From Gaiellaceae bacterium (GTDB lineage Bacteria > Actinomycetota > Thermoleophilia > Gaiellales > Gaiellaceae): a stretch of 64,000 nucleotides of DNA. Both the position numbers and the translations under genes were made by a program. Shown piece after piece: positions 1-64,000 of the stretch. The DNA is taken from NCBI GenBank assembly GCA_026002995.1, contig BPGK01000001.1, positions 558,001 to 622,000 on the forward strand. Reading direction: 5' to 3'. The notes beneath the pieces were generated by a model that worked only from the letters and a program-made list of their open reading frames with translations, was not told the origin of the DNA and searched no databases. The first letter of the stretch is position 1, and each line of letters begins with the position of its first letter.

Positions 1-984
1 CGAGCGCTCCTCGCGGGGCTCGGGAATCCGCAAGACGCGTATCCCGCGATCCACGTCGTCGGCACGAACGGGAAGTCGACCGCGACGGTCACGATCGAGC
101 AACTCCTCCTCTCGGAGGGGCTCGCAGTCGGCTCGACGATCTCGCCGCATATCGCGAGCTGGGCCGAGCGGATCCGCATCAACGGGCAGCACGCCGACTT
201 CGAGGCTGCGATCGCGCGCGTGCGCGAGCAGGCCGAGCGCGTCCGGGCGACCCAGTTCGAGATCGTCACCGCGGCGGCGCTCGCCGCGTTCGCGGATGCG
301 GGGATCGACGTCGCCGTCGTCGAGGCAGGGCTCGGGGGGAGGCTCGATGCGACGAACGTCCTTCGCACGCGGGTCGTGCTGCTCACGAACGTCGGGCTCG
401 ACCACACCGACGTGCTCGGCGAGAGTCGGGAGGCGATCGCCCGCGAGAAGCTCGCGGTGGCACGTGAGGACAGTGTCGTCGTGCTTCCCGACCGCGAGTT
501 CGCGCACCTCGTGCCCGAGCGAGAGGTGGTCGTCGGTGGAGCCCGTGAGGCGGCCGAGGCGTTCCTGGGGCGGAGGATCGACGCGGAGCCTTCCGTCTCG
601 CTTCCCGGGCGGCTCGAGCTGCGCGAGGGCGAGATCCGGGACGGCGCGCACAATCCCGACGGTGCGCGGTTCCTCGTGGAGCGTCTGCCTCCGGGCGACT
701 ACACCGTCGTCGCCTCCGTTCTTCGCGACAAGGATGTCGATGCGATGCTCGCAACGCTCGCCCGCGTGGGGTCGCGCTTCGTCGCCACGCGCTCGTCCTC
801 CCCGCGGGCGCTTCCTGCCGAGGAGCTCGCGGAGCGCGCCCGAGCCCGCTTTCCGCTCGTCGAGGCGGTTCCCGAGCCGTCCGCCGCGGTGCGGCGCGCG
901 CACGAGCTCGGGGAGCCGGTGCTCGTGACCGGATCGCTCTACCTCCTCGGCGACCTCGCGCAGGCGGAGGGAGGGTCGAGATGA
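1..984 (+). CDS. folC: FolC folylpolyglutamate/dihydrofolate synthase, 5' end outside the window
   Basis: ATP-dependent ligase that adds glutamate to folates (and to dihydropteroate in bifunctional forms) in the cytoplasm. The reading frame is open from base 1; the ORF track starts it too late at 220. Visible motifs are the P-loop GTNGKST near the left edge, SPHIASWAERIRING, VEAGLGGRLDATN, NVGLDHTDVLG and the C-terminal DGAHNPDGA. About 327 residues lie in the window. The stretch between IAREK and PGRLELREG is shorter than in typical FolC proteins of about 420-450 residues, so the central ATPase domain looks trimmed. It ends in an ATGA overlap with the next small gene. The family call is firm; the mono- or bifunctional nature is not decided. 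Confidence 0.93.
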   Translation, partial: RALLAGLGNPQDAYPAIHVVGTNGKSTATVTIEQLLLSEGLAVGSTISPHIASWAERIRINGQHADFEAAIARVREQAERVRATQFEIVTAAALAAFADAGIDVAVVEAGLGGRLDATNVLRTRVVLLTNVGLDHTDVLGESREAIAREKLAVAREDSVVVLPDREFAHLVPEREVVVGGAREAAEAFLGRRIDAEPSVSLPGRLELREGEIRDGAHNPDGARFLVERLPPGDYTVVASVLRDKDVDAMLATLARVGSRFVATRSSSPRALPAEELAERARARFPLVEAVPEPSAAVRRAHELGEPVLVTGSLYLLGDLAQAEGGSR

Positions 985-1094
985 CGCGAACGGGTGAGCG
1001 GATCTCCGTCCTCCTCTTCGCGCTGCTGATCGTGGTCGGGATCGTCGGGCTCGCGTTCGGGCTCGGGTACCTCGTCGGCAGGCTTCTGCTATGA
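981..1094 (+). CDS. 37-residue single-pass membrane micro-protein
   Basis: Too short for the ORF track. It starts at the ATG inside the folC stop (ATGA) and its own TGA overlaps the ATG of the following gene, so it sits in a tightly coupled operon. The product begins MTRTGERISVLLF and is then almost entirely hydrophobic (about residues 8-36, glycine-rich), consistent with one membrane helix. Function unknown. The support is its double start/stop overlap and good codon bias; there is no family evidence. Confidence 0.55.
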   Translation: MTRTGERISVLLFALLIVVGIVGLAFGLGYLVGRLLL

Positions 1095-1606
1095 GGGAGG
1101 CCACGATGCCGATTGCGCAGGCGCTCGACTCCGTCGACTGGACGCTCGCTCGAAACCTCGGGATCCTGCTCGTCGTCGTCCTCTGGCTGGCGACTGCCTT
1201 CTGGGTCCTCAAGGACGCCCGCCGCCGCATCGCCGACGCGTGGCTCGTCGCGCTCGCGACGCTCGTCGGGCTCGTGCTGCCGTTTCTCGGGCCGATCATC
1301 TACCTCTTCTTCCGACCGCCGGAGTACCTCGCCGACGTGCGCGAGCGCGAGCTCGAGATCCGCGCTATGGAGGAGCGCCTCGCCGAGCTCGATCGCCGCT
1401 GTCCGGTCTGCCGCGCGCGCGTCGAGGCGTCGTACCTCGTGTGCCCGGTCTGTACGACGCGGCTGAAGCAGGCATGTCCGTCGTGCGGCCAACCGCTCGA
1501 GTCGCTCTGGCAGGTCTGCCCCTACTGCGCGACGGAGATCCCGCCCGCGCTACCCGCGCTCGACGAGGTGTCGTTGCGACCGCGCCGTCGTCGGGCGAGC
1601 GACTAG
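1091..1606 (+). CDS. Membrane protein with cytoplasmic double zinc ribbon
   Basis: 171 residues. Two hydrophobic segments (about residues 20-37 and 48-70) are separated by a short basic loop, followed by a charged helix and four CxxC knuckles: CPVC, CPVC, CPSC and CPYC. The paired CxxC motifs form the double zinc-ribbon pattern. The N-terminal part resembles PLDc_N-type two-helix membrane anchors. It is coupled upstream to the micro-protein by ATGA and lies 12 nt before ndk. The role is unknown; zinc binding is inferred from cysteine spacing. The ORFs on the opposite strand here are GC-rich shadows. Confidence 0.8.
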   Translation: MREATMPIAQALDSVDWTLARNLGILLVVVLWLATAFWVLKDARRRIADAWLVALATLVGLVLPFLGPIIYLFFRPPEYLADVRERELEIRAMEERLAELDRRCPVCRARVEASYLVCPVCTTRLKQACPSCGQPLESLWQVCPYCATEIPPALPALDEVSLRPRRRRASD

Positions 1607-1609
1607 CAT
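1604..1609 (+). promoter_or_regulatory. Putative -10 element (TAGCAT) for ndk
   Basis: A TAnnnT hexamer ends nine nt before the ndk ATG and there is no Shine-Dalgarno sequence between them. This is the geometry of a leaderless or near-leaderless transcript. The same spacing recurs before several other genes in the window. Confidence 0.5.
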
Positions 1610-1618
1610 CCTCGCTCC

Positions 1619-2038
1619 ATGGCCAGGGAGACCACGCTCGTTCTCGTCAAGCCCGACGGCATGCGCCGCGGCCTCGCGGGCGAGATCCTCGCGCGCTTCG
1701 AGCGGCGCGGGCTCGAGCTCCGGGGCGCGCGGCTGCTCAAGATCTCGAAGTCGCTCGCTCGTGCGCACTACGCCGAGCACAAGGGGAAGCCGTTCTTCGG
1801 CGACCTCGTGGACTTCATCACCTCGGGGCCGGTGCTCGCGCTCGCCGTGAGCGGCGAGTCGGCGATCTCGGTCGTCCGCGCGATGATGGGCGCGACGAAC
1901 CCGCTCGACTCCGCGCCGGGAACCATCCGCGGAGACTTCGCGCTCGAGCTCTCCGAGAACATCGTCCACGGATCGGACTCGAAGGAGAGCGCGAAGCGGG
2001 AGCTCGCGCTCTTCTTCCCCGACGGCCTCGTCTCGTAA
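1619..2038 (+). CDS. ndk: Nucleoside diphosphate kinase
   Basis: Transfers the gamma phosphate between NTPs and NDPs through a phosphohistidine, balancing nucleotide pools. 139 residues, normal for the family. Motifs are TLVLVKPDGMRRG at the N-terminus, the hairpin region GATNPLDSAPGTIRGDF, and the active site ENIVHGSDS with the catalytic His near residue 117. The start is the ATG at 1619, with a -10-like TAGCAT just upstream. It lies between the zinc-ribbon gene and maf, as in many actinobacterial folC-ndk-mre clusters. The identification is secure. Confidence 0.97.
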   Translation: MARETTLVLVKPDGMRRGLAGEILARFERRGLELRGARLLKISKSLARAHYAEHKGKPFFGDLVDFITSGPVLALAVSGESAISVVRAMMGATNPLDSAPGTIRGDFALELSENIVHGSDSKESAKRELALFFPDGLVS

Positions 2039-2050
2039 GGCTGCCGCGCG

Positions 2051-2656
2051 CTGCACGCCGATCTCCTGACTCTCGCCTCGACCAGTCCTCAGCGACGCGC
2101 GATCCTCGAGCAGCTCCGCATCCCGTTCGAGGTGGTCGCCCCGCACTACGTCGAGGACGATCCGCCGGACGCCGACGCCGCTGAGCTCGTCCGCCGCCAC
2201 GCCGAGGGCAAGGCGCGCTCCGTCCATGTCGACGGCCGTCTGACGCTGGGCGTCGACACGACCGTCGTCCTCGACGGGCGCGTCTACGGGAAGGCGCGCG
2301 ACTCCGAGGAGGCGCGGCAGATGCTGAACGAGCTCTCCGGTCGCACGCACGCGGTGCTCTCGGGGCTCTGCCTCCTCGGCGCCGGCGAGGAGATCATCGT
2401 CCACGAGCGGACGGAGGTGACGTTCAGGCTGCTGTCGTCCGAGCTCGTCTCCTTCTACGTCGCGAGCAGGGAGTGGGAGGGTCGTGCGGGCGCCTACGCG
2501 ATCCAGGGGCTCGGCGGACGCCTCGTCGAGCGGATCGAGGGCGACTACCTGAACGTCGTCGGGCTCCCGGGAGCGCTCCTCGTGACGCTGCTCGAGCGCC
2601 TTGCCCCGCGCCTGCTCGTCTCCACGGGCCCCACCACGAGCGAGACTCCGGGATAG
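2051..2656 (+). CDS. maf: Maf-family nucleotide pyrophosphatase, apparent CTG start
   Basis: House-cleaning NTP pyrophosphatase related to septum-inhibitor Maf proteins. The family signature LASTSPQRRAIL lies upstream of the first in-frame ATG/GTG/TTG (GTG at 2132), so the ORF-track start would delete the active-site loop. In the same frame ndk stops at 2036-2038. The only plausible initiators between are CTG codons at 2051 and 2066; 2051 has AAGG ten nt upstream. With this start the product is 201 residues, normal for Maf. Other motifs are VDTTVVLDGRVYGKA and the C-terminal AYAIQGLGG and VVGLP. Family firm, start codon inferred. Confidence 0.88.
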   Translation: MHADLLTLASTSPQRRAILEQLRIPFEVVAPHYVEDDPPDADAAELVRRHAEGKARSVHVDGRLTLGVDTTVVLDGRVYGKARDSEEARQMLNELSGRTHAVLSGLCLLGAGEEIIVHERTEVTFRLLSSELVSFYVASREWEGRAGAYAIQGLGGRLVERIEGDYLNVVGLPGALLVTLLERLAPRLLVSTGPTTSETPG

Positions 2657-3778
<1,122 letters not shown>

Positions 3779-3810
3779 GGGTCTGCGCTACCGGTCAGGA
3801 GTCTGCGCTA

Positions 3811-3867
3811 GGGGTCAGGTCTCTCGTGTTGCACGCCAAGGGCGTGCAACACGAGAGACCTGACCCC
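3811..3867. repeat. Perfect 27-bp inverted repeat, 3-nt loop
   Basis: The left arm (3811-3837) begins GGGGTCAGGTCTCTCG and the right arm (3841-3867) ends CGAGAGACCTGACCCC. All 27 positions pair and only AAG separates the arms. Transcribed from either strand it would form a very stable hairpin. The right arm ends inside the first unit of the 24-bp tandem array, so the left arm can also pair with any of the later units. No T-tract follows, so a simple Rho-independent terminator is not obvious. Confidence 0.93.
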
Positions 3868-3996
3868 GCTCGTTCCGAGAGACCTGACCCCGCTCGTTCC
3901 GAGAGACCTGACCCCGCTCGTTCCGAGAGACCTGACCCCGCTCGTTCCGAGAGACCTGACCCCGCTCGTTCCGAGAGACCTGACCCCGCTCGTTGC
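3853..3996. repeat. Six tandem copies of a 24-bp repeat between mreB and mreC
   Basis: The unit is GAGAGACCTGACCCC followed by GCTCGTTCC. Copies begin at 3853, 3877, 3901, 3925, 3949 and 3973. The first five are identical and the sixth has one change (GTTGC for GTTCC). Because 24 is divisible by three, the array is open in several frames, which is why the ORF track extends mreC through it as SERPDPAR repeats. There are no unique spacers, so it is not a CRISPR array. Confidence 0.95.
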
Positions 3997-4030
3997 GCCC
4001 TCGCTCGACGCTACTCCGGGCGGGCGTCGC

Positions 4031-4036
4031 TACACT
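4031..4036 (+). promoter_or_regulatory. Putative -10 (TACACT) for mreC
   Basis: TACACT ends eight nt before the GTG at 4045 and no ribosome-binding site intervenes. It suggests that mreC has its own near-leaderless promoter downstream of the repeat array rather than depending on read-through from mreB. Confidence 0.5.
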
Positions 4037-4044
4037 GGCCCGTC

Positions 4045-4980
4045 GTGCCCAGGGAACGCAGCGCGCGATCGGGCGCGCTGGGCGTGACCGTCCGGCGCGT
4101 CCCGTCCACACCATCGAGCTCACGCAGCGCCGGGACGCTCCGCCGCCGGCTCGCGGTCGGCCTGCTCGTGCTCGCCTCCGTCGTGCTGATCACGCTCTCC
4201 TTCAGAGCGGGAGAGGACGGGACCGCTTGGGACATCGAGGCCGTCGGGTCGACCCTCCTGCGCCCGGCCGCAGTGGCCGTCGAACGGGTCGCGCAGCCCT
4301 TCCGTGACGCGTACGCCTGGGCAGACGGCTTGCTCACGGCTCGCTCCGAGGCGGACCGACTCCGGACCGAGGTCCGCGAGCTTCGCCAGCGCGCGATCCA
4401 GAGCGAGTTCGCCCTGCGCGAGAACGAGTACCTCCGCGGGCTGCTCGAGTACATCGACGGGCCGCGCTTCCCGGCGGGCTACGACCCCGTCGCAGCGGAG
4501 GTCATCGGTCGCCCCGGGAGCGCGTTTGCGCAGGCCGTGGTCGTCGCCGCCGGGTCGCGGGACGGGGTACGGGTCAACGACCCGGTCGTCAACGCCGACG
4601 GGCTCGTGGGGCTCGTGGTGCGCGTGAGCCCGCGTACCGCGCGGGTGCAGCTCCTCACCGACCCGCGCGCGGCGGTCTCCGCGCTCGACTTGCAGACGGA
4701 CGCGGCGGGGATCGTGCGCCACGCCCGCGGCACGCGCGAGACGCTCGTCCTCGACCGCGTACGGAAGCGCGACCTCGTGCGCGTCGGCGACGAGATCGTC
4801 ACCGCCGGCTGGCGGGTCGGCGCGCTGACCTCCCTGTACCCGAAGGGAATCGCCATCGGAGTGGTCACGTCCGTCGGCCAGACCGACACCGACCTCTACC
4901 AACAGATCCAGGTCGACCCGTACGTCGACTTCGGAGGGCTCGACGCCGTCCTCGTCCTCGTCCCCAAGGGCCGACAGTGA
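4045..4980 (+). CDS. mreC: Rod-shape protein MreC
   Basis: Membrane-anchored periplasmic scaffold that links MreB/MreD to PBP2 and RodA. I chose the GTG at 4045 (311 residues) because the ORF-track start lies inside mreB and runs through the repeat array. After a basic tail comes one transmembrane helix (LAVGLLVLASVVLITLSF, about residues 33-50), then a coiled coil (SEADRLRTEVRELRQR to ENEYLRGLLEY) and the two beta-barrel lobes with PGSAFAQAVVVAAGSRDGV and the C-terminal YVDFGGLDAVLVL. GTGA overlaps mreD. Confidence 0.95.
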   Translation: MPRERSARSGALGVTVRRVPSTPSSSRSAGTLRRRLAVGLLVLASVVLITLSFRAGEDGTAWDIEAVGSTLLRPAAVAVERVAQPFRDAYAWADGLLTARSEADRLRTEVRELRQRAIQSEFALRENEYLRGLLEYIDGPRFPAGYDPVAAEVIGRPGSAFAQAVVVAAGSRDGVRVNDPVVNADGLVGLVVRVSPRTARVQLLTDPRAAVSALDLQTDAAGIVRHARGTRETLVLDRVRKRDLVRVGDEIVTAGWRVGALTSLYPKGIAIGVVTSVGQTDTDLYQQIQVDPYVDFGGLDAVLVLVPKGRQ

Positions 4981-5504
4981 CTCCCGGCGACGCGCTCCGC
5001 GCCGCGCTCGTCGTCCTTGCCGCGGCGATGCTCCAGGTGGTGATCGTCTCCTCGCTCACCGTGCTCGGTGGCACGGCAGACCTGCTGCTCGTGACGGTCT
5101 GCTGTCTCGGCCTCCTCCGCGGTGCCGTGGTGGGTGCGGTCGCGGGCTTCGGCGCGGGGCTCGTGGTCGACGTCCTCACGCTCGACACCCTCGGGGCGTC
5201 CTCGCTCGTGCTGACGCTGGTGGGGTTCTGGGCCGGCCGCTACGGGGAGACGACCGCGCGCGGGACGAGGCTTCCGCCACTCGTTGCCGTGGGCGCGCTC
5301 ACGATCCTCGCAGCAGTGTTCGCCACGTTCCTGCGCGTCCTCTTGGGCGAGGAGGTCGTCGCCGAGCACGCGCTCGTCGGGGCTCTCGTCCCCGCGCTCG
5401 TCCTCAACCTCGCGCTCGCGCTCCCGGTGTCCTCCCTCCTGCGCACCGTCGTTCGTCCGCGATCCGAGAGCCCTTCCGCCGCGGAGGTCGAGCTCGTTGC
5501 CTGA
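4977..5504 (+). CDS. mreD: Rod-shape membrane protein MreD
   Basis: 175-residue integral membrane protein with about five hydrophobic segments and very few charged residues until the C-terminal tail. It starts at the GTG overlapping the mreC stop (GTGA). The GAVVGAVAGFGAGLVVDV segment is typical of MreD. It works with MreC in the elongasome. Its 3' end overlaps the TTG start of mrdA, which supports coupled translation. Confidence 0.9.
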   Translation: MTPGDALRAALVVLAAAMLQVVIVSSLTVLGGTADLLLVTVCCLGLLRGAVVGAVAGFGAGLVVDVLTLDTLGASSLVLTLVGFWAGRYGETTARGTRLPPLVAVGALTILAAVFATFLRVLLGEEVVAEHALVGALVPALVLNLALALPVSSLLRTVVRPRSESPSAAEVELVA

Positions 5505-7512
5505 CCGACGGGGCAGTCCCTACGGTGAGCGCCGGCTTCCGCCGGCGCGCTTTCTCCCCCCTGACCCGCGGGTGCGTGAGCCGCATCGCCTGACCCCGCA
5601 GCTCGCGCTCAGGGTCGGCGTGCTCGGCGTCGTCGCGCTCGTCGCGTTCGGCATCCTCTTCGCGCGTCTCTGGTCGCTTCAAGTGCTCTCCGGCGACGAG
5701 TACCTGAACGCCGCGCAGAACAACCAGCTCCGACTCGTCCGGCTCGAGGCGCCTCGGGGGCCGATCCTCGACCGCAACGGCCGCGTCCTCGTCTCCAACG
5801 TGGCCGGAACCGCGGTCAAGCTGTGGGTGGGCGACATGCCCGAGAAGGGCCGCAACGCCCTCGTCCGCCGCCTCGCGACCGTGCTCGGCCTGTCGCCGCG
5901 GAGGCTCGCGCGCGCCGTCGACGAGCAGCTCTCGGATCCGCTGACGCCGATCACGGTGAAGACGTCCGTCGGCGAGGCCCAGGTGAAGTACCTCTACGAG
6001 CACCGGGCGGAGTTCCCGGGAGTCGAGATCGTCCAGACCTACCTCCGTCACTACCCATACAAGGCGCTCGCCGCCCAGCTCCTCGGGTACGTCGGGGAGA
6101 TCTCCGCCGAGGAGCTCGAGCGGCTCCGCAAGGACGGCTACCGCGCCGGCGACACGATCGGCAAGACGGGGATCGAGGCGGCGTACGACGCGTACCTCCG
6201 AGGAGTACCGGGCCTCGCCCAGATCACGGTGGACTCGCTTGGACGCCCCCAGAGCTCGCTCGAGCTGCGCCAGGAGGCCCGGGCTGGAAACGCGCTCCGC
6301 CTCACCATCGACGTCCGGATCCAGCGGGCGGCGGAGGAGGCGCTCCGGTACGGGATCGAGCTCGCCCACGCGAACGACCACTGGGCGGCGAACGGCGGCG
6401 CCATCGTCGCCCTCGACCCGCGCGACGGCGCCGTGCTCGCGCTCGCCTCCTCGCCGAGCTATCGGCCGTCGGTCTTCGTCGGCAGGCTCGATCGGCGCAA
6501 GCTCGCCCCGCTTCTCGACGAGGAGGCGGCGCGTCGCGCGAACTACCCGGGCCTGAACCGGGCCATCGCCGGCCTGTATCCGCCCGGATCGACCTGGAAG
6601 CCCGTGACAGCGCTCGCAGGGATGCAGGAGCACGTGTTCTCGGCGTACGACCCCTTGCCGTGCACGCCGGTCGCCTACTACGGGCTCGACCGGCAGAAGT
6701 TCCGCAACTGGAACCCGTACGTCAACCGTCCGATGACCCTTCCGGAGGCTCTGGCGGAGTCCTGCGACACGTACTTCTACGAGATCGGCAACCGCTTCTA
6801 CCTGCAGGGATCCGAGGGCCGCGTGCGGATGCAGCAGTGGGCCCGCCGATTCGGCTTCGGATCGCCCACCGGCATCGACATCGCCGGCGAGGAGCCGGGC
6901 CTCGTCCCGACGCCGGAGTGGCGCCGCAAGACGTTCACGAGCGACTGGGATCGGGCGTGGAACCCCGGTGACTCGATCCAGCTCAGCATCGGGCAGAAGG
7001 ACCTCCTCGTGACCCCCCTCCAGATGGCGGCCTTCTACGCGATGCTCGCGAACGGCGGCAACATCGTCACCCCGTACCTCGCCTCGGCCGTCGAGCAGCC
7101 CGGCTCGAGGGGCTCGCCTCGCCTCGTCCTCAAGCGCTTCGCGCCGAAGCCGCCGCGGCCGGCGGGCGTCGACCCCGCCGCGCTCGCCGCCGTGCGGGAC
7201 GGCTTGTGGCGCGCGACGCACTCGATCAACGGGACGGCGTCCGGCGTGTTCGGCTCGTACGAGATCCCGATCTCCGGCAAGACCGGGACGGCGGAGAAGG
7301 TCGTTCCGCTCCCCGGCTACCCCGCCGGGCACCTCGAAGACCAGTCCTGGTGGTGCGGTTGGGGGCCGTCCGAGGCCGCGCGGCTCGTCGTCTGCGCGCT
7401 CATCGAGAACGGCGGCCACGGCTCGGCGGCCGCCGCCCCGGCGGCCCTCCGGGTCTTCGAGCGCTTCTTCAATCGGAAAGCGCCGGCCCCGGTCCTGACG
7501 GAGAGCGACTGA
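5497..7512 (+). CDS. mrdA: Penicillin-binding protein 2 (elongation transpeptidase), TTG start
   Basis: Periplasmic D,D-transpeptidase of the rod elongation machinery. The start is TTG at 5497 with GGAGG at 5483-5487, giving 671 residues; the ORF-track start lies inside mreD. Order: basic tail, one membrane helix (GVLGVVALVAFGILFARLW), PBP dimerisation domain (RGPILDRNGRVLVSN), transpeptidase with STWK at about 365, SCD near 422 and KTG near 595. SCD in place of SxN is common in this class. The mreD stop is overlapped and rodA follows by a one-base overlap. Confidence 0.96.
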   Translation: MPDRRGSPYGERRLPPARFLPPDPRVREPHRLTPQLALRVGVLGVVALVAFGILFARLWSLQVLSGDEYLNAAQNNQLRLVRLEAPRGPILDRNGRVLVSNVAGTAVKLWVGDMPEKGRNALVRRLATVLGLSPRRLARAVDEQLSDPLTPITVKTSVGEAQVKYLYEHRAEFPGVEIVQTYLRHYPYKALAAQLLGYVGEISAEELERLRKDGYRAGDTIGKTGIEAAYDAYLRGVPGLAQITVDSLGRPQSSLELRQEARAGNALRLTIDVRIQRAAEEALRYGIELAHANDHWAANGGAIVALDPRDGAVLALASSPSYRPSVFVGRLDRRKLAPLLDEEAARRANYPGLNRAIAGLYPPGSTWKPVTALAGMQEHVFSAYDPLPCTPVAYYGLDRQKFRNWNPYVNRPMTLPEALAESCDTYFYEIGNRFYLQGSEGRVRMQQWARRFGFGSPTGIDIAGEEPGLVPTPEWRRKTFTSDWDRAWNPGDSIQLSIGQKDLLVTPLQMAAFYAMLANGGNIVTPYLASAVEQPGSRGSPRLVLKRFAPKPPRPAGVDPAALAAVRDGLWRATHSINGTASGVFGSYEIPISGKTGTAEKVVPLPGYPAGHLEDQSWWCGWGPSEAARLVVCALIENGGHGSAAAAPAALRVFERFFNRKAPAPVLTESD

Positions 7513-8690
7513 TGATCGAGGTCGCTCAGCCACGCTCGGCGGCGCCCAGGGCGCGCGTGGGCGCGATGCCGATCGCCTTCCTGCGCAGGCTGGACTGGAT
7601 CCTCCTCGCCGCGACGCTCGCGCTCGCCGGCTACGGGCTCTGGGCGATTGCGGGCATCACCCGCTACGACGTCCCCGGGGACGAGCACTACTACGTCGTC
7701 CGACAGGCGATCGCGCTCGCCGTCGGGTTGGTCGGGTTCGCGGTCGCGACGATCGTTCCCCTCGATCTCGCGCGGCGGTACTGGAAGCTCGTTTACCTCG
7801 CGACGCTCGGGCTCATGACGCTCGTCATCGTCGCGGCCGAGGCGATCCGTGGCTCGCGGCGCTGGCTCGACCTCGGAGTCATCCAGTTCCAGCCGTCCGA
7901 GCTCGGCAAGGTTCTCTTCGTCCTGGCGATCGCAGGCTTTCTCGTGCAGCGAGCTGGGAGGACCGTGCAGTGGAGGACGCTGGCAGCGGCGCTCGGGCTC
8001 GGCGCGGCTCCCGTGCTGCTCGTCTTCCTGCAGCCGGACCTCGGGACTGCTCTCGTGTACGCGGCAGCGCTCGCTGCCGTCCTCTTCTTCGTCGGAGCGC
8101 GTTGGCGCCAGCTCCTGGCGCTCGTCGCGCTCGCCGTCTTCATCGCCCTCTCGGTGCTCTGGCTCCTCCCCAGCGTGGGGATCGAGGTCCTCGAGCCCTA
8201 CCAGGTGGCTCGTCTGACGCTCGACCCGAACGCCGACCCGAGCGGCGTCACGTACAACCTGAACCAGTCGATCACCGCCGTGGGCTCGGGCGGGTTGACC
8301 GGCCGCGGCGTCAGCGGCGCGACGCAGACGAACCTCGACTACCTTCCCGAGCACGCGACCGACTTCGTCTTCGCCTCGCTCGCGGAGCAGCGCGGGTTCG
8401 TCGGCTGTTCGATCCTCCTGCTCCTCTACCTCCTCCTCGTCTGGCGGGGGCTGCGCGTCATCACCGTCTCCCGAGACCTGTACGGCGCCGTCGTGGCCGG
8501 TGGGCTCGTCTTCGCCTTCCTCTTCCAGGTGTTCGTGAACGTCGGCATGACGATGGGCATCGCGCCCGTGACGGGCATCCCGCTGCCCTTCGTGACCGTC
8601 GGCGGCTCGGCCATCGTCGCGAACCTCGTGCTCGTCGGCGTGCTCCAGGGCATCCACGCCCGTGGGCACGCGGGGGCCAGCGCACCGTGA
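7512..8690 (+). CDS. rodA: RodA/FtsW SEDS glycosyltransferase
   Basis: Polymerises lipid II during cylindrical growth, paired with PBP2. The ATG at 7512 overlaps the mrdA stop, giving 392 residues. About ten membrane segments; SEDS signatures include IRGSRRWLDLG, IQFQPSELGKV, FLQPDLGTALVY, and the long loop with YNLNQSITAVGSGGLTGRG then EHATDFVFASLAEQRGF. The C-terminal PVTGIPLPFVTVGGSA is characteristic. The identification is secure; the RodA rather than FtsW choice rests on operon context. Confidence 0.96.
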   Translation: MIEVAQPRSAAPRARVGAMPIAFLRRLDWILLAATLALAGYGLWAIAGITRYDVPGDEHYYVVRQAIALAVGLVGFAVATIVPLDLARRYWKLVYLATLGLMTLVIVAAEAIRGSRRWLDLGVIQFQPSELGKVLFVLAIAGFLVQRAGRTVQWRTLAAALGLGAAPVLLVFLQPDLGTALVYAAALAAVLFFVGARWRQLLALVALAVFIALSVLWLLPSVGIEVLEPYQVARLTLDPNADPSGVTYNLNQSITAVGSGGLTGRGVSGATQTNLDYLPEHATDFVFASLAEQRGFVGCSILLLLYLLLVWRGLRVITVSRDLYGAVVAGGLVFAFLFQVFVNVGMTMGIAPVTGIPLPFVTVGGSAIVANLVLVGVLQGIHARGHAGASAP

Positions 8691-9466
8691 CGGCGAGCGT
8701 CTCGTCGCTCGTCTCCGAGGCCGGGAGCGTCGTGCGCGCCGTCCGGGAGGCGCAGGAGAGCGGCGTCGGCGGCGCCGTCCTCGTCAGCGGCGTCCTCGCA
8801 GACCACCTCGCGCGCGAGCTCGGGGCGGGCGCCGACCCCGGGGTCGTCCGGGTCGGCGACGTGCCCGGCGCCGACGCAGCAGTCGCAGTCCGCATCATTG
8901 CGGGCGATCCGAGTGACGAGGATCGCGCATTCGTCGTTCGGGCGGAGCGAGTGTCCGTGCCGGTCGTGCTCGTCCAGCTCTGGCCGCAGGCGGACTGGAC
9001 GCGACCGTTCGTCCTCTCCCCGTTCGTCGTCGAGTGTCGCGCCGGCGAAGGCTTCCCGCTCTCCGAGATCGCCTCCCGCATCGCGGAGGCGACGGAGGGC
9101 TCCCTGCGGCTCGCCGCTCGCGTCCCGACGCTCCGGGACGCCGCGACGACGCATGCGACGCGCACCGCGGTGGCGCGAGCGGCCCTGCTCGGCCTGCGCG
9201 GGCGATCGCGTTCGCCCCTCACGCTCGAGCAGGTTCGACTCGCGATCCGCCTCCGATCGCTCGAGGCGCGCGCGGTAGACGGCGCTGCTCCCGAGCTCGC
9301 CGCCACGACCGCCGCGGTCGTGGCCGGCGGTCTCGTGCTGCGCGTGGTGGCTCGCCGGCTGCGTCGTGTCCTCCCCGAGCCTCTCGCGAACGCCGTCGTC
9401 GCGGCGGGCGGAACCTGGGCGCTGGCGGAGACGCTCCGCCGAGCCGAGGCGCGCGGCCGTCGCTGA
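8687..9466 (+). CDS. Unknown protein with DUF697-like helical C-terminus
   Basis: 259 residues from the GTG overlapping the rodA stop (GTGA). The first 100 residues look like a degenerate alpha/beta nucleotide-binding fold (GAVLVSGVLADHL, VPVVLVQLWPQ) without a recognisable P-loop. The rest is helical and hydrophobic (LEQVRLAIRLRSLEARAVDG, TTAAVVAGGLVLRVVARRL, VAAGGTWALAETL), resembling the DUF697 tail found on some membrane-associated GTPases. Its conserved-operon position suggests an envelope role. No catalytic claim is possible. Confidence 0.65.
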   Translation: MTASVSSLVSEAGSVVRAVREAQESGVGGAVLVSGVLADHLARELGAGADPGVVRVGDVPGADAAVAVRIIAGDPSDEDRAFVVRAERVSVPVVLVQLWPQADWTRPFVLSPFVVECRAGEGFPLSEIASRIAEATEGSLRLAARVPTLRDAATTHATRTAVARAALLGLRGRSRSPLTLEQVRLAIRLRSLEARAVDGAAPELAATTAAVVAGGLVLRVVARRLRRVLPEPLANAVVAAGGTWALAETLRRAEARGRR

Positions 9467-9527
9467 CCCACGGATGTCGTCCGGAGCCGGTCCTAGCATG
9501 GCCGCCGTCACGCCGATGGGAGGGACG

Positions 9528-9722
9528 ATGCCGAACACGGAGCTCGCCGAGGAGCTGCTGCAGCTGGAGGAGGCCGACGCCTGGTTCGAGTACCTCGAGT
9601 CGACCCGCGGGCAGTCGGAAGCGCGCTACGCCGAGCTCGAGCCGTGGGCCTGGGCGCGCCTTTCGCAGCGGCTCCGCGCCGTGCGCGCCCGTCGCGCGCG
9701 CCTGCGGCCGGCTGCCGCGTAG
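9528..9722 (+). CDS. 64-residue hypothetical protein
   Basis: The start is ATG at 9528, preceded by GGGAGGG, with a TAGCAT hexamer at 9494-9499 as a possible -10. The product is helical, acidic at the start (ELAEELLQLEEADAWFEYLE) and basic at the end (RAVRARRARLRP). An upstream ATG at 9498 would add ten residues but lacks a ribosome-binding site. Function unknown. It precedes rng by 132 nt. Confidence 0.6.
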   Translation: MPNTELAEELLQLEEADAWFEYLESTRGQSEARYAELEPWAWARLSQRLRAVRARRARLRPAAA

Positions 9723-9799
9723 ACGGGCTCGGCTCAGCCGGCTGCTAGCCTAGGCGCAGGCTCATGGCCACCCGTTTCACCACTCGCAGCGCGATCCGG

Positions 9800-9818
9800 G
9801 AGACGCCGTCGGCGTCTC
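9800..9818. other. Stem-loop in the rng leader
   Basis: GAGACGCC (9800-9807) pairs with GGCGTCTC (9811-9818) around a GTC loop and is followed by TTTC. It lies 37 nt before the rng start codon. It could be a weak terminator for the preceding gene or a leader structure. RNase E genes in other bacteria are autoregulated through 5' leader hairpins, so the latter is worth testing. Confidence 0.5.
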
Positions 9819-9854
9819 TTTCGTCGCGCGCGACCGACAGAGGAGATTCAGACC

Positions 9855-12617
9855 TTGGCACTACGCTGGTTCCGACTCGGCAGGAGGAAGAAGGACGTCG
9901 CTGCGGGCGAGGAGCGCGCCACGCAGGACGAGACACCGCCTGAGGCGAGCGCGCCGCAGGCGACCGAGGCCTCGACGGCGGTCGAGGCGACAGAGCAACC
10001 GAAGAAGAGACGTAGGCGCGGCAGCCGAGGCGGACGCGGTCGCAAGAAGGCGACGGCGACCACGGAGGACGGGGGCGAAGTCGGGCAGCCGTCCGAGCCG
10101 GAAGACGCCGCGAGGCTAGCCGCTGCCTCGCCCGCGAAGGGTGTCGCCGACCGCCGGGTCGAGCGGAAGCCTGGACGCGCGTCTCGCAAGCGGACGCCGA
10201 CGAAGCGCGCCCCGCTCCCGCAGGCGAAGCGCGAGCTCCTCATCTCCGTCGACGTCGGCGAGCAGCGGGTTGCGATCCTCGAGGACGATCGCGTCGCGGA
10301 GGTCTACCTCGAGCGTCCCGAGCGGCGATCGATCGCCGGGAACATCTACCTCGGGGTCGTCGACAACGTCCTGCCCGGGATGGAGGCGGCGTTCGTCGAG
10401 ATCGGCCTCGAGAAGAACGGCTTCCTGTACGTGGACGAGATCGTCGGCCCCGAGCTCGAGGGTCGCAAGGGCGCGCGCAAGATCCAAGACCTCATCAAGC
10501 GCGGCGAGACGATCCTCGTCCAGGCGGTCAAGGATCCGATGAAGTCGAAAGGCGCGCGGCTGACGACCGAGATCTCCCTTCCGGGGCGCTACCTTGTGTA
10601 CGTCCCGAACGGCGAGGGCTCGGGCGTCTCCCGCCGGCTCGAGGAGGACGAGCGCACGCGCCTCAAGGAGATCCTCAAGGGCCTCGACGCCAAAGGCGGT
10701 GGGATCATCGTCCGGACGGCCGCCGAGGGGGCGTCTGCCGAGGACATCGAGCGCGATCTCATCTTCCTCCAGCGCCTCTGGAAGACGATCCAGGCGAAGG
10801 CGAAGACGGTCTCGGCGCCGGCGCTCGTCTACCAGGAGGCCGAGCTTCCGCTGCGCATCGTGCGCGACCTCTTCGCCGGCGACTTCGTCGGGGCCCTCAT
10901 CGACGACGACCGCACGTTCCGTCGGATCGTGAGCTACCTCAAGAAGACCTCGCCGCACATGATCGAGCGCGTCCACCGGTACAAGGAGAAGGAGCCGCTG
11001 TTCGAGGCCTACGGCGTCGAGCGGGAGATCGCCTCCACGCTCGAGCGCCGCGTCGATCTCCCCTCGGGCGGCTACCTCGTCTTCGACTACGCCGAGGCCT
11101 TCACGGTCATCGACGTCAACACGGGGCGCTTCGTCGGCTCGCGGGCGAAGGGCTCGACGGGTCGGCTCGAGGACACGATCGTGAAGAACAACCTCGAGGC
11201 CGTCAGCGAGGTCGTCCGGCAGCTTCGCCTCCGCGACATCGGCGGGATCATCGTCATCGACTTCATCGACATGGCGAACCCGAAGAACCGGCAGACGGTC
11301 GAGGACGCGCTCCGGACGGAGCTCGAGCGCGATCGGACGAAGACGTACGTCGTCGAGATCTCGCCGCTCGGCCTCGTCGAGATGACGCGCCAGAACGTCA
11401 CGGAGGGGCCGAGGGAGATCCTGACCGCGAAGTGCGCGGCCTGCGGCGGGGACGGGTTCGTCGTCTCCGACGCAACGCACGCGGTCGAGGTCGAGCGGAA
11501 GCTCAAGGCCATCGCCAAGGGGTCGCGGGTGCAGGCGTTCCGCGTGGCCGTGCATCCGCGCGTCCTTCCGCTCCTCGCGGGTCCGGGAGGCGTGCGTCTC
11601 GACGCGCTCGAAAAGGCGACGCGCCGCCGCTTCTTCCTCGTTCCCGCCACCGGAAACGGGCACGTCCCGCTCGATCACGTCCAAGTCCTCGAGCAGGGCA
11701 AGGTCGACGCCCTGCGGCCGGAGAGCCCCGTCGAGGAAGGGGCGACTCTCGAGCTCAAGCTCGTTGAGGTCGGTCTCCACGACGCCGCTGCCGGGGTCGG
11801 CAAGCTCGACGGGGCGGAGATCGTCGTCGCGGGGGCGGCGAAGCTCGTCGGCAAGAAGGTCGCCGTGCGCATCGGCCGCGTGCTCGACGGCCTCGTGCTC
11901 GCGACGCTCGCGGACGCGACTGCGCCCCCGGCGCCGGTGACGTTCGAGGCGGAGGCGGAGAAGCCGACGCGTGCGCCGGCTCGCAAGAAGGTCGAGGAGG
12001 AGCAGCCGACGACCGAGGAACCGGCGCTCCCGTCCCTCGAGGCGCCCGAGGCCGAGACGGAGCTCGAGCCCGTCGAGGCGAGCGCCGACTTCGAGGAGGC
12101 GGCGACCGAGCTGCCGAAGAAGAAGCGGACGAGGCGCGGCTCCCGTGGCGGACGCGGCCGGAGGAAGGCCGCGGCGACTGACACCGCCGCCGGATCGTCC
12201 GACGGTGAGGCGGAGCTCGCTCTCGAGCCCGAAGCGGAGTCCCCCGGCTCCCGGCGACGGACACCGCGTATCCACGTGCCGACGAACGGCGCACCCGAGG
12301 CGGCGACACGCGAGGTGGACGAGACGGCTCCCGAGGACGTCGAGGCGCCCGCTGCCCTCGCGCTCGTCCCCGTCGAGAGCGGCGAGGAGGAGGGAGCTCA
12401 GCCGAGGAAGAAGCGCACGCGTCGCGGCTCGCGCGGCGGCCGCCGCCGGAAGAGGGCGTCGGCGTCGGATGGCGGCCCGACGGTCGCCGACACAGGGGCG
12501 GACGGCGAGCCGGCTTCGCCGGAGGGCGAGGCCGACGAGGCGGCCCGGGCCCCCGCGTACGTGCCGATGGCGGAGTGGATCGACGACTTCGACGCCCGCG
12601 CGGAGCGCGCCGGATGA
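9855..12617 (+). CDS. rng: Ribonuclease E/G
   Basis: Endoribonuclease for mRNA turnover and rRNA/tRNA processing. 920 residues from TTG 9855, with AGGAGA eight nt upstream. Residues about 80-560 hold the S1 domain, the RNase H-like and DNase I-like catalytic parts with metal-binding aspartates in FTVIDVNTG and IIVIDFIDM, and the zinc link CAACGGDG. Long low-complexity acidic tails flank the core. A basic box (K/R-rich, then RRGSRGGRG or RRGSRGGRR) occurs three times, near residues 50-65, 754-771 and 850-867, presumably RNA-binding. The tails could scaffold a degradosome. Family firm. Confidence 0.95.
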   Translation: MALRWFRLGRRKKDVAAGEERATQDETPPEASAPQATEASTAVEATEQPKKRRRRGSRGGRGRKKATATTEDGGEVGQPSEPEDAARLAAASPAKGVADRRVERKPGRASRKRTPTKRAPLPQAKRELLISVDVGEQRVAILEDDRVAEVYLERPERRSIAGNIYLGVVDNVLPGMEAAFVEIGLEKNGFLYVDEIVGPELEGRKGARKIQDLIKRGETILVQAVKDPMKSKGARLTTEISLPGRYLVYVPNGEGSGVSRRLEEDERTRLKEILKGLDAKGGGIIVRTAAEGASAEDIERDLIFLQRLWKTIQAKAKTVSAPALVYQEAELPLRIVRDLFAGDFVGALIDDDRTFRRIVSYLKKTSPHMIERVHRYKEKEPLFEAYGVEREIASTLERRVDLPSGGYLVFDYAEAFTVIDVNTGRFVGSRAKGSTGRLEDTIVKNNLEAVSEVVRQLRLRDIGGIIVIDFIDMANPKNRQTVEDALRTELERDRTKTYVVEISPLGLVEMTRQNVTEGPREILTAKCAACGGDGFVVSDATHAVEVERKLKAIAKGSRVQAFRVAVHPRVLPLLAGPGGVRLDALEKATRRRFFLVPATGNGHVPLDHVQVLEQGKVDALRPESPVEEGATLELKLVEVGLHDAAAGVGKLDGAEIVVAGAAKLVGKKVAVRIGRVLDGLVLATLADATAPPAPVTFEAEAEKPTRAPARKKVEEEQPTTEEPALPSLEAPEAETELEPVEASADFEEAATELPKKKRTRRGSRGGRGRRKAAATDTAAGSSDGEAELALEPEAESPGSRRRTPRIHVPTNGAPEAATREVDETAPEDVEAPAALALVPVESGEEEGAQPRKKRTRRGSRGGRRRKRASASDGGPTVADTGADGEPASPEGEADEAARAPAYVPMAEWIDDFDARAERAG

Positions 12618-12629
12618 GCCGTCGTCCGC

Positions 12630-12664
12630 TATCATCCGCCCGTTCGCGGGCGCAGACGCCCGCG
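12630..12664 (+). promoter_or_regulatory. Candidate rplU promoter and leader hairpin
   Basis: TATCAT (12630-12635) is a good -10, placing a start site near 12642. The following leader folds CGCGGGCG (12645-12652) with CGCCCGCG (12657-12664), loop CAGA, followed by TTTCTC. The position, inside the rplU leader about 40 nt before the GTG, fits an attenuator or ribosomal-protein leader. It could equally terminate rng transcripts. Confidence 0.5.
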
Positions 12665-12701
12665 TTTCTCGCGCAGTAGGGCACTCGAGACGGAGCAGCA
12701 C

Positions 12702-13283
12702 GTGACGTACGCGATCATCGAAGTCGGCGGGAAGCAGTACCGCGTCCACGAGGGCACGCGACTGCTCGTCGACCGTCTTCCGCTGGACGACGGCGCGTCC
12801 TTCTCGCCAACCGTGCTCCTCGTCGGCGGCGGAGACGCTCCCGTGCTCGATCCGACCGGGGGCGAGGTCACGGCCAGGGTCGTCGGCGCCGTCAAGGGCC
12901 CGAAGATCCGGATCGGGAAGTACCGCAAGCGCACCGGGTACCGGCGGCACACGGGCTTCCGGGCGTCGCTCACGCAGATCGAGATCGAGTCGATCGGCGG
13001 CGTGCCGGCGCGTGGTGGCACGACGTCGAAGAAGAAGGCCGCGCCCGCGGCTCCGCCAGCATCTGCCCCCGTCACGGAGACCGCCCCCGAGTCGCCCGTG
13101 GCTGCGGGCGCGCTGCCAGCGGGGTACGAGAGCCTGACCATCGCCGACCTCAGAGGCGTCGCGGACACCTGGGACATCGACGCGCTGCGTGCGGCGCTCG
13201 CCTACGAGGAGGAGCACGCAAAGCGCAAGGGAGCGATTGCGGTGCTCGAGGCGGCGATCGCACGGAAGGAAGGTGAGTCCTGA
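12702..13283 (+). CDS. rplU: Ribosomal protein bL21 with C-terminal extension
   Basis: Large-subunit protein. The first ~100 residues are ordinary bL21 ([45 protein letters not shown]). The protein is 193 residues, about 90 longer than usual. A lysine- then alanine/proline-rich linker ([14 protein letters not shown]) leads to a small charged helical domain ([38 protein letters not shown]). The GTG start follows CGGAGCAGCAC. It overlaps rpmA by one base. The extension may be a lineage-specific rRNA or factor contact; that is inference. Confidence 0.96.
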
Positions 13284-13536
13284 TGGCGCACAAGAAGGGC
13301 CTCGGCTCGTCGCGGAACGGCCGCGACTCCAACGCGAAGCGCCTGGGTGTCAAGGTCTTCGCCGGTCAGCCCGTGAAGACCGGGATGATCATCGTTCGCC
13401 AGCGCGGCACGCGCTTCCGTCCCGGGCCGGGCGCCGGCCTCGGGAGGGACGACACCATCTTCGCGCTGCGCGACGGCATCGTCGAGTTCCGCCGCTCCGG
13501 CGACAAGCGCTTCGTCTCGGTGGCGACGCCCTCGTC

Positions 13537-13540
<4 letters not shown>
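13283..13540 (+). CDS. rpmA: Ribosomal protein bL27
   Basis: 85 residues, starting [20 protein letters not shown], the usual bL27 N-terminus that reaches toward the peptidyl-transferase centre. There is no Firmicutes-type cleavable extension. Further family sequence: [18 protein letters not shown] and GRDDTIFAL. The ATG overlaps the rplU TGA. Its TAG stop is the start of a short palindromic repeat. Confidence 0.98.
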
Positions 13541-15386
<1,846 letters not shown>

Positions 15387-15421
15387 ACTGCGTCGAGAGC
15401 AAGCGAGGAGACGAGACCGAC

Positions 15422-15772
15422 CTGACCCCACTCGAGCAAGCACGTCGTACAGCCGCTCTGTGCCAGGAGAAGCTGGCGTCGGACGTCACGATTCTCGACA
15501 TGCGCGGCGTTTGCGACTTCACGGACTTCTTCGTGATCGCGACCGGCCGCAACCCCCGTCAGACGAAGGCGATCTACGACGAGGTCGCAGGGGTACTGAA
15601 GAAGGAGCACCGGCTGCTGCCGCGCTCGAGCGCAGGCCTGCCCGAGGCGACGTGGATCGTGGCGGACTACCTCGACGTCGTCCTCCACCTCTTCACGCCC
15701 GAGACGCGTGACTTCTACCGTCTCGAGGATCTCTGGAGCGACGTGCCCTCCGTCGAGGTCGCTACCGCGTAG
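15422..15772 (+). CDS. rsfS: Ribosome silencing factor RsfS, apparent CTG start
   Basis: Binds uL14 and blocks subunit joining in stationary phase. Family sequence: LASDVTILDMRGVCDFTDFFVIATGRN, then QTKAIYDEV and the C-terminal WIVADYLDVVLHLFTPETRDFYRLEDLW. No ATG, GTG or TTG exists in frame between the nadD stop and this core, so the track start inside nadD (14789) cannot be right. CTG at 15422 gives 116 residues, the usual size, with GGAG about 11 nt upstream. Second gene of the core block, after maf, that seems to need CTG. Confidence 0.88.
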   Translation: MTPLEQARRTAALCQEKLASDVTILDMRGVCDFTDFFVIATGRNPRQTKAIYDEVAGVLKKEHRLLPRSSAGLPEATWIVADYLDVVLHLFTPETRDFYRLEDLWSDVPSVEVATA

Positions 15773-15811
15773 ACGGCGAGCGCCGGTAGGAGGTCGGTTC
15801 GGGCACGCCGC

Positions 15812-15817
15812 TAGACT
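15812..15817 (+). promoter_or_regulatory. Putative -10 (TAGACT) of the tRNA-Ala gene
   Basis: TAGACT ends 12 nt before the mature tRNA 5' end, leaving room for a short precursor leader. Confidence 0.55.
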
Positions 15818-15829
15818 GTGAACGCTCGT

Positions 15830-15902
15830 GGGGCCATAGCTCAGCTGGGAGAGCGCCACGCTGGCAGCGTGGAGGTCGCCGGTTCGAGCCCGGCTGGCTC
15901 CA
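15830..15902 (+). tRNA. tRNA-Ala (anticodon GGC)
   Basis: A 73-nt cloverleaf. The acceptor GGGGCCA pairs with TGGCTCC including the G3-U70 wobble that identifies alanine tRNA. D arm GCTC/GAGC, anticodon stem CCACG/CGTGG with loop CTGGCAG (GGC at 15863-15865), T arm GCCGG-TTCGAGC-CCGGC, discriminator A. CCA is not encoded. It is intact, unlike the tRNA-Ala(UGC) halves at 26.2 and 32.0 kb. Confidence 0.97.
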
Positions 15903-15926
15903 CTTCGACGAGAGAAAGGAGCGGGG

Positions 15927-17120
15927 ATGCCCTTCTACCAGCGTCGCGGCGAGCTCCCGCGCAAGCGCCACATCGTCTTCCGTGAGAACGGGGCGCTCCT
16001 CACCGAGGAGGTGATGGGGCTCGAGGGCTTCTCCGGGCTGGAGTCCATCCTCTACCACCTGCACTCCCCGTGTCGGATCAAGGAGCTCGGCCCCTTCACG
16101 CCGATCGAGCGCGAGGAGTGGGTGCCGGACACGCACGCCCACCGCCTCCAGAACACCTACGACGTCGCGCCCGAGGGCGACGAGATCTCGGGCCGACGGA
16201 CGCTCATGTGGAACGACGACGTGGAGATCTCCCTCTGCCGGCCCGCCTCGACGATGGACTACTTCTTCCGCAACGGCGAGGGCGACGAGGTGATCTTCGT
16301 CCACGAGGGGCAGGGGACGCTCGAGACGACCTTCGGCGACCTCCCCTACCGAGCGGGCGACTACGTCGTCATCCCGCGCGGGACGACCTACCGCTTCCGG
16401 CCCGAGGGCGAGCAGCGCTACCTCGTCTTCGAGACGCCCGGCCTGATCGAGATCCCTCGCCGCTACCGCAACGAGTACGGCCAGATCGTCGAGGGCGCCC
16501 CCTACTACCACCGCGACATCCACCCGCCCACCGAGCTCAGAACGTACCGCGAGCGGGGCGAGTTCCTCGTCAAAGTCCGGGTGCGAGGCGGCTACCAGGA
16601 CTACCTCCTCGACTACCACCCGCTCGACGTCGTCGGCTGGGACGGCTACCTGTACCCGTGGACCTTCTCGATCCACGACTTCGAGCCGATCACCGGCCGC
16701 ATCCACCAGCCTCCGCCCTCGCACCAGACCTTCCAGGGGCCGAACTTCGTCATCTGCTCCTTCTGCCCGCGCAAGCTCGACTTCGACCCGGAGGCGATCC
16801 CCATCCCCTACCACCACTCGAACCTCCAGTCGGAGGAGATGATCTACTACGTCTCGGGCAACTTCGGCTCGCGCAAGGGGATCTCCGTCGGCTCGATCAC
16901 GCTCCACCCCTCGGGGCTTCCGCACGGGCCGCAGCCGGGGCTTGCCGAGCGCTCCCTGGGCGTGGCCGAGACGACCGAGCTCGCGGTCATGTGCGACACC
17001 TTCCGTCCGCTTCGGCTCTCGACCTTCGCCCGCGAGCTCGACGACCCGAGCTACGCCTACTCCTGGTACGAGCCGCCGGCGGAGGAGCCGAGCCTCGCGG
17101 GGGCGACGAGTCACCTGTAG
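15927..17120 (+). CDS. hmgA: Homogentisate 1,2-dioxygenase
   Basis: Non-haem iron dioxygenase that opens homogentisate to maleylacetoacetate in tyrosine/phenylalanine breakdown. 397 residues from ATG with AAGGAG upstream. Characteristic stretches: MDYFFRNGEGDEVIFVHEG, AGDYVVIPRGTTYRF and the cupin region with YHHSNLQSEEMIYYVSG and LHPSGLPHGP, which supply the His/Glu/His iron ligands. The rest of the tyrosine pathway is not in the window. The stop codon is embedded in a palindromic repeat. Confidence 0.9.
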   Translation: MPFYQRRGELPRKRHIVFRENGALLTEEVMGLEGFSGLESILYHLHSPCRIKELGPFTPIEREEWVPDTHAHRLQNTYDVAPEGDEISGRRTLMWNDDVEISLCRPASTMDYFFRNGEGDEVIFVHEGQGTLETTFGDLPYRAGDYVVIPRGTTYRFRPEGEQRYLVFETPGLIEIPRRYRNEYGQIVEGAPYYHRDIHPPTELRTYRERGEFLVKVRVRGGYQDYLLDYHPLDVVGWDGYLYPWTFSIHDFEPITGRIHQPPPSHQTFQGPNFVICSFCPRKLDFDPEAIPIPYHHSNLQSEEMIYYVSGNFGSRKGISVGSITLHPSGLPHGPQPGLAERSLGVAETTELAVMCDTFRPLRLSTFARELDDPSYAYSWYEPPAEEPSLAGATSHL

Positions 17121-17160
17121 GGGGCGGGGCGCTCAGGGCGACCCGAGGGGCGCCCCTACA
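17116..17160. repeat. 45-nt palindromic repeat after hmgA
   Basis: TGTAGGGG (17116-17123) and CCCCTACA (17153-17160) bound the element; an inner GGGCGC/GCGCCC pair nests within. It overlaps the hmgA stop and lies in a convergent intergenic space, so it could terminate transcription from both sides. It is related in sequence to the units at 13537-13602. Confidence 0.7.
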
Positions 17161-17227
17161 CCCGTGCCCCGACCGGCTCTCGTTCCGCCCGGGCGCCCTT
17201 CCCCGCTCGCCTCGCGGTGCCCCGGGC

Positions 17228-17401
17228 TCAGAACACCGGCCGATCGCCCGACGTCAGCATTGCGAGGGCGACCTCCGGTGGAAAGCCGGCCCTGCGCAGC
17301 GCGAGCGCGTCTTGCAGCGGCACGTCGATCCGCTCGGCGAGGATACGTGCAGTGGTGGGGTCGTAGCCCGCGCGCTCGAGCGATGCGCGGCGGAGCTCCA
17401 C
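17228..17401 (-). CDS. 57-residue helical hypothetical protein
   Basis: Starts at a GTG 35 nt after the glycoside hydrolase stop on the same strand; the ORF track merges it with a long shadow frame. The product (MELRRASLERAGYD, ILAERIDVPLQDALALRRAG, PPEVALAMLTSG) has ordinary composition and predicted helices. Function unknown. Start uncertain. Confidence 0.45.
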   Translation of the reverse strand: MELRRASLERAGYDPTTARILAERIDVPLQDALALRRAGFPPEVALAMLTSGDRPVF

Positions 17402-17436
17402 GACGCGCTTCGGATCGTGTGCGGGCTCGCGCTCGG

Positions 17437-18885
17437 TCAGGTTCCGCGGATCGTCAGCCGACGGTCGAGCACGATCCCGTTGCGGTCGTTGAGCTCGAAG
17501 GTCGCCGTGTACGTGACGCCTTTGCGGACACCGCCGTTCGGGAAGCGCAGCCGCGCCGTGATCGTGCAGTCGCGAAGCAGCGGGGAGGTCTGCTGTCCCA
17601 CTGCGATGAGGCGGCCGTTCTGGAAGATGCGCCAGGTCATGCCGATCGATGTCCCCACGGGGTCGTTCGCGCAGTAGCGGCGCGTGTAGAGGCGAACGAG
17701 CGGCGTCGTGGTGCCCGCTCGGATGGACTCGATGCTGTTCCGGGCGTCGAGCGGCGCGGCGATGGCGCGGAAGGCCGCCGGCGACGCTCCCTTGGCTGCG
17801 CCATTTCTCCGGTAGAGCCCGGAGTCCCAGGGCTGGCCCTGGTCGTCCTGGTAGACGAACCAGATGAACATGTCGACGAAGGGGTAGCCACGCGCGATCC
17901 GGATCGCCTGGCGCAGGTACGCGGCTTGCGTCGCGTACGACACGCCGAGGGAGTCCTCGGGACGGGTCTCGTGCGCGTACTCCGTCACCCAGATGCGGAC
18001 GTCCTTGCGCTTGAACCACGTCTTCAGGCTCTGCTGGAACCGAGAGAGTGAGCTCAGGGGGACGTTCGGCCACTTGAGCCGCTGGCTCGGCTTCAGGCTC
18101 GGCACGGCCGGGTACGGGTGGTGCGTCCACGCGTCGAACTTGAGCTTCGGGTTCGCCTTCGCGACGAGCTCGGCGAACTTCCCGGGGGAGTGCGTGGGCC
18201 TGAGTCCGCCGGGGTTGTCCGTGCCGCGTGCCGACGTCTCGCCGATCCCGACGAGCGCACTCGGGTTCCCGGCCTTGATTCCGGCGTAGGCCGCAGCGTA
18301 GAGCTTCGCGTAGTTCGCCGGTGCGACGGATCGGCCTCTGGCGTCGAACTGCGGCGTGAGGAAGAGCTGGAGGTTGGGCTCGTTCCACACCGACCAGAAG
18401 CGCACGAAGGGGTACCCGTTGTAGCGACCCGAGTACCGCGCCGCGATCGCTCGCGCGAAGCTCGTCAGGTCGGCGAGCCGGAGCGGCATGACGTTCGGCG
18501 GCTTGCCTCCGTTCGCCCACCCGGGGGTGCCGCTGATCGTGAGGAGGACCTCCTGCCCCATCTCCTGGGCGGTGCGCACCGCCTCGTCGACGTCGTCCAG
18601 CACGTAGGCCGGGTCGAACGGGTCGGCGGGGCTCGCCGGCCGTCGCGGCGCCGTCTTGTTCCACTCGACGAGGAGGCGGACGATGCTGGCGCCGTCGCTC
18701 GCGGCGCGCGCGGCGCGCGCGGCGCGGTCCTCCACCCAGCGGTAGCTCGGGTCGTCATGGAACCCGATCCACATGCGCTCGGCACCGCGGGCGCTCGTCG
18801 CCGACAGCGCGGCGAGCGTGGAGAGGAGCGAGACGAGCGACAGGACGAGGACGAGGCGAGCGATGCGATTCACGTGAACGAACAC
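17437..18885 (-). CDS. Secreted clan GH-A glycoside hydrolase-like protein
   Basis: 482 residues. A signal peptide covers about residues 1-34 (ARLVLVLSLVSLLSTLAALS, then SARGA). A TIM-barrel-like domain follows with FWSVWNEPNLQ, the acid/base glutamate motif, and IWVTEYAHET, the likely nucleophile strand. Both are hallmarks of clan A families (GH5/GH39-like). A beta-rich C-terminal domain of about 110 residues follows (TPLVRLYTRRYC, GVTYTATFELNDRNG). It probably acts on an extracellular polysaccharide; the substrate is not deducible. Promoter divergent from the next small gene. Confidence 0.8.
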   Translation of the reverse strand: MFVHVNRIARLVLVLSLVSLLSTLAALSATSARGAERMWIGFHDDPSYRWVEDRAARAARAASDGASIVRLLVEWNKTAPRRPASPADPFDPAYVLDDVDEAVRTAQEMGQEVLLTISGTPGWANGGKPPNVMPLRLADLTSFARAIAARYSGRYNGYPFVRFWSVWNEPNLQLFLTPQFDARGRSVAPANYAKLYAAAYAGIKAGNPSALVGIGETSARGTDNPGGLRPTHSPGKFAELVAKANPKLKFDAWTHHPYPAVPSLKPSQRLKWPNVPLSSLSRFQQSLKTWFKRKDVRIWVTEYAHETRPEDSLGVSYATQAAYLRQAIRIARGYPFVDMFIWFVYQDDQGQPWDSGLYRRNGAAKGASPAAFRAIAAPLDARNSIESIRAGTTTPLVRLYTRRYCANDPVGTSIGMTWRIFQNGRLIAVGQQTSPLLRDCTITARLRFPNGGVRKGVTYTATFELNDRNGIVLDRRLTIRGT

Positions 18886-18989
18886 CTCCGGTCGAGAGGA
18901 TGCGCTTGCTGGGCGGCGGGTGCACCCTAGCGTCTGCGGTGTGAGCGTCGTGTAAGGGACTGCCGCGTCCGTCGCGTAGACTTCGGATC

Positions 18990-19247
18990 GTGGGCTCCGT
19001 CTCCGTCTGGGAAGCGATCTTCATGCTGCTCGTCCTGAAGATCCCGGTCGTCTACCTCGCCGCGGTGGTCTGGTGGGCGATCCGCGCGGTCCCGGACGAG
19101 AGTGGGCGCGGAGGCGGGGCCGTCGGAGTGCCGGCGCCGCTTGCTCCCTGCGACTGGGGACGCCGTCCGCCCCGCCCTTCTCTCCGGCGACGACGAGGCT
19201 TTGATCCGCGTCCGCTCGTGAGGCGACGCTCGAGGAGCGCTCGGTGA
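18990..19247 (+). CDS. Small membrane protein upstream of the 2-oxoglutarate dehydrogenase gene
   Basis: 85 residues from GTG, with TAGACT ending seven nt upstream and no ribosome-binding site. One membrane helix (FMLLVLKIPVVYLAAVVWWAI) is followed by a proline/arginine-rich tail. GTGA overlap with the next gene supports a real operon. Function unknown. Confidence 0.6.
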   Translation: MGSVSVWEAIFMLLVLKIPVVYLAAVVWWAIRAVPDESGRGGGAVGVPAPLAPCDWGRRPPRPSLRRRRGFDPRPLVRRRSRSAR

Positions 19248-19495
19248 ACGCGGTTCCGCACCGGCGGTCGGACACAGTCGCAGGGTTCCTGTGCGCGTTC
19301 TCCCTCGCCTTGTCCGGGATCGCGCTCGTCCGCCAGCCTGCGCTCCTCGCGCCCGTCGCCGTCCTCGTCGCGCTCGTCGCGACGCGAATGACCGTGACCT
19401 ACCGACGGCTCGCCGCCGTCGCTGTCGCGGTCTCCGGGCTCGCGTTCCTCGTCGGCATGTCGATCGCGGTGTGGGCGGACGTCTCGCTCTTCTGA
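19244..19495 (+). CDS. Small integral membrane protein
   Basis: 83 residues, GTG start in the stop of the preceding gene. About three hydrophobic segments (TVAGFLCAFSLALSGIAL, LLAPVAVLVALVATRM, LAAVAVAVSGLAFLVGMSIAV). Resembles DUF4190-type small membrane proteins only in general character. Ends 25 nt before the E1 gene. Confidence 0.65.
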   Translation: MNAVPHRRSDTVAGFLCAFSLALSGIALVRQPALLAPVAVLVALVATRMTVTYRRLAAVAVAVSGLAFLVGMSIAVWADVSLF

Positions 19496-19520
19496 CGACG
19501 GGGGCTGGTACAACAACTCC

Positions 19521-22427
19521 GTGGGCGCGTCCCGTTCCGAGTCCGGTCTGAACGCCGGGTACGTCGGCGCACTCCTCGAGCAGTACCTCGAGAACCCGTC
19601 AGCGGTGGATCCGGCCTGGCGGACGGTCTTCGAGGGGGCCGACGCCGAGCTCCTCGCGGCGCTCCCCGGTCTCGCGCGCCTCGTCGCGCCGCGGGAGCCG
19701 ACGCGCATCGACGAGGTTTCGGGCAACGGAGGAGGCTCGCCCGCGCTGGCAGTGGTCGAGGAGGTTCCCACCCCCTCTGCACCGCCAGAGGAGCCGGCGG
19801 TCGAGCCGTCTGCCGGCGTGCAGCCCAGAGCCCCCGAGCTCCTCGAGGCCGTCGCCTCGGCGATGGCGCTCGTCGCCGCGATCAGGACGCACGGTCATCT
19901 CGCGGCGCGACTCGACCCGCTCGGCTCCGAGCCGCTCGGCGACCCCGCGCTCGACGAGCACGAGCTCGCGGTCCCGCTCACGCCCGAGATCCAGCAGCAG
20001 ATCCCCGCCTCTGTGCTCGGCGTCCACGTCGAGGGAGAGACGCTCGCGGACGTGCTGCCTCGGCTGCGCGAGGTGTACTGCGGGACGATCGCGTACGAGA
20101 TCGAGCACATCTCGGATCACGCCGAGCGAGCCTGGCTCCGCCGTGCGATCGAGTCGGGTCGGTTTCGGGCGCCACTCACCCCCGAGGAGCGGCGGAAGCT
20201 GCTCGCGCGTCTCGCGCAGGTGGAGGGGTTCGAGACGTACCTGCGCCGGGCGTTCGTCGGCCAGAAGCAGTTCTCGATCGAGGGGCTCGACGTCCTCGTC
20301 CCGATGCTCGACGAGGCCATCGCGCTCGCAGCGCGTGACGGTGCGCATCAGGTCGTCCTCGGAATCGCGCACCGCGGTCGTCTCAACGTGCTCGCGCATG
20401 CGGTCGGTCGTCCGTACGCCGCGATCCTGCGCGAGTTCGAGGGCGAGCGGACGATCAACGCGCTCGTCACCGATCCCGAGGGTGGGACCGGCGACGTCAA
20501 GTACCACCTCGGAGCGTCCGAGTCGAAGGCGACCCCGTACGGCGAGATCGAGGTCACGCTCGCCGCAAATCCGAGCCACCTCGAGGCCGTCGATCCCGTC
20601 GTCGAGGGGCTGACGCGCGCCGAGCAGACCGATCGCTCGCGAGGCGCCGGTGTCCACGACCCGAGCGTGGCGTTGCCGATCCTCGTGCACGGCGACGCCT
20701 CCTTCGCCGGGCAGGGCGTCGTCGCGGAGACGTTCAACCTCCACGCGCTCGACGGGTACTCGACGGGAGGAACCCTCCACGTGATCGCCAACAACCAGGT
20801 CGGCTTCACGACGGATCCAGCCGAAGGCCGCTCGACGCGGTACTCGAGCGATCTCGCGAAGGGGTTCGACGTTCCGATCGTGCACGTGAACGCGGACGAC
20901 CCGGAGGCGGCGCTCTCCGCGATTCGGCTCGCGCTCGCGTACCGCGAGGAGTTCGGCCACGACGTCGTGGTCGACCTCGTGGGCTACCGGCGATTCGGCC
21001 ACAACGAGCAGGACGAGGCGGCGTACACCCAGCCCCTCCAGGCCGCGCGAATCCAGGACCATCCGCCGGTTCGCGTCTCGTACGGCGCACGGCTCGTCGA
21101 CGAGGGCGTCGTCCGACCGCACGAGGTGGACGAGCTCCTCGAGCGCACGCTCGAGGAGTTGCGCCGCGCCCACGACGAGCTGAGAGCGTCGTTCGCCGAA
21201 CCTGCGCCACTCGTCGAGCCGCGTCGCCCCGAGGACACGGGCGCCGCCGTCGTGACGGCAGTGCCGGCCGAGCGGCTCCGCGAGCTCAACGAGCAGTTGC
21301 TCGCGATCCCCGAGGGCTTCACGCTCAACCCGAAGCTCGCTCGCCAGCTCGAGCGCCGGCGCGAGGCGATGGTCGAGGGCGGGATCGACTGGGGCCACGC
21401 CGAGGCCCTGGCGTTCGCGTCGCTGCTCGAGGACGGCATCCCGATCCGACTCTCGGGGCAGGACACGGAGCGCGGCACGTTCGCCCACCGCCATGCCGTC
21501 CTGCACGACGCGGTGACCGGGGAGACCTTCACGCCACTGCAGGAGCTGCCTGACGCGGCCGCCTCCTTCGAGATCTACAACTCGCCTCTCTCCGAGTACG
21601 CACCGCTCGGGTTCGAGCACGGGTACTCGATCGCGGCCCCGGACGCGCTCGTCCTCTGGGAGGCGCAGTTCGGCGACTTCGTGAACGGCGCGCAGATCGT
21701 CGTCGACCAGTTCATCGTATCGGGCCGCTCGAAGTGGGGCCAGACCTCGCGGCTGACACTCCTCCTTCCACACGGGTACGAGGGGAACGGCCCGGAGCAC
21801 TCGAGCGCCCGGCTCGAGCGCTTTCTCCAACTCGGCGCCGAGGACAACATCCGCGTCGCGAGCTGTACGACCGCCGCCCAGTACTTCCACCTGCTCCGCA
21901 GGCAGGCACTCGACGCGACGGCGCGGCCGCTCGTCGTGATGACCCCCAAGGGCCTCCTCCGGCTCCGTCAGGCGACCTCGACCCTCGAGGATCTCGCGGC
22001 AGGGTCGTTCCAACCCGTGATCGACGATCCACGCGCGAGCCACGGAGCTGTGCGCAGGCTCGTGTTGTGCAGCGGAAAGGTCTACTACGACATCACTGGG
22101 CACGAGCTCCGGGGCCTCGCCTCCTCGGTCGCGGTGGCGCGGATCGAGCTCCTCTACCCCTTCCCGAGAGACGACCTCGCGCGGCTCGTCGCCTCGTATC
22201 CGGCGTTGCGCGAGATCGTGTGGGCGCAGGAGGAGCCGCAGAACATGGGGGCGTGGCGCTCCATCCGGCACCGGCTCGAGGAGGCGGCTGCGCACGCTCC
22301 CTCGGTCGATCGCGTGCTCTATGTCGGCAGACCCTGGCGCGCGAGCCCGAGCGAGGGGTACCCGACACTCCACCATCGCGAGCAGGATCGGATCGTCCGC
22401 GAGGCGCTCGGCTTCCGCGCCGGGTGA
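19521..22427 (+). CDS. sucA: 2-oxoglutarate dehydrogenase E1 component
   Basis: Thiamine-diphosphate enzyme of the TCA cycle. 968 residues. The N-terminal docking helix (AGYVGALLEQYLENPSAV) is followed by an alanine/proline linker, then the E1 core with IAHRGRLNVLAHAVGRP, the ThDP motif starting GDASFAGQGVVAETFNL and ending ANNQVGF, and the pyrimidine domain (QDTERGTFAHRHAV, YNSPLSEYAPLGFEHGYS). No lipoyl/E2 catalytic domain is fused at the N-terminus, unlike the mycobacterial Kgd arrangement. GTG start after TACAAC. Confidence 0.96.
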   Translation: MGASRSESGLNAGYVGALLEQYLENPSAVDPAWRTVFEGADAELLAALPGLARLVAPREPTRIDEVSGNGGGSPALAVVEEVPTPSAPPEEPAVEPSAGVQPRAPELLEAVASAMALVAAIRTHGHLAARLDPLGSEPLGDPALDEHELAVPLTPEIQQQIPASVLGVHVEGETLADVLPRLREVYCGTIAYEIEHISDHAERAWLRRAIESGRFRAPLTPEERRKLLARLAQVEGFETYLRRAFVGQKQFSIEGLDVLVPMLDEAIALAARDGAHQVVLGIAHRGRLNVLAHAVGRPYAAILREFEGERTINALVTDPEGGTGDVKYHLGASESKATPYGEIEVTLAANPSHLEAVDPVVEGLTRAEQTDRSRGAGVHDPSVALPILVHGDASFAGQGVVAETFNLHALDGYSTGGTLHVIANNQVGFTTDPAEGRSTRYSSDLAKGFDVPIVHVNADDPEAALSAIRLALAYREEFGHDVVVDLVGYRRFGHNEQDEAAYTQPLQAARIQDHPPVRVSYGARLVDEGVVRPHEVDELLERTLEELRRAHDELRASFAEPAPLVEPRRPEDTGAAVVTAVPAERLRELNEQLLAIPEGFTLNPKLARQLERRREAMVEGGIDWGHAEALAFASLLEDGIPIRLSGQDTERGTFAHRHAVLHDAVTGETFTPLQELPDAAASFEIYNSPLSEYAPLGFEHGYSIAAPDALVLWEAQFGDFVNGAQIVVDQFIVSGRSKWGQTSRLTLLLPHGYEGNGPEHSSARLERFLQLGAEDNIRVASCTTAAQYFHLLRRQALDATARPLVVMTPKGLLRLRQATSTLEDLAAGSFQPVIDDPRASHGAVRRLVLCSGKVYYDITGHELRGLASSVAVARIELLYPFPRDDLARLVASYPALREIVWAQEEPQNMGAWRSIRHRLEEAAAHAPSVDRVLYVGRPWRASPSEGYPTLHHREQDRIVREALGFRAG

Positions 22428-22433
22428 CCGGCC

Positions 22434-22610
22434 CTATCGCCGTCGCGTCGTGCGCCCGAGGAGCGCCCCGGCGATGCGCGGCCCGTGGCGCCAGAGCAGC
22501 CTCGCTCCCTCTCGCTGAGCCGCAGAGACGAGCCTCCGTCGCTGCGAGGCCGGGACGCGCCGCCAGACGCGGTAGACGAGCAGAACGAGGGCGACGGGGC
22601 GGAGGAGCAT
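22434..22610 (-). CDS. 58-residue basic membrane-proximal protein
   Basis: Convergent with the E1 gene, six nt from its stop. Sequence MLLRPVALVLLVYRVWRRV begins with a short hydrophobic helix; the remainder is arginine-rich (QRRRLVSAAQREG, LLWRHGPRIAGALLG). An alternative start at 22628 adds six residues. Function unknown. Confidence 0.5.
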   Translation of the reverse strand: MLLRPVALVLLVYRVWRRVPASQRRRLVSAAQREGARLLWRHGPRIAGALLGRTTRRR

Positions 22611-22702
22611 CAAGGTGCATCGTCGCATACGGCTCGCCTGCGCGGGATCGTCCGGCGACCAACCCACCTGCTCGCGGGTACACTTTTTGCGCTGAACGAT
22701 CC

Positions 22703-23038
22703 ATGTCGAACGCCGACGAGCACAGCATCTCCGGGGCAGAGTCCATCTTCGCCGAGGCGATCCGCGAGCACCTCGATCTGAAAGCGCGGAACGCCGCACT
22801 CGAGGCGCAGATGCCCCTCGAGCGGTATCTGGGCGGCGATCCGCTCGAGAACCACCCGCTCTTCAAGAGCGAGGAGCAGGCGCGGATCGAGGAGACGCTC
22901 GACGGAGAGCCTGCGGCGGAGCTGAGCTCCGAGCGCCTCGCGTGGCCAGGCGAGGAGACGCTCGAGAGCGTCGAGGGGGCCGCCGTCGACGAGACGCTCT
23001 GGTCCGGCCGCCCGCGCGACTTCGACTGGGGCGACTGA
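22703..23038 (+). CDS. Acidic hypothetical protein
   Basis: 111 residues from the ATG at 22703; a TACACT hexamer lies at 22679-22684. The sequence is charged and acidic (SIFAEAIREHLDLKARNAAL, DPLENHPLFKSEEQARIEETL, ending RPRDFDWGD). The track ORF that begins in the E1 gene is spurious upstream of this ATG. No family recognised. Confidence 0.7.
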   Translation: MSNADEHSISGAESIFAEAIREHLDLKARNAALEAQMPLERYLGGDPLENHPLFKSEEQARIEETLDGEPAAELSSERLAWPGEETLESVEGAAVDETLWSGRPRDFDWGD

Positions 23039-23142
23039 CCTCGGCGCGTCAGGCGCGCACGACGCGCGGCGCCTCCAGAGCAGACTGGGAACGCTCAGCC
23101 GTCCGGGCGCGAGCGTGCTCGCATGACATCGGTCTGAATCGA

Positions 23143-23191
23143 AGTGATGCTTGACAAATGCCACTAGTGATGTCACAGTGATGTCACTGTG
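23143..23191. promoter_or_regulatory. Palindromic operator with AGTGATG iterons at the RHH gene
   Basis: AGTGATG occurs at 23143, 23166 and 23177. The last lies in a perfect palindrome CACAGTGA-TG-TCACTGTG (23174-23191) whose final GTG is the start codon. A consensus -35 TTGACA is at 23151-23156. The layout is that of a self-repressed ribbon-helix-helix regulator. Confidence 0.75.
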
Positions 23192-23647
23192 CAGCTCCAG
23201 AGCCACATCCAGGCAATCCAGCACGACCTCGCCGCGACCGCCGGCCTCGGGGACGAGGCGACGCGGGAAGCGGCCAAGCGACTGATCGAGACGCTCGGCG
23301 CGACGCTCCATCTCCGACTGCTCGACCTGCTCGGCGAGGCCGCGCTCGAGATCGGAGGACAGCTCGAGTCCGGGCGGATCGAGGTGCGGCTCGCCGGCCG
23401 CGACCCCGAGCTCGTCGTGGTCGTCGACGACGCCGCTGGTGCAGTGAGCACGGTCGCGCTCGGCGACGAGCACGTGGGGCGAATCTCGCTCCGACTCCCG
23501 GAGTCGCTCAAGAAGGGAGTCGAGGCCGCGGCCGACCGCGAAGGAATCTCGACCAACGCCTGGCTCGTGCGCGCCATCGCGCGTGTGCTCGACTCGCCCT
23601 CCACCCGACGCACCCGCAATCGCCTCCAGGGCTACGCCCAGGGCTGA
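23189..23647 (+). CDS. Ribbon-helix-helix (Arc/HicB-like) regulator
   Basis: 152 residues. The first ~100 residues are an alpha/beta domain of unknown role (LIETLGATLHLRLLDLLGEA, RIEVRLAGRDPELVVVVDD). The C-terminal part is a typical RHH fold: HVGRISLRLPESLKKGVEAAADREGISTNAWLVRAI. It probably binds the overlapping palindrome and represses its own operon. The next genes are a 42-residue peptide and a DUF4097 protein, a pairing seen in other actinobacteria. Confidence 0.8.
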   Translation: MQLQSHIQAIQHDLAATAGLGDEATREAAKRLIETLGATLHLRLLDLLGEAALEIGGQLESGRIEVRLAGRDPELVVVVDDAAGAVSTVALGDEHVGRISLRLPESLKKGVEAAADREGISTNAWLVRAIARVLDSPSTRRTRNRLQGYAQG

Positions 23648-23658
23648 AAGGAGAGAGC

Positions 23659-23787
23659 ATGCTTCTCGCCCCCCTCCCCTTCGACTACGCCACCCTCCTC
23701 GACCCCGGCGACCGCGTGCGTCGCACCCGCATCCGGACGGAGGACCGCAGGGTGCGCCCGACGCGCGCGCGGGGCTCACGCCCGTAG
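23659..23787 (+). CDS. 42-residue basic peptide
   Basis: ATG preceded by AAAGGAGAGAGC, ten nt after the RHH gene; its TAG abuts the GTG of the next gene. Sequence MLLAPLPFDYATLLDPGDRV followed by an arginine-rich tail. The strong ribosome-binding site and the spacing argue that it is translated. Function unknown. Confidence 0.5.
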   Translation: MLLAPLPFDYATLLDPGDRVRRTRIRTEDRRVRPTRARGSRP

Positions 23788-24633
23788 GTGGCCGCCGTGC
23801 GCGTCTTCGACACTCCCGGGAGCGTCTCCCTCCGCATCAAGCTCCCGAGTGGTCGCGTTGTGGTCACGACGGTCGACGAGCCGCAGACGAGTGTCGAGCT
23901 CGTATCGCTCGGCCGGCGTGGCCACGATGTGTTGGAGGACGTCTCGGTGGTACACGACGACCGAGGTGATCACCACGTCGTCGCGATCGAGCAGCGGCCG
24001 CGGTTCCGCTGGGGGCCGCTACAGGTCTCCTGGGACGACGCGCTCGAGGTCCGCGTCGCCTGTCCGACCGGAACGGATCTCGAGCTCGCCACGGCCTCGG
24101 CCTCGGTGCGCGCCGAAGGCGAGCTCGGCGACGTCGCCGTCACGACCGCGACGGGCGACGTCGTCCTCGGCACCGCGTGCGGCACGCTCGGGGTCAAGAC
24201 CGCGAGCGGAGACGTGTCCGTGGCCGAGGCGCGCGGCGAGGGGACGCTCACCACGGTCTCCGGCGACGTCCGCGTCGAGCGGTGCCCCCGGCCGCTCGGC
24301 GTCCGCTCGGTCTCGGGTGACGTGGAGATCGAGACGGCATCCGCCCCGGTGATCGTCGCGACGACGTCCGGAGACGTCCGGATCGAGCGCGTCACAGGCG
24401 GCGAGGTCGAGGTGCGCTCGATCTCCGGGGACGCGCGCATCGGCGTCGGGCCCGGAACGCGCGTGTGGATCGATGCGGTGTCGGTCTCGGGCACGCTCGA
24501 GTCCCAGCTCGGGCTCGAGGAGCGCCCGCCGGCGACCGCGGATGCGGACGTCGTGCCGCTGCGTGTGAAGACGGTGAGCGGCGACGTCTCGATCGTCCGA
24601 GCGTCGGAACGCGTCGGCGCCGGGGCGAGCTGA
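23788..24633 (+). CDS. DUF4097-type beta-solenoid protein
   Basis: 281 residues with repeated short strands carrying the motif SGDV: TASGDVSV, TVSGDVRV, SVSGDVEI, TTSGDVRI, SISGDARI, TVSGDVSI. This is the DUF4097 right-handed beta-repeat fold seen in putative adhesin/scaffold proteins. There is no signal peptide, so it is likely cytoplasmic or membrane-associated through partners. It is adjacent to, and probably co-regulated with, the RHH gene. Confidence 0.85.
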   Translation: MAAVRVFDTPGSVSLRIKLPSGRVVVTTVDEPQTSVELVSLGRRGHDVLEDVSVVHDDRGDHHVVAIEQRPRFRWGPLQVSWDDALEVRVACPTGTDLELATASASVRAEGELGDVAVTTATGDVVLGTACGTLGVKTASGDVSVAEARGEGTLTTVSGDVRVERCPRPLGVRSVSGDVEIETASAPVIVATTSGDVRIERVTGGEVEVRSISGDARIGVGPGTRVWIDAVSVSGTLESQLGLEERPPATADADVVPLRVKTVSGDVSIVRASERVGAGAS

Positions 24634-24642
24634 CCCGCGTCC

Positions 24643-25002
24643 TCAGGCGCCGCGCACCGCGGCGACGACCTCGTCGACGCGTCCCTCGACGAGGAGGTCG
24701 ACGAGCCGCGAACCGTCGCGCGCCCGGAGGCCGAGCGGCGCTGTCAGGAGGCCGTAGAGCTCGTTCTCGTCGAGCCCGGCCTCGCGCGCGGCGGCAACGA
24801 CCCGCGCGACGCCGGGGCGGGGTCGTCGACCGGCGAACTGCCAAGCCGGGTAGAGCCAGTCCAGGGAGCCCGGCTCCCGGACGGCGACGAGCTCCCCGGC
24901 GCGGCGCAGGATCTCGATCCGCTCCGGAGTCCAGCCGAGCCGCTCGGCGAGCCACGACCCCGAGATGCAGTCGAGGTACGGCCGTTCCTGCGTCACGCTC
25001 AT
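24643..25002 (-). CDS. Putative DNA-binding protein, ParS/MbcA-antitoxin-like
   Basis: 119 residues. An N-terminal helix-turn-helix-like stretch (SWLAERLGWTPERIEILRRAG) is followed by LDWLYPAWQFAG and a helical tail (ARVVAAAREAGLDENELYGLL, SRLVDLLVEGRVDEVVAAV). The arrangement resembles Xre/MbcA/ParS antitoxins, but no RES-type toxin is adjacent. It could be a solitary regulator. Convergent with the DUF4097 gene. Confidence 0.55.
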   Translation of the reverse strand: MSVTQERPYLDCISGSWLAERLGWTPERIEILRRAGELVAVREPGSLDWLYPAWQFAGRRPRPGVARVVAAAREAGLDENELYGLLTAPLGLRARDGSRLVDLLVEGRVDEVVAAVRGA

Positions 25003-25073
25003 CGGCCGCAGCCTATACGCGCTCGCTCGCCTGCGGGTTCAGGAGCCCTCCCGCGCAGCCGATAGGACCGGGG

Positions 25074-26135
25074 ATGAGGCGCGCTCTCGTGATCGTCTGC
25101 GTCGCGGCGCTCACCGCCGCGTCTGTCGCCGGCGCCCAGGCAGGGGGACGCTCCTGGGCGAAGCCGCAGATCACCGCTGTCGTCTCGGCGGGGCTCCTCG
25201 CGACGAGCGTCGCGGAGTTCCGGCCCGACGACCCCGTGACGGCGGGCGAGCTCGCGATTGCGCTCTCGGCGTTCGGGGAGGCCGGCGCGGTCGTCGAGGA
25301 CGCGGATCGACCCGTGAGTATGCGCGAGCTCGACGCTCGCCTCGTCGCAGTCGCCGGTCTGAGTCGCGAGGCCCGCGCGATCCGTGGCGCCGCGCTGCGG
25401 GCAGGGCTCTCGCCGACGCCGTGGCTCGGAACGGAGACGGTCGCCCGCCTGCTCGGCTTCCGGATCAACCACCCGGTGGCCAGGGAGCACCTCGAGCGTC
25501 AGCTCGACGAGCCTGCGACGCGGGCCGAGGCTGCCTACTCGATCGCCCGCCTCCTCTCGCTCCGCGCCGACGAGGTGGACGCGCTCCGCACCGCGATCGC
25601 CGCCTTCGAGCTCCCGGAGCTCGACGCGGCCCAGCAAGCGGTTCTGCGTCGCGCGCTGCGCTTCGTGGGCTCGCCGTACGTGTGGGCGGGGTCGTCGGAG
25701 CGACCCCAGCGGATCGGCACGCGCATGGCGCCGGGGGGCTTCGACTGCTCCGGGTTCGTCTGGCGCGTGTACAAGCTCCAGCCGTTCGGATTCGCTCCCG
25801 AGCTCTCGAGCGTGCTCAGGGGCCGGACCTCGTACGCGATGAGCGGCGAGGTCGCTCCCGGGGCACGGATCGGTCGCTCCGACCTCGAGCCGGGAGACGT
25901 CGTCTTCTTCGGCTCGGCAGGGCCGCGCTCGAGGCCGTCGCAGGTCGGTCACATGGGTCTCTACGTCGGTGGTGGCTGGTTCGTCCACTCCTCCTCCAAC
26001 GGGACGACGCTCCAGCCGCTGACGGGCTGGTACGAGCGGACGTTCGCCTGGGCGCGCAGGCCGCTGGCGGAGGCGGGCATTCGCCTCGAGCCCGCGGAGC
26101 GGGCGGCCGGCGGTGGAGTCCCGAAGCGCTCCTGA
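25074..26135 (+). CDS. Secreted NlpC/P60 cell-wall peptidase with SLH-like domain
   Basis: 353 residues from ATG 25074; the track start inside the DUF4097 gene is spurious. Signal peptide (RALVIVCVAALTAASVAGAQA). The middle ~160 residues resemble S-layer homology repeats (FRPDDPVTAGELAIALSAFG, ATRAEAAYSIARLLSL). The C-terminal NlpC/P60 domain has the catalytic cysteine in GGFDCSGFVWRVY and histidine in VGHMGLYVGGGWFVHSS. It cleaves peptidoglycan stem peptides. It ends 15 nt before the first tRNA half, so it may mark the edge of the chromosomal backbone. Confidence 0.88.
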   Translation: MRRALVIVCVAALTAASVAGAQAGGRSWAKPQITAVVSAGLLATSVAEFRPDDPVTAGELAIALSAFGEAGAVVEDADRPVSMRELDARLVAVAGLSREARAIRGAALRAGLSPTPWLGTETVARLLGFRINHPVAREHLERQLDEPATRAEAAYSIARLLSLRADEVDALRTAIAAFELPELDAAQQAVLRRALRFVGSPYVWAGSSERPQRIGTRMAPGGFDCSGFVWRVYKLQPFGFAPELSSVLRGRTSYAMSGEVAPGARIGRSDLEPGDVVFFGSAGPRSRPSQVGHMGLYVGGGWFVHSSSNGTTLQPLTGWYERTFAWARRPLAEAGIRLEPAERAAGGGVPKRS

Positions 26136-26150
26136 ACGCGCAGCCGGCGA

Positions 26151-26195
26151 TGGAGCGTACCGGGATCGAACCGGTGACCTCCGGCTTGCAAAGCT
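26151..26195 (-). repeat. Left att-like core: 3' half of tRNA-Ala(UGC)
   Basis: Read on the minus strand it starts at the anticodon loop (UUUGCAA), continues through the variable and T arms (ACCGG-TTCGATC-CCGGT) and ends ACGCTCC plus discriminator A. The 5' half is absent, so it is not a functional tRNA. Forty-three of 45 positions match the copy at 32018-32062. Confidence 0.85.
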
Positions 26196-26310
26196 CAACT
26201 CGGCCTTGCGGGCTCGACCGGTAGGGGCGGGGATTACCCGCAAGAGCAGGGGTTTCGTTCGTCGTCTTGCGGGGATTACCGGGAGCCGTCGGCGTCTTCC
26301 GGCGATCGCA

Positions 26311-26330
26311 TGCGGGATGTATGCGGGATG
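26311..26330. repeat. Arm-type repeat, left edge
   Basis: TGCGGGATGTATGCGGGATG contains two GCGGGATG units 11 bp apart. Identical DNA is at 32178-32197 and a variant with GCGCGGGATG units is at 31787-31807. The position, about 120 bp inside the core, fits integrase arm-binding sites. Confidence 0.5.
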
Positions 26331-26633
26331 AGGTCGTTGCCTGATTGTAGAACAGAGCACTGAGGTCCGTCGAACAGGTTCGGCCAGGCTCCTCACCATC
26401 GCGGTCTTTGGCGGGCCTCCGGGTCACAAGAGTTGACCGCCCCGCAAGCGGCTGCGGACGCATCGCGCTCGGCCCTCAACGAGCGGCGTTGACCCCCTTC
26501 TAGAAGCGGCTGGCACCTCACCGTCGCCTGCATTCGTGGGATTACGGTCGCGTTGCCGCTCAGCGACCTCCGATCGCGTGCCGATACTAATCGCGCTAAT
26601 GTTCAAGAATCGTTCAACTGAGAGGAGCTGTAC

Positions 26634-27428
26634 TTGCCCCTGGATCTAGCAGCGGTAGACCGGTCAACGCTCGCGCGGCCCCCGCTGACGAGCGTGATCT
26701 GCCAGGTCAGATACGACACGACCCCTGCGGCCTCCGATGCTCGGAAGCTTCAGGATCTGCGCTCGGCAATCGGCGGGGACGTGGCGTTTCCGTCGGTCGA
26801 GGAGATCAAGCAGGGCGAACTGTCCATCCAGTTCGGGCCAGGGATGTCTCCGGCGGCGTCTCAGCAGACGACCGTCGGGCGGGGATGGCGGCTGCGCAGC
26901 GCGGACGGCACGCGCGTTGTGGCTCTCCTTCCCACGTGGGTGACGCTCGAGATGTTCGCGTACCCGGGCTGGGACGAGGGATTTTTCCCCATGCTCGAGA
27001 GTCTGATCCAGGCCGTCAACGAGATCGTCGAACCGACTTTCGAGCAGCGCCTCGGGCTCCGCTACGTCAACCAGATCACTACTCCGGAGGATGTGAGAAG
27101 CGCTGAAGGGTGGGCGGGATTCATCGATCCGACGTTCCTCTCGGTGGCAGCCCATCCGGAGATCGGACCGCACGTGCATCTGACCCGGCAACAAACCGTG
27201 CTGGAGCTCGGGGACGGAGTCTCCTGCAACGTGAACCACGGCTTCGGCCCGGACGACGATCGCGGAGGGGCGCTGACCTACGTTCTCGATCTCGACGTCT
27301 ACCGTGAGGGCATGCGCGACTTCGACCCGCAGCTGATCTGCGAGACCGTCACACAGTTCAACCTCATCGCGCTGAGGCTCTTCCAGCTCGCCACTACGCG
27401 CGAGCTGCGCGAGGCTCTCGGACGATGA
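26634..27428 (+). CDS. TIGR04255-family protein
   Basis: 264 residues from TTG with AGGAG nine nt upstream. The segment around FEQRLGLRYVNQI, with VTLEMFAYPGWD before it and FNLIALRLFQLA at the end, matches what I know of the sporadically distributed TIGR04255 family. These proteins are of unknown biochemistry and turn up in variable islands. First gene of a three-gene operon (ATGA overlap with the next). An AT-richer promoter region with TAATGT (26597-26602) precedes it. Confidence 0.75.
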   Translation: MPLDLAAVDRSTLARPPLTSVICQVRYDTTPAASDARKLQDLRSAIGGDVAFPSVEEIKQGELSIQFGPGMSPAASQQTTVGRGWRLRSADGTRVVALLPTWVTLEMFAYPGWDEGFFPMLESLIQAVNEIVEPTFEQRLGLRYVNQITTPEDVRSAEGWAGFIDPTFLSVAAHPEIGPHVHLTRQQTVLELGDGVSCNVNHGFGPDDDRGGALTYVLDLDVYREGMRDFDPQLICETVTQFNLIALRLFQLATTRELREALGR

Positions 27429-28402
27429 CCGCCGCGCGAGTCACGGCCGGCACTCCGGTGATCACGCCGGGCGACACGATCGACGAGCTCTTCCCCGCAG
27501 TGCGGCATCAGCGTCGCTTCCATCTCGGCGCGATCTCCTGGCCGTCGAGCGCGGACGAGGTAGATCTCTATCGGCGGACGCTCGACACGGTCGCATGGCC
27601 GCATTCGACGTTCGAGGGCTCGGCGACGCCGGCGGCCGCGCTCGACGAGGTCGACACGACGCTTCTTCCCCATCACACCGAACCGTGGTGGTTCGTGCGT
27701 CGATGGAACCGGCGCCTCGACGAGTACGAGCTCGTCCGGGACGCTATCCGGGAGGTCATGGTCTTCACTGCCGGCGCCGACCCGAAGTGGACGGCATACG
27801 TCGACGTCGGCACGAGCTTCGCGGAGCCCGTCAGCCAACCCTTCGACGTCTGGTGGGAGAGCGGATTCGCCGAGCAGCCGATCATCGGAGGCTCGACGCT
27901 CGTCATTCATCGTCGCGCGCCCGACGTCTACGGCGGGTGGGAGGCCGAGGAGGACGAACCCCGGTTTGCGGTCCTGCGGTCGCCCGCATTCCGCGCGTTC
28001 ACAGAGCTCCGCGATTGGCTGAACCTCTCCGTGCCCGAAGCCACTACGCTGATCGGGGTCGGCCGCACGACTCCGAATGCATGGGAGCGGGAAGGCCGTG
28101 AGCCACGGCCACGACAGGCCCGGAGGCTCTACCAGCTGCACGGCCTGGTCGGGACGCTGGTACGCCGGCTCGGCCTCGATGAGGCGCGGGCGTGGCTCCA
28201 GCAGGGCGATCCGGCACGGTGGCGCCTCATGGAGGACGAGGACATCAGCATGTTCGCGAAGGCTGTTGAGACCATCGCAATGGGGCCGGCTCGGCCTCCA
28301 CGTCATGTCGCAGGAAGCGAGATCGCGGACGACCCAAATGCAGCGCGAGTCTTGCCCGGCGGCACAAGGCGTCGCGTCACCGTGCGACGGAGAAGGCGAT
28401 GA
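27425..28402 (+). CDS. Island protein with C-terminal HTH / Xre-antitoxin-like domain
   Basis: 325 residues. The first ~210 residues are unassigned (RFHLGAISWPSSADEVDLYR, EPWWFVRRWNRRLDEYELVRD, FDVWWESGFAEQPIIGG). The C-terminal ~100 residues look like a DNA-binding helix-turn-helix plus helical partner-binding region (LRDWLNLSVPEATTLIGVGR, NAWEREGREPRPRQARRLYQ, VGTLVRRLGLDEARAWLQQG), as in Xre/MbcA antitoxins. Translationally coupled to the TIGR04255 gene. It may regulate the operon or bind its partner. Confidence 0.7.
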   Translation: MTAARVTAGTPVITPGDTIDELFPAVRHQRRFHLGAISWPSSADEVDLYRRTLDTVAWPHSTFEGSATPAAALDEVDTTLLPHHTEPWWFVRRWNRRLDEYELVRDAIREVMVFTAGADPKWTAYVDVGTSFAEPVSQPFDVWWESGFAEQPIIGGSTLVIHRRAPDVYGGWEAEEDEPRFAVLRSPAFRAFTELRDWLNLSVPEATTLIGVGRTTPNAWEREGREPRPRQARRLYQLHGLVGTLVRRLGLDEARAWLQQGDPARWRLMEDEDISMFAKAVETIAMGPARPPRHVAGSEIADDPNAARVLPGGTRRRVTVRRRRR

Positions 28403-29290
28403 GCCTCGATCGAGGAGCGTGCGATCGCACCCTGGCCCAGTGACGTCCTTTCGGCGCTCAAGCGGTTCAAGCTCGGCGACCTCGTCGCCGGGGTTCCGTT
28501 CGTCTACCACGGCGCCGTCGAGGACGGCCTTCCTCTCGACTATCCGCCGCCCGATGCGGAGGACGATGATGTGGAGGCGGCTGCGGAGCGCGAGGACCCC
28601 GCTCCTCGAGACCGTGAGTTCGACGCGCTCGCCTGGGAGCCACCGGACGGCGACGGCTACGCGATCATCACGACGCAGACGTGCGATCTCTGTGAGGAGG
28701 GCGAGCCGAGCCAGCCGTGGTTCATGGTGAGCCCGGTGCGTCGGATGTCCGGCGCGCACGCGAGCAGAACGCTCCCCGGCTTCATGTACCGCATCTCGCC
28801 GCCAGATCTCCCGGGAGCCACCTGGGCAGCTGATCTCCGCATGGAGGTCCCGGTCGAGAAGACATTCCTCGTCGGCAAGACCCCGATCGCCGGCTTCGCC
28901 GACGAGAGAGGTCTCATCGACTTCGCCGATGCCCTGGGCCGGCGTCGCGATCGTGCCGCGCTCGCGTCGTCACTCGTCGGCGCCGTCGCAACTACGCTGC
29001 GCGAGCGACGTCGTCGCCAGGACGGTTTCAAGAGGATGCTGCGCCGAGAGGTCTACAGTGTCCGCCTGCGGATTGAGGAAGGCACGCGCGAAGCGCCAGT
29101 GAGCGTGGTCGTGCATGTTTTCACCAGAGGTCCCGTGTCGGACAACGTGCGTGACCGATTCGACGCGTGGTGGGACGAGGCACGCGAGGCCTGCGACCGT
29201 GTGGGAATCACGCTGCTGCCGACAAGGTTCCACGCATGCGAGGCCGACCTCGACATTTACGAGGACGCCATCGCACTCGATCTCGGTTGA
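28403..29290 (+). CDS. QTCDL-motif protein, no normal start codon
   Basis: The frame downstream of the previous gene's TGA is clearly coding (SDVLSALKRFKLGDLVAGVPF) but holds no ATG/GTG/TTG until 28571. The ATG at 28399, in the usual ATGA overlap, is in another frame and stops after 14 codons, so a one-base indel near CGATCGAGG is likely. Alternatives are TGA read-through from the previous gene (same frame) or a short form from GTG 28571 (239 residues). Motifs: YAIITTQTCDLCEEG, WFMVSPVRRM, and a C-terminal domain with FDAWWDEAREACDRVG. Function unknown. Confidence 0.6.
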   Translation, partial: ASIEERAIAPWPSDVLSALKRFKLGDLVAGVPFVYHGAVEDGLPLDYPPPDAEDDDVEAAAEREDPAPRDREFDALAWEPPDGDGYAIITTQTCDLCEEGEPSQPWFMVSPVRRMSGAHASRTLPGFMYRISPPDLPGATWAADLRMEVPVEKTFLVGKTPIAGFADERGLIDFADALGRRRDRAALASSLVGAVATTLRERRRRQDGFKRMLRREVYSVRLRIEEGTREAPVSVVVHVFTRGPVSDNVRDRFDAWWDEAREACDRVGITLLPTRFHACEADLDIYEDAIALDLG

Positions 29291-29461
29291 GACCCCGCTT
29301 CCGCCCGGTGGCAGGCAGTCGGGCGAGTCGCGCCGTCCCCAAGGGGAGAAGCGACGGCACCGAAGGCGTGAGTGAGTTCGCTCGTCGTTTGCTTTACGAA
29401 GTGCTAAAGCGCATGCTAGTGTGCGTTTCGCTTAGCTAATCGGAAAGCGACGAAGGAGACG

Positions 29462-29779
29462 ATGTCCGCAAGAACTGCGAGGGCGCTCAGAAATGTGGAG
29501 AAGGCGGTTGCCGAGCTTCGTGCGTCGCTTGCGGCCGAAGATGCTCAGGTGGCGGGCGACGAACGATGGCTCCGGATGCTGACGATGGTTGAGGATGCCG
29601 GCGGGACAGTGACTCGCGACGAGTGGCGGGAGCTGGGACTCAAGTGCGGCTACGACCCGCGGGGCCTTGGCGGGTTCTACCGAGGGACGTACGCCTCGAT
29701 GCGTGTGAATCCCGACGGCACGCGATCCCTGACGGCTGCCGGAGTGGAGTACCTCACAAAGTACGGCCGGAAGCGCTGA
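29462..29779 (+). CDS. 105-residue island protein, possible winged-helix
   Basis: ATG with GAAGGAGAC just upstream, and an AT-richer promoter-like stretch (CTTTACGAAGTGCTAAAGCG, then TAGTGT). An N-terminal helix (ALRNVEKAVAELRASLAAED) precedes a compact domain that reads like a winged helix (WLRMLTMVEDAGGTVTRDEW, GLGGFYRGTYASMRVNPDG, LTAAGVEYLTKYGRKR). Possibly DNA-binding. Monocistronic. Confidence 0.6.
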   Translation: MSARTARALRNVEKAVAELRASLAAEDAQVAGDERWLRMLTMVEDAGGTVTRDEWRELGLKCGYDPRGLGGFYRGTYASMRVNPDGTRSLTAAGVEYLTKYGRKR

Positions 29780-29920
29780 GCGCAACAAGAAGCCGATCGC
29801 ACCCGACGCACGAGTGCGTGTGCGTCGGGTGTGCATGGTCTCGCTCTACACCTCGTGGCCACTCACCGAGATGGCGGCGACGCTCGAGAAGATTGTGATG
29901 GCGCTCGAGTAGCCGCCCGC

Positions 29921-30730
29921 CTACAGCGTCAGCGGGCTCGCGGTCTCGGTCTCGACCTTGGCCTTCCGCGCCTCCCAGGTAGCGACGAGGAAGCTGGCCA
30001 TCGCGCCAGCCAGGTTGACCGCCAGCTCGGCGTGTCGCGGGGCGGGGCGGACCGGCTTCGATCCCTGTCCGTGCGCGTCGCTGATGCGGTTGCGCAGCGT
30101 GGCGAGCCCGTTCACGACCGACCAGCAGCCGCCGAGGATCTGCTTGAACGCCTCTTCAGTGTGTTCGCTCGGGGCGATGTTCAGGGCCGAGGCGACCTTC
30201 CCGTAGAGCTTGGGCAGGTCGTCGTCGCTGTAGGTGACCTGCAGGTCGTCGAGGATCAGCTTGCAGACGGTCTCGAGCAGAGTCCGGGCAGCGGTGATCG
30301 CTCCCTCGGGATCCGATGCGCGCCGACTCAGCGCCTTGTCCCAGGCTGCATGCACGTGGTCGGCGTCGAGTGTCGACAGCGTCTCCGTCGTCGCCGCATC
30401 CGAAGGCGTCTCGCCAGCCTCGAGCGCCTCGAGGAGCGGAGCGAAGGCGTCCCAGATCTCGGTGCGTCGCTCGTGGTAGTGCGCCCAGCGGGCCTTGATG
30501 TAGCCCCAGAACTGCGCCGGGTCGCGGCAGGTGCGGACGAACGTCGGCACGAGCTCCTTGCTCCGCGAGTCGTTCATCAGCCGGCGGCGCAACTTCCCGT
30601 AGTCGTACGGGGTGATGGAGCCGCCGGTGGCGTGCGCGAGTAGGCCGTTCTGCAGGGCCTCGGCGGCCTCGTACAGCGTCAGTTCGTCTAGATCGGGTTC
30701 GGGCTCGTCATCCTCGAAGAACACGAGCAC
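29921..30730 (-). CDS. Abortive-infection C-terminal-domain protein
   Basis: 269 residues from a GTG 15 nt after the upstream stop; the 526-residue track ORF wrongly joins two genes. The N-terminal ~130 residues are unassigned (EPDLDELTLYEAAEALQNGL). The C-terminal region matches the Abi_C pattern: GAITAARTLLETVCKLILDD, LPKLYGKVASALNIAPSEH, QILGGCWSVVNGLATLRNRI. Such proteins accompany phage-defence or toxin-like systems, but the activity of this one is not shown by the sequence. Minus-strand operon with the frameshifted gene. Confidence 0.75.
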   Translation of the reverse strand: MLVFFEDDEPEPDLDELTLYEAAEALQNGLLAHATGGSITPYDYGKLRRRLMNDSRSKELVPTFVRTCRDPAQFWGYIKARWAHYHERRTEIWDAFAPLLEALEAGETPSDAATTETLSTLDADHVHAAWDKALSRRASDPEGAITAARTLLETVCKLILDDLQVTYSDDDLPKLYGKVASALNIAPSEHTEEAFKQILGGCWSVVNGLATLRNRISDAHGQGSKPVRPAPRHAELAVNLAGAMASFLVATWEARKAKVETETASPLTL

Positions 30731-30744
30731 ATCGTAGGTGCCGC

Positions 30745-31501
30745 CTACTCGCCGATGGCCGTGCGGACGAGCTCGCTGAAGCCGATATAGAGATGCGCGA
30801 GGCCGGCGGCCGCGCCGAGGAACGCCAGGCGCTCGTTGTGCTTGTGGAACGGATCCCGCTCCCACGCAGCGACGAGGTCCCGCTGCTTGTCCCAATGGAT
30901 CAGATCGCCGAAGTGGTAGGCCGAGAACAGGTAGACGGGCGAGTGCTCGCTGCCGAACTCGAGGTTCGGGTCGACCTTGCGGCGGACGAGACGCTTCAAC
31001 TCCGTGGCCTGCAGCTTCCCGCGCGCGCCGCGCCAGGCATCGAGCTGCGCACAGCGCTCGTCGGCCAGACCGTCGGTCTCGGCGGCCGAGGCCTTGCCGG
31101 AGGCGGCCACTGACGATGAGGAAGCTCGCCGGCTCGCCCTTGCCGTCGAACTGGCGCAGGAGGGTCGAGAACCCACGTGTGATCTCCTTCGACGTCTCGA
31201 TCGCTTCAACGTGTTCCTCGCCCGTGTCGTCGTCGAGGTGGACGGTCATCTGGTCGTCCCCTCCGAGCAGCTGGCTCTCGGCCAGCTCCTCGGCCGCGAC
31301 GATGAAGCGCTGGCAGAGCTCGAGGCTCTCCTGGTCGAGGGGCTGCGTGAGCGTCGGGAACGAGCGCGGGTCGGCGATGTCCGGGAAGACGAACTGAAGC
31401 ATCCGCCACCAGAAGCGGAAGGCCTCCGGGTTCGGCGCGCGATCGATCAGCGGCGGCTCGAACGTTAGGACGTTGTTCTCGATAATCGCCTCGGCGGCCA
31501 C
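30745..31501 (-). pseudogene. Frameshifted partner of the Abi_C gene
   Basis: The N-terminal half reads in one frame (AIIENNVLTFEPPLIDRAP, FWWRMLQFVFPDIAD, then GEPASFLIV). The rest reads in another (SGKASAAETDGLADERCAQL, YLFSAYHFGDLIHWDKQRDL, HLYIGFSELVRTAIGE). Dropping one base near 31111 joins them into a protein of about 250 residues. The frame is open upstream of the GTG at 31501 (KKKDGEFVRF) with no start, hinting at 5' truncation as well. Function unknown. Either a real disruption or an assembly error. Confidence 0.65.
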
Positions 31502-31786
31502 GGCTGTGAACCGAACGAACTCGCCGTCCTTCTTCTTCGGCTGACGGGCCGTCGAGCCAGCGTAGCGCCGCCCTGGGCCGCTTCTTCGGCGTCGGGCTAG
31601 CCGTCCAGCCAGAGGCCGACGGCTGCGCTACGCCGTTCCTTGAAGAGCAGCCCAGAAGATCGGCGGGCCGTGGTCGATCGCACGGCGGTGAGCATGACAG
31701 CGTCTGCCAAAGCCGGGTCGTGGCGAGGAGCAGGCTAATCGCTCTGGTGTCAGCCGCGACAACGGTGAGCTACGCCTGTGACTCTG
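31502..31786. other. Non-coding stretch in the island's right part
   Basis: No convincing gene. It contains the open but startless extension of the frameshifted gene up to about 31580 and an imperfect inverted repeat sharing GCGTAGCGC / GCGCTACGC. Probably decayed coding DNA. Confidence 0.4.
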
Positions 31787-31807
31787 GCGCGGGATGTGCG
31801 CGGGATG
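31787..31807. repeat. Arm-type repeat, right edge of island
   Basis: GCGCGGGATGTGCGCGGGATG is a variant of the GCGGGATG pair found at 26311 and 32178, followed by a related GCGTTGTTGTCTG. It lies about 210 bp from the right core. Confidence 0.5.
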
Positions 31808-32017
31808 GCGTTGTTGTCTGCCAAGAAATCCCTGCACACAGGAATGTCCTCGACGACCGCCGACGTGATCTCCGATCTACTTCAACCGGCACAGAACTTG
31901 CGGGAATTTGCGGCCACGAGCGGGTTTCGCCGGCGTCAGCCCGATTCGCGCGAGCACGCCGCTGGCGTGGATTTTGCCCATAAAGGCAACAACAAAGTGC
32001 CAATTTGCAGGTGTTTA

Positions 32018-32062
32018 TGGAGCGTGCCGGGATCGAACCGGCGACCTCCGGCTTGCAAAGCT
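32018..32062 (-). repeat. Right att-like core: 3' half of tRNA-Ala(UGC)
   Basis: Same half-tRNA as at 26151 in the same orientation. It differs at two positions that form a base pair of the T stem (G-C here, A-T there), so pairing is kept. Sequence to its right (to 32242) resembles the left edge of the first island, as if another element begins here. Confidence 0.85.
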
Positions 32063-32242
32063 CTGCTTTGCCTTGCGGGCCTAGCCGGCGCATGCGGGGA
32101 TCACCGGCGAGAGCAGGGATTTCGTCCGGCGCCTTGCGGGGATTGACGGGAGCCGCCGGGGCCTTCCGGCGACCGCGTGCGGGATGTATGCGGGATGAGG
32201 TCGTTGCCTGGTTGCAGAACAGAGAACTGTGAGCCGTCGAAC
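32018..32242. repeat. 225-bp direct repeat, copy 2
   Basis: Aligns with 26151-26375 over its whole length. Includes the tRNA half, several copies of GCGGGGAT, and the arm pair at 32178-32197. Confidence 0.8.
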
Positions 32243-32375
32243 TGCTCGCCCGCGCCGCGAGCAGGACGCGGGCTTCCCATCCCTCAGACCAGGACGGCAG
32301 CTGCGGTCGCCGCGGGCCGCCGCCGGGACCGCCCGCCGGCGGACCCCGCTGCCCTACGCTCGGTTGCGCGAGACG

Positions 32376-32399
32376 AAGCATCAGTATTCGCTTATGCTT
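32376..32399. promoter_or_regulatory. Candidate CmtR operator and promoter
   Basis: AAGCAT (32376-32381) and ATGCTT (32394-32399) form an inverted repeat with a 12-nt spacer in a locally AT-rich segment. TATGCT (32393-32398) could be the -10 and ends eight nt before the cmtR ATG. The overlap of -10 and half-site fits ArsR-family repression. Confidence 0.6.
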
Positions 32400-32406
32400 A
32401 TACAGC

Positions 32407-32751
32407 ATGAGCGTCGAATCTCCAAGCGGCCTGGTCGAGACGAGGGCGCAGCTCTTCCACGGGTTCTCGGACCGCTCGCGGCTCTCGATTGTGGAGGCGC
32501 TTCGTGAGGGCGAGCGGCGGGTGAGCGACGTCGTCGCAGTGACGGGGCTGACCCAGCCGAACGTCTCCATGCACCTCGCCTGTCTTTGGGAGTGCGGCCT
32601 CGTCGCGCGCGAGAAGCGCGGCCGCGAGGTCTACTACCGGCTGATCGAGGGCGTTCCCGAGCTCCTCTCCGCGGCGGACGTGATCCTTGTGGTGGCCGGC
32701 GAGACGGTTGGTGCCTGCCCGCGCTACCGGGTGGGAAGGCGAGCCGCCTGA
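32407..32751 (+). CDS. ArsR-family metal sensor, CmtR-like
   Basis: 114 residues with an ArsR winged helix (RSRLSIVEALREGERRVSDV, TGLTQPNVSMHLACLWECGL, REKRGREVYYRLIEG). The CxxxC in CLWEC together with a C-terminal cysteine (GACPRY) matches the Cd/Pb site of mycobacterial CmtR. It presumably represses itself and the following ATPase until metal binds. CTGA overlap with the ATPase. Confidence 0.85.
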   Translation: MSVESPSGLVETRAQLFHGFSDRSRLSIVEALREGERRVSDVVAVTGLTQPNVSMHLACLWECGLVAREKRGREVYYRLIEGVPELLSAADVILVVAGETVGACPRYRVGRRAA

Positions 32752-34670
32752 GCGGCGAGCACGAGCTCGAGGAGCGCCTCTCCTGGAGGGAGGCGACGTA
32801 TCGCTTTCCGCCGCTTCGGAACGCGCTCGCGGCTGCCGCTCTGACCCTGGCCGGAGTCGTCGCTGAGTTACTGGGCGTTCCGGAGGCGGTGTCGCTCATC
32901 CTCTTCCTGGCGGCGATCCCGGTCGGGGGCTTCTACTTCGCGCGCAAGGGGATCGAGGAGCTCGTCCGCGAGCGCGAGGTCGGGATCGAGATTTTGATGC
33001 TGGTCACCGCCTTCGGGGCGATGGCGTTTGGGCTCTTCGAGGAGGCGGCGGCGCTCGTCGTCCTCTATGCGAGCGCGGAGGCGGTCGAGGAGCTGACCTT
33101 CGCCCGCACGCGCTCGGCGATCCGCGAGCTACTCGACCTCGCCCCCAAGCAGGCGACCCGCCTGCGCGAGGGTCGCGAGGAGCTCGTGGCGGTGGAGGAG
33201 CTTGCGCCGGGGGACCTCTTTCTCGTCCGTCCCGGGGAGGCGATCGCGACCGACGGCCTCATCCGCTCCGGGCGGGGGGCGCTGAACGAGGCGCCCGTGA
33301 CCGGGGAGGCGGTGCCGGTCGAGAAGGGGCCCGGGGCGGAGGTCTTCGCCGGCTCGGTCAACGGCCCGAGCGCGCTCGAGGTGGAGGCGACCCGCCCCTT
33401 CGCCGAGAACACGCTGCAGCGGATCATCCACCTGGTCGAGGAGGCGCAGGAGAAGAAGTCGCGCGCCCAGCGCTTCGTCGACCGCTTCAGCGAGCGCTAC
33501 AGCCCGGCCGTGCTCGGGGCCGCGCTCCTGGTGGCGGTCGTGCCCACACTCCTCGGTGGCGAGTGGGAGGAGTGGGCGCTGCGCGCGATCACGCTCGTCG
33601 TCGCCGCCGCCCCCTGCGCGCTCGTGATGTCGATTCCGGTCGCCGTCGCCGCGGCGATCAGCCGCGGCGGCCGCGAGGGCATCCTCGTCAAAGGCGGCGC
33701 CCAGCTCGAGGCGCTCGGCCGGATCCGCGTCGTCGCCCTCGACAAGACGGGCACGCTCACCGCCGGCCGCCCGCAGGTGACCGACGTGGTCGCACTCGAC
33801 GGAGCGAGCGAACGTGACGCGCTCGCGCTCGCGGCCGCGGTCGAGGCCCACTCGGAGCACCCGCTCGCGGCCGCGATCGTCGCCCACGCCGAGGTGGAGC
33901 GAATCACCTTCGAGCCGGCCGAGGCCTTCGAGGCGCTCGTCGGGCACGGCGCCCGCGCGCGTCTCGACGGGCGCGAGCTGTGGGTGGGAAGCCCCCGCCT
34001 GCTCGCCGAGCTCGCCCCCGAGGCGACGCTCCCGCCACAGGCTGAGGAGCTGCAGGCGCAGGGCAAGACGGTCGCGATCGTCGGCGAGGATGTTCGCCCG
34101 CTCGCGCTCATCGCCCTCCGCGACGAGCCACGGCCGGAGGCCCGTCGCGCGATCGCGGCGCTCCGGCGGCTCGGGATCCAGCACGTCGCGATGCTGAGCG
34201 GCGACAACGAGCGCACCGCCCGCGCGATCGCCGCCGAGCTCGGGATCGACGAGGTGCTCGCCGAGCTCCGCCCCGAGGACAAGGTCGAGGCGATCGAGCG
34301 CCTGCGCGCCGAGCACGGGCAGGTCGCCATGGTCGGAGACGGGATCAACGACGCTCCCGCCCTCGCCCGCGCCGACCTCGGGATCGCCATGGGCACGGGC
34401 GGCACCGACGCCGCCATCGAGGCCGCCGACGTCGCGCTCATGGCCGACGACCTAGACAAGGTGGCCGAGGCGCTCCGCCTCGGTCGGCGTGCGCAGCGGA
34501 TCTCCCGCCAGAACCTCGTCTTCTCGATAGCCCTCCTGGCCCTCCTGATCCCGAGCGCCCTCGCCGGCCTGCTCACCGTCGTCGCCGCCGTTCTCGTGCA
34601 CGAGGTCTCCGAGCTGCTCGCGGTCGCGAACGGGGTGCGGGCGGCACGGCCGGGGCCGGTCTCCGCGTAG
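32748..34670 (+). CDS. P1B-type heavy-metal ATPase with APC motif, apparent CTG start
   Basis: Metal-efflux pump. No ATG/GTG/TTG lies in frame before the first helices; CTG at 32748 overlaps the cmtR stop (CTGA) with GGAAGG upstream, giving 640 residues. There is no N-terminal HMA domain. Features: APVTGEAVPVEKG, the TM6 segment VVAAAPCALVMSIPVAVA with Ala in place of the first Cys of CPC, DKTGTLTAG near 331, HSEHPLA and GDGINDAPAL. The CmtR neighbour suggests Cd, Pb or Zn as substrate, but the missing cysteine makes specificity uncertain. Confidence 0.9.
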   Translation: MSGEHELEERLSWREATYRFPPLRNALAAAALTLAGVVAELLGVPEAVSLILFLAAIPVGGFYFARKGIEELVREREVGIEILMLVTAFGAMAFGLFEEAAALVVLYASAEAVEELTFARTRSAIRELLDLAPKQATRLREGREELVAVEELAPGDLFLVRPGEAIATDGLIRSGRGALNEAPVTGEAVPVEKGPGAEVFAGSVNGPSALEVEATRPFAENTLQRIIHLVEEAQEKKSRAQRFVDRFSERYSPAVLGAALLVAVVPTLLGGEWEEWALRAITLVVAAAPCALVMSIPVAVAAAISRGGREGILVKGGAQLEALGRIRVVALDKTGTLTAGRPQVTDVVALDGASERDALALAAAVEAHSEHPLAAAIVAHAEVERITFEPAEAFEALVGHGARARLDGRELWVGSPRLLAELAPEATLPPQAEELQAQGKTVAIVGEDVRPLALIALRDEPRPEARRAIAALRRLGIQHVAMLSGDNERTARAIAAELGIDEVLAELRPEDKVEAIERLRAEHGQVAMVGDGINDAPALARADLGIAMGTGGTDAAIEAADVALMADDLDKVAEALRLGRRAQRISRQNLVFSIALLALLIPSALAGLLTVVAAVLVHEVSELLAVANGVRAARPGPVSA

Positions 34671-34918
34671 CCCGGGGCCCCTCGCCGGGCGAGCAGGCCG
34701 CCGCGCTCCTGTCGGGCTCGCCACGGCATACTGGGAGCCAGGGTCAGCGATTTGCCGAAGGAAGGGCGAATCGGGGTGGTACCGGCTGGCTCTCGTCGGT
34801 TGTAGTGTCACCCCCCATCGGCGGGGGCCGTCCGGGAAGCAGACGGAACCCCACTGTGAGGAGAGGCGACCCTAGTAGACCCCCGGCTCCGATCACCAGT
34901 CGGGCTAGCCTTGCCACG

Positions 34919-35806
34919 ATGGGCACGGCCCACTTTCGGAGGAGTGGCCTGTTGGCGGTCGCTGTGGGTGCAGCCGTGATCCTTGTCGGTCTCGTGGGGT
35001 GGCAGGTGGTCGGCGGGGGCGACCGCGGCGATTCGGCGGACGGTCCAGGGCCGGTACACGTGCACGCGCTCGGGATCAATCCAGCCGACGAGGCGCTGTT
35101 CATCGCGACGCACACCGGTCTCTATCGGGTCAGCCGCGGAGAGGATGAGGCGAGCCGTGTCGGCGATCGTTACCAGGACACGATGGGGTTCACGGTCGTC
35201 GGCTCAGACCGCTTCCTCGGCTCCGGCCATCCCGACTTGCGCGACGACCTTCCGCCGCATCTTGGCCTGATCGAGTCGACGGACGCGGGCGTGACGTGGG
35301 AACCCATCTCGCTTCTCGGCGAGGCCGACTTCCACGTGCTCCGCCTTGCCGATGAGCGCCTCTACGGCTACGACGCCTCGAACGACCGGCTGCTCGTGAG
35401 CGAGGATCTCGGCCGAACGTGGAGCGAGCTCGAGAAGCCCGGCCCGGTCGTCGACCTCGTCGTGTCGCCCGTCGATCCCGCCCGGATCGTCCTCGCGTCG
35501 GCCGGTGGCCGGGAAGAGGGACTGTTCGCGTCGAAGGACGGCGGGCGGACGTGGAAGCGGATCCACGATGTCGTCGGTCTCCTCGCTTGGCCTGCGCCGG
35601 AACACCTCTACGCGCTCGCAAGCCACGGCGAGGTCCTCGAGAGCGCCGACCGCGGCCGGTCGTTCGAGCCAAGTGGCGAGATCGGGGGCGACCCGGCCGC
35701 CTTCCTGGCCGCGAGCGCCAGCGAGCTCTACGTCGCCCTCCACGACGGGACGATCAAGCGCACGACAGATGGCGGAGCGAGGTGGACCATCCGCTCGGCG
35801 CCGTGA
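34919..35806 (+). CDS. F510_1955-type beta-propeller (BNR repeat) membrane-anchored protein
   Basis: 295 residues from ATG 34919 (TAGCCT ends seven nt upstream). An N-terminal anchor or signal (SGLLAVAVGAAVILVGLVGW) is followed by repeated Asp-box turns: STDAGVTWEP, SEDLGRTWSE, SKDGGRTWKR, SADRGRSFEP, TTDGGARWTI. GPVHVHALGINPADEALFIATH is typical of the F510_1955 glycosylhydrolase-like family. Probably extracytoplasmic; enzymatic activity unproven. GTGA overlap with the next gene. Confidence 0.8.
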   Translation: MGTAHFRRSGLLAVAVGAAVILVGLVGWQVVGGGDRGDSADGPGPVHVHALGINPADEALFIATHTGLYRVSRGEDEASRVGDRYQDTMGFTVVGSDRFLGSGHPDLRDDLPPHLGLIESTDAGVTWEPISLLGEADFHVLRLADERLYGYDASNDRLLVSEDLGRTWSELEKPGPVVDLVVSPVDPARIVLASAGGREEGLFASKDGGRTWKRIHDVVGLLAWPAPEHLYALASHGEVLESADRGRSFEPSGEIGGDPAAFLAASASELYVALHDGTIKRTTDGGARWTIRSAP

Positions 35807-37293
35807 GCGCCCGCCCGCGTGTCGGGAAAGTTCTCGTATGCCTCCTCGTCGCGGGTCTCGTAATCACCGCCGCAGTCGCAACCTTTGAACTGACACGCGT
35901 CGAGGACGAGGAGCCCCCACGGCCTCTCGCTGTTCCGTCCGAGATTGTCGGGCCGGACCCGCTCGCGTTCGACGACGCGCGGCGGAGCGCGTATGAGCGC
36001 GCCGCCGCCTTCGGGCTCAGCCACGTTCTCTTTGCGAAGAGCCCGGGCGGCGTCGTCGCCTCAGCCCGGAGAACCGCCGACTTCCGACCCTTGGTCGAAG
36101 AGGCCGTCGCCGGGAGCGGGATCGACCCGGACTTGCTTGAGGCGATCGTCTTCCTCGAGAGTGCGGGGCGGCCGGACGTGATCGCGGGACACGACGTCGA
36201 GCACGCCGCTGGACTCGTTCAGATCCTGGCCGAGACCGCCACGAACTTCCTCGGTATGCCGGTCGATCTTGCGGCGAGCAGGCAGCTCACGAAGCGGATC
36301 GACGAGGCACGCCGCCGCGGCGACGCGGATGCCGTCGATGCTCAGCTCGCCGAGCGCCGAGGAGTCGACGCCCGCTTCGACCCATCCCAGGCGCTCGCCG
36401 GGGCCGTCCGCTACCTCACCGAGGCCCGTGACCGGTTCGGGCGGGAGGATCTGGCGGTCGTCTCCTACCACATGGGGATCGGCAACCTCGAAGGCGTTCT
36501 GCGCGCCTACTCAGGCCGCTCGAACGGGTCCATCGAGACGGTCGTCGACGAGGAGGACCTCGACTACGTCCGCGTCTACTTCGACTCGTCGCCCGGCCGC
36601 AATCGCGGAGCCTGGGAGCGGCTCTACTCCTTCGGGGACGACTCGCAGACCTACTACTGGCGAGTGCTCGCGGCACGGGAGATCATGGGCCTCTTCCGCA
36701 AACGGCCCGCCGAGCTCGAGCGCCTCAGCGAGCTGCACGGTCGCGGGCCGAGCGCAGAGCTGGTACTCCACCCGCCCGACGCGACGCCGCGCTTCGCGGA
36801 GCCGGACGACCTCGAGCAGGCGCTCGCGAGAGGTGATCTCCGGAAGATCCCGGACGATCCGGAGCGCCACCACTTCCGGATCGGCCCTGGCATTGGCCGC
36901 GAGGGCGCCCGCAGCGGCGAGGACTCCGCCGCCTATCCCACCCTGCGCCCCAGGGCCATACGCCTTCTTCGCTATCTCGCCGCACAGGTTTATGAGCTCA
37001 GCGGAGAGACCACCCCGTTGACCGTCACGCGCGTGGCCTCCGACGAAGCCTCGGCAGGCTCGCTCCCCAAGTCGACCCCCGACAGGGCGACGCACGCGTC
37101 GATCCACGCGACCGGCTACTCGTTCGACGTCCGCCGGCGGTACGGATCGGGCACCCAGGCGGAAGCCTTTCAGTGGACGCTCGAGCGCCTCGGGGCGCTC
37201 GGTCTGATCGCCTGGTCGCGCGACGACGCATTGATCCACGTCACCGTCTCCCCGAAGGCGGATGTGCGTCCGCCTACGAGCGCGTCTCGGTAG
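35803..37293 (+). CDS. SLT transglycosylase / DUF5715 cell-wall enzyme
   Basis: 496 residues from GTG overlapping the preceding stop. One N-terminal membrane helix (LVCLLVAGLVITAAVATF). An SLT-like lytic transglycosylase domain follows with the likely catalytic Glu in EAIVFLESAGRPD, then AAGLVQILAETA and YHMGIGNLEGVL. The C-terminal DUF5715 domain (TVTRVASDE, HASIHATGYSFDVRRRY) has an H...D pattern like M15-type peptidases. It could both cleave glycan and trim peptides. Its 3' end overlaps the convergent cytochrome b gene by 20 nt. Confidence 0.85.
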   Translation: MSARPRVGKVLVCLLVAGLVITAAVATFELTRVEDEEPPRPLAVPSEIVGPDPLAFDDARRSAYERAAAFGLSHVLFAKSPGGVVASARRTADFRPLVEEAVAGSGIDPDLLEAIVFLESAGRPDVIAGHDVEHAAGLVQILAETATNFLGMPVDLAASRQLTKRIDEARRRGDADAVDAQLAERRGVDARFDPSQALAGAVRYLTEARDRFGREDLAVVSYHMGIGNLEGVLRAYSGRSNGSIETVVDEEDLDYVRVYFDSSPGRNRGAWERLYSFGDDSQTYYWRVLAAREIMGLFRKRPAELERLSELHGRGPSAELVLHPPDATPRFAEPDDLEQALARGDLRKIPDDPERHHFRIGPGIGREGARSGEDSAAYPTLRPRAIRLLRYLAAQVYELSGETTPLTVTRVASDEASAGSLPKSTPDRATHASIHATGYSFDVRRRYGSGTQAEAFQWTLERLGALGLIAWSRDDALIHVTVSPKADVRPPTSASR

Positions 37294-37927
37294 CGCGTGC
37301 GGCGGTCTCGCTGCGCATCTCTCGCTCGGCGGGAGAAACCCATTTGGCGTGATGGCGCGTTGCCCAGTCTTCGCGGACCGACCCCAGCGTCATCCCGCGG
37401 AGCGCGTGTCGGGTGGCCGGATGGATAACCGCCAGGTAGAGGTGGCCGGTGACGAGGAAGACGGATGCGATCGTAAGCCCGTCGTGAAGGAGAAGCGTGC
37501 TCGTCCAGCGGAAGTCGGTGTTGCGCTCCCCGTACCAGAGCAGAAACCCCGAGGCGGCGAAGAGCACGGCGAAGGCACCCGTCAGCGCCGCGTTCAGCTT
37601 CTGGCCCGCGTTGAAGCGGCCTTGCGGAGCCGGGCGCGCGGCGAGCCAGCGCCTGTCGTCTCCGTCGAAGAGGTCGAGCTCGCGGAACGTGCGACCCAGC
37701 CCCGAGCGGTCGCCGACCAGCACGACCAGCACGAGCGCGAGGACCCAGGCGATCGCCGTGTAAACGTGGATCGCCTTCACGAGCGGGCGGTTGCTGACCG
37801 CGATCGACAGGGACGGCAGGTAGAGGACGAGTCCCGTGCCGAGCAGGACGAAGAACGCGCTCGCGTGGATCCAGTGGAGCGCCCGCTCGGTGCGCGAGAA
37901 GCGGCGGACGTAGCGGACGCTAGCCAT
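37274..37927 (-). CDS. Cytochrome b561 / formate dehydrogenase gamma-like subunit
   Basis: 217 residues from ATG 37927; the track start is a shadow extension. Four main membrane helices with histidines placed for two b haems: ALHWIHASAFF, VKAIHVYTAIAW, LLLHDGLTIASVF, VTGHLYLAVIHPATRH. It starts inside the 3' end of the Moco oxidoreductase gene, so the two probably form a quinone-linked membrane complex. Confidence 0.85.
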   Translation of the reverse strand: MASVRYVRRFSRTERALHWIHASAFFVLLGTGLVLYLPSLSIAVSNRPLVKAIHVYTAIAWVLALVLVVLVGDRSGLGRTFRELDLFDGDDRRWLAARPAPQGRFNAGQKLNAALTGAFAVLFAASGFLLWYGERNTDFRWTSTLLLHDGLTIASVFLVTGHLYLAVIHPATRHALRGMTLGSVREDWATRHHAKWVSPAEREMRSETAARATETRS

Positions 37928-38630
37928 AGCCGTTCGAGCGCCCGACCCAGGCGTCGCGGTCGTAGCCTCGCTCCTCCCAGTAGCCGTCGAACGCCTCCTC
38001 ACCGAGCAGGATCCGCTCGACCCACTTGACGTTCTTGTAGCCGTACATCCTCGGGATGACGACGCGGGCTGGCGCCCCGTGCTCCCGCGCGAGGGGCTTC
38101 CCGTCCATCTCGTAGGCGAGCATCGCATCGGGCAGGAGCGCCTGCTCGAGCGTCAAGGTGTCGACGTAAGGCTGCTCCGCGGAGACGAACGCCACAGCCT
38201 TCGCGCTCGGAAGCGGCCGAGCCTGCTCGAAGAGGTCGCCGAAGCGGACGCCCGCCCAGCGCACGTCCTCGACGCTCCACCCGGTGACGCAGTGGAAGTC
38301 GGAGACCTGCTCGGCCCGCGGCAACGCGAGCAGCTCGTTGTAGGTGAGCTCGAGCGGCCGCTCGACGAGCCCTTCGATCCGCAGCCGCCACGTCGCCCGG
38401 TCGAAGGTCGGCATCGGCGGGTTGACGTTGTAGATCCGCCAGCCTCCGGTGGGCGAGGGGAGCGCGTCGAGCCCGGGGACGCGTCCCGTGGCGGGGCCGA
38501 GCAGTGACGAGAGGGCCCGCCACGCCGGCTCGCCCCAGGCAAGCGAGGAGAGGCCGAGCGCGACGACGCCGAGAAAGGCACGGCGCCCGTACGGGCGCAC
38601 GTCGGAACCAGCCGGCTCGGGCATCGCCAC
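37920..38630 (-). CDS. Tat-exported molybdopterin oxidoreductase, MsrP/sulfite-oxidase fold
   Basis: 236 residues. Twin-arginine signal (YGRRAFLGVVALGLSSLAW). The sulfite-oxidase-type Moco domain has the molybdenum-ligating Cys in SDFHCVTGWSVEDVRWAG, with further conserved stretches (RIEGLVERPLELTYNELLAL, GAPARVVIPRMYGYKNVKWV). Together with the cytochrome b it resembles MsrPQ-type systems that reduce periplasmic substrates; the substrate is unknown. GTG start after TCATACT on the minus strand. Confidence 0.88.
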   Translation of the reverse strand: MAMPEPAGSDVRPYGRRAFLGVVALGLSSLAWGEPAWRALSSLLGPATGRVPGLDALPSPTGGWRIYNVNPPMPTFDRATWRLRIEGLVERPLELTYNELLALPRAEQVSDFHCVTGWSVEDVRWAGVRFGDLFEQARPLPSAKAVAFVSAEQPYVDTLTLEQALLPDAMLAYEMDGKPLAREHGAPARVVIPRMYGYKNVKWVERILLGEEAFDGYWEERGYDRDAWVGRSNGYG

Positions 38631-38686
38631 AGTATGAGGCTGGGCGCTCGCGCCCTCAGGGGTGCAGAGCCGATTTCACGGGTATT

Positions 38687-39373
38687 TCAGACATCGGCGA
38701 GTCCGAGGGCTCGCCTGCCGAGCAGCCTCCACTTCGCGAGGAACTGGGCACGCGTCCATACGAGCCGGCTTCCGCTGAGCGGGTCGTTGACGCTGATCGA
38801 GTTGCCGCGCAGGCGTGTCAGGACCACGACGTGCTCGCCGAAGTTGACGGTGATGCGCTTGCCAGCGGGGGTTCGCCAGGAGCGGTACGGCCCTCTGCTG
38901 AGCCCGATCCAGGTCATCACAGGGCGCCCGCGCGCGAGTTGGGCGAAGAGGCGCTCGCGCTGGCGAGTCAGGTCGGTGAGCCGTACGCCGTAGCGGGCGG
39001 CGAGGGCGCGGATGGGCCTCTGGTACACGCCGAACCCTCCCGCAGTGCCCCCGCCTTCCGGGCGGCCGACGAAGCCCTTCTCGGGATCTCCCCACGTCCA
39101 GGTGCCGTCTGCGGCGACGATCGGATCGAGTGGCCCGCTCCGCCGGACCTGCCGCTGCAGCGTCCGCTGGTCGACGCGCACGCCGACCGAGGCGAGCAGC
39201 ATCGAAAGCGAGGCGGTCTCGCAGTTGTTCCGGTAGGCCTGCCGCACGAGTGGCACCTCTCCGATGGCTGGTCGTTCCGCCGCGAATGCCTGCCGCTCGC
39301 CGCCGCCGACGAAGCCCGCGCCTTCGGCGACGGCGAGCGCGGCGCCGAGCGTCGCCATGACTCGTCGACTCAC
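38687..39373 (-). CDS. C39-like cysteine peptidase, exported
   Basis: 228 residues from GTG overlapping the methyltransferase stop (GTGA). An N-terminal hydrophobic segment (MATLGAALAVAEGAGF) is a probable signal. Catalytic pattern of the peptidase C39_2 type: Cys in YRNNCETASLSMLL, His in VNFGEHVVVLTRL, Asp in VNDPLSG. Probably acts outside the cytoplasm; no bacteriocin transporter is nearby, so it is not the processing kind of C39. Confidence 0.8.
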   Translation of the reverse strand: MSRRVMATLGAALAVAEGAGFVGGGERQAFAAERPAIGEVPLVRQAYRNNCETASLSMLLASVGVRVDQRTLQRQVRRSGPLDPIVAADGTWTWGDPEKGFVGRPEGGGTAGGFGVYQRPIRALAARYGVRLTDLTRQRERLFAQLARGRPVMTWIGLSRGPYRSWRTPAGKRITVNFGEHVVVLTRLRGNSISVNDPLSGSRLVWTRAQFLAKWRLLGRRALGLADV

Positions 39374-40107
39374 TGCTCCCGCACCTCGGGCCGTCGGGCG
39401 AAGGCGATTCCCGCCTCGCTCTCCGCGAGCGTCACGTCGATGTCGACGAAGTACCTCGCCTCGAGCAGGTCGCGCCAGCTCTCGGGGGAAGCGGGGTGCT
39501 CCCAGCGCCCGGCCGCTATGCGGCCGGCATTGCGAGCGAGCCGGACGATCCCGGCCGGACCCTTGCGCGCGACCCCCAGGATCATGCTTCCCACGATCCG
39601 CCGGTCGCGCGACGCGAGAGAGAGCGAGAACATCATGTCGCAGACGACGAGCCGCCCGCCTGGCCGGAGGATGCGCCTCGCCTCGGCGAGGGCGAGCGCC
39701 TTCCCTTCGTCTCGAAGGTGATGGAACGCGTAGCTCGAGACGACCACGCTTGCACATTCGTCCTCGAGCGGGACTTCCCTCATGTCCGCGACGACGGTGT
39801 GGACGTTCTCGAGCCCGTCCGCCATCGCCCGCTGCGAGAGGCGTTCGAGCATCGGTTCGGAGTAGTCGACCGCGTAGACGGCGGCGGCGCTGCGCGCGGC
39901 CGGAAGGCTAAGCAGTCCGGTGCCCGCCCCCAGGTCGGCGACGACCTCGTCCGCACGCGGCGAGGCCAGCTCGAGCACCTGCGCGGCGAGTCGAGTGAAC
40001 ACCGGAGACGCCGCGAGCTCGTCCCACGCGGCGACCCGGGCGTCCCAGGGTGTCGTCTCGGATAGCCGTCCCCGCGGAAGCCGGATGACGGCGTTGTGGC
40101 TCTGCAC
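39370..40107 (-). CDS. Class I SAM-dependent methyltransferase
   Basis: 245 residues from GTG with GGAGG upstream. SAM-binding motif I ADLGAGTGLLSLPAA, acidic motif II AVDYSEPML, and FHHLRDEGKALALAEARRIL followed by PGGRLVVCDMM, as in UbiE/small-molecule methyltransferases. Substrate unknown. It resembles the methyltransferase at 55234 in the copper operon. Confidence 0.85.
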   Translation of the reverse strand: MQSHNAVIRLPRGRLSETTPWDARVAAWDELAASPVFTRLAAQVLELASPRADEVVADLGAGTGLLSLPAARSAAAVYAVDYSEPMLERLSQRAMADGLENVHTVVADMREVPLEDECASVVVSSYAFHHLRDEGKALALAEARRILRPGGRLVVCDMMFSLSLASRDRRIVGSMILGVARKGPAGIVRLARNAGRIAAGRWEHPASPESWRDLLEARYFVDIDVTLAESEAGIAFARRPEVREQ

Positions 40108-40167
40108 TCTTTTTCCTCCTTACTTCGGATGCCAACGACGACGAGGCCCTGTCGGGCCGTCGTCGAC

Positions 40168-40479
40168 TCACAGCCGAAGCGGCTGGAAGAAGGAGCTATC
40201 GATACCGGGCTGACTGAGCCGCGGGGTCGCCTGCGGCGGTGCGCGCGAGAGGCTCGCTCTACGTTGCCGGATCCTCGGCCGTACAGCCCCTGCAAGATGA
40301 AGAGCCGCGATCAGCACTATCGCGAGGGCTACGCAGATCAGCTCGACGTGCCCGGCAATGCCCTCACTCGTCTCGTGCAGCGCGATGAATGCGACGAGAA
40401 CGACGAGGGCGAGAAGCAGGAGCGGCCCGAGAACCGGATGACGAAGGCCTCGCTCGAGCTGACAGCGCAGACGGATCAC
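40168..40479 (-). CDS. Small two-helix membrane protein
   Basis: 103 residues. Two membrane helices (LGPLLLLALVVLVAFIAL and LICVALAIVLIAALHLAGA) separated by a short acidic loop, then an arginine-rich tail. It follows the Rieske gene by 39 nt on the same strand. Function unknown. Confidence 0.6.
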   Translation of the reverse strand: MIRLRCQLERGLRHPVLGPLLLLALVVLVAFIALHETSEGIAGHVELICVALAIVLIAALHLAGAVRPRIRQRRASLSRAPPQATPRLSQPGIDSSFFQPLRL

Positions 40480-40518
40480 CTGACGAAGGCTAACGGACGC
40501 TGCTCGGCGCTCGAACCG

Positions 40519-41447
40519 CTATCCCGTCACCTGGCTCGGGACGATCGGGTACAGCCACGCCTCGACTCCGTCCACGTGCGTGCCCGGCGTGGACCAGGGG
40601 TATCTAGAGATCCGCGCGTTCGCCCCTGTGCCGGAGACGCTTCCCACCGCGTAGAGCTCGTTGAGGAGCAACCGGCCGCTACGGATCGAGTACGCGTACC
40701 GGTCCAAAGAGCGCACGGGCGGGCCAGCCGTTCGGTTCCCCTCGGCGTCGTACTGCGCGCCGTGGCAGGGGCAGCCAAACGACTGGGCGAGCACAGGTCG
40801 GAGCTCGACGCGTCGAGCTCCTTTCGCGCATTGTCGTCGATCGGTCCGTTTGGCTGTACGGGGCAGCCCAGGTGCACGCACCGTCCGTACAGGATGGTGA
40901 AGCTCGGCTCGCCGGCTTCCGTGAGGCCGTTGTAGCGGATGAATGCCGTGCGCCGGCTCACCTCCCCTTGCCCGGGCGCGGCGAGGTAGTTCGTGATCAC
41001 GAACTCGCCCTCTGGGAAGTTCTCGATCGGCCCGAGATCGACCTCCCCCTCCTCCACGTTCGTGAACGAGGGAAGCACCATGAACCCGAGCACCGGAAGC
41101 GTGACGACCGCGCCGATCGCTGCACCTACGCCGACCGTCGCGGCCTCGAGGAAGCGCGACCGCGTATACGCTGGCAACGGTTCTGCTGCAGCCGCGGGAG
41201 CTGCAGTCGCGTCCGGTTCGGCGACGACGCGCGTCTCGGGCTCGACCTCGGGGACCTCACCGCGTACGTCGCGTGTGACGTCGCGCGCCCAGAGCAGGCC
41301 GAAGACGGCCGCGAGAATCGCGCCGATCAGAGCGACGAGCCAGCTGATGACAAGTCCGAGGAGCAGGCACGCGACACCTGCGGCGAAGCCGATGGGCCAC
41401 AGGCTTGACCCGGGCGGGTGCGTTCGCTCCTGACTTGGATCGGTCAC
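40519..41447 (-). pseudogene. Rieske iron-sulfur protein (QcrA-like), frameshifted
   Basis: Two or three N-terminal membrane helices (WPIGFAAGVACLLLGLVISW, LIGAILAAVFGLLW, and AATVGVGAAIGAVVTLPVLG) lead to a Rieske fold. The first cluster-binding loop, GRCVHLGCPV, is in one frame. The second, FGCPCHGAQYDAEG, and the rest to the C-terminus (YAYSIRSGRLLLNELYAVG) are in another. One base change near 40795-40800 would give a complete protein of about 308 residues. Either a sequencing/assembly error or a recent inactivation. No cytochrome bc partner is adjacent. Confidence 0.8.
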
Positions 41448-41647
41448 GGCTGGCCGTCCGGATTCAACACTCGGTCGCGCCAGCCCCGTACGAAGATCTC
41501 GTGAATGTCTTCGCCGCCGGCGGTGAGGCCATCAGGCTGTGTCTGCCGAGATGTCTCGCCATGGAGAAACGGCCACGAGGTGATGGTCAAGTATTCCCGA
41601 CCTGCTCGGCGGTACTCGGCTTGCCGAATGAAGCCCGGCGTGGACAC
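41444..41647 (-). CDS. 67-residue hypothetical protein upstream of the Rieske gene
   Basis: GTG start; its TGA overlaps the Rieske GTG (GTGA), the usual sign of coupling. Composition is ordinary rather than shadow-like (FIRQAEYRRAGREYLTITSW, GGEDIHEIFVRGWRDRV). No family recognised; could be the remnant of a larger gene. Confidence 0.4.
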   Translation of the reverse strand: MSTPGFIRQAEYRRAGREYLTITSWPFLHGETSRQTQPDGLTAGGEDIHEIFVRGWRDRVLNPDGQP

Positions 41648-41689
41648 GCCTGCGTCGCTCGCCCAGGGTCGAGACCCACAACGTCCGTG

Positions 41690-42358
41690 ATGTCTGCCCG
41701 ACGCCTCGTCCGAGTGCTATCGACGTTCTTCGTGCTCGCCGGCCTCGCCCTCATCGGCTGGACGCTCGTCGTCTGGCAGTGGCAGGACCCGTTCACGTAT
41801 CTGCTGATGCAGCATGAGCAGCGGGCTCTGACGAAGCGCTACGAGCAACGGGAAGCGACCTATCGCTCGCAGCCAGGAGCTGCTGCCTCGGGCACTCCGA
41901 CGGTTTCCGAGGAGGCGCGGAGGTTCCGGCGTGCCTCCGGCTCGGGCGCACCGATCGCTCGCCTGCGCATACCGCGGTTGGACCTGAACGTCGTCGTCGT
42001 CAACGGAACCGACAGCGAGACGCTGAAGAAGGGCCCGGGCCGCCATCTCTCGACGTTCATGCCGGGTGAGGGCGAGCTCTCGTACATCGCCGGACATCGC
42101 ACGACGTACGGCGCGCCCTTCTCGAACATCGACCAGCTGGAGCCAGGAGACGAGGTAACCGTCGAGCTTCCGTACGCGACGTTCGTGTACGCGGTGACCG
42201 GGCGACGGATCGTTCCTGCCAGCTACGTCGCGGCGCTCGAATCTCGCGGCCGCGAGGAGCTCGCGCTCCAGGCTTGCTGGCCGCGCTTCTTCGCCACGCA
42301 GCGCATCATCGTCTACGCGCGGCCGGTGAGGATCACAAGGCGTGCTCGCGCTCCGTAG
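41690..42358 (+). CDS. Sortase (class E/D-like)
   Basis: 222 residues from ATG 41690 (GTG 41687 also possible). One N-terminal helix (STFFVLAGLALIGWTLVVW), a linker, then a sortase barrel: IARLRIPRLDLNVVVVNGTD, catalytic His in YIAGHRTTYGAPFSNI, Cys in LQACWPRFFATQ and Arg in TQRIIVYARP. The usual TLxTC before the cysteine is LQAC here. No LPxTG-type substrate gene is visible nearby, so it may be a housekeeping enzyme. Confidence 0.85.
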   Translation: MSARRLVRVLSTFFVLAGLALIGWTLVVWQWQDPFTYLLMQHEQRALTKRYEQREATYRSQPGAAASGTPTVSEEARRFRRASGSGAPIARLRIPRLDLNVVVVNGTDSETLKKGPGRHLSTFMPGEGELSYIAGHRTTYGAPFSNIDQLEPGDEVTVELPYATFVYAVTGRRIVPASYVAALESRGREELALQACWPRFFATQRIIVYARPVRITRRARAP

Positions 42359-42836
42359 CGCGTGCGGCTTGACCCCGGCTTACGAGCTGATCCGAAATGT
42401 CTGAAGACGGTCGCCGCCTGCAAGGAGAGCGCCCCACCTCCTCGTCGTCTCGCTTTCGGCCCACATCGCCTCTGTCGACCTGCGCACGCCGATCGTCTTC
42501 CTGCGCGAGTCGAGGCGGCTCCTACTCTACGAGAAGGAGAAGCGGTCGCTGGTTCAGGTTGCTCCGGGGGAGCCATCGGAGTGTTGCTGCCAGCAGGCCT
42601 GGCGCCTTGCCACCGGCAGGGGAGTGTTCCGACCATCCGTGCGGCGGCGGTACGTCTCCTCGACGGAGCTGAAGCCGGCCTGCCGAGCGATGTGCAGGAG
42701 CGCGCCTCGCGGGCGGAAGCGGAGTGCGCGGATTTAGCGATCTGTCACCCGAGTCTTGGTCTTACACCAAGTCGCCGTGGCGTAGCATCTCCTCAGTGCG
42801 AGACTGGCTCCGTCCGAATCCGCGAGGCGGGGCCGC
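42359..42836. other. Intergenic stretch without a supported gene
   Basis: Ordinary GC content. One plus-strand frame stays open from about 42405 to a TAG near 42739 and reads plausibly in its middle (HIASVDLRTPIVFLRESR), but it has no start codon, so at most it is a gene remnant. The last ~90 nt hold the ccmF promoter region. Confidence 0.4.
42755..42788 (+). promoter_or_regulatory. Inverted repeat and -10 before ccmF
   Basis: CTTGGT-cttac-ACCAAG (42755-42771) lies 11 nt upstream of TAGCAT (42783-42788), in the -35 zone, and could be a regulator site. The ccmF ATG is 48 nt further down. Confidence 0.5.
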
Positions 42837-44828
42837 ATGATCGAGCTCGGGTCGGCGGCTCTTCTCGTCTGCCTCGGGCTGGCCCTCTACGGGCTGGTAG
42901 CCGGCGGGATCGCCGCGGCTCAGGGGAAACGTCGCCTCTCTGTCTCGGCCCAGAACGCGGTCGTCTTCTCGTTCGTTCCGGCCGCGGTGGCCTTCGCCGT
43001 CCTGCTCGCCGCCTTCGTGCGGCGCGACTTCAGCTTCGTCTACGTTGCTCAGCACTCGAGCACGACGCTGCCGCAGCCGTACGCGATCTCGGCGCTTTGG
43101 GGCGGCCAGGAGGGCTCCCTCCTCCTGTGGCTCTTCCTGCTGACTGGCTACGCCGCCGGCGCGATCCTGCTCGCGCGGCGGGTCTCGGGCGGGCTGGCGC
43201 CGTGGCTCGCGCCCGTGTTCGCGCTCGTGATCGCCTTCTTCGCGCTTCTGCTGACTGCCGTGGCGACGCCCTTCGCGGCCCAGCCGGCACCGGTGGAAGG
43301 GGCGGGGCTCAACCCGAGCCTCCAGAACCCGTACATGATGACGCACCCGATCTTCCTGTACCTCGGGTTCGTGGGGCTCACCGTCCCGTGGGCGTTCGCC
43401 ATGGCCGCGTTACTCTCGCGAAGAACCGACGAGCTCTGGATCGTCGCGACGCGCCGCTGGACGCTCCTCGCCTGGACGTTCCTCGGCGTTGGCCAGCTGC
43501 TCGGCGCCAAGTGGGCCTATGAGGAGATCGGCTGGGGCGGGTACTACGCGTGGGATCCCGTCGAGAATGCCGCGCTCATGCCCTGGCTCGCGGCGACCGC
43601 TTTCCTCCACTCTGTCTTGATCCAGGAGAAGAAGGGGATGCTCCGAGTCTGGAACATCCTCCTCGTCATCCTCACCTTCTCGCTTTCCCTCTTCGGCACC
43701 TTCCTCACCCGCTCAGGCGTCCTCAACTCGATCCACTCCTTCGCCCAGGGCAAGGTCGGGCCCGCACTGCTCGGCTTCATCATGCTCGTGGTCGCACTCT
43801 CGCTCATTCTGTTCTTCTCGCGCTTGCCGCTCCTGCGCTCGCAGACGAAGCTCGAGTCTGTGGTCTCCCGCGAGGCGACCTTCCTCTACAACAACCTCCT
43901 GCTCGTGGCGCTCACGTTGACCATCCTCTGGGGCGTCATCTGGCCCCTCGTCTCCGAGGCTGTGCAGGGCGAATCCCGCGTCGTCGGCGCTGCTTACTAC
44001 AACTTCTTCCTGCGTGCCTTCGGGCTCCCGCTTCTGCTGTTGATGGGCATTGGGCCGCTGATCGCGTGGCGCAAGGCGTCGCTTCGCTCGCTCGGTCGGA
44101 CCTTCCTCGTTCCGTTCGCCGCCGCGCTGGCTGCCGGTACGGTGCTCGTTGCGCTGGGCGCGGGATCCTCGCCGCCGGGGTTGATCGCGTACACGTTCTC
44201 CGCGTTCGTCCTCGCCGCCATCGTCCTGGAGTTCGCGCGCGGGACGTCGGCGCGTCGCGCACTCAGGGGTACGAGCTGGCCGGCCGCGCTCTTCGAGCTC
44301 GTTGCCGCCAACCGGCGGCGGTACGGCGGCTACCTCGTGCACGTGGCGATCGTGATGCTGGCGATCGGTGTCGCAGGCTCGAGCAGCTACCAGACGGTCC
44401 GCGACGCGAAGCTTCAGCGCGGCGAGAGCTTCGTCGTCCGCGGCTACACGCTCACGTACCAGGACACTGTCCTACGCGAGGCGCCGAACGCGCTCGAGCA
44501 GCGTGCCGTAGTCGCGGTCCGTGACGGCGACCGCGACCTCGGGATCCTCGAACCGGGGAAGAACGCCTACTCGGTGGAGGCGTTCTTCTCGACCGAGGTC
44601 GACATCCGCTCGAACTGGCTCACGGGTGAGGATCTCTTCCTCGTCGCCGAACAGTTCAACAAGGACGGGTCGGTCTACCTGAGAGCGTTCGTGAAGCCGC
44701 TCGTCAACCTGATCTGGCTCGCCGGGATCCTCTTCGTCTTCGGCTCGCTCGTCGCCATGTGGCCGAACGCGCGCGAGCAACGCCGGCTGGTGGCTCGCTA
44801 CGCGCCGGCCACCGTGACCGAGTCCTGA
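42837..44828 (+). CDS. ccmF: Cytochrome c haem lyase CcmF-like
   Basis: 663 residues, about 14 membrane helices. Carries the haem-handling WWD-type segment (WGGYYAWDPVENAALMPWL) plus family stretches SALWGGQEGSLLLWLF, NPYMMTHPIFLYLGF, GTFLTRSGVLNSIHSFAQG and a C-terminal periplasmic domain (ILEPGKNAYSVEAFFSTEVD). CcmF attaches haem to apocytochrome c at the outer face of the membrane. CcmE, CcmH and CcmC are not in the window. Confidence 0.93.
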   Translation: MIELGSAALLVCLGLALYGLVAGGIAAAQGKRRLSVSAQNAVVFSFVPAAVAFAVLLAAFVRRDFSFVYVAQHSSTTLPQPYAISALWGGQEGSLLLWLFLLTGYAAGAILLARRVSGGLAPWLAPVFALVIAFFALLLTAVATPFAAQPAPVEGAGLNPSLQNPYMMTHPIFLYLGFVGLTVPWAFAMAALLSRRTDELWIVATRRWTLLAWTFLGVGQLLGAKWAYEEIGWGGYYAWDPVENAALMPWLAATAFLHSVLIQEKKGMLRVWNILLVILTFSLSLFGTFLTRSGVLNSIHSFAQGKVGPALLGFIMLVVALSLILFFSRLPLLRSQTKLESVVSREATFLYNNLLLVALTLTILWGVIWPLVSEAVQGESRVVGAAYYNFFLRAFGLPLLLLMGIGPLIAWRKASLRSLGRTFLVPFAAALAAGTVLVALGAGSSPPGLIAYTFSAFVLAAIVLEFARGTSARRALRGTSWPAALFELVAANRRRYGGYLVHVAIVMLAIGVAGSSSYQTVRDAKLQRGESFVVRGYTLTYQDTVLREAPNALEQRAVVAVRDGDRDLGILEPGKNAYSVEAFFSTEVDIRSNWLTGEDLFLVAEQFNKDGSVYLRAFVKPLVNLIWLAGILFVFGSLVAMWPNAREQRRLVARYAPATVTES

Positions 44829-44890
44829 TCCTCCGCGCCGGCATCGACGGCCGTCGTGCGCTCGTCGGCGAAGCGGCGTACCCTGCTCGT

Positions 44891-45535
44891 GTGCGTCTGA
44901 CCCGGCGCTCCCTCGCATTCCTGGCGTTCTGTGGTCTCGTCCTGGCCGGGGAGGTCGTGGGCCGATGGGCGGCCGAGCGCCTCCCGCTCGTCGGGCACGT
45001 ACCGAAGCGCCCCCACGACGGACTCGATGCCTGGCCGCTCATGGTGATCGCGGCCAAAGTCGCGATCGCCCTGCTCCTCGCTCGGCTTGCGTGGCGCCTC
45101 GTGAAGGCCCATGGGGTGGCAAGCGCAGGCGAGCGCGCGCTGCTCCTCGTCGGACGTCGCCCCTCGAGGCCGCTGCCCGTGCTCGGCCTGTCCCCACGGG
45201 TGTGGCTTGCGAGCTTCGCCGCGATGTCGCTTCTCTATCTCGTGCCGACGAGCACCGGTGAGGCCAAGATGGGCTGCTGGCTGCTCGTCACGCCCTGGCT
45301 CCACACACAGGCGCTGCCCGTCTTCGCGGTGCTGGCGGTCGTCGTCGCGTCGCTCTGGCGCACGGTGAGCCGGTGGCTGTCAGACCTCGAACGCTACGGC
45401 GAGCGGCTGCGGCTGTTGACCTGCTCCTTTGGCCGAGCCGTCTCCACCCGCCGCTGCTACCCGGCGATCGCTCGGCCGCCGCGCGCGCTCTTCGGGCTGG
45501 CGTTCGAAAGCCGCCCGCCTCCGCTTCCCCCCTAA
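44891..45535 (+). CDS. Integral membrane protein of unknown function
   Basis: 214 residues from GTG 44891, chosen because TACCCT ends six nt before it and the upstream frame overlaps ccmF as shadow. Four hydrophobic segments (LAFLAFCGLVLAGEVVG, LMVIAAKVAIALLLARLAW, VWLASFAAMSLLYLV, ALPVFAVLAVVVASLW). It lies between ccmF and the CopC-CopD genes and may belong to cytochrome or copper handling; that is context only. Confidence 0.65.
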   Translation: MRLTRRSLAFLAFCGLVLAGEVVGRWAAERLPLVGHVPKRPHDGLDAWPLMVIAAKVAIALLLARLAWRLVKAHGVASAGERALLLVGRRPSRPLPVLGLSPRVWLASFAAMSLLYLVPTSTGEAKMGCWLLVTPWLHTQALPVFAVLAVVVASLWRTVSRWLSDLERYGERLRLLTCSFGRAVSTRRCYPAIARPPRALFGLAFESRPPPLPP

Positions 45536-45588
45536 CGGGGCGGTCGCCCGCCCCGAGGCTCGCGTGCCCTTCGACCTCGAGGAGGGAG

Positions 45589-45855
45589 ATGGAGTCCGAA
45601 CTTACCGCTACGCTCGAGCGCGCCGCGCACAGCACGTGGCGAGCGCTTGCCCTGACTGCGATCGGCCCGCTGACCGTTCTCGCCGGGGTGGCGTGGGCGC
45701 TCGTCCAGCCCTACCGGGTGACGCTTCTCGATCCGCGCGCCCACGGCGTCTGGGATCACGTCGTCCAGCCGCCGCTCCTGGTCGTGACGGTCGGGGTGCT
45801 CTTCCACGTCGTCGTCGTCCGACCGCTCGTACGCGCGCTCGAAGGAGGCTCCTGA
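45589..45855 (+). CDS. Small two-helix membrane protein
   Basis: 88 residues, ATG after GGAGGG. Helices LTAIGPLTVLAGVAWALV and PPLLVVTVGVLFHVVVVRPL. One-base overlap with the next gene. Probably a subunit with it; function unknown. Confidence 0.6.
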   Translation: MESELTATLERAAHSTWRALALTAIGPLTVLAGVAWALVQPYRVTLLDPRAHGVWDHVVQPPLLVVTVGVLFHVVVVRPLVRALEGGS

Positions 45856-46457
45856 TGCCTCCCGCCGAGAACGTGCACTGGCTCTTCGCAACCGGGCTTC
45901 TCGGCTTCGGCCTCTGCCTCCTCGCGCGGGCGCTGGTCGGGGAAGAGCTGTGGAACCGGAGCACGTGGCGCCGCTACCTGCTGCCGGCCGTGCTCTTCTG
46001 CATCGGAGCCGCGATGTGGCCGGTGACCGTGTTCTTCGTCGTGTCTCCGATTCACACGCTCGCGCACACGACGTGGGCGCAGCTGACGATGCTCGCCGGG
46101 ATCGCCCAGCTCGGCCTTAGCGCTGGGCGCCTGACGAGCCGGTGGTGGAACCTCCTCGTGCCGGTCGCGGTCGCCGCCTCCGGCGCGATGTTCGTGGTCC
46201 ACGAGAGCAACCCCTGGTTCTTCATGCGCTCGTCCTTCCTCCATCACCTCATCGGCTGGACGCTCGTCGTCGGCTCGCTCATCCCGCTCGTCCTCGTCTT
46301 CCGGCCGCGCTCGACGGCCCTCTCCGCCGGGCTCGCGGCGCTGGCGATCGCGGTCGCCGTAATGCTCTACGCGGATCGCGACCGCGCTCCAATCTTCGGC
46401 CGCCTGTCGCCGCTCGCCGGGACGGCTCGGGAACCTGCGCCAGAGGTACGGCCGTGA
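45855..46457 (+). CDS. Six-helix membrane protein next to CopC-CopD
   Basis: 200 residues from ATG with GAAGGAGG upstream. Histidines near membrane borders (PIHTLAHTTWAQL, LHHLIGWTLVV) could bind haem or copper. It is coupled to the CopC-CopD fusion by GTGA. No named family recognised. Confidence 0.65.
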   Translation: MPPAENVHWLFATGLLGFGLCLLARALVGEELWNRSTWRRYLLPAVLFCIGAAMWPVTVFFVVSPIHTLAHTTWAQLTMLAGIAQLGLSAGRLTSRWWNLLVPVAVAASGAMFVVHESNPWFFMRSSFLHHLIGWTLVVGSLIPLVLVFRPRSTALSAGLAALAIAVAVMLYADRDRAPIFGRLSPLAGTAREPAPEVRP

Positions 46458-47722
46458 CTCGAGCGCTGCCCTTCGTGGTCGTCGCGGCGCTCGTAGCCCC
46501 GGGCACAGCCGGCGCGCACGCGGTTCTCAGCTCCAGCTCGCCCGGCTACCGCGAGCGCGTCGAGCGACCCCCGCCGGTGATCATCCTCCGCTTCAGCCAG
46601 GTGGTCGAGCCGATCCCGAACGGCATCGTCGTGCGCGAGGCGCGGGGTCGGACGGTCTCGGATCCGGCGCGACTCGGGCCCGACGGACGATCGCTCGTCG
46701 CCACAGTGCGGCCGCTCGCCCGCGGCGCCTACACCGTGCGCTGGCAGACGCTCTCCATCTCCGACGGTCACGTCGTGTCCGGTCTCTTCACCTTCGGCGT
46801 CGGGACGAGAGCGCCGGCGCCGACCGAGGCTGTCGGAGCTGGTGGCCCGACCGCGGTCGAGAAGATCGTCCGTTGGCTCTCGTACCTCGGACTGGCCGTG
46901 CTCGCCGGCGGGCTCGCGCTTCGGCTCCTGGCCCTGCCCCCGGTGCTGCCCGAGCGGCTCGAGCAGGCGTTCTTCGCCCTCCTGGGCGCCGCGACGCTCG
47001 TCGTCGTCGACGCGGGCATCGTCGCTCTGCTACTCCGCGCGGACGCGGCGCTGCAGCTGCCGCTCGAGCGCTTCCTCTACGCCGACCTCTCGCCCTTCGC
47101 CTCCGGCACGCGGTTCGGCGTCGCCTGGGTCTGGATGACGCTCGGCTCCGTGCTCGCCGGCTGCCTGGTAGCCCTCGCCTGGCTCCGGCGTTCCCGCCGA
47201 CCGCTCTGGCCGGCACTGGCGATCGCCCTCGCGGTGGCCTCCGGCTTCTCGCTCTCGGGCCACTCGGCGAGCGAGCCGAACTCCTCGCCGCTCAGCGTCG
47301 CGGCCGACTGGCTGCACATCGGCGCCGCGTCGCTCTGGCTCGGCGGGCTCGTCGTCCTGGCGGTCATCGGATGGCGGCTCGACCAGCGAGCCCGCCGAGC
47401 CGCCTTCCTCCGTTTCTCCCGCCTCGCGTCGGTGCTCGTCGGGGTCGTCGTCCTCGCCGGCGTCTACCTCGGCCTTCTGAGGCTGTCCGCGCCCGACGAC
47501 CTCTGGTCGACCGACTACGGGCGCGTGCTCGCCCTCAAGCTTCTGCTGGTCGGCCTCGCGCTCGCGTGGGGCGCGGCGCACTACCTCTTCGTGCGACCAC
47601 GTCTCGCGAGCGGTGCGGAGCTTCCAGGCGGCCGAGTCGGGCGCAGCCTGGTCGGCGAGAGCGTCGTCGGTGTCACCGTCCTGCTCGTCGCGGCGTTCCT
47701 CGCCAACACCCAGCCGCCGTAG
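46454..47722 (+). CDS. CopC-CopD fusion, copper uptake/resistance
   Basis: 422 residues. A signal peptide ends at GTAGAHAVL; the His after cleavage is the canonical N-terminal CopC copper ligand. The CopC beta-sandwich follows (SSPGYRERVERPPPVIILRF, SISDGHVVSGLFTFGVG). A CopD-type domain with about eight helices completes it (VEKIVRWLSYLGLAVLAGGL, AADWLHIGAASLWLGGLVVL, VLALKLLLVGLALAWGAAHY). Such fusions are thought to import or handle periplasmic copper. Convergent with the next gene. Confidence 0.92.
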   Translation: MTRALPFVVVAALVAPGTAGAHAVLSSSSPGYRERVERPPPVIILRFSQVVEPIPNGIVVREARGRTVSDPARLGPDGRSLVATVRPLARGAYTVRWQTLSISDGHVVSGLFTFGVGTRAPAPTEAVGAGGPTAVEKIVRWLSYLGLAVLAGGLALRLLALPPVLPERLEQAFFALLGAATLVVVDAGIVALLLRADAALQLPLERFLYADLSPFASGTRFGVAWVWMTLGSVLAGCLVALAWLRRSRRPLWPALAIALAVASGFSLSGHSASEPNSSPLSVAADWLHIGAASLWLGGLVVLAVIGWRLDQRARRAAFLRFSRLASVLVGVVVLAGVYLGLLRLSAPDDLWSTDYGRVLALKLLLVGLALAWGAAHYLFVRPRLASGAELPGGRVGRSLVGESVVGVTVLLVAAFLANTQPP

Positions 47723-47735
47723 GAGCGGCCGGCGT

Positions 47736-48236
47736 CTAGCGTCTCGCCTTGGGCACTGCCATCTGCGGCCCCGCATAGGAGACGGCGGGGCAGCGCTCGA
47801 GCTGGCGCAGCCGAGCGGCGAGCGAGACGGCAAGGAGCGCGAGGCCGGCCGCGGCGAGGTAGGGCTGCACGGGCGCGAAGAACGAGAGCGCGCCCCCGAC
47901 ACCGATTAGGGCGACGACGAGCTTGTTGCAGACGGGGCAGCCGACCGCGAACAACGACATGAGGCCTCCGCCGAGGGTGGCGCCTGCCGATGAGTCGATC
48001 GGCACCCGCCGGACGTAGGTCGCCAGCACGAGACCGGCGAGGACGGCCGTCAGGGCCCAGACCGGGTAGTTCCACCATAGGACGGGCGTCATGCGTGTAT
48101 AGAAGGGATTCGGGAAGACATCCGTGGGGAGTCCCGTGAGCAGCGCCGTGGCGAGCGCGCCGGCACCCGCGACCAGCCATTGCCGTCGGCTGAAAGTCGA
48201 AAGCTGGCGAAGGCTCTCGCGCAGGGAACCGAACAC
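47736..48236 (-). CDS. Four-helix membrane protein with CPVC motif
   Basis: 166 residues. Membrane segments include WLVAGAGALATALLTGLP, YPVWALTAVLAGLVLATYV and MSLFAVGCPVCNKLVVALIG. The CPVCNK sequence inside a helix is a possible thiol or metal site, reminiscent of redox-active or metal-transfer membrane proteins. Set in the copper region, it may pass copper or reduce thiols; not proven. Confidence 0.65.
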   Translation of the reverse strand: MFGSLRESLRQLSTFSRRQWLVAGAGALATALLTGLPTDVFPNPFYTRMTPVLWWNYPVWALTAVLAGLVLATYVRRVPIDSSAGATLGGGLMSLFAVGCPVCNKLVVALIGVGGALSFFAPVQPYLAAAGLALLAVSLAARLRQLERCPAVSYAGPQMAVPKARR

Positions 48237-48352
48237 GAGCGTGGATTATCGGTCGGCGCGAGGCCACCGGTTGCGAAGATGCTGTGAAGGCGTTTGCCGC
48301 ATCGGTGACGGTGGCACTTGAACCATCCGTGCCCACACCGAGGAGGTCCCTG

Positions 48353-48724
48353 ATGACTCACCATCTGACCGCAGAGCATGTCTCCGCCGACATGCGCGAG
48401 TGCATCAAGCTGTGCTCGGACTGCCACGACGTCTGTCTCGAGACAGTCGCGCACTGTCTCGATCGCGGCGGCGAGCACGCTCGACCCGACCATGTGCGAG
48501 CGCTTCTCGACTGCGCCCAAGCCTGTGACACGGCTCGGGACTTCATGCTTCGCGGCTCCGATCTCCATGCGGTCGTATGCCGCGCGTGCGCAGACGCCTG
48601 CGAGCGGTGCGCGGACTCGTGCGAGGCGATCGGACCCGACGACGACGTCATGCGCAACTGCGCCGAGATCTGCCGGCGTTGCGCCGAGAGCTGCCGGTCT
48701 ATGGCCTCGGCGCGTGCAGCCTGA
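48353..48724 (+). CDS. Csp-type four-helix-bundle copper storage protein (DUF326)
   Basis: 123 residues with 16 cysteines arranged as CxxC and CxxxC along helices: CIKLCSDCHDVCLETVAHC, LLDCAQACDT, VVCRACADACERCADSC, RNCAEICRRCAESC. This is the Csp/DUF326 pattern in which Cys residues line the bundle and bind many Cu(I) ions. There is no signal peptide, so a cytosolic Csp3-like store is likely. ATG at 48353 after AGGAGG. Confidence 0.92.
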   Translation: MTHHLTAEHVSADMRECIKLCSDCHDVCLETVAHCLDRGGEHARPDHVRALLDCAQACDTARDFMLRGSDLHAVVCRACADACERCADSCEAIGPDDDVMRNCAEICRRCAESCRSMASARAA

Positions 48725-48848
48725 GACATTAGAGAAGGGGGATCGTCGAAACCCAGAGCGCTGAGATCGTGGAGCTTGGACCGTGGCTCTGCGAGTGGTA
48801 CGGACGATGTCCGCTGAACGCGCCATGCGCTTTTGGCCCACCGGGCTG

Positions 48849-50063
48849 TTACGCGCGGCTAGCTTCTGCGAGTTCGTTGATCAGCCTGGCGGCCCGGTGA
48901 GCGCCGTCGGCTGGAATCTCCGGCCAGGTCACGTCGCTGCCTAGCAACTCGATGAGGGTGTCTGCCAGTGCCTCGGGCGGTGTCTGCGAGTACGAGAGCC
49001 GCCTGCCCGCTCGGTGGCGCGCAAGGCGCTCTGCGACGACGAGGTTCTGCTCGAAGTGATTCTCGAGCGGGAAGTAGACGAACGGTCGGCGCAGCGCGGT
49101 CAGCTCCAGGGTGGTCGTCCCCCCGCCCTGGACGACAGCGACGTCGCACGCGGCGAGGTGCTCGTAGAGGCGGGGAACGTACCCACGCACCTCGAGGCCA
49201 GGTAAGGCGGGGACGGCTGCCGGGTCGAGCCGCGGTCCGCAGACGAGCACCATCCGCACGCCAGCGACGCGCTTCTCCAGATGCGGGTATGCCTCGGCGC
49301 AGAGCCGGAGGAGGTCGGCGCCCACGCTCGTCCCGCCTACGGCGCAGAGGACGAGCGGGCGGTCGTCGTAGCCGAGCGCGCTCCGGACCTTCCTGTCCGC
49401 GTACGCAGCCGGGTCGAAAGGGAAGACGTAGCCGAGGAAGCGGTAGTGGCGCCGAGCGTACTCGCGCCGGTTCGGCAGCAGGAAGCCGAAGGGACGGTCG
49501 GAGACGTCCTCGGGCTCGCCGACGAAGAGCACGAGCTCCTGCGACGGCGGCCTCCCGCGCCGCCCGCCCGCCCAGCCCCAGTTGAAGCGGTAGGTGAGAA
49601 GCCGCTCCAGTGGATTGCGGGTCATCGCGTCAAGCCCGACGAAGTCGTAGATCATCGTGAAGGGCGCCTTCTTCAGCTCGGGCCTCGCCTGCAGCGCGCC
49701 CGCGATCTCATACGCCTCGTCGCCGACGAGCAGGTCATAGGGGTACTTCGCGGTCACCTGCGCGAAGGCGGCGACGGCGCGCTTCCAGGCGCTGCGTGCG
49801 GCCTGCCCCGCGTAGCTCATGATGTTGAGGGAGAACCCGTCGGCGGCTCTCTCGGCCAGCGCGGTCTCCTCGGCCCACGCCGCCGTCTCGGGCAGCAGCG
49901 TCTCTCCCTCCTCCGCGAGTAGCCGGGCGGCGGGATCGCCTGCGAGCCAGAGGATCTCGACTCCGGGATCGAGAGCGCGTAGCTCCCGTGCGATGGCGAG
50001 GTCTCGTGCCGCGTGTCCGAGGCCGATCGAGCCGCTGATGAAGAGGACGCGCGTTCCGGTCAT
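48849..50063 (-). CDS. GT-B glycosyltransferase (MurG/UGT-like)
   Basis: 404 residues from ATG 50063; the 673-residue track ORF runs through the hydrolase gene as a shadow. N-terminal Rossmann start TRVLFISGSIGLGHAARDLAIA as in MurG/MGT enzymes, PYDLLVGDEAYEIAGA, C-terminal domain with VVQGGGTTTLELTALRRPFV and PLENHFEQNL, the sugar-nucleotide motif. Product unknown. Five nt after the hydrolase stop, so co-transcribed. Confidence 0.85.
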   Translation of the reverse strand: MTGTRVLFISGSIGLGHAARDLAIARELRALDPGVEILWLAGDPAARLLAEEGETLLPETAAWAEETALAERAADGFSLNIMSYAGQAARSAWKRAVAAFAQVTAKYPYDLLVGDEAYEIAGALQARPELKKAPFTMIYDFVGLDAMTRNPLERLLTYRFNWGWAGGRRGRPPSQELVLFVGEPEDVSDRPFGFLLPNRREYARRHYRFLGYVFPFDPAAYADRKVRSALGYDDRPLVLCAVGGTSVGADLLRLCAEAYPHLEKRVAGVRMVLVCGPRLDPAAVPALPGLEVRGYVPRLYEHLAACDVAVVQGGGTTTLELTALRRPFVYFPLENHFEQNLVVAERLARHRAGRRLSYSQTPPEALADTLIELLGSDVTWPEIPADGAHRAARLINELAEASRA

Positions 50064-50068
50064 GTGCA

Positions 50069-51010
50069 CTACCCCACGGGCCAGGGCGTGTTGGACCCGG
50101 CGGCACCGAGACGACCCGCGGCCTCGCGCGCGTACAGCGCGAGGAAGCGCTCGATGATGCGCGTCACCTCGCCGGGACGCTCCTGTGGCGCCGCGTACCC
50201 GCAGCCCTCCAGCACGTGCACCTCCTCGGGTGCGAGCGCCTCGACCTGTCGCCGCCCGGTCTCGAGCGGGAGGAGGCGGTTGGCATCGCCCCAGATCCAG
50301 CAGAGGGGAGGGCGGCCTGCGAGTGCGGAAGAGTCGGGCAGTACCCAGTTGTCGAAGTCGCGGCCGAGGCGCAGCTGTGCCAGCCGCGTCTCGGGCTCCG
50401 CATAGCAGCGGGCGACGTGATCCAGGTACGCCCGCCCGCTCGGGCACGGGCGGGAGCCGAGCTGGTCGCGGACATACGGAAAGTGCCGCTGCCGAGCGAG
50501 GGGCATGCGCCGCATCTTCCGCCGAGCGAGCCGACGGAGAAGGGGATTCCTCAGGATCGGCGTGAAGCGACCGAGCGAGCCGGCCGCGTTGGCTTCCCGC
50601 GTCAATGTGTGCATCAGCACCAGAGCCGAGACTGCCTCCGGGCGCCGCGCCGCGTAGTGTAGGGCCGTGAGGCTGCCGAGGCAGTTCCCCACGAGCACAA
50701 CGGGCGCGAGCTCCAGGTCGGCGACGAAGCGCTCGAGCCAGCGAACGTAGAGCGCAAGCGAGGGTCCGGGGTCGGGGAGGCGGTCTGAGCGGCCGAAGCC
50801 CGGCAAGTCGACCGCGATCACGTCGTGGGTCGCACTGAAGTGCTCGACCTGCTGCTCCCACAGTCGCCAAGTCAGCGTCGCGTTGGGAAGAAACACCATC
50901 GCCGGCCGCCCGGCGCCGCTGCGCCGATACCAGACTCGGCGTCGCTCGAACTCGTGCCAGTGACCATCGTCGGCACGGGCGCCGCGAGCTGCGGCAGCGA
51001 GGCTGGTCAT
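50069..51010 (-). CDS. Alpha/beta-hydrolase fold protein with altered catalytic residues
   Basis: 313 residues. Fold markers: RPAMVFLPNATLTWRLWEQQ, DVIAVDLPGFGRSDRL, and the nucleophile elbow VLVGNCLGSLTAL, in which Cys replaces the usual Ser. At the C-terminal catalytic position, where GxGH is expected, it reads LEGCGYAAPQERPG, with Tyr in place of His. It may be a binding protein or use other chemistry. Paired with the glycosyltransferase. Confidence 0.82.
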   Translation of the reverse strand: MTSLAAAARGARADDGHWHEFERRRVWYRRSGAGRPAMVFLPNATLTWRLWEQQVEHFSATHDVIAVDLPGFGRSDRLPDPGPSLALYVRWLERFVADLELAPVVLVGNCLGSLTALHYAARRPEAVSALVLMHTLTREANAAGSLGRFTPILRNPLLRRLARRKMRRMPLARQRHFPYVRDQLGSRPCPSGRAYLDHVARCYAEPETRLAQLRLGRDFDNWVLPDSSALAGRPPLCWIWGDANRLLPLETGRRQVEALAPEEVHVLEGCGYAAPQERPGEVTRIIERFLALYAREAAGRLGAAGSNTPWPVG

Positions 51011-51146
51011 GTCCTCCTCCTCGATTCTCGTGCGACCCTATTCGACCGGTGTGAAGAGCCGGTGAATCTGATCTGCGCTTTCCGGTGAAGCCGCCGCCCC
51101 CTCGCCGCCGACCGGAGCTTTCCAGTGTGCCCTGCGGTTGGAGCGA

Positions 51147-52145
51147 CTACGGTCGATCGGCGCTTAGGGCGGCGATTCCGTGCGGCCCGGACCCGACCGG
51201 GATCGATCCGACGAGGCGGCCTCGCTCGGACAGGACGGCCACGCGGTTCGCGCCGTGCACGGCCACGAGGACCAGATCTCCCGCCGTTGCCGCATGATGC
51301 GGAGCCGGCCCGACGCCCGTTGCTCCCAGGACTCGTCGCGAGCGTGGAGCGATGCGAACGACCGTGCCTGCGTCGTTGTCGCTCACCCAGAGGCGCCGCG
51401 CTCCGAAGACGAGGTGATGCGGCTCGCTTCCCGCCCGCACGCGTGCGACGGCCCGGCGGGAGCGAACGGAGACGGCGGTGAGATCGCCCGAGGCCCAGTT
51501 GCTGAACCAAAGCTCAGCGCCGTCAGGGGCGAGAGCGACGTCATGCGGTGCTCCGCCCAGGCCCGGGCGAGCGACGATCCGCCCGCTCGCAGCGTTCCGG
51601 ACTTCCACTCGTGACGTCGCATTCATGGTGACCCAGAGCTCGTCCCGTCGAGCAACGACCTCGACGTTGTGCGGCTGCCCGCTCGTCCGCACGGTGCGGA
51701 GCAGACGGCCGCTCGGAACGGCGAGCTGGACGAGGCGCTCCCCACGCTCCGCGGCGATCCAGAGCGTCCGACTGCGCGCGCCGAACGCGGCATCGTGCGG
51801 GTAACCCCCGACGCCGACCGATCGGATGACCGTTCCCGTGCGCGCTCTGATCAGTGTCACGCGCTCCGAGCGCGGACTCGTGACGGCGAAGAGCTCGCCG
51901 TCGGGGCTCACGGCGACGTTGTGCGGCCCGGCGGCGACCTTCGCTCTGCGGACGACGCGCCAGGGCGGCCCTCTCAGGAATGCGATCTGCCCCGCCCGCT
52001 CGAGAGCGACCACGGCCACGTATCGAGAGCCGTCGTCGTGCGATGCAGCGCCGGCATGGGCATGCCACATCCCGGCCACGAGCGCGCCCAGGGCGATGCT
52101 CGTGGTGACGCCCAGCGTCCGCGCACTATCGCTTCGGAGCCTCAT
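51147..52145 (-). CDS. Secreted YVTN-type beta-propeller
   Basis: 332 residues from ATG 52145. Signal peptide (GVTTSIALGALVAGMWHAHA). About six or seven repeats each carry a PH(N/D/H) motif: AGPHNVAVSPDGEL, GYPHDAAFGA, GQPHNVEVVA, GAPHDVALAPDG, SEPHHLVFGA, PAPHHAATAGD, SGPHGIAALS. The regular histidines at blade tips could bind metal, which would suit the copper context. Function unknown. Confidence 0.82.
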   Translation of the reverse strand: MRLRSDSARTLGVTTSIALGALVAGMWHAHAGAASHDDGSRYVAVVALERAGQIAFLRGPPWRVVRRAKVAAGPHNVAVSPDGELFAVTSPRSERVTLIRARTGTVIRSVGVGGYPHDAAFGARSRTLWIAAERGERLVQLAVPSGRLLRTVRTSGQPHNVEVVARRDELWVTMNATSRVEVRNAASGRIVARPGLGGAPHDVALAPDGAELWFSNWASGDLTAVSVRSRRAVARVRAGSEPHHLVFGARRLWVSDNDAGTVVRIAPRSRRVLGATGVGPAPHHAATAGDLVLVAVHGANRVAVLSERGRLVGSIPVGSGPHGIAALSADRP

Positions 52146-52158
52146 GACGCGGGCTCGG

Positions 52159-52608
52159 TCATCCTCGGCGATCCATGATGGCGTACATCTGAGCGATCTC
52201 CTCCCGCTGGGCTTCGATGATCTGCCGGCAGAGGTCGCGGATTTCTGCATCGCTGAGGCCTGCCTCCTGGCACATATGGATCGCCCGGGAGTGGTGGGGG
52301 ATCATCGAGCGCAGGAAGGCATCGTCTCCGACGAGCGCCTCGGAACGGCCCGCCGTGAACGCCCCGATCAGCACGAGTCCGAGCACGACATACAACACGG
52401 CGTTGACGCGCTTGTTCTGGAGCATGTTGCCCATCGCTAGCAGCATGATCAGACCCATCGCCGAGATCATCGAGAGTGAGATCCAGAAGACGCTGAGGCT
52501 GAGTTCGAGGTGACCGAGGACATCGATCTGCGAGAACGCGAGCAGGTACATCACCACGAGGCTTCCGGGGAGACTTGCTGCGAAGCGGCCGTACATCATC
52601 GGGCGCAT
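52159..52608 (-). CDS. Membrane-anchored DUF305-type protein
   Basis: 149 residues; start ATG with AAAGGAGGAGAT upstream. Three membrane helices are followed by a soluble tail with the DUF305 signature DDAFLRSMIPHHSRAIHMCQE. DUF305 proteins are ferritin-like and often occur in metal-resistance clusters. It precedes the beta-propeller by 13 nt on the same strand. Confidence 0.82.
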   Translation of the reverse strand: MRPMMYGRFAASLPGSLVVMYLLAFSQIDVLGHLELSLSVFWISLSMISAMGLIMLLAMGNMLQNKRVNAVLYVVLGLVLIGAFTAGRSEALVGDDAFLRSMIPHHSRAIHMCQEAGLSDAEIRDLCRQIIEAQREEIAQMYAIMDRRG

Positions 52609-52816
52609 GCCTATCTCCTCCCTTTCCTTCGACGGGTTCTGGGAGGAGCTACCCTCGGCGGTGCGTTTCTAGCCGCGCCCCCAGGCAAGCGGCAGCGGGC
52701 TGCGTAGCGTGACGGATTTCTCGAGCGCCCGAACGGCCGGCTTTCTTCGCTAGCGTCCGCGGTCGACACGCTGGCGCACGACGACCAGGACCTTCGGTCA
52801 CCAACTCGCGCCGATG

Positions 52817-55237
52817 CTACGAGGGCTGCTCAGGCCTGTCGAGCGGTGGTTCCTGGCTCGGGGCCGAGCCGCGCGGCAACCGCAGCCGCTTCAGGGCGAC
52901 GGCGTTGACCGCGACGAGGACGCTCGAGCCCGACATCGAGATCGCCGCGATCTCCGGGCGCAGGGTGAGGCCCCACTTCGCGAAGGCTCCGGCGGCGATC
53001 GGCAGGGCGAGCGAGTTGTAGCCGATCGCCCAGCCCAGGTTCTGCTTCATCTTGCGCACGGTGCCGCGCCCGATCGCGACCGCGGTGGCCACGTCCAGGG
53101 GGTCGGAGCGCATGAGCACGACGTCGGCGGTCTCGATGGCGACGTCGGTGCCGGCGCCGATCGCGATCCCGACGTCGGCCTGGGCGAGCGCGGGAGCGTC
53201 GTTGACCCCGTCGCCGACCATCGCCACGATCCGGCCTTGCCGCTGGAGCTCGGCGACCTTGGCCGCCTTGTCGCCGGGCAGGACCTCCGCGATGACCTCC
53301 TCGATCCCCACCTCGGCGGCGATCCGCTCCGCGGTCGCCCGGTTGTCGCCGGTGAGCATCACGGGGCGGATTCCCTGCTCCCGGAGGGCCGCCACCGCCT
53401 CGGCGGCCGTCTCGCGGGGGGCGTCCGCGATCGCGATCAGGGCGGCGGCGCGCGCGTCGACGGCGACGTGGACGACGGTACGGCCCTCGCCCGCGAGCTC
53501 GGCGGCCCTCTCCGCGAGGCGGTCGAGCGAGATCCCCTCGCGCTCGAACAGCCGCGCGTTGCCGACGGCGAGGCGACGGCCGTCGACCGAGGCGAGCGCG
53601 CCGTGACCGGGCACGGCCTCGAACCCGGTCGCGCGCGGCGGATCGAGGCCGCGCGCCTCGGCCGCCCGCACGATCGCCTGGGCGAGCGGGTGCTCGCTCT
53701 CGCGCTCGGCGGCTGCGACGAGGCGCAGGACCTCGTGCTCGTCCACCCCGTCCGCCGTCGCAATGTCCACCACCTCGGGCTCGCCGCGTGTAAGCGTGCC
53801 CGTCTTGTCGAGGACGACCGTGTCCAGCCTCGCCGCCTGCTCGACCGCGATCGCGCTCTTGAAGAGGATCCCGCGCCGCGCGCCGAGGCCGGTGCCGACC
53901 ATGACCGCGGTCGGCGTCGCGAGCCCGAGCGCGTCCGGGCATGTGATGACCACCACCGTGATCGCGTAGACGAGTGACTCCTGCACGGAGGCCCCGACGA
54001 CGAGGTACCAGACGAGGAACGTGCCGAGGCCGCCGACGAGGGCGACGAGCACGAGCCAGAAGGCCGCCTTGTCGGCGAGTCGCTGCGCGGGCGCCTTCGA
54101 GTTCTGGGCCTCCTGCACGAGCTTCACGATCTGCGCGAGCGCCGTGTCCGAGCCGACTGCCGTCGCCCGCGCGCGCAGCGTTCCGTTCTTGTTGATCGTG
54201 GCGCCGATGAGCCGATCGCCGGAGCGCTTGGAGACGGGCATCGACTCGCCGGTCACCATCGACTCGTCCACGGAGCTCTCGCCCTCGAGCACCTCCGCGT
54301 CGACCGGCACCTTGGAGCCGGGGCGGATCAGGAGCAGCTCGCCGACGTGCACCTCCGCCGTCGGCACCTCCAGCTCGACGCCGTCGCGGATGACGGTGGC
54401 CTTCGGCGGCGCGAGGTCGAGGAGGGCGCGGATCGCGTCGTTGGCGCCGCCCCGGGCGCGCATCTCGAACCAGTGCCCGAGCAGGACGAAGGCTGCAAGG
54501 AAGGCCGCCGCCTCGTAGAAGACCTCGCCCTCGATGAAGAAGGTCGCGGCGACCGAGTACACCCAACCGGTGCCGATCGCGACCGCGACGAGCACCATCA
54601 TGTCCAGCGTCTTCGCCCGGAGCGCGAGGTATGCGCCCCGGAAGAAGACCCAGGACGAGTAGAAGATGACAGGGAGGCTGAGCAGGAACTCCCAGACGTC
54701 GTCGCGCATCCCGAAGGGTGTCGGCGGAATCCCGCCGAAGATGCGGTCACCGAGCTCGGACCAGATCGCGATCGGGATCGCGAACGCGACCGCGACGAGG
54801 AAGCGGTTGCGCATGTCGCGCACCATGGCGTCCATGGACATCCCGGCATGCCCGCCGTGCCCGTGGCCCTCGGCGGCGCGCATCGTCGCCGCGTGGTCGT
54901 GCGCGGGCGCGAGCGGCTCGTCCTCGGCGCGGGGATCGCAGAGCTCGCACGGCACCGAGCGGCCGGCGCAGTGGAACCCGCACTCCTCGACGAGCTCCCG
55001 GAGCTCCTCGACCGAGGTGAGCGCCGGGTCATACGTGACCGTCGCTGTCTGAGCGACGGGGTTCGCCTCGACGCTCCCGACGCCGGGGACGCGGGCCAGC
55101 GCCGCCTGGACGACGAGATGCTCGCTGCCGCGGTACATCCCGCCGACGTGCAGGGTCGTCGTCGCGGTCGCGCTGCCGCCCTCGTGGCCGTGGTGCTCGT
55201 GCCCCGAGTGGTCCGTCATCTTCGGCTCCGCGCTCAT
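52817..55237 (-). CDS. P1B-type ATPase with CPD motif and His/Met-rich N-terminus
   Basis: 806 residues. A degenerate HMA domain reads [13 protein letters not shown] where GMTCxxC is expected. A linker holds PCELCDP and a His/Met-rich stretch ([18 protein letters not shown]). TM6 has [16 protein letters not shown], so the usual CPC is CPD (near residue 432); then DKTGTLTRG near 476, [10 protein letters not shown] and [12 protein letters not shown]. The last helices carry [20 protein letters not shown]. Last gene of the CsoR regulon, ATGA-coupled to the methyltransferase. Copper or silver efflux likely; the altered motifs may change specificity. Confidence 0.9.
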
Positions 55238-55965
55238 GCGGGTGACTCTTCCCGAGTGGCGTGAAGGTCGTGTGAAGAATCACCTCGGTCTTCCGAGGCC
55301 CGGCCGGTCCACGCCCGGAGGAAGACGAGCGTGCCGAACGTCGTTCGCCTGCGCCGCATCTCCTCGACGCGCTCGAACCTGGCCGATGCGATCATCGACG
55401 GCAGCGCTCCGCGCGCGTTGTCCGAGGTCGTCTCGAATCCGTCGAGCACCCGGACCGGGAAGAACGCGGCCCGCATGAGCAGACCGTCCGGCGGGCCCCA
55501 GTCGGCGACGTGGAGCTCACCGTGCGGGTTCAGCACGCGGCGAGCTTCCGCGAGCGCCGCGCGCTTGCCGTCCGTCGTCAGGTGATGGAAGAGGAGGCTC
55601 GAGACGACGCGGTCGAAAGACCAGTCATCGAACGGGAGCGCCTCGGCGCGAGCATCGAGGAGCTCGGCCTGCGCGCCGGACTCCGCGATCCGCGTCCGCG
55701 CTCGCTCCAGCGCGTCTGCGTCGGCATCGACGCCGACGACGTGCACGCCGGGCGCGGACCGGGCGAGCCGCGTCGTCAGCGTGCCGGTTCCGCAGCCGAG
55801 GTCGAGCACGCGCATGCCGTCGCTGAGGCCCGCCTGCTCGACGAGCTCGGCCTTCCACGCGGACTCGCGCAAGACGGTCGCCATGAGCGGGTCGTAGAAG
55901 CGCGTGAGCGCGGAGAAGCGGAGCGCCGGGATGAACTGCCCTCTGGAATGCCGATTCGAGCTCAC
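55234..55965 (-). CDS. Class I methyltransferase in the copper operon
   Basis: 243 residues from GTG. SAM motif [30 protein letters not shown] and [25 protein letters not shown] overlap with the downstream ATPase and 20 nt after csoR. A methyltransferase of this kind could be a hitchhiker, or could modify a metal-binding small molecule; the substrate is unknown. Confidence 0.85.
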
Positions 55966-55985
55966 GAGCTGGCGCTCGACGCCGG

Positions 55986-56276
55986 TCAGCGCGTGCGCGA
56001 GAAGCGCTGGACGGCGGCGAGCAGGTCTTCGCTCTTCCTCTTGGCGACCTCGCCGTCGCCGGCGGCGAGCGCGTCGGCCACGCAGTGGCGGACGTGGTCC
56101 TCGAGCAGCTTGACCGAAAGGCTCTCGAGCGCGGTGGAGACCGCCGCGATCTGCGTGAGGATGTCGACGCAGTAGCGCTCCTCCTCGACCATCCGCTCGA
56201 TCCCGCGCACCTGCCCTTCGATCCTGTGCAGCCGCTTGATCAGCGCGTCCTTGTCGGAAACGTAGCCGTGGGTCAT
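55986..56276 (-). CDS. csoR: CsoR-family Cu(I)-sensing repressor
   Basis: 96 residues, all-helical. Has [19 protein letters not shown] and the copper ligands of the Cys-His-Cys type in YCVDILTQ and [13 protein letters not shown]. Cu(I) binding releases DNA. Two palindromes of the CsoR type (58735 and 62346) lie upstream in the same gene cluster. Its ATG overlaps the copA stop. Confidence 0.93.
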
Positions 56277-58501
56277 GCAGGCTCTCCCTCGAGTCGCGGG
56301 ACTGGGTGGGGGACAGTGGACGAGGTGTCCTCGCGCCGGCTGTGGAAGCGGCGCAGGCGCAGGCTGTTGGTGACGACGAAGACGCTCGAGAACGCCATCG
56401 CAGCGGCCGCGACGATCGGGTTCAGGAGGCCCACGACGGCGAGCGGGATCGCGGCGACGTTGTAGGCAAAGGCCCAGAAGAGGTTGCCCTTGATCGTCCG
56501 CAGCGTGCGCCTGGCGAGCGCGATCGCGTCTGCGGCGGCCCGCGGGTCCCCGGACACGAGCGTGAGGTCGGACGCCTCGATCGCGACATCCGTGCCGGTG
56601 CCGATGGCAAGTCCGAGGTCGGCCTGCGCGAGGGCGGGCGCGTCGTTGACGCCGTCGCCGACCATCGCGACGACCTCGCCCTCCTCTTGCAGCCGCCGCA
56701 CCTCGGCGACCTTGTCCTCGGGGAGCACGTTGGCGCGCACCTGCCGGATTCCGACCGTCGCTGCGACCGAGCGGGCGGTCCGCTCGTTGTCCCCCGTCAG
56801 GAGCACCGGCGTGAGGCCGAGCCGGACGAGCGCTTCGACCGCCTCAGCGCTCGATGGCTTGATCCGGTCGGCGACGACGAGCAGACCCCTCGCCGTCCCG
56901 TCCCAGCCCACCGCCACGACCGTGCGTCCCTCCGCCTCCGCCTCCTCGCGCGCCTGAGAGAGCTCGCGCGGGAGCTCGAGCCCCCACTCGGCGAGCAGCT
57001 GCGGACGTCCGACGATCGCGGCATGGCCCTCGACCACGGCCTCGACGCCCAGCCCGGCGCGGTTCGAGAAGCGCTCGACCCGCGGGAGACCCCCAAGCTC
57101 TTCTCGCGCTCGCTCGGCGATCGCCCGCGCGATCGGATGCTCGCTCGCGTCCTCGGCTGCACCGGCGATGCGAAGGAGCTCGGCACGCGTCACGCCCTCG
57201 GCGGGGATGGCGTCGGCGAGCCACATTCGTCCTTCGGTGACCGTCCCCGTCTTGTCCAGGACGATGGTCGTGATCCTCCGCGTCCGCTCGAGGACCTCGG
57301 GCCCCTTGATGAGGATGCCGAGCTGAGCGCCGCGCCCGGTGCCGACCATGAGCGCCGTGGGGGTGGCAAGGCCGAGCGCGCACGGACAGGCGATGATCAG
57401 CACCGCGACCGAGGCGGTGAACGCGGCCGACGCATCGCCGGTCAGGAGGAGCCAACCGGCGAGCGTCGCGAGCGAGATTGCGATCACGATGGGTACGAAG
57501 ACCGCGGAGACGCGGTCGACGAGGCGCTGGATGGGCGCCTTGCCCGCCTGCGCCTCCTCGACCATTCGCGCGATCTGGGCGAGCGCGGTCTCGGCACCGA
57601 CCTTGGTCGCGCGCACGATCAGCCGTCCCGACGAGTTGATCGTCGCGCCGGCCACCTCGTCGCCCGGACCGACCTCGACCGGCACGGGCTCCCCCGTCAG
57701 CATCGACTGGTCGACGGCCGAGAATCCGTCCTCGACGACTCCGTCAGTCGCGATCTTCTCGCCGGGGCGGACCACGAAGAGGTCTCCCGGCTGGAGCTCG
57801 TCCACCGGTACCACCACCTCTTGCCCGTCGCGGAGCACGCGCGCCTCCTTCGCCCCGAGCTCCAGCAATGCGCGGATGGCGGCGCTCGAGCGCCGCTTCG
57901 CGCGCGCCTCGAGGAAGCGGCCGAGGAGGATCAGGGTGGTGATCACGGCCCCGACCTCGAAGTACGTATGCGCGTCGAGCGAGCCGACGAGCGCCACGGT
58001 CGACCAGGCCCATGCGGCGAGGGTGCCGATCGAGATCAGCGTGTCCATGGTCGCCGCACCGTGGCGCGCGTTCAGCGCCGCGGCGCGATGGAACGTCCAG
58101 CCCGCCCAGAGCACGACGGGCGTCGCGAGCGCGAACGCCAGCCACTCCCAGCCCTCGAACTGCAGCGGCGGTACCATCGCCAGCGCCACGAGCGGCGCCG
58201 TCAGGACCGCCGCGACGATCAGACGCGTGCGCAGCTTGCGTGCGCGCTGTTCGTCCGCCTCGGCGCGGGCCTCGACGCTCGCGCGGTAGCCGGCGGCCTC
58301 GACCGCGCGGATGAGGTCCTCCACTGCCGCCTGGGCGGGGTCGTAGCTGACTGTGGCCTGCTCGGTGGCGTAGTTGACCGACGCCTCGACCCCTTCGAGC
58401 TTGTTCAGCTTGCGCTCGATGCGCGTCGCGCACGAAGCGCAGGTCATGCCCTCGAGCGAGAGCTGGACGCGCGTGCGGGGCTGTTCAGCTGTCGCAGTCA
58501 C
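56273..58501 (-). CDS. copA: Copper-exporting P1B-1 ATPase CopA
   Basis: 742 residues. One N-terminal HMA domain with [15 protein letters not shown], eight membrane helices, [12 protein letters not shown]6 [15 protein letters not shown] (near residue 372), DKTGTVTEG near 414, SEHPIARAI and [17 protein letters not shown]-terminal helix sequence [20 protein letters not shown] is typical of Cu(I) pumps. Starts within the copZ stop (ATG overlap), so chaperone and pump are co-expressed. Confidence 0.96.
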
Positions 58502-58701
58502 GCCGCCTCGTACCCCGCCTCCTGGATCGCCGCGCGGAGCTTCTCGTCGGAGAGCTCCCGACCTCGGATCGTCACGACCTTCGCATCGATGTCGACGTCG
58601 ACCTCCTCGACGCCCTCGACCTCCGATACCTCCTCCCGGATCGACATGCCGCAGTGCGCGCAGTGGATCGCGGGCACGGTGTAGATGACCGTCTCGCTCA
58701 T
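58498..58701 (-). CDS. copZ: CopZ-like copper chaperone
   Basis: 67-residue HMA domain with [17 protein letters not shown] as the metal loop (CxxC preceded by His). Beta-alpha-beta-beta-alpha-beta pattern to the C-terminus ([11 protein letters not shown]). Delivers Cu(I) to CopA, which it overlaps. A CsoR-type box lies 34 nt upstream. Confidence 0.93.
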
Positions 58702-59561
58702 CGGACTGCCTCCTTGTCGGTTATTGCTCGACTATACCCCAGAGGGGTACTTTCGGCCAAGAACTCGTCGCGGCAGCCGCGCGAGCAGAAGAGGAGTGTC
58801 GTCCCGTTCTGCTCGATCGAGGGGGCGCCTGCCTCGGCCGGATCGATCAGCATCCCGCACACCGGGTCGCGAACGAGCGCCTGGAGCGCCTTGAACTGGC
58901 CGTCCTCGAGCCAGAGCACGCGGTCGGCGACCTCCCGCAGCCGCTCGTCGTGGCTCACGATCACGACCGTAGTCCCCTCTTCCTTCGCGAGCTCTCGCAG
59001 CAGGCGCATCGTCTCCGCGCCGTGATGCGAGTCGAGATTGGCGGTCGGCTCGTCGGCGAGGATCAGGACCGGGCGGTTGGCGATCGCGCGCGCGATCGCG
59101 ACCCGTTGCTTCTCGCCGCCCGAGAGCTTCTCGATCGGAAACTCGAGGCGCTCCGCGAGGCCCATCGACTCGAGCAGCGAACGTGCTCGCTCTCGCGCCC
59201 TACTGCCACGCTCCCCGGCGATATTGAGTGCGACTTCGACGTTCTCGCGCGCGGAGAGAGCCGACACGAGGTTGAAGTCCTGGAAGATGAAGCCGAAGGC
59301 GCGCGCGCGGAAGGGCGGGAGCTCGCGCTCGCCGAGGGCGGCGATGTCGGTGCCGTCGATCCGGATCTCGCCGCCGCTCACACGCAGCAGGCCTCCGAGC
59401 ATCGAGAGGAAGGTCGTCTTGCCGCTGCCCGAGGGCCCCATCACGAGAATGATCTCGCCGCGCTCGAGGTCCAGGTCGAGCCCGCGCACGGCCTCCACGC
59501 GCGTCGCTCCCTCGCCGAAGGTCTTGGTGAGGCTCCGGATACGAACGAGTGTCGACTCCAT
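58698..59561 (-). CDS. ABC transporter ATPase fused to a C-terminal YHS metal domain
   Basis: 287 residues from ATG 59561, chosen because a full Shine-Dalgarno match AGGAGGTGATC precedes it; the track's GTG at 59570 lies inside that site. The ATPase is MacB/LolD-like: [17 protein letters not shown]-loop [41 protein letters not shown]. After about residue 235 comes a YHS/TRASH-like domain ([32 protein letters not shown]) with three cysteines fit for a soft metal. Works with the two permeases upstream. Confidence 0.9.
58735..58749. promoter_or_regulatory. CsoR-type operator inside the 3' end of the ABC gene
   Basis: TACCCC-AGA-GGGGTA, a perfect palindrome apart from its three-nt centre, matches the known CsoR operator type. 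It lies 34-48 nt upstream of the copZ start on the minus strand and encodes TPLGY of the ABC ATPase tail, so it would give copZ-copA-csoR their own copper-controlled promoter. Confidence 0.8.
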
Positions 59562-59566
59562 CTCGA

Positions 59567-60667
59567 TCACCTCCTGAACACGCTTGCGGGATCCACGCGC
59601 GCCACGCGCAGGACGGGCAACGCTGCCGCCACGAGCGTGACCGCCGCGGCGACGGCAAGCGCCTGGGCGACGTCGCCCGCTCGGATCGCGAGCACGAGCG
59701 TCGGAGCGAGGCTCGGGAGGAGCGACGCCAGCACCCAGACGAGGACAAGCGCGAGAGCGAAGCCGGCGGCGACGGTGGCTCCGACCTGGGCAACGGCGAG
59801 CGCGAGCGCGCGGCGTGCACGCAGGCCGAGCGCACGCAGGACGGCGTAGTCGCGGAGCTGGGAGAGGGTGGCGCTGTACGCGACGAGCCCGGCGACGGCG
59901 ACCCCGATCACGAAGCCGACGAGGATCATCGCCCGCACGATGTCGGTCGTCATGTCTCCCACGACGCGGCGCTCGGAGCGAGCGAAGGATGTACGGGTAG
60001 ACGCCGTCACGCCGGGCACCGAGGCCTCGATCCGCTCTGCCAGCTCCGGGGCCTCGATCCCGGGCTGGGTCCGGACGAGGACGTAGCTCACGACGCCGGC
60101 GATCCCGAGCACGCGTGCGAGGTCCTGCCTGCGGACGAAGGCGACGGAGTTGAGGATCGAGGCAAGGCCTTCGACCTCGCCGGACACGCGGAATGTCCGA
60201 CCGAACGCCCGAACTCGCGAACCGGTCGAGGCCGCAAGCCTATCGGCGAGCGTTCGCTCGAGCAGGATCTCTCCCGAGCGGGGCCGTCCACCGGTCGCGA
60301 TGGGAAGCGGCGCGCCTCCAGAGTCGTCGCCAATCAGGTAGACGATTCCCCGCCTATCCCCGCGCTCGATCATCGCCGGGACGTAGAGGATCGGCTTTGC
60401 TTCGGCGACGCCGGGGACCGCGCCGATCGCTACGGCTGTCGGCTCGAGGACCGCCGACTGGGTCATGTGCATCGTGTCGACCCCTCGCTGGGCAACGATC
60501 ACATCGGCGCCGCTCTCGTCGATGTAAGCGGTCAGCCGTCCTTCGATTCCAGCGAAGATCGCCTTCAGGGCAAGGACGAGCAGCAAGGCGGCGGCGATGC
60601 CGGCCACGCCCGCCGCCGCTCGGCCCTTGCGGAAGAGGAGCTGGCGGCGTGCAAGCGGGACGCTCAT
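59567..60667 (-). CDS. FtsX/MacB-like ABC permease
   Basis: 366 residues, four membrane helices: one near the N-terminus (AGVAGIAAALLLVLALKAIF) and three C-terminal (AMILVGFVIGVAVAGLVAYS, VGATVAAGFALALVLVWVLA, AVAAAVTLVAAALPVL), with a large extracytoplasmic MacB-type domain between. Its last codons (AGG AGG TGA) double as the ribosome-binding site of the ATPase gene. Overlaps the other permease by ATGA. Confidence 0.88.
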   Translation of the reverse strand: MSVPLARRQLLFRKGRAAAGVAGIAAALLLVLALKAIFAGIEGRLTAYIDESGADVIVAQRGVDTMHMTQSAVLEPTAVAIGAVPGVAEAKPILYVPAMIERGDRRGIVYLIGDDSGGAPLPIATGGRPRSGEILLERTLADRLAASTGSRVRAFGRTFRVSGEVEGLASILNSVAFVRRQDLARVLGIAGVVSYVLVRTQPGIEAPELAERIEASVPGVTASTRTSFARSERRVVGDMTTDIVRAMILVGFVIGVAVAGLVAYSATLSQLRDYAVLRALGLRARRALALAVAQVGATVAAGFALALVLVWVLASLLPSLAPTLVLAIRAGDVAQALAVAAAVTLVAAALPVLRVARVDPASVFRR

Positions 60668-61797
60668 CGCCGGAAAGCCGAGGCCGGGTCGAGGCGCGCG
60701 AGGAAACGGGCGGGCACGAAGGCCGCCACGAGCGCCATGGCGAGCGCGCCTGCCGCGATCGCCGCCACGCTCCCCGCGTTGACGGCGATCAGGTACTTGG
60801 GCGCGACGCTGGACACGCCGCGCGCCGCTGCGAGCGCGAGCACGACTCCGAGCATGGTGCCCCCGAGGGCGAGCGCGATGGCCTGGGTACCGACGAGCCG
60901 GAAGAGGGCACCGCGGCTGAGGCCGAGCGCCTTCAGCGTCGCGTACTCCCGGCTCCGCTCCGCGGTCGAGCTGTAGACGGCGAGGCCGATCACGAGGATC
61001 GCCACCGCGAACGCGATCGCGACCATGGCGAGGAGCGGGGCAGAGAACGGGTCGACGAACTGGCGGCGGTCGTTGGCGGCGACCTCCGCTCTCGTGAGGG
61101 CGGACACCCCGGGGACTGTGCGGTCGATCCGCGCTGCGAGCACCTCGGGGTCGATGCCGGGCTCGGGGCGGACGAGGAAGAAGCCGGCCGACCCCGGCAG
61201 CTGGCTCACGGCGTTCACCGTGGAGCGGAGGGCGAAAGCGAGCGGCGTCATGAAGCCGCTCGTTCCGTGTGAGAGGCCGACGATCCGGAACGTCGCCCCC
61301 CGGTACTCGAGCGTCGATCCGGGCTCGAGACCGTGCTCGGAGGCCAGCACGCGATCGAGGACGAGCTCCGCGCCCTCGATCGGGGTACGGCCGGAGGCGA
61401 GCTTCCAGGGCCCGCCGGGCTTCCCCGGGTCGTACCCGATCAGGAGGGCGAGAACGGGGCGCCCGTGCAGGCGGAGCATCGCGTACTGCTGGCTGATCGG
61501 GGTCGCGTCCGCGACTCCCGGTACGCGTACGAGGTCGCGGCCGAGCGTATCCGGAAGGACCGACGTCTGGGAGAGGAAGTTCCGGGCGCCCGCCTGCCCC
61601 ACGAGAACGGGCGCCTGACGGTCGATGTAGATCGTCACCTGCTCGCCCATCCCGCGCCGGAGGCCGGCCAGGAGCAGCACGAGCGCGACCGCGGCCGCGA
61701 CGGCGACGACCGTGACCCCGAGCTTGGCTGGCTCAGCGCCGAGCTGGCGCCAGGCGATGGGAACCATGCCGCGGCGGCTACGTCCGATGCCCACCAT
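60664..61797 (-). CDS. FtsX/MacB-like ABC permease, paralogue
   Basis: 377 residues with the same layout as its neighbour (VTVVAVAAAVALVLLLAGL, MVAIAFAVAILVIGLAVYSS, and a C-terminal helix pair) and a matching end (RLDPASAFRR against RVDPASVFRR). An ATG at 61767 would avoid the 20-nt overlap with the gene before and aligns better with the paralogue. The two permeases and the ATPase would form a heterodimeric MacB/LolCDE-type transporter. Confidence 0.87.
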   Translation of the reverse strand: MVGIGRSRRGMVPIAWRQLGAEPAKLGVTVVAVAAAVALVLLLAGLRRGMGEQVTIYIDRQAPVLVGQAGARNFLSQTSVLPDTLGRDLVRVPGVADATPISQQYAMLRLHGRPVLALLIGYDPGKPGGPWKLASGRTPIEGAELVLDRVLASEHGLEPGSTLEYRGATFRIVGLSHGTSGFMTPLAFALRSTVNAVSQLPGSAGFFLVRPEPGIDPEVLAARIDRTVPGVSALTRAEVAANDRRQFVDPFSAPLLAMVAIAFAVAILVIGLAVYSSTAERSREYATLKALGLSRGALFRLVGTQAIALALGGTMLGVVLALAAARGVSSVAPKYLIAVNAGSVAAIAAGALAMALVAAFVPARFLARLDPASAFRR

Positions 61798-62029
61798 GAC
61801 TGCGGTGGTCGTCCCCGCCGTCTCCGTGGGACATACCGCGCATCATCAGCGCCATCATCGCCGTGCATGCGACGGCGATGACGATGAAGCCGGCTCCGAC
61901 GACGCCGGTCGCGACGAGCGCGACCGCGATCACGAGCATCGGGATGCAACAGGCGATCATCAGCCAGCCATGGCCGGCGTGACCGGTCTTCCGCTGCTGC
62001 CGTGCGGCCTCGGGAGCTTCGTGGTTCAC
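61778..62029 (-). CDS. Small His/Met-rich membrane protein
   Basis: 83 residues: basic N-terminus with GHAGHG, two helices (WLMIACCIPMLVIAVALVAT, GFIVIAVACTAMMALMMRGM) and a tail HGDGGDDHRSHGGH. The clustered His and Met suggest metal binding at the membrane surface. Part of the CsoR-controlled operon. Confidence 0.75.
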   Translation of the reverse strand: MNHEAPEAARQQRKTGHAGHGWLMIACCIPMLVIAVALVATGVVGAGFIVIAVACTAMMALMMRGMSHGDGGDDHRSHGGHRT

Positions 62030-62265
62030 GCCGGCCTCCTCAGTGACGGCGGCACGTAGCCGAGCTTGCGGTACAGGGGGCAGTGGCCCAGCGCACCGGT
62101 CACCACCAGGTCGAGCCCCGCCAGCACGAGGAGCACCTCGAGTACGACGGCGAGCACGCCGCCTGTGGAGGCGAGGAGCAGCAGGCCGGCGATCGCCGCA
62201 CCGGCGCCGATCACGATGCGTCCCGCGCGCTCGATCGGGGTGATGTTGGTCTCGAGCCTCTTCAT
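62026..62265 (-). CDS. DUF2892 (YgaP-tail-like) membrane protein
   Basis: 79 residues from ATG 62265 with AAGGAG seven nt upstream; the longer track ORF runs through the promoter. Matches DUF2892: NITPIERAGRIVIGAGAAIA, helices, and the terminal GHCPLYRKLGY with a Cys. First gene of the copper operon. Members are often found with rhodanese or metal genes. Confidence 0.85.
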   Translation of the reverse strand: MKRLETNITPIERAGRIVIGAGAAIAGLLLLASTGGVLAVVLEVLLVLAGLDLVVTGALGHCPLYRKLGYVPPSLRRPA

Positions 62266-62345
62266 GTGGCTACTCCTTCCCTTGGGGGTCTTGCCACCGC
62301 AAGCTTCCAGTCCGGCCGAGGCGCCGACATCGGTGGCACTCCGCA

Positions 62346-62360
62346 TACCCCATAGGGGTA
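62346..62360. promoter_or_regulatory. CsoR-type operator before the copper operon
   Basis: TACCCC-ATA-GGGGTA, identical to the box at 58735 in both six-bp arms. It lies 81-95 nt upstream of the DUF2892 start on the minus strand. The two boxes would place all ten genes under the same sensor. Confidence 0.82.
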
Positions 62361-62436
62361 ATCCCTGACTCACTGAGCCGTTGGGCTCGCGGAAAGCGCG
62401 AGCAATCCTGACGCCTGGGTGGCCTCGTGGGCGTCA

Positions 62437-63126
62437 TTAGCCGATGCGCCGGGAACTGCGCGGAGACGGTCTCTGCTCGGGCATGGCGGGCGGCACGGGC
62501 TCGCGGAGCTGCGGCAGGAAGCGCGGCGTCTCGCGTGCGTACTGTTCCCACGCCCCGCCGAAGCGCTCGGCGACGTCCCGCTCCTCGCGAATCGCGAGGC
62601 GGCGGTAGACGAGCAGCAGGATCGGGAACATGACGAGGGTGACGAAGGTCGGCCACTGCAGCAGGAAGCCGACCATGATCAGGACGAACCCCGCGTACTG
62701 TGGATGGCGAAGCCGCGCGTACGGTCCGCTCACCGCGAGCTCACCCGCCTTCACCGCGGCGAGGAGCACCTTCCAGGCGGCCCAGATGAGCCAGAATCCG
62801 CCGATGATGAAGGCGTAGCTCGCCAGGTGGAACGGGCTTACGTGCGGGTCGCCCCTCCAGCCGATGAGGTCGGTCCAGAGGTGACCTGCGTTGTGGCTCA
62901 GGTCGACTCCGGGGACGAGCCCACCGAGCGGCCCGGTCAGCAGGTACACGGTGAGCGGGTAGCCGTACATCTCCGTGAAGAGGGCGACGACGAAGGCCGA
63001 GAAGCCGCCGAGTACGCGCCAGTCGCGGCTGGAACGCGGGTGGAAGAAGCTCACCGCGAAGGCGATGAAGAGGGCCGAGTTCACGACCACCAGGAACCAG
63101 AGCCCGTAGCCGTACTCGTCGCTCAT
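62437..63126 (-). CDS. Isoprenylcysteine carboxyl methyltransferase-like membrane protein
   Basis: 229 residues with about six membrane segments. The C-terminal signature GPYARLRHPQYAGFVLIMVG then AIREERDVAERFGGAWEQYA is that of ICMT/phospholipid-methyltransferase-type proteins. Substrate in bacteria unknown. Its ATG overlaps the stop of the OLD-family gene. Confidence 0.85.
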   Translation of the reverse strand: MSDEYGYGLWFLVVVNSALFIAFAVSFFHPRSSRDWRVLGGFSAFVVALFTEMYGYPLTVYLLTGPLGGLVPGVDLSHNAGHLWTDLIGWRGDPHVSPFHLASYAFIIGGFWLIWAAWKVLLAAVKAGELAVSGPYARLRHPQYAGFVLIMVGFLLQWPTFVTLVMFPILLLVYRRLAIREERDVAERFGGAWEQYARETPRFLPQLREPVPPAMPEQRPSPRSSRRIG

Positions 63127-64000
63127 CGCTCACCTCCCGAGCGCGCGAGCTCGACTACCTGCTCGACCGCGCGATGCAGGGGGTCCGGCAGCTCCTCGCG
63201 CTCCATGCTCGCGAACCGCCGCCACGCCCGCTCCGGCTTGTGGCTTCCGCCCCGGAGGCCGGTCACGCGCTCGAAATCCGGATCGAGCACGACGATCCGC
63301 TCGCCCGCGAGTGCCCCGATCGCCTCGTTCAGCGGATCGTCGCGCCGGTCGCGGTCGTGCAAGGCGACGAAGGGGACGCCTACGGCACGGCAGACGCGGG
63401 CGAAGAGGACGATGTTCGCCTTCCCGCCGCACTCGACGATCGAGACGCCCTCTCGGTCGTGGTCGTAACCACAGGCGGCGAAGGCGAACGGGAGGGCGAG
63501 TCGCTCCGTCTGCCCCTCGACGAGGAGCGCGGCTCGGGAGAGGAAGAGCTCGCCTCGCTGGGCGTCGAACTCCGTCAGCAGACGGAATTCCTCTCCCGCC
63601 GCCAGCGCCTCCGGCTGGATGACGCGGGAGCCGTGCTCGGTCATCCGGACGATCGCCAGCTCTTCGAGGCGGGAGACGTTCAGGAGGTTGGGCGAGTGGG
63701 TCGTGTAGAGAACCTGGTTGCCACCTTGGGCGAAGGTGCGCAGCAACCGGTAGAGGTAGCGCTGCGCCTGCGGGCGCAAGTAGAGCTCCGGCTCCTCGAC
63801 GAGGAGGACGAGTCCGCGGATCCCGAGGACGCAGCACTCCTCGATTCCGTCGACGAGCGACGCGGCGGGGAGCGTCCCGGACGACGGCGGCCTGCCGTTG
63901 CCCTGGTCGGCGAGCGCCTCGCGCATCAGTCCGAGCGCCTGCCCTGCGAGTGGGTTCTCAGGCTCGTCCGCGACGAGATTCGCGGCCCGCTCCGACGCCG
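63123..64000 (-). CDS. OLD-family ATPase/Toprim nuclease, 5' part outside the window
   Basis: The frame is open to the window edge beyond the track start (PENPLAGQALGLMREALADQ). Visible: ABC-type Walker B LVLLVEEPELYLRPQAQRYL, the switch VLYTTHSPNLLNVS, and a C-terminal Toprim domain with ALLVEGQTERLALP and FVALHDRDRRDDPL. The usual role of the family is DNA cleavage in phage defence or repair. The N-terminal ATP-binding half is outside the window. The methyltransferase-like gene follows by ATG overlap. Confidence 0.85.
   Translation of the reverse strand, partial: ASERAANLVADEPENPLAGQALGLMREALADQGNGRPPSSGTLPAASLVDGIEECCVLGIRGLVLLVEEPELYLRPQAQRYLYRLLRTFAQGGNQVLYTTHSPNLLNVSRLEELAIVRMTEHGSRVIQPEALAAGEEFRLLTEFDAQRGELFLSRAALLVEGQTERLALPFAFAACGYDHDREGVSIVECGGKANIVLFARVCRAVGVPFVALHDRDRRDDPLNEAIGALAGERIVVLDPDFERVTGLRGGSHKPERAWRRFASMEREELPDPLHRAVEQVVELARSGGER

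Follow-up and report, generated by a model that had tools for sequence, protein, structure and literature searches.

Genes of the operon and the surrounding island

The window analyzed here, a stretch of 64,000 nucleotides from the genome of a Gaiellaceae bacterium, contains three genes on the forward strand (A, B, and C), which the original prediction had described as a coupled operon encoding a TIGR04255 protein, an HTH protein, and a protein with a QTCDL motif. All three open reading frames (ORFs) were found at 26634-29290, and the 4-nt overlap between the end of A and the start of B as well as the TTQTCDLCEEG motif of C, whose ORF ends at 29290, could be confirmed. The operon and the other features of the island are as follows:

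26150-26375, direct repeat D1, copy 1: left island boundary, starting with an approximately 46-bp 3' fragment of tRNA-Ala(TGC)
26634-27428, + strand, A: TIGR04255 family protein of 264 aa with a TTG start
27425-28402, + strand, B: protein of 325 aa, candidate antitoxin or repressor, with an Xre-type HTH around residues 185-260
28403-29290, + strand, C: QTCDL protein of approximately 288-295 aa, candidate toxin, judged from the frame, homologues, and predicted fold
28661-28705, + strand, codons surrounding the conserved [TS]Q[TD]CD motif in C (IITTQTCDLCEEGEP), from translation and alignments
29462-29779, + strand, ORF of 105 aa: in the island downstream of the trio, with no significant family; a neighbour that may lie outside the module
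29921-31501, - strand, Abi_C locus: a neighbour in the same island that may lie outside the module, with the Abi_C gene in its low-coordinate part and, upstream of this, a gene in two frames
32017-32242, direct repeat D1, copy 2: right island boundary, with a tRNA-Ala(TGC) 3' fragment

The TTG start of A is preceded by GAGAGGAG. The protein is a full-length member of the NCBIfam family TIGR04255 (E 8.8e-36, 124 bits against a cut-off of 30), with profile positions 2-252 of 252 covered; Pfam gave no match for it up to E 1. When A, B, and C were compared with Pfam, NCBIfam, PADLOC, and PHROGs, nothing was found except TIGR04255 for A and a weak HTH for B; the PADLOC database of 2023 gave no family for any of the three up to E 1, and none of them falls into an ordinary metabolic family. 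The NCBIfam match states neither the function nor the partners of TIGR04255, and no paper naming the family was found in the open-access literature searched. The predicted model of A is good (pLDDT 82, pTM 0.83), and its fold matches are weak (AdoMetDC, guanidino kinases, and TBP; Z 8.1 or less), too weak for any activity to be drawn from them. SecB was absent from the fold matches shown for A, a list that by itself cannot exclude it. A sequence search of A and C against solved structures gave nothing credible.

An HTH is indicated in B by a weak match to HTH_31 (residues 193-249, 0.0023) and by its homologues: HTH_3 (7.7e-6) and Xre-like-HTH (6.6e-6) were among the leading families for 19 of them, the latter being matched by six of the 19 with 6.6e-6 as the best value. 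The B of the window itself reached only 12.1 bits against NF049845, for which the cut-off is 90. The N-terminal part of B is variable. A hydrophobic N-terminal stretch is present in three homologues (L035, L042, and L073), which could be membrane-associated, and is missing from the B of the window.

The reading frame of C extends upstream of the listed ORF start at 28571 and is open from the stop codon of B (28403 on). Many C homologues start near the B stop with an N-terminus resembling M-(T/S)-I-D-x-x-L-P-x-x-W-P. In the window, the overlapping ATGA at 28399 lies one base out of the C frame, which has no ATG, GTG, or TTG upstream of 28571. Judging from the sequence, either a +1 shift at the start of C (real or an assembly error) or an ATC start at 28424 behind GAGGAG is possible. 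With its C start out of frame, the window copy of the module may therefore be inactive.

The D1 repeats are 226 bp long and 85% identical to each other, and the tRNA sense in copy 1 is on the - strand. The intact tRNA-Ala(TGC) gene matched by their fragments lies at G000:C1:662137, about 72 kb off. The boundaries of the island are these repeats; the tRNA-Ala(GGC) gene at 15830 was rejected as a boundary. The trio-bearing segment between the repeats measures 5.6 kb and has a GC content of 0.664, compared with 0.70-0.71 outside, and no integrase was found within it. C was absent from all six congeneric genomes sampled; within the class, 16 of 299 genomes carry it. The trio segment fits the picture of an acquired, tRNA-associated island. 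The repeats themselves lack the 5' half of the tRNA and resemble two remnants left by integrations that took place one after the other at a tRNA gene.

An Abi_C-type pair had been reported next to the operon, of which the Abi_C gene could be verified (PF14355, E 3e-23; AbiJ profile, 1.5e-20), while the partner gene upstream of it is spread over two frames. The 526-aa ORF ending in Abi_C probably represents two genes with the middle out of frame; the 5' gene goes on in another frame (ORF 30745-31209), with a frameshift near 31,100. Two apparent indels are thus present in one island, at the C start and in the Abi_C partner, reflecting either decay or assembly error.

Predicted fold of the C protein

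Structure prediction, which had been proposed as a check, gave only the weak fold matches described above for A and a recognizable fold for C. In the AlphaFold2 model of C (based on eight homologues; pLDDT 74.5, pTM 0.53), an N-terminal domain of predicted MazF/CcdB fold is followed by a C-terminal alpha/beta domain. The leading Foldseek matches in the PDB were nearly all MazF/CcdB proteins, with a probability of up to 1.00 and a best E of 4e-3, and a second aligner superimposed the model on MazF-mt3 with Z 9.9 over 103 residues (rmsd 2.8 A). The N-terminal domain of C is accordingly predicted by modelling to adopt the MazF/CcdB fold.

At the sequence level, the similarity between a C profile and 20 MazF proteins was collinear and marginal, with a score of 22.1, whereas 100 column-shuffled decoys reached 17.4 at most; a narrower C set scored 17.6 against the MazF profile versus 17.2 for decoys. 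In this marginal alignment, QTCD falls near the Asn-Asp loop of MazF and the DLRxxxPVEK segment of C lies over DQIRTVDK of MazF; no counterpart of the catalytic Arg and Thr of MazF is seen in C, whose conserved QTCD Cys lies in that region, the alignment itself being marginal. None of 17 C proteins matched the Pfam PemK_toxin family at E up to 1. The Cys of QTCD is kept in divergent relatives of C, where the motif reads QDCD, RTCD, SHDC, HPCT, or QSCD. The C-terminal domain resembles 8hhj_A, a chain of the MafB2-CT/MafI2 complex (PMC9970974), with Z 8.8, a likeness from which no functional reading of C was drawn.

Recurrence, mobility, and breakage of the cassette

The distribution of the trio was surveyed by searches with C (plasmids included; one scan used a query from four C proteins) and by a TIGR04255 search, and the neighbourhoods obtained were read with A, B, and C profiles. 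In line with the co-occurrence that the original prediction had proposed to look for, A, B, and C were found in the same order and on the same strand at 26 distinct loci by profile and HTH, near-identical mycobacterial copies being counted once. This number includes L076, where the middle gene was recognized by an HTH match alongside A and C, and L014, in which the contig ends within A. At another three loci (L069, L071, and L073), A and B are accompanied by a divergent third gene, which is C-like by eye only (a QGD-like start and a conserved Cys). A weak C match in G166 (L005), with four internal stops, was set aside as unreliable. According to record titles, the loci come from five phyla: Actinomycetota, Pseudomonadota (Rhizobium, Sinorhizobium, and Sphingomonas), Cyanobacteriota (Chroococcidiopsis), a Clostridiales MAG, and a Dormiibacterota MAG. 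The recurrence of the trio in unrelated genomes places the arrangement far beyond chance. In a comparison of 16 loci, identities between pairs of homologues (medians of 25, 17, and 23% for A, B, and C, respectively) were correlated among the three proteins with r 0.92-0.94, a level not reached in any of 2000 permutations, which indicates that the three proteins diverge together. A-B-C is a real, conserved, and apparently undescribed three-gene cassette.

The members of the cassette do not always occur together. Among 246 actinobacteria sampled, TIGR04255 was present in 19 genomes, of which eight had the trio arrangement; A was also found alone or with other neighbours. At L066, L074, L077, L078, and L081, TIGR04255 is followed by other small uncharacterized genes (140-186 aa) and not by B and C, and the family may have several kinds of partner. 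C-type proteins with neither A nor B recognized nearby were found at L128-L131, L134-L136, and L138, and one at L139 has A and no B. Such relatives of C weaken the toxin reading: either the partners of solo C-type genes are different ones, or the toxicity of C is not universal. Three of these genes (L129, L130, and L131), which are chromosomal, have a QDCDL motif and possibly form a non-toxic branch of the family.

Several trio copies are associated with mobile elements. Six mycobacterial assemblies (L013 and L020-L024) have the trio within an integrase island whose sequence agrees to 94-100% over 8-12.5 kb. L019 and L025 have only the approximately 2.5-kb cassette in common, at 79-83% identity. 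Further copies are carried on conjugative plasmids or adjoin genes for integrases, relaxases, or ParA. When plasmids were searched, B and C of the window gave no match and C homologues did. No C homologue was found in viral contigs or phage records, and C thus does not look like a phage gene. The six assemblies sharing the mycobacterial island (from about position 282) belong to different species, a sign of recent transfer. On a Rhizobium acidisoli plasmid (L045:6977-7780), C is in four pieces, a decaying remnant with A and B not found nearby.

The neighbours of the trio are rich in defence genes. In a comparison of 54 trio-neighbour proteins with PADLOC, 117 family matches were obtained, including ThsB (5e-115, L069), a Type III methyltransferase (1e-89, L071), GajA (2e-52, L016), Fic (6e-42, L043), and a Type ISP restriction enzyme (L019). 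A control of 54 proteins from arbitrary regions, mostly of trio-bearing genomes, gave 38 matches, one of them below 1e-40; the neighbour set was hand-picked, and the contrast is therefore indicative and not a formal test.

Breakage affects the three genes unequally. C carries a defect at six loci where both A and B are intact, and no disruption of A or B was found among the loci examined. The defects of C comprise the start out of frame in the window, a frameshift (L016), nonsense codons (L039 and L125), and one-base insertions (L024 and L038); the L038 copy comes from a single-contig genome and is 99.8% identical to an intact one. By gene length, C makes up approximately 36% of the coding sequence, and six of six by chance would have a probability of approximately 0.002, a value that takes the breakage events as independent and to which assembly errors may contribute some of the frameshifts. 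If C were the toxin, one would expect it to be lost while the antitoxin gene is kept, which is the asymmetry observed here.

Possible functions of the cassette

The cassette is probably an undescribed three-part toxin-antitoxin or anti-phage module. That the original prediction knew of no described system with the trio agrees with the lack of a PADLOC model for it and with a search of the literature on three-part MazF/Xre systems, which yielded only papers on TAC-type systems and on toxin-antitoxin systems in general. The proposal of a new defence or toxin module gains support from the predicted fold of C, the HTH of B, the neighbourhoods, and the breakage of C only, and the module remains a candidate. 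Neither of the two outcomes named in advance as refuting it came about, since the genes co-occur elsewhere and belong to no metabolic family. A mobile tripartite toxin-antitoxin-like module with C as its effector is a fairly likely explanation. The analysis shows that the genes are linked in a fixed order and diverge in parallel, that B has an HTH and C a predicted fold, and that the cassette is mobile, sporadically distributed, found in neighbourhoods rich in defence genes, and broken only in C; toxicity of C, neutralization by B, the role of A, the trigger, and phage defence are inferred. In such a module, C would act through a MazF/CcdB-fold domain with the conserved [TS]Q[TD]CD loop and a C-terminal alpha/beta domain, and, once free, C would interfere with a basic process (translation or DNA topology, for instance). 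As a protein with an Xre-type HTH, B would bind the promoter of its own operon and keep C inactive, and A would be a third component with a stabilizing or sensing role. Infection or loss of the element might then remove A or B, by which C would be freed.

Three other explanations have to be weighed against this one. That A, B, and C are chance neighbours in a decaying island, with no common function, might be suggested by the often unrelated nature of island genes, the improper start of C in the window, and the two frames of the Abi_C partner; the recurrence of the trio with unchanged gene order in five phyla, together with its correlated divergence, refutes this reading and leaves it a negligible probability. 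It is unlikely, yet worth more attention, that C is no toxin and is instead a nucleic-acid- or ligand-binding MazF-type barrel, A-B-C being a regulatory or maintenance cassette of mobile elements in which B is the repressor and A and C are co-regulators or sensors. The DNA-binding type of B, the apparent absence of MazF catalytic residues from C, and solo chromosomal C-type genes apparently lacking a small antitoxin gene (e.g., L129-L131) are consistent with such a cassette, whereas the confinement of breakage to C in six loci and the company of restriction, Thoeris-type, and other defence genes argue against it.

A phage defence system not of the toxin-antitoxin type, in which A or C would directly sense or modify an invader component and B would be a regulator, with no pair of toxic and neutralized proteins, appears rather improbable. 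Defence-island neighbours, the Abi_C locus in the same island, and the failure of every PADLOC model to fit the trio would all be compatible with it. However, toxin-antitoxin pairs are usually made up of just such components as the predicted MazF/CcdB fold of C and the Xre-type HTH of B, and A-B-C is best read as belonging to the toxin-antitoxin/abortive-infection kind.

Among known systems, TAC and CmdTAC (PMC11618068; PMC5105189) are similar to A-B-C in having three small co-directional genes for an HTH-bearing antitoxin candidate, a toxin candidate, and an extra protein, these roles being putative in A-B-C. In CmdTAC, a phage capsid protein displaces the chaperone from the complex, upon which the antitoxin is degraded and the toxin is freed, and the third protein can thus sense phage, which shows that modules with a logic of this kind exist (PMC11618068). 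The toxins of TAC systems belong to various families, that of CmdTAC (CmdT) being an ADP-ribosyltransferase; for C, a MazF/CcdB fold is predicted. A belongs to TIGR04255 and gave no match to SecB among the families and fold matches listed. By analogy, A-B-C is best read as working like TAC/CmdTAC without being a member. Toxins of MazEF, PemIK, and CcdAB share with C the predicted N-terminal fold and the collinear, marginal profile similarity, but C differs from them in having no Pfam PemK match, no visible catalytic Arg/Thr, an extra C-terminal domain, and the conserved QTCD Cys, and the cassette differs in its HTH partner and third gene. RES/Xre systems (MbcA/ParS) may share an Xre-type HTH with B (weak NF049845, and PF20432 in homologues), but they consist of two genes rather than three, and no RES domain was matched in C.

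In comparison with its NCBIfam entry, TIGR04255 is here tied to B and C-type genes, by which the family gains a genomic context and a testable role. On the basis of its model, C would add a family of MazF/CcdB fold that escapes sequence profiles. Should the cassette prove to be toxic and to respond to phage, the third component of this tripartite toxin-antitoxin system would be unlike SecB-like chaperones, so that what A senses would become directly askable. More tentatively, TIGR04255 could be the constant core of mobile three-part conflict systems with a variable HTH partner and effector, the effectors having a MazF fold and acting via the Cys loop of [TS]QxCD; if true, this reading of the loop would imply an effector chemistry not described for the MazF fold.

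Two unusual arrangements were also observed. One contig of G721 carries both L125, a full trio with the nonsense codon in C, and, approximately 9 kb apart, L139 with A and a short C-type protein. At L138:2793-4774, a similar row of three genes has other first (234 aa) and second (231 aa) genes and a shorter third protein with SQSCDL, none of the three matching Pfam, and this row may represent a parallel module with a C-type effector.
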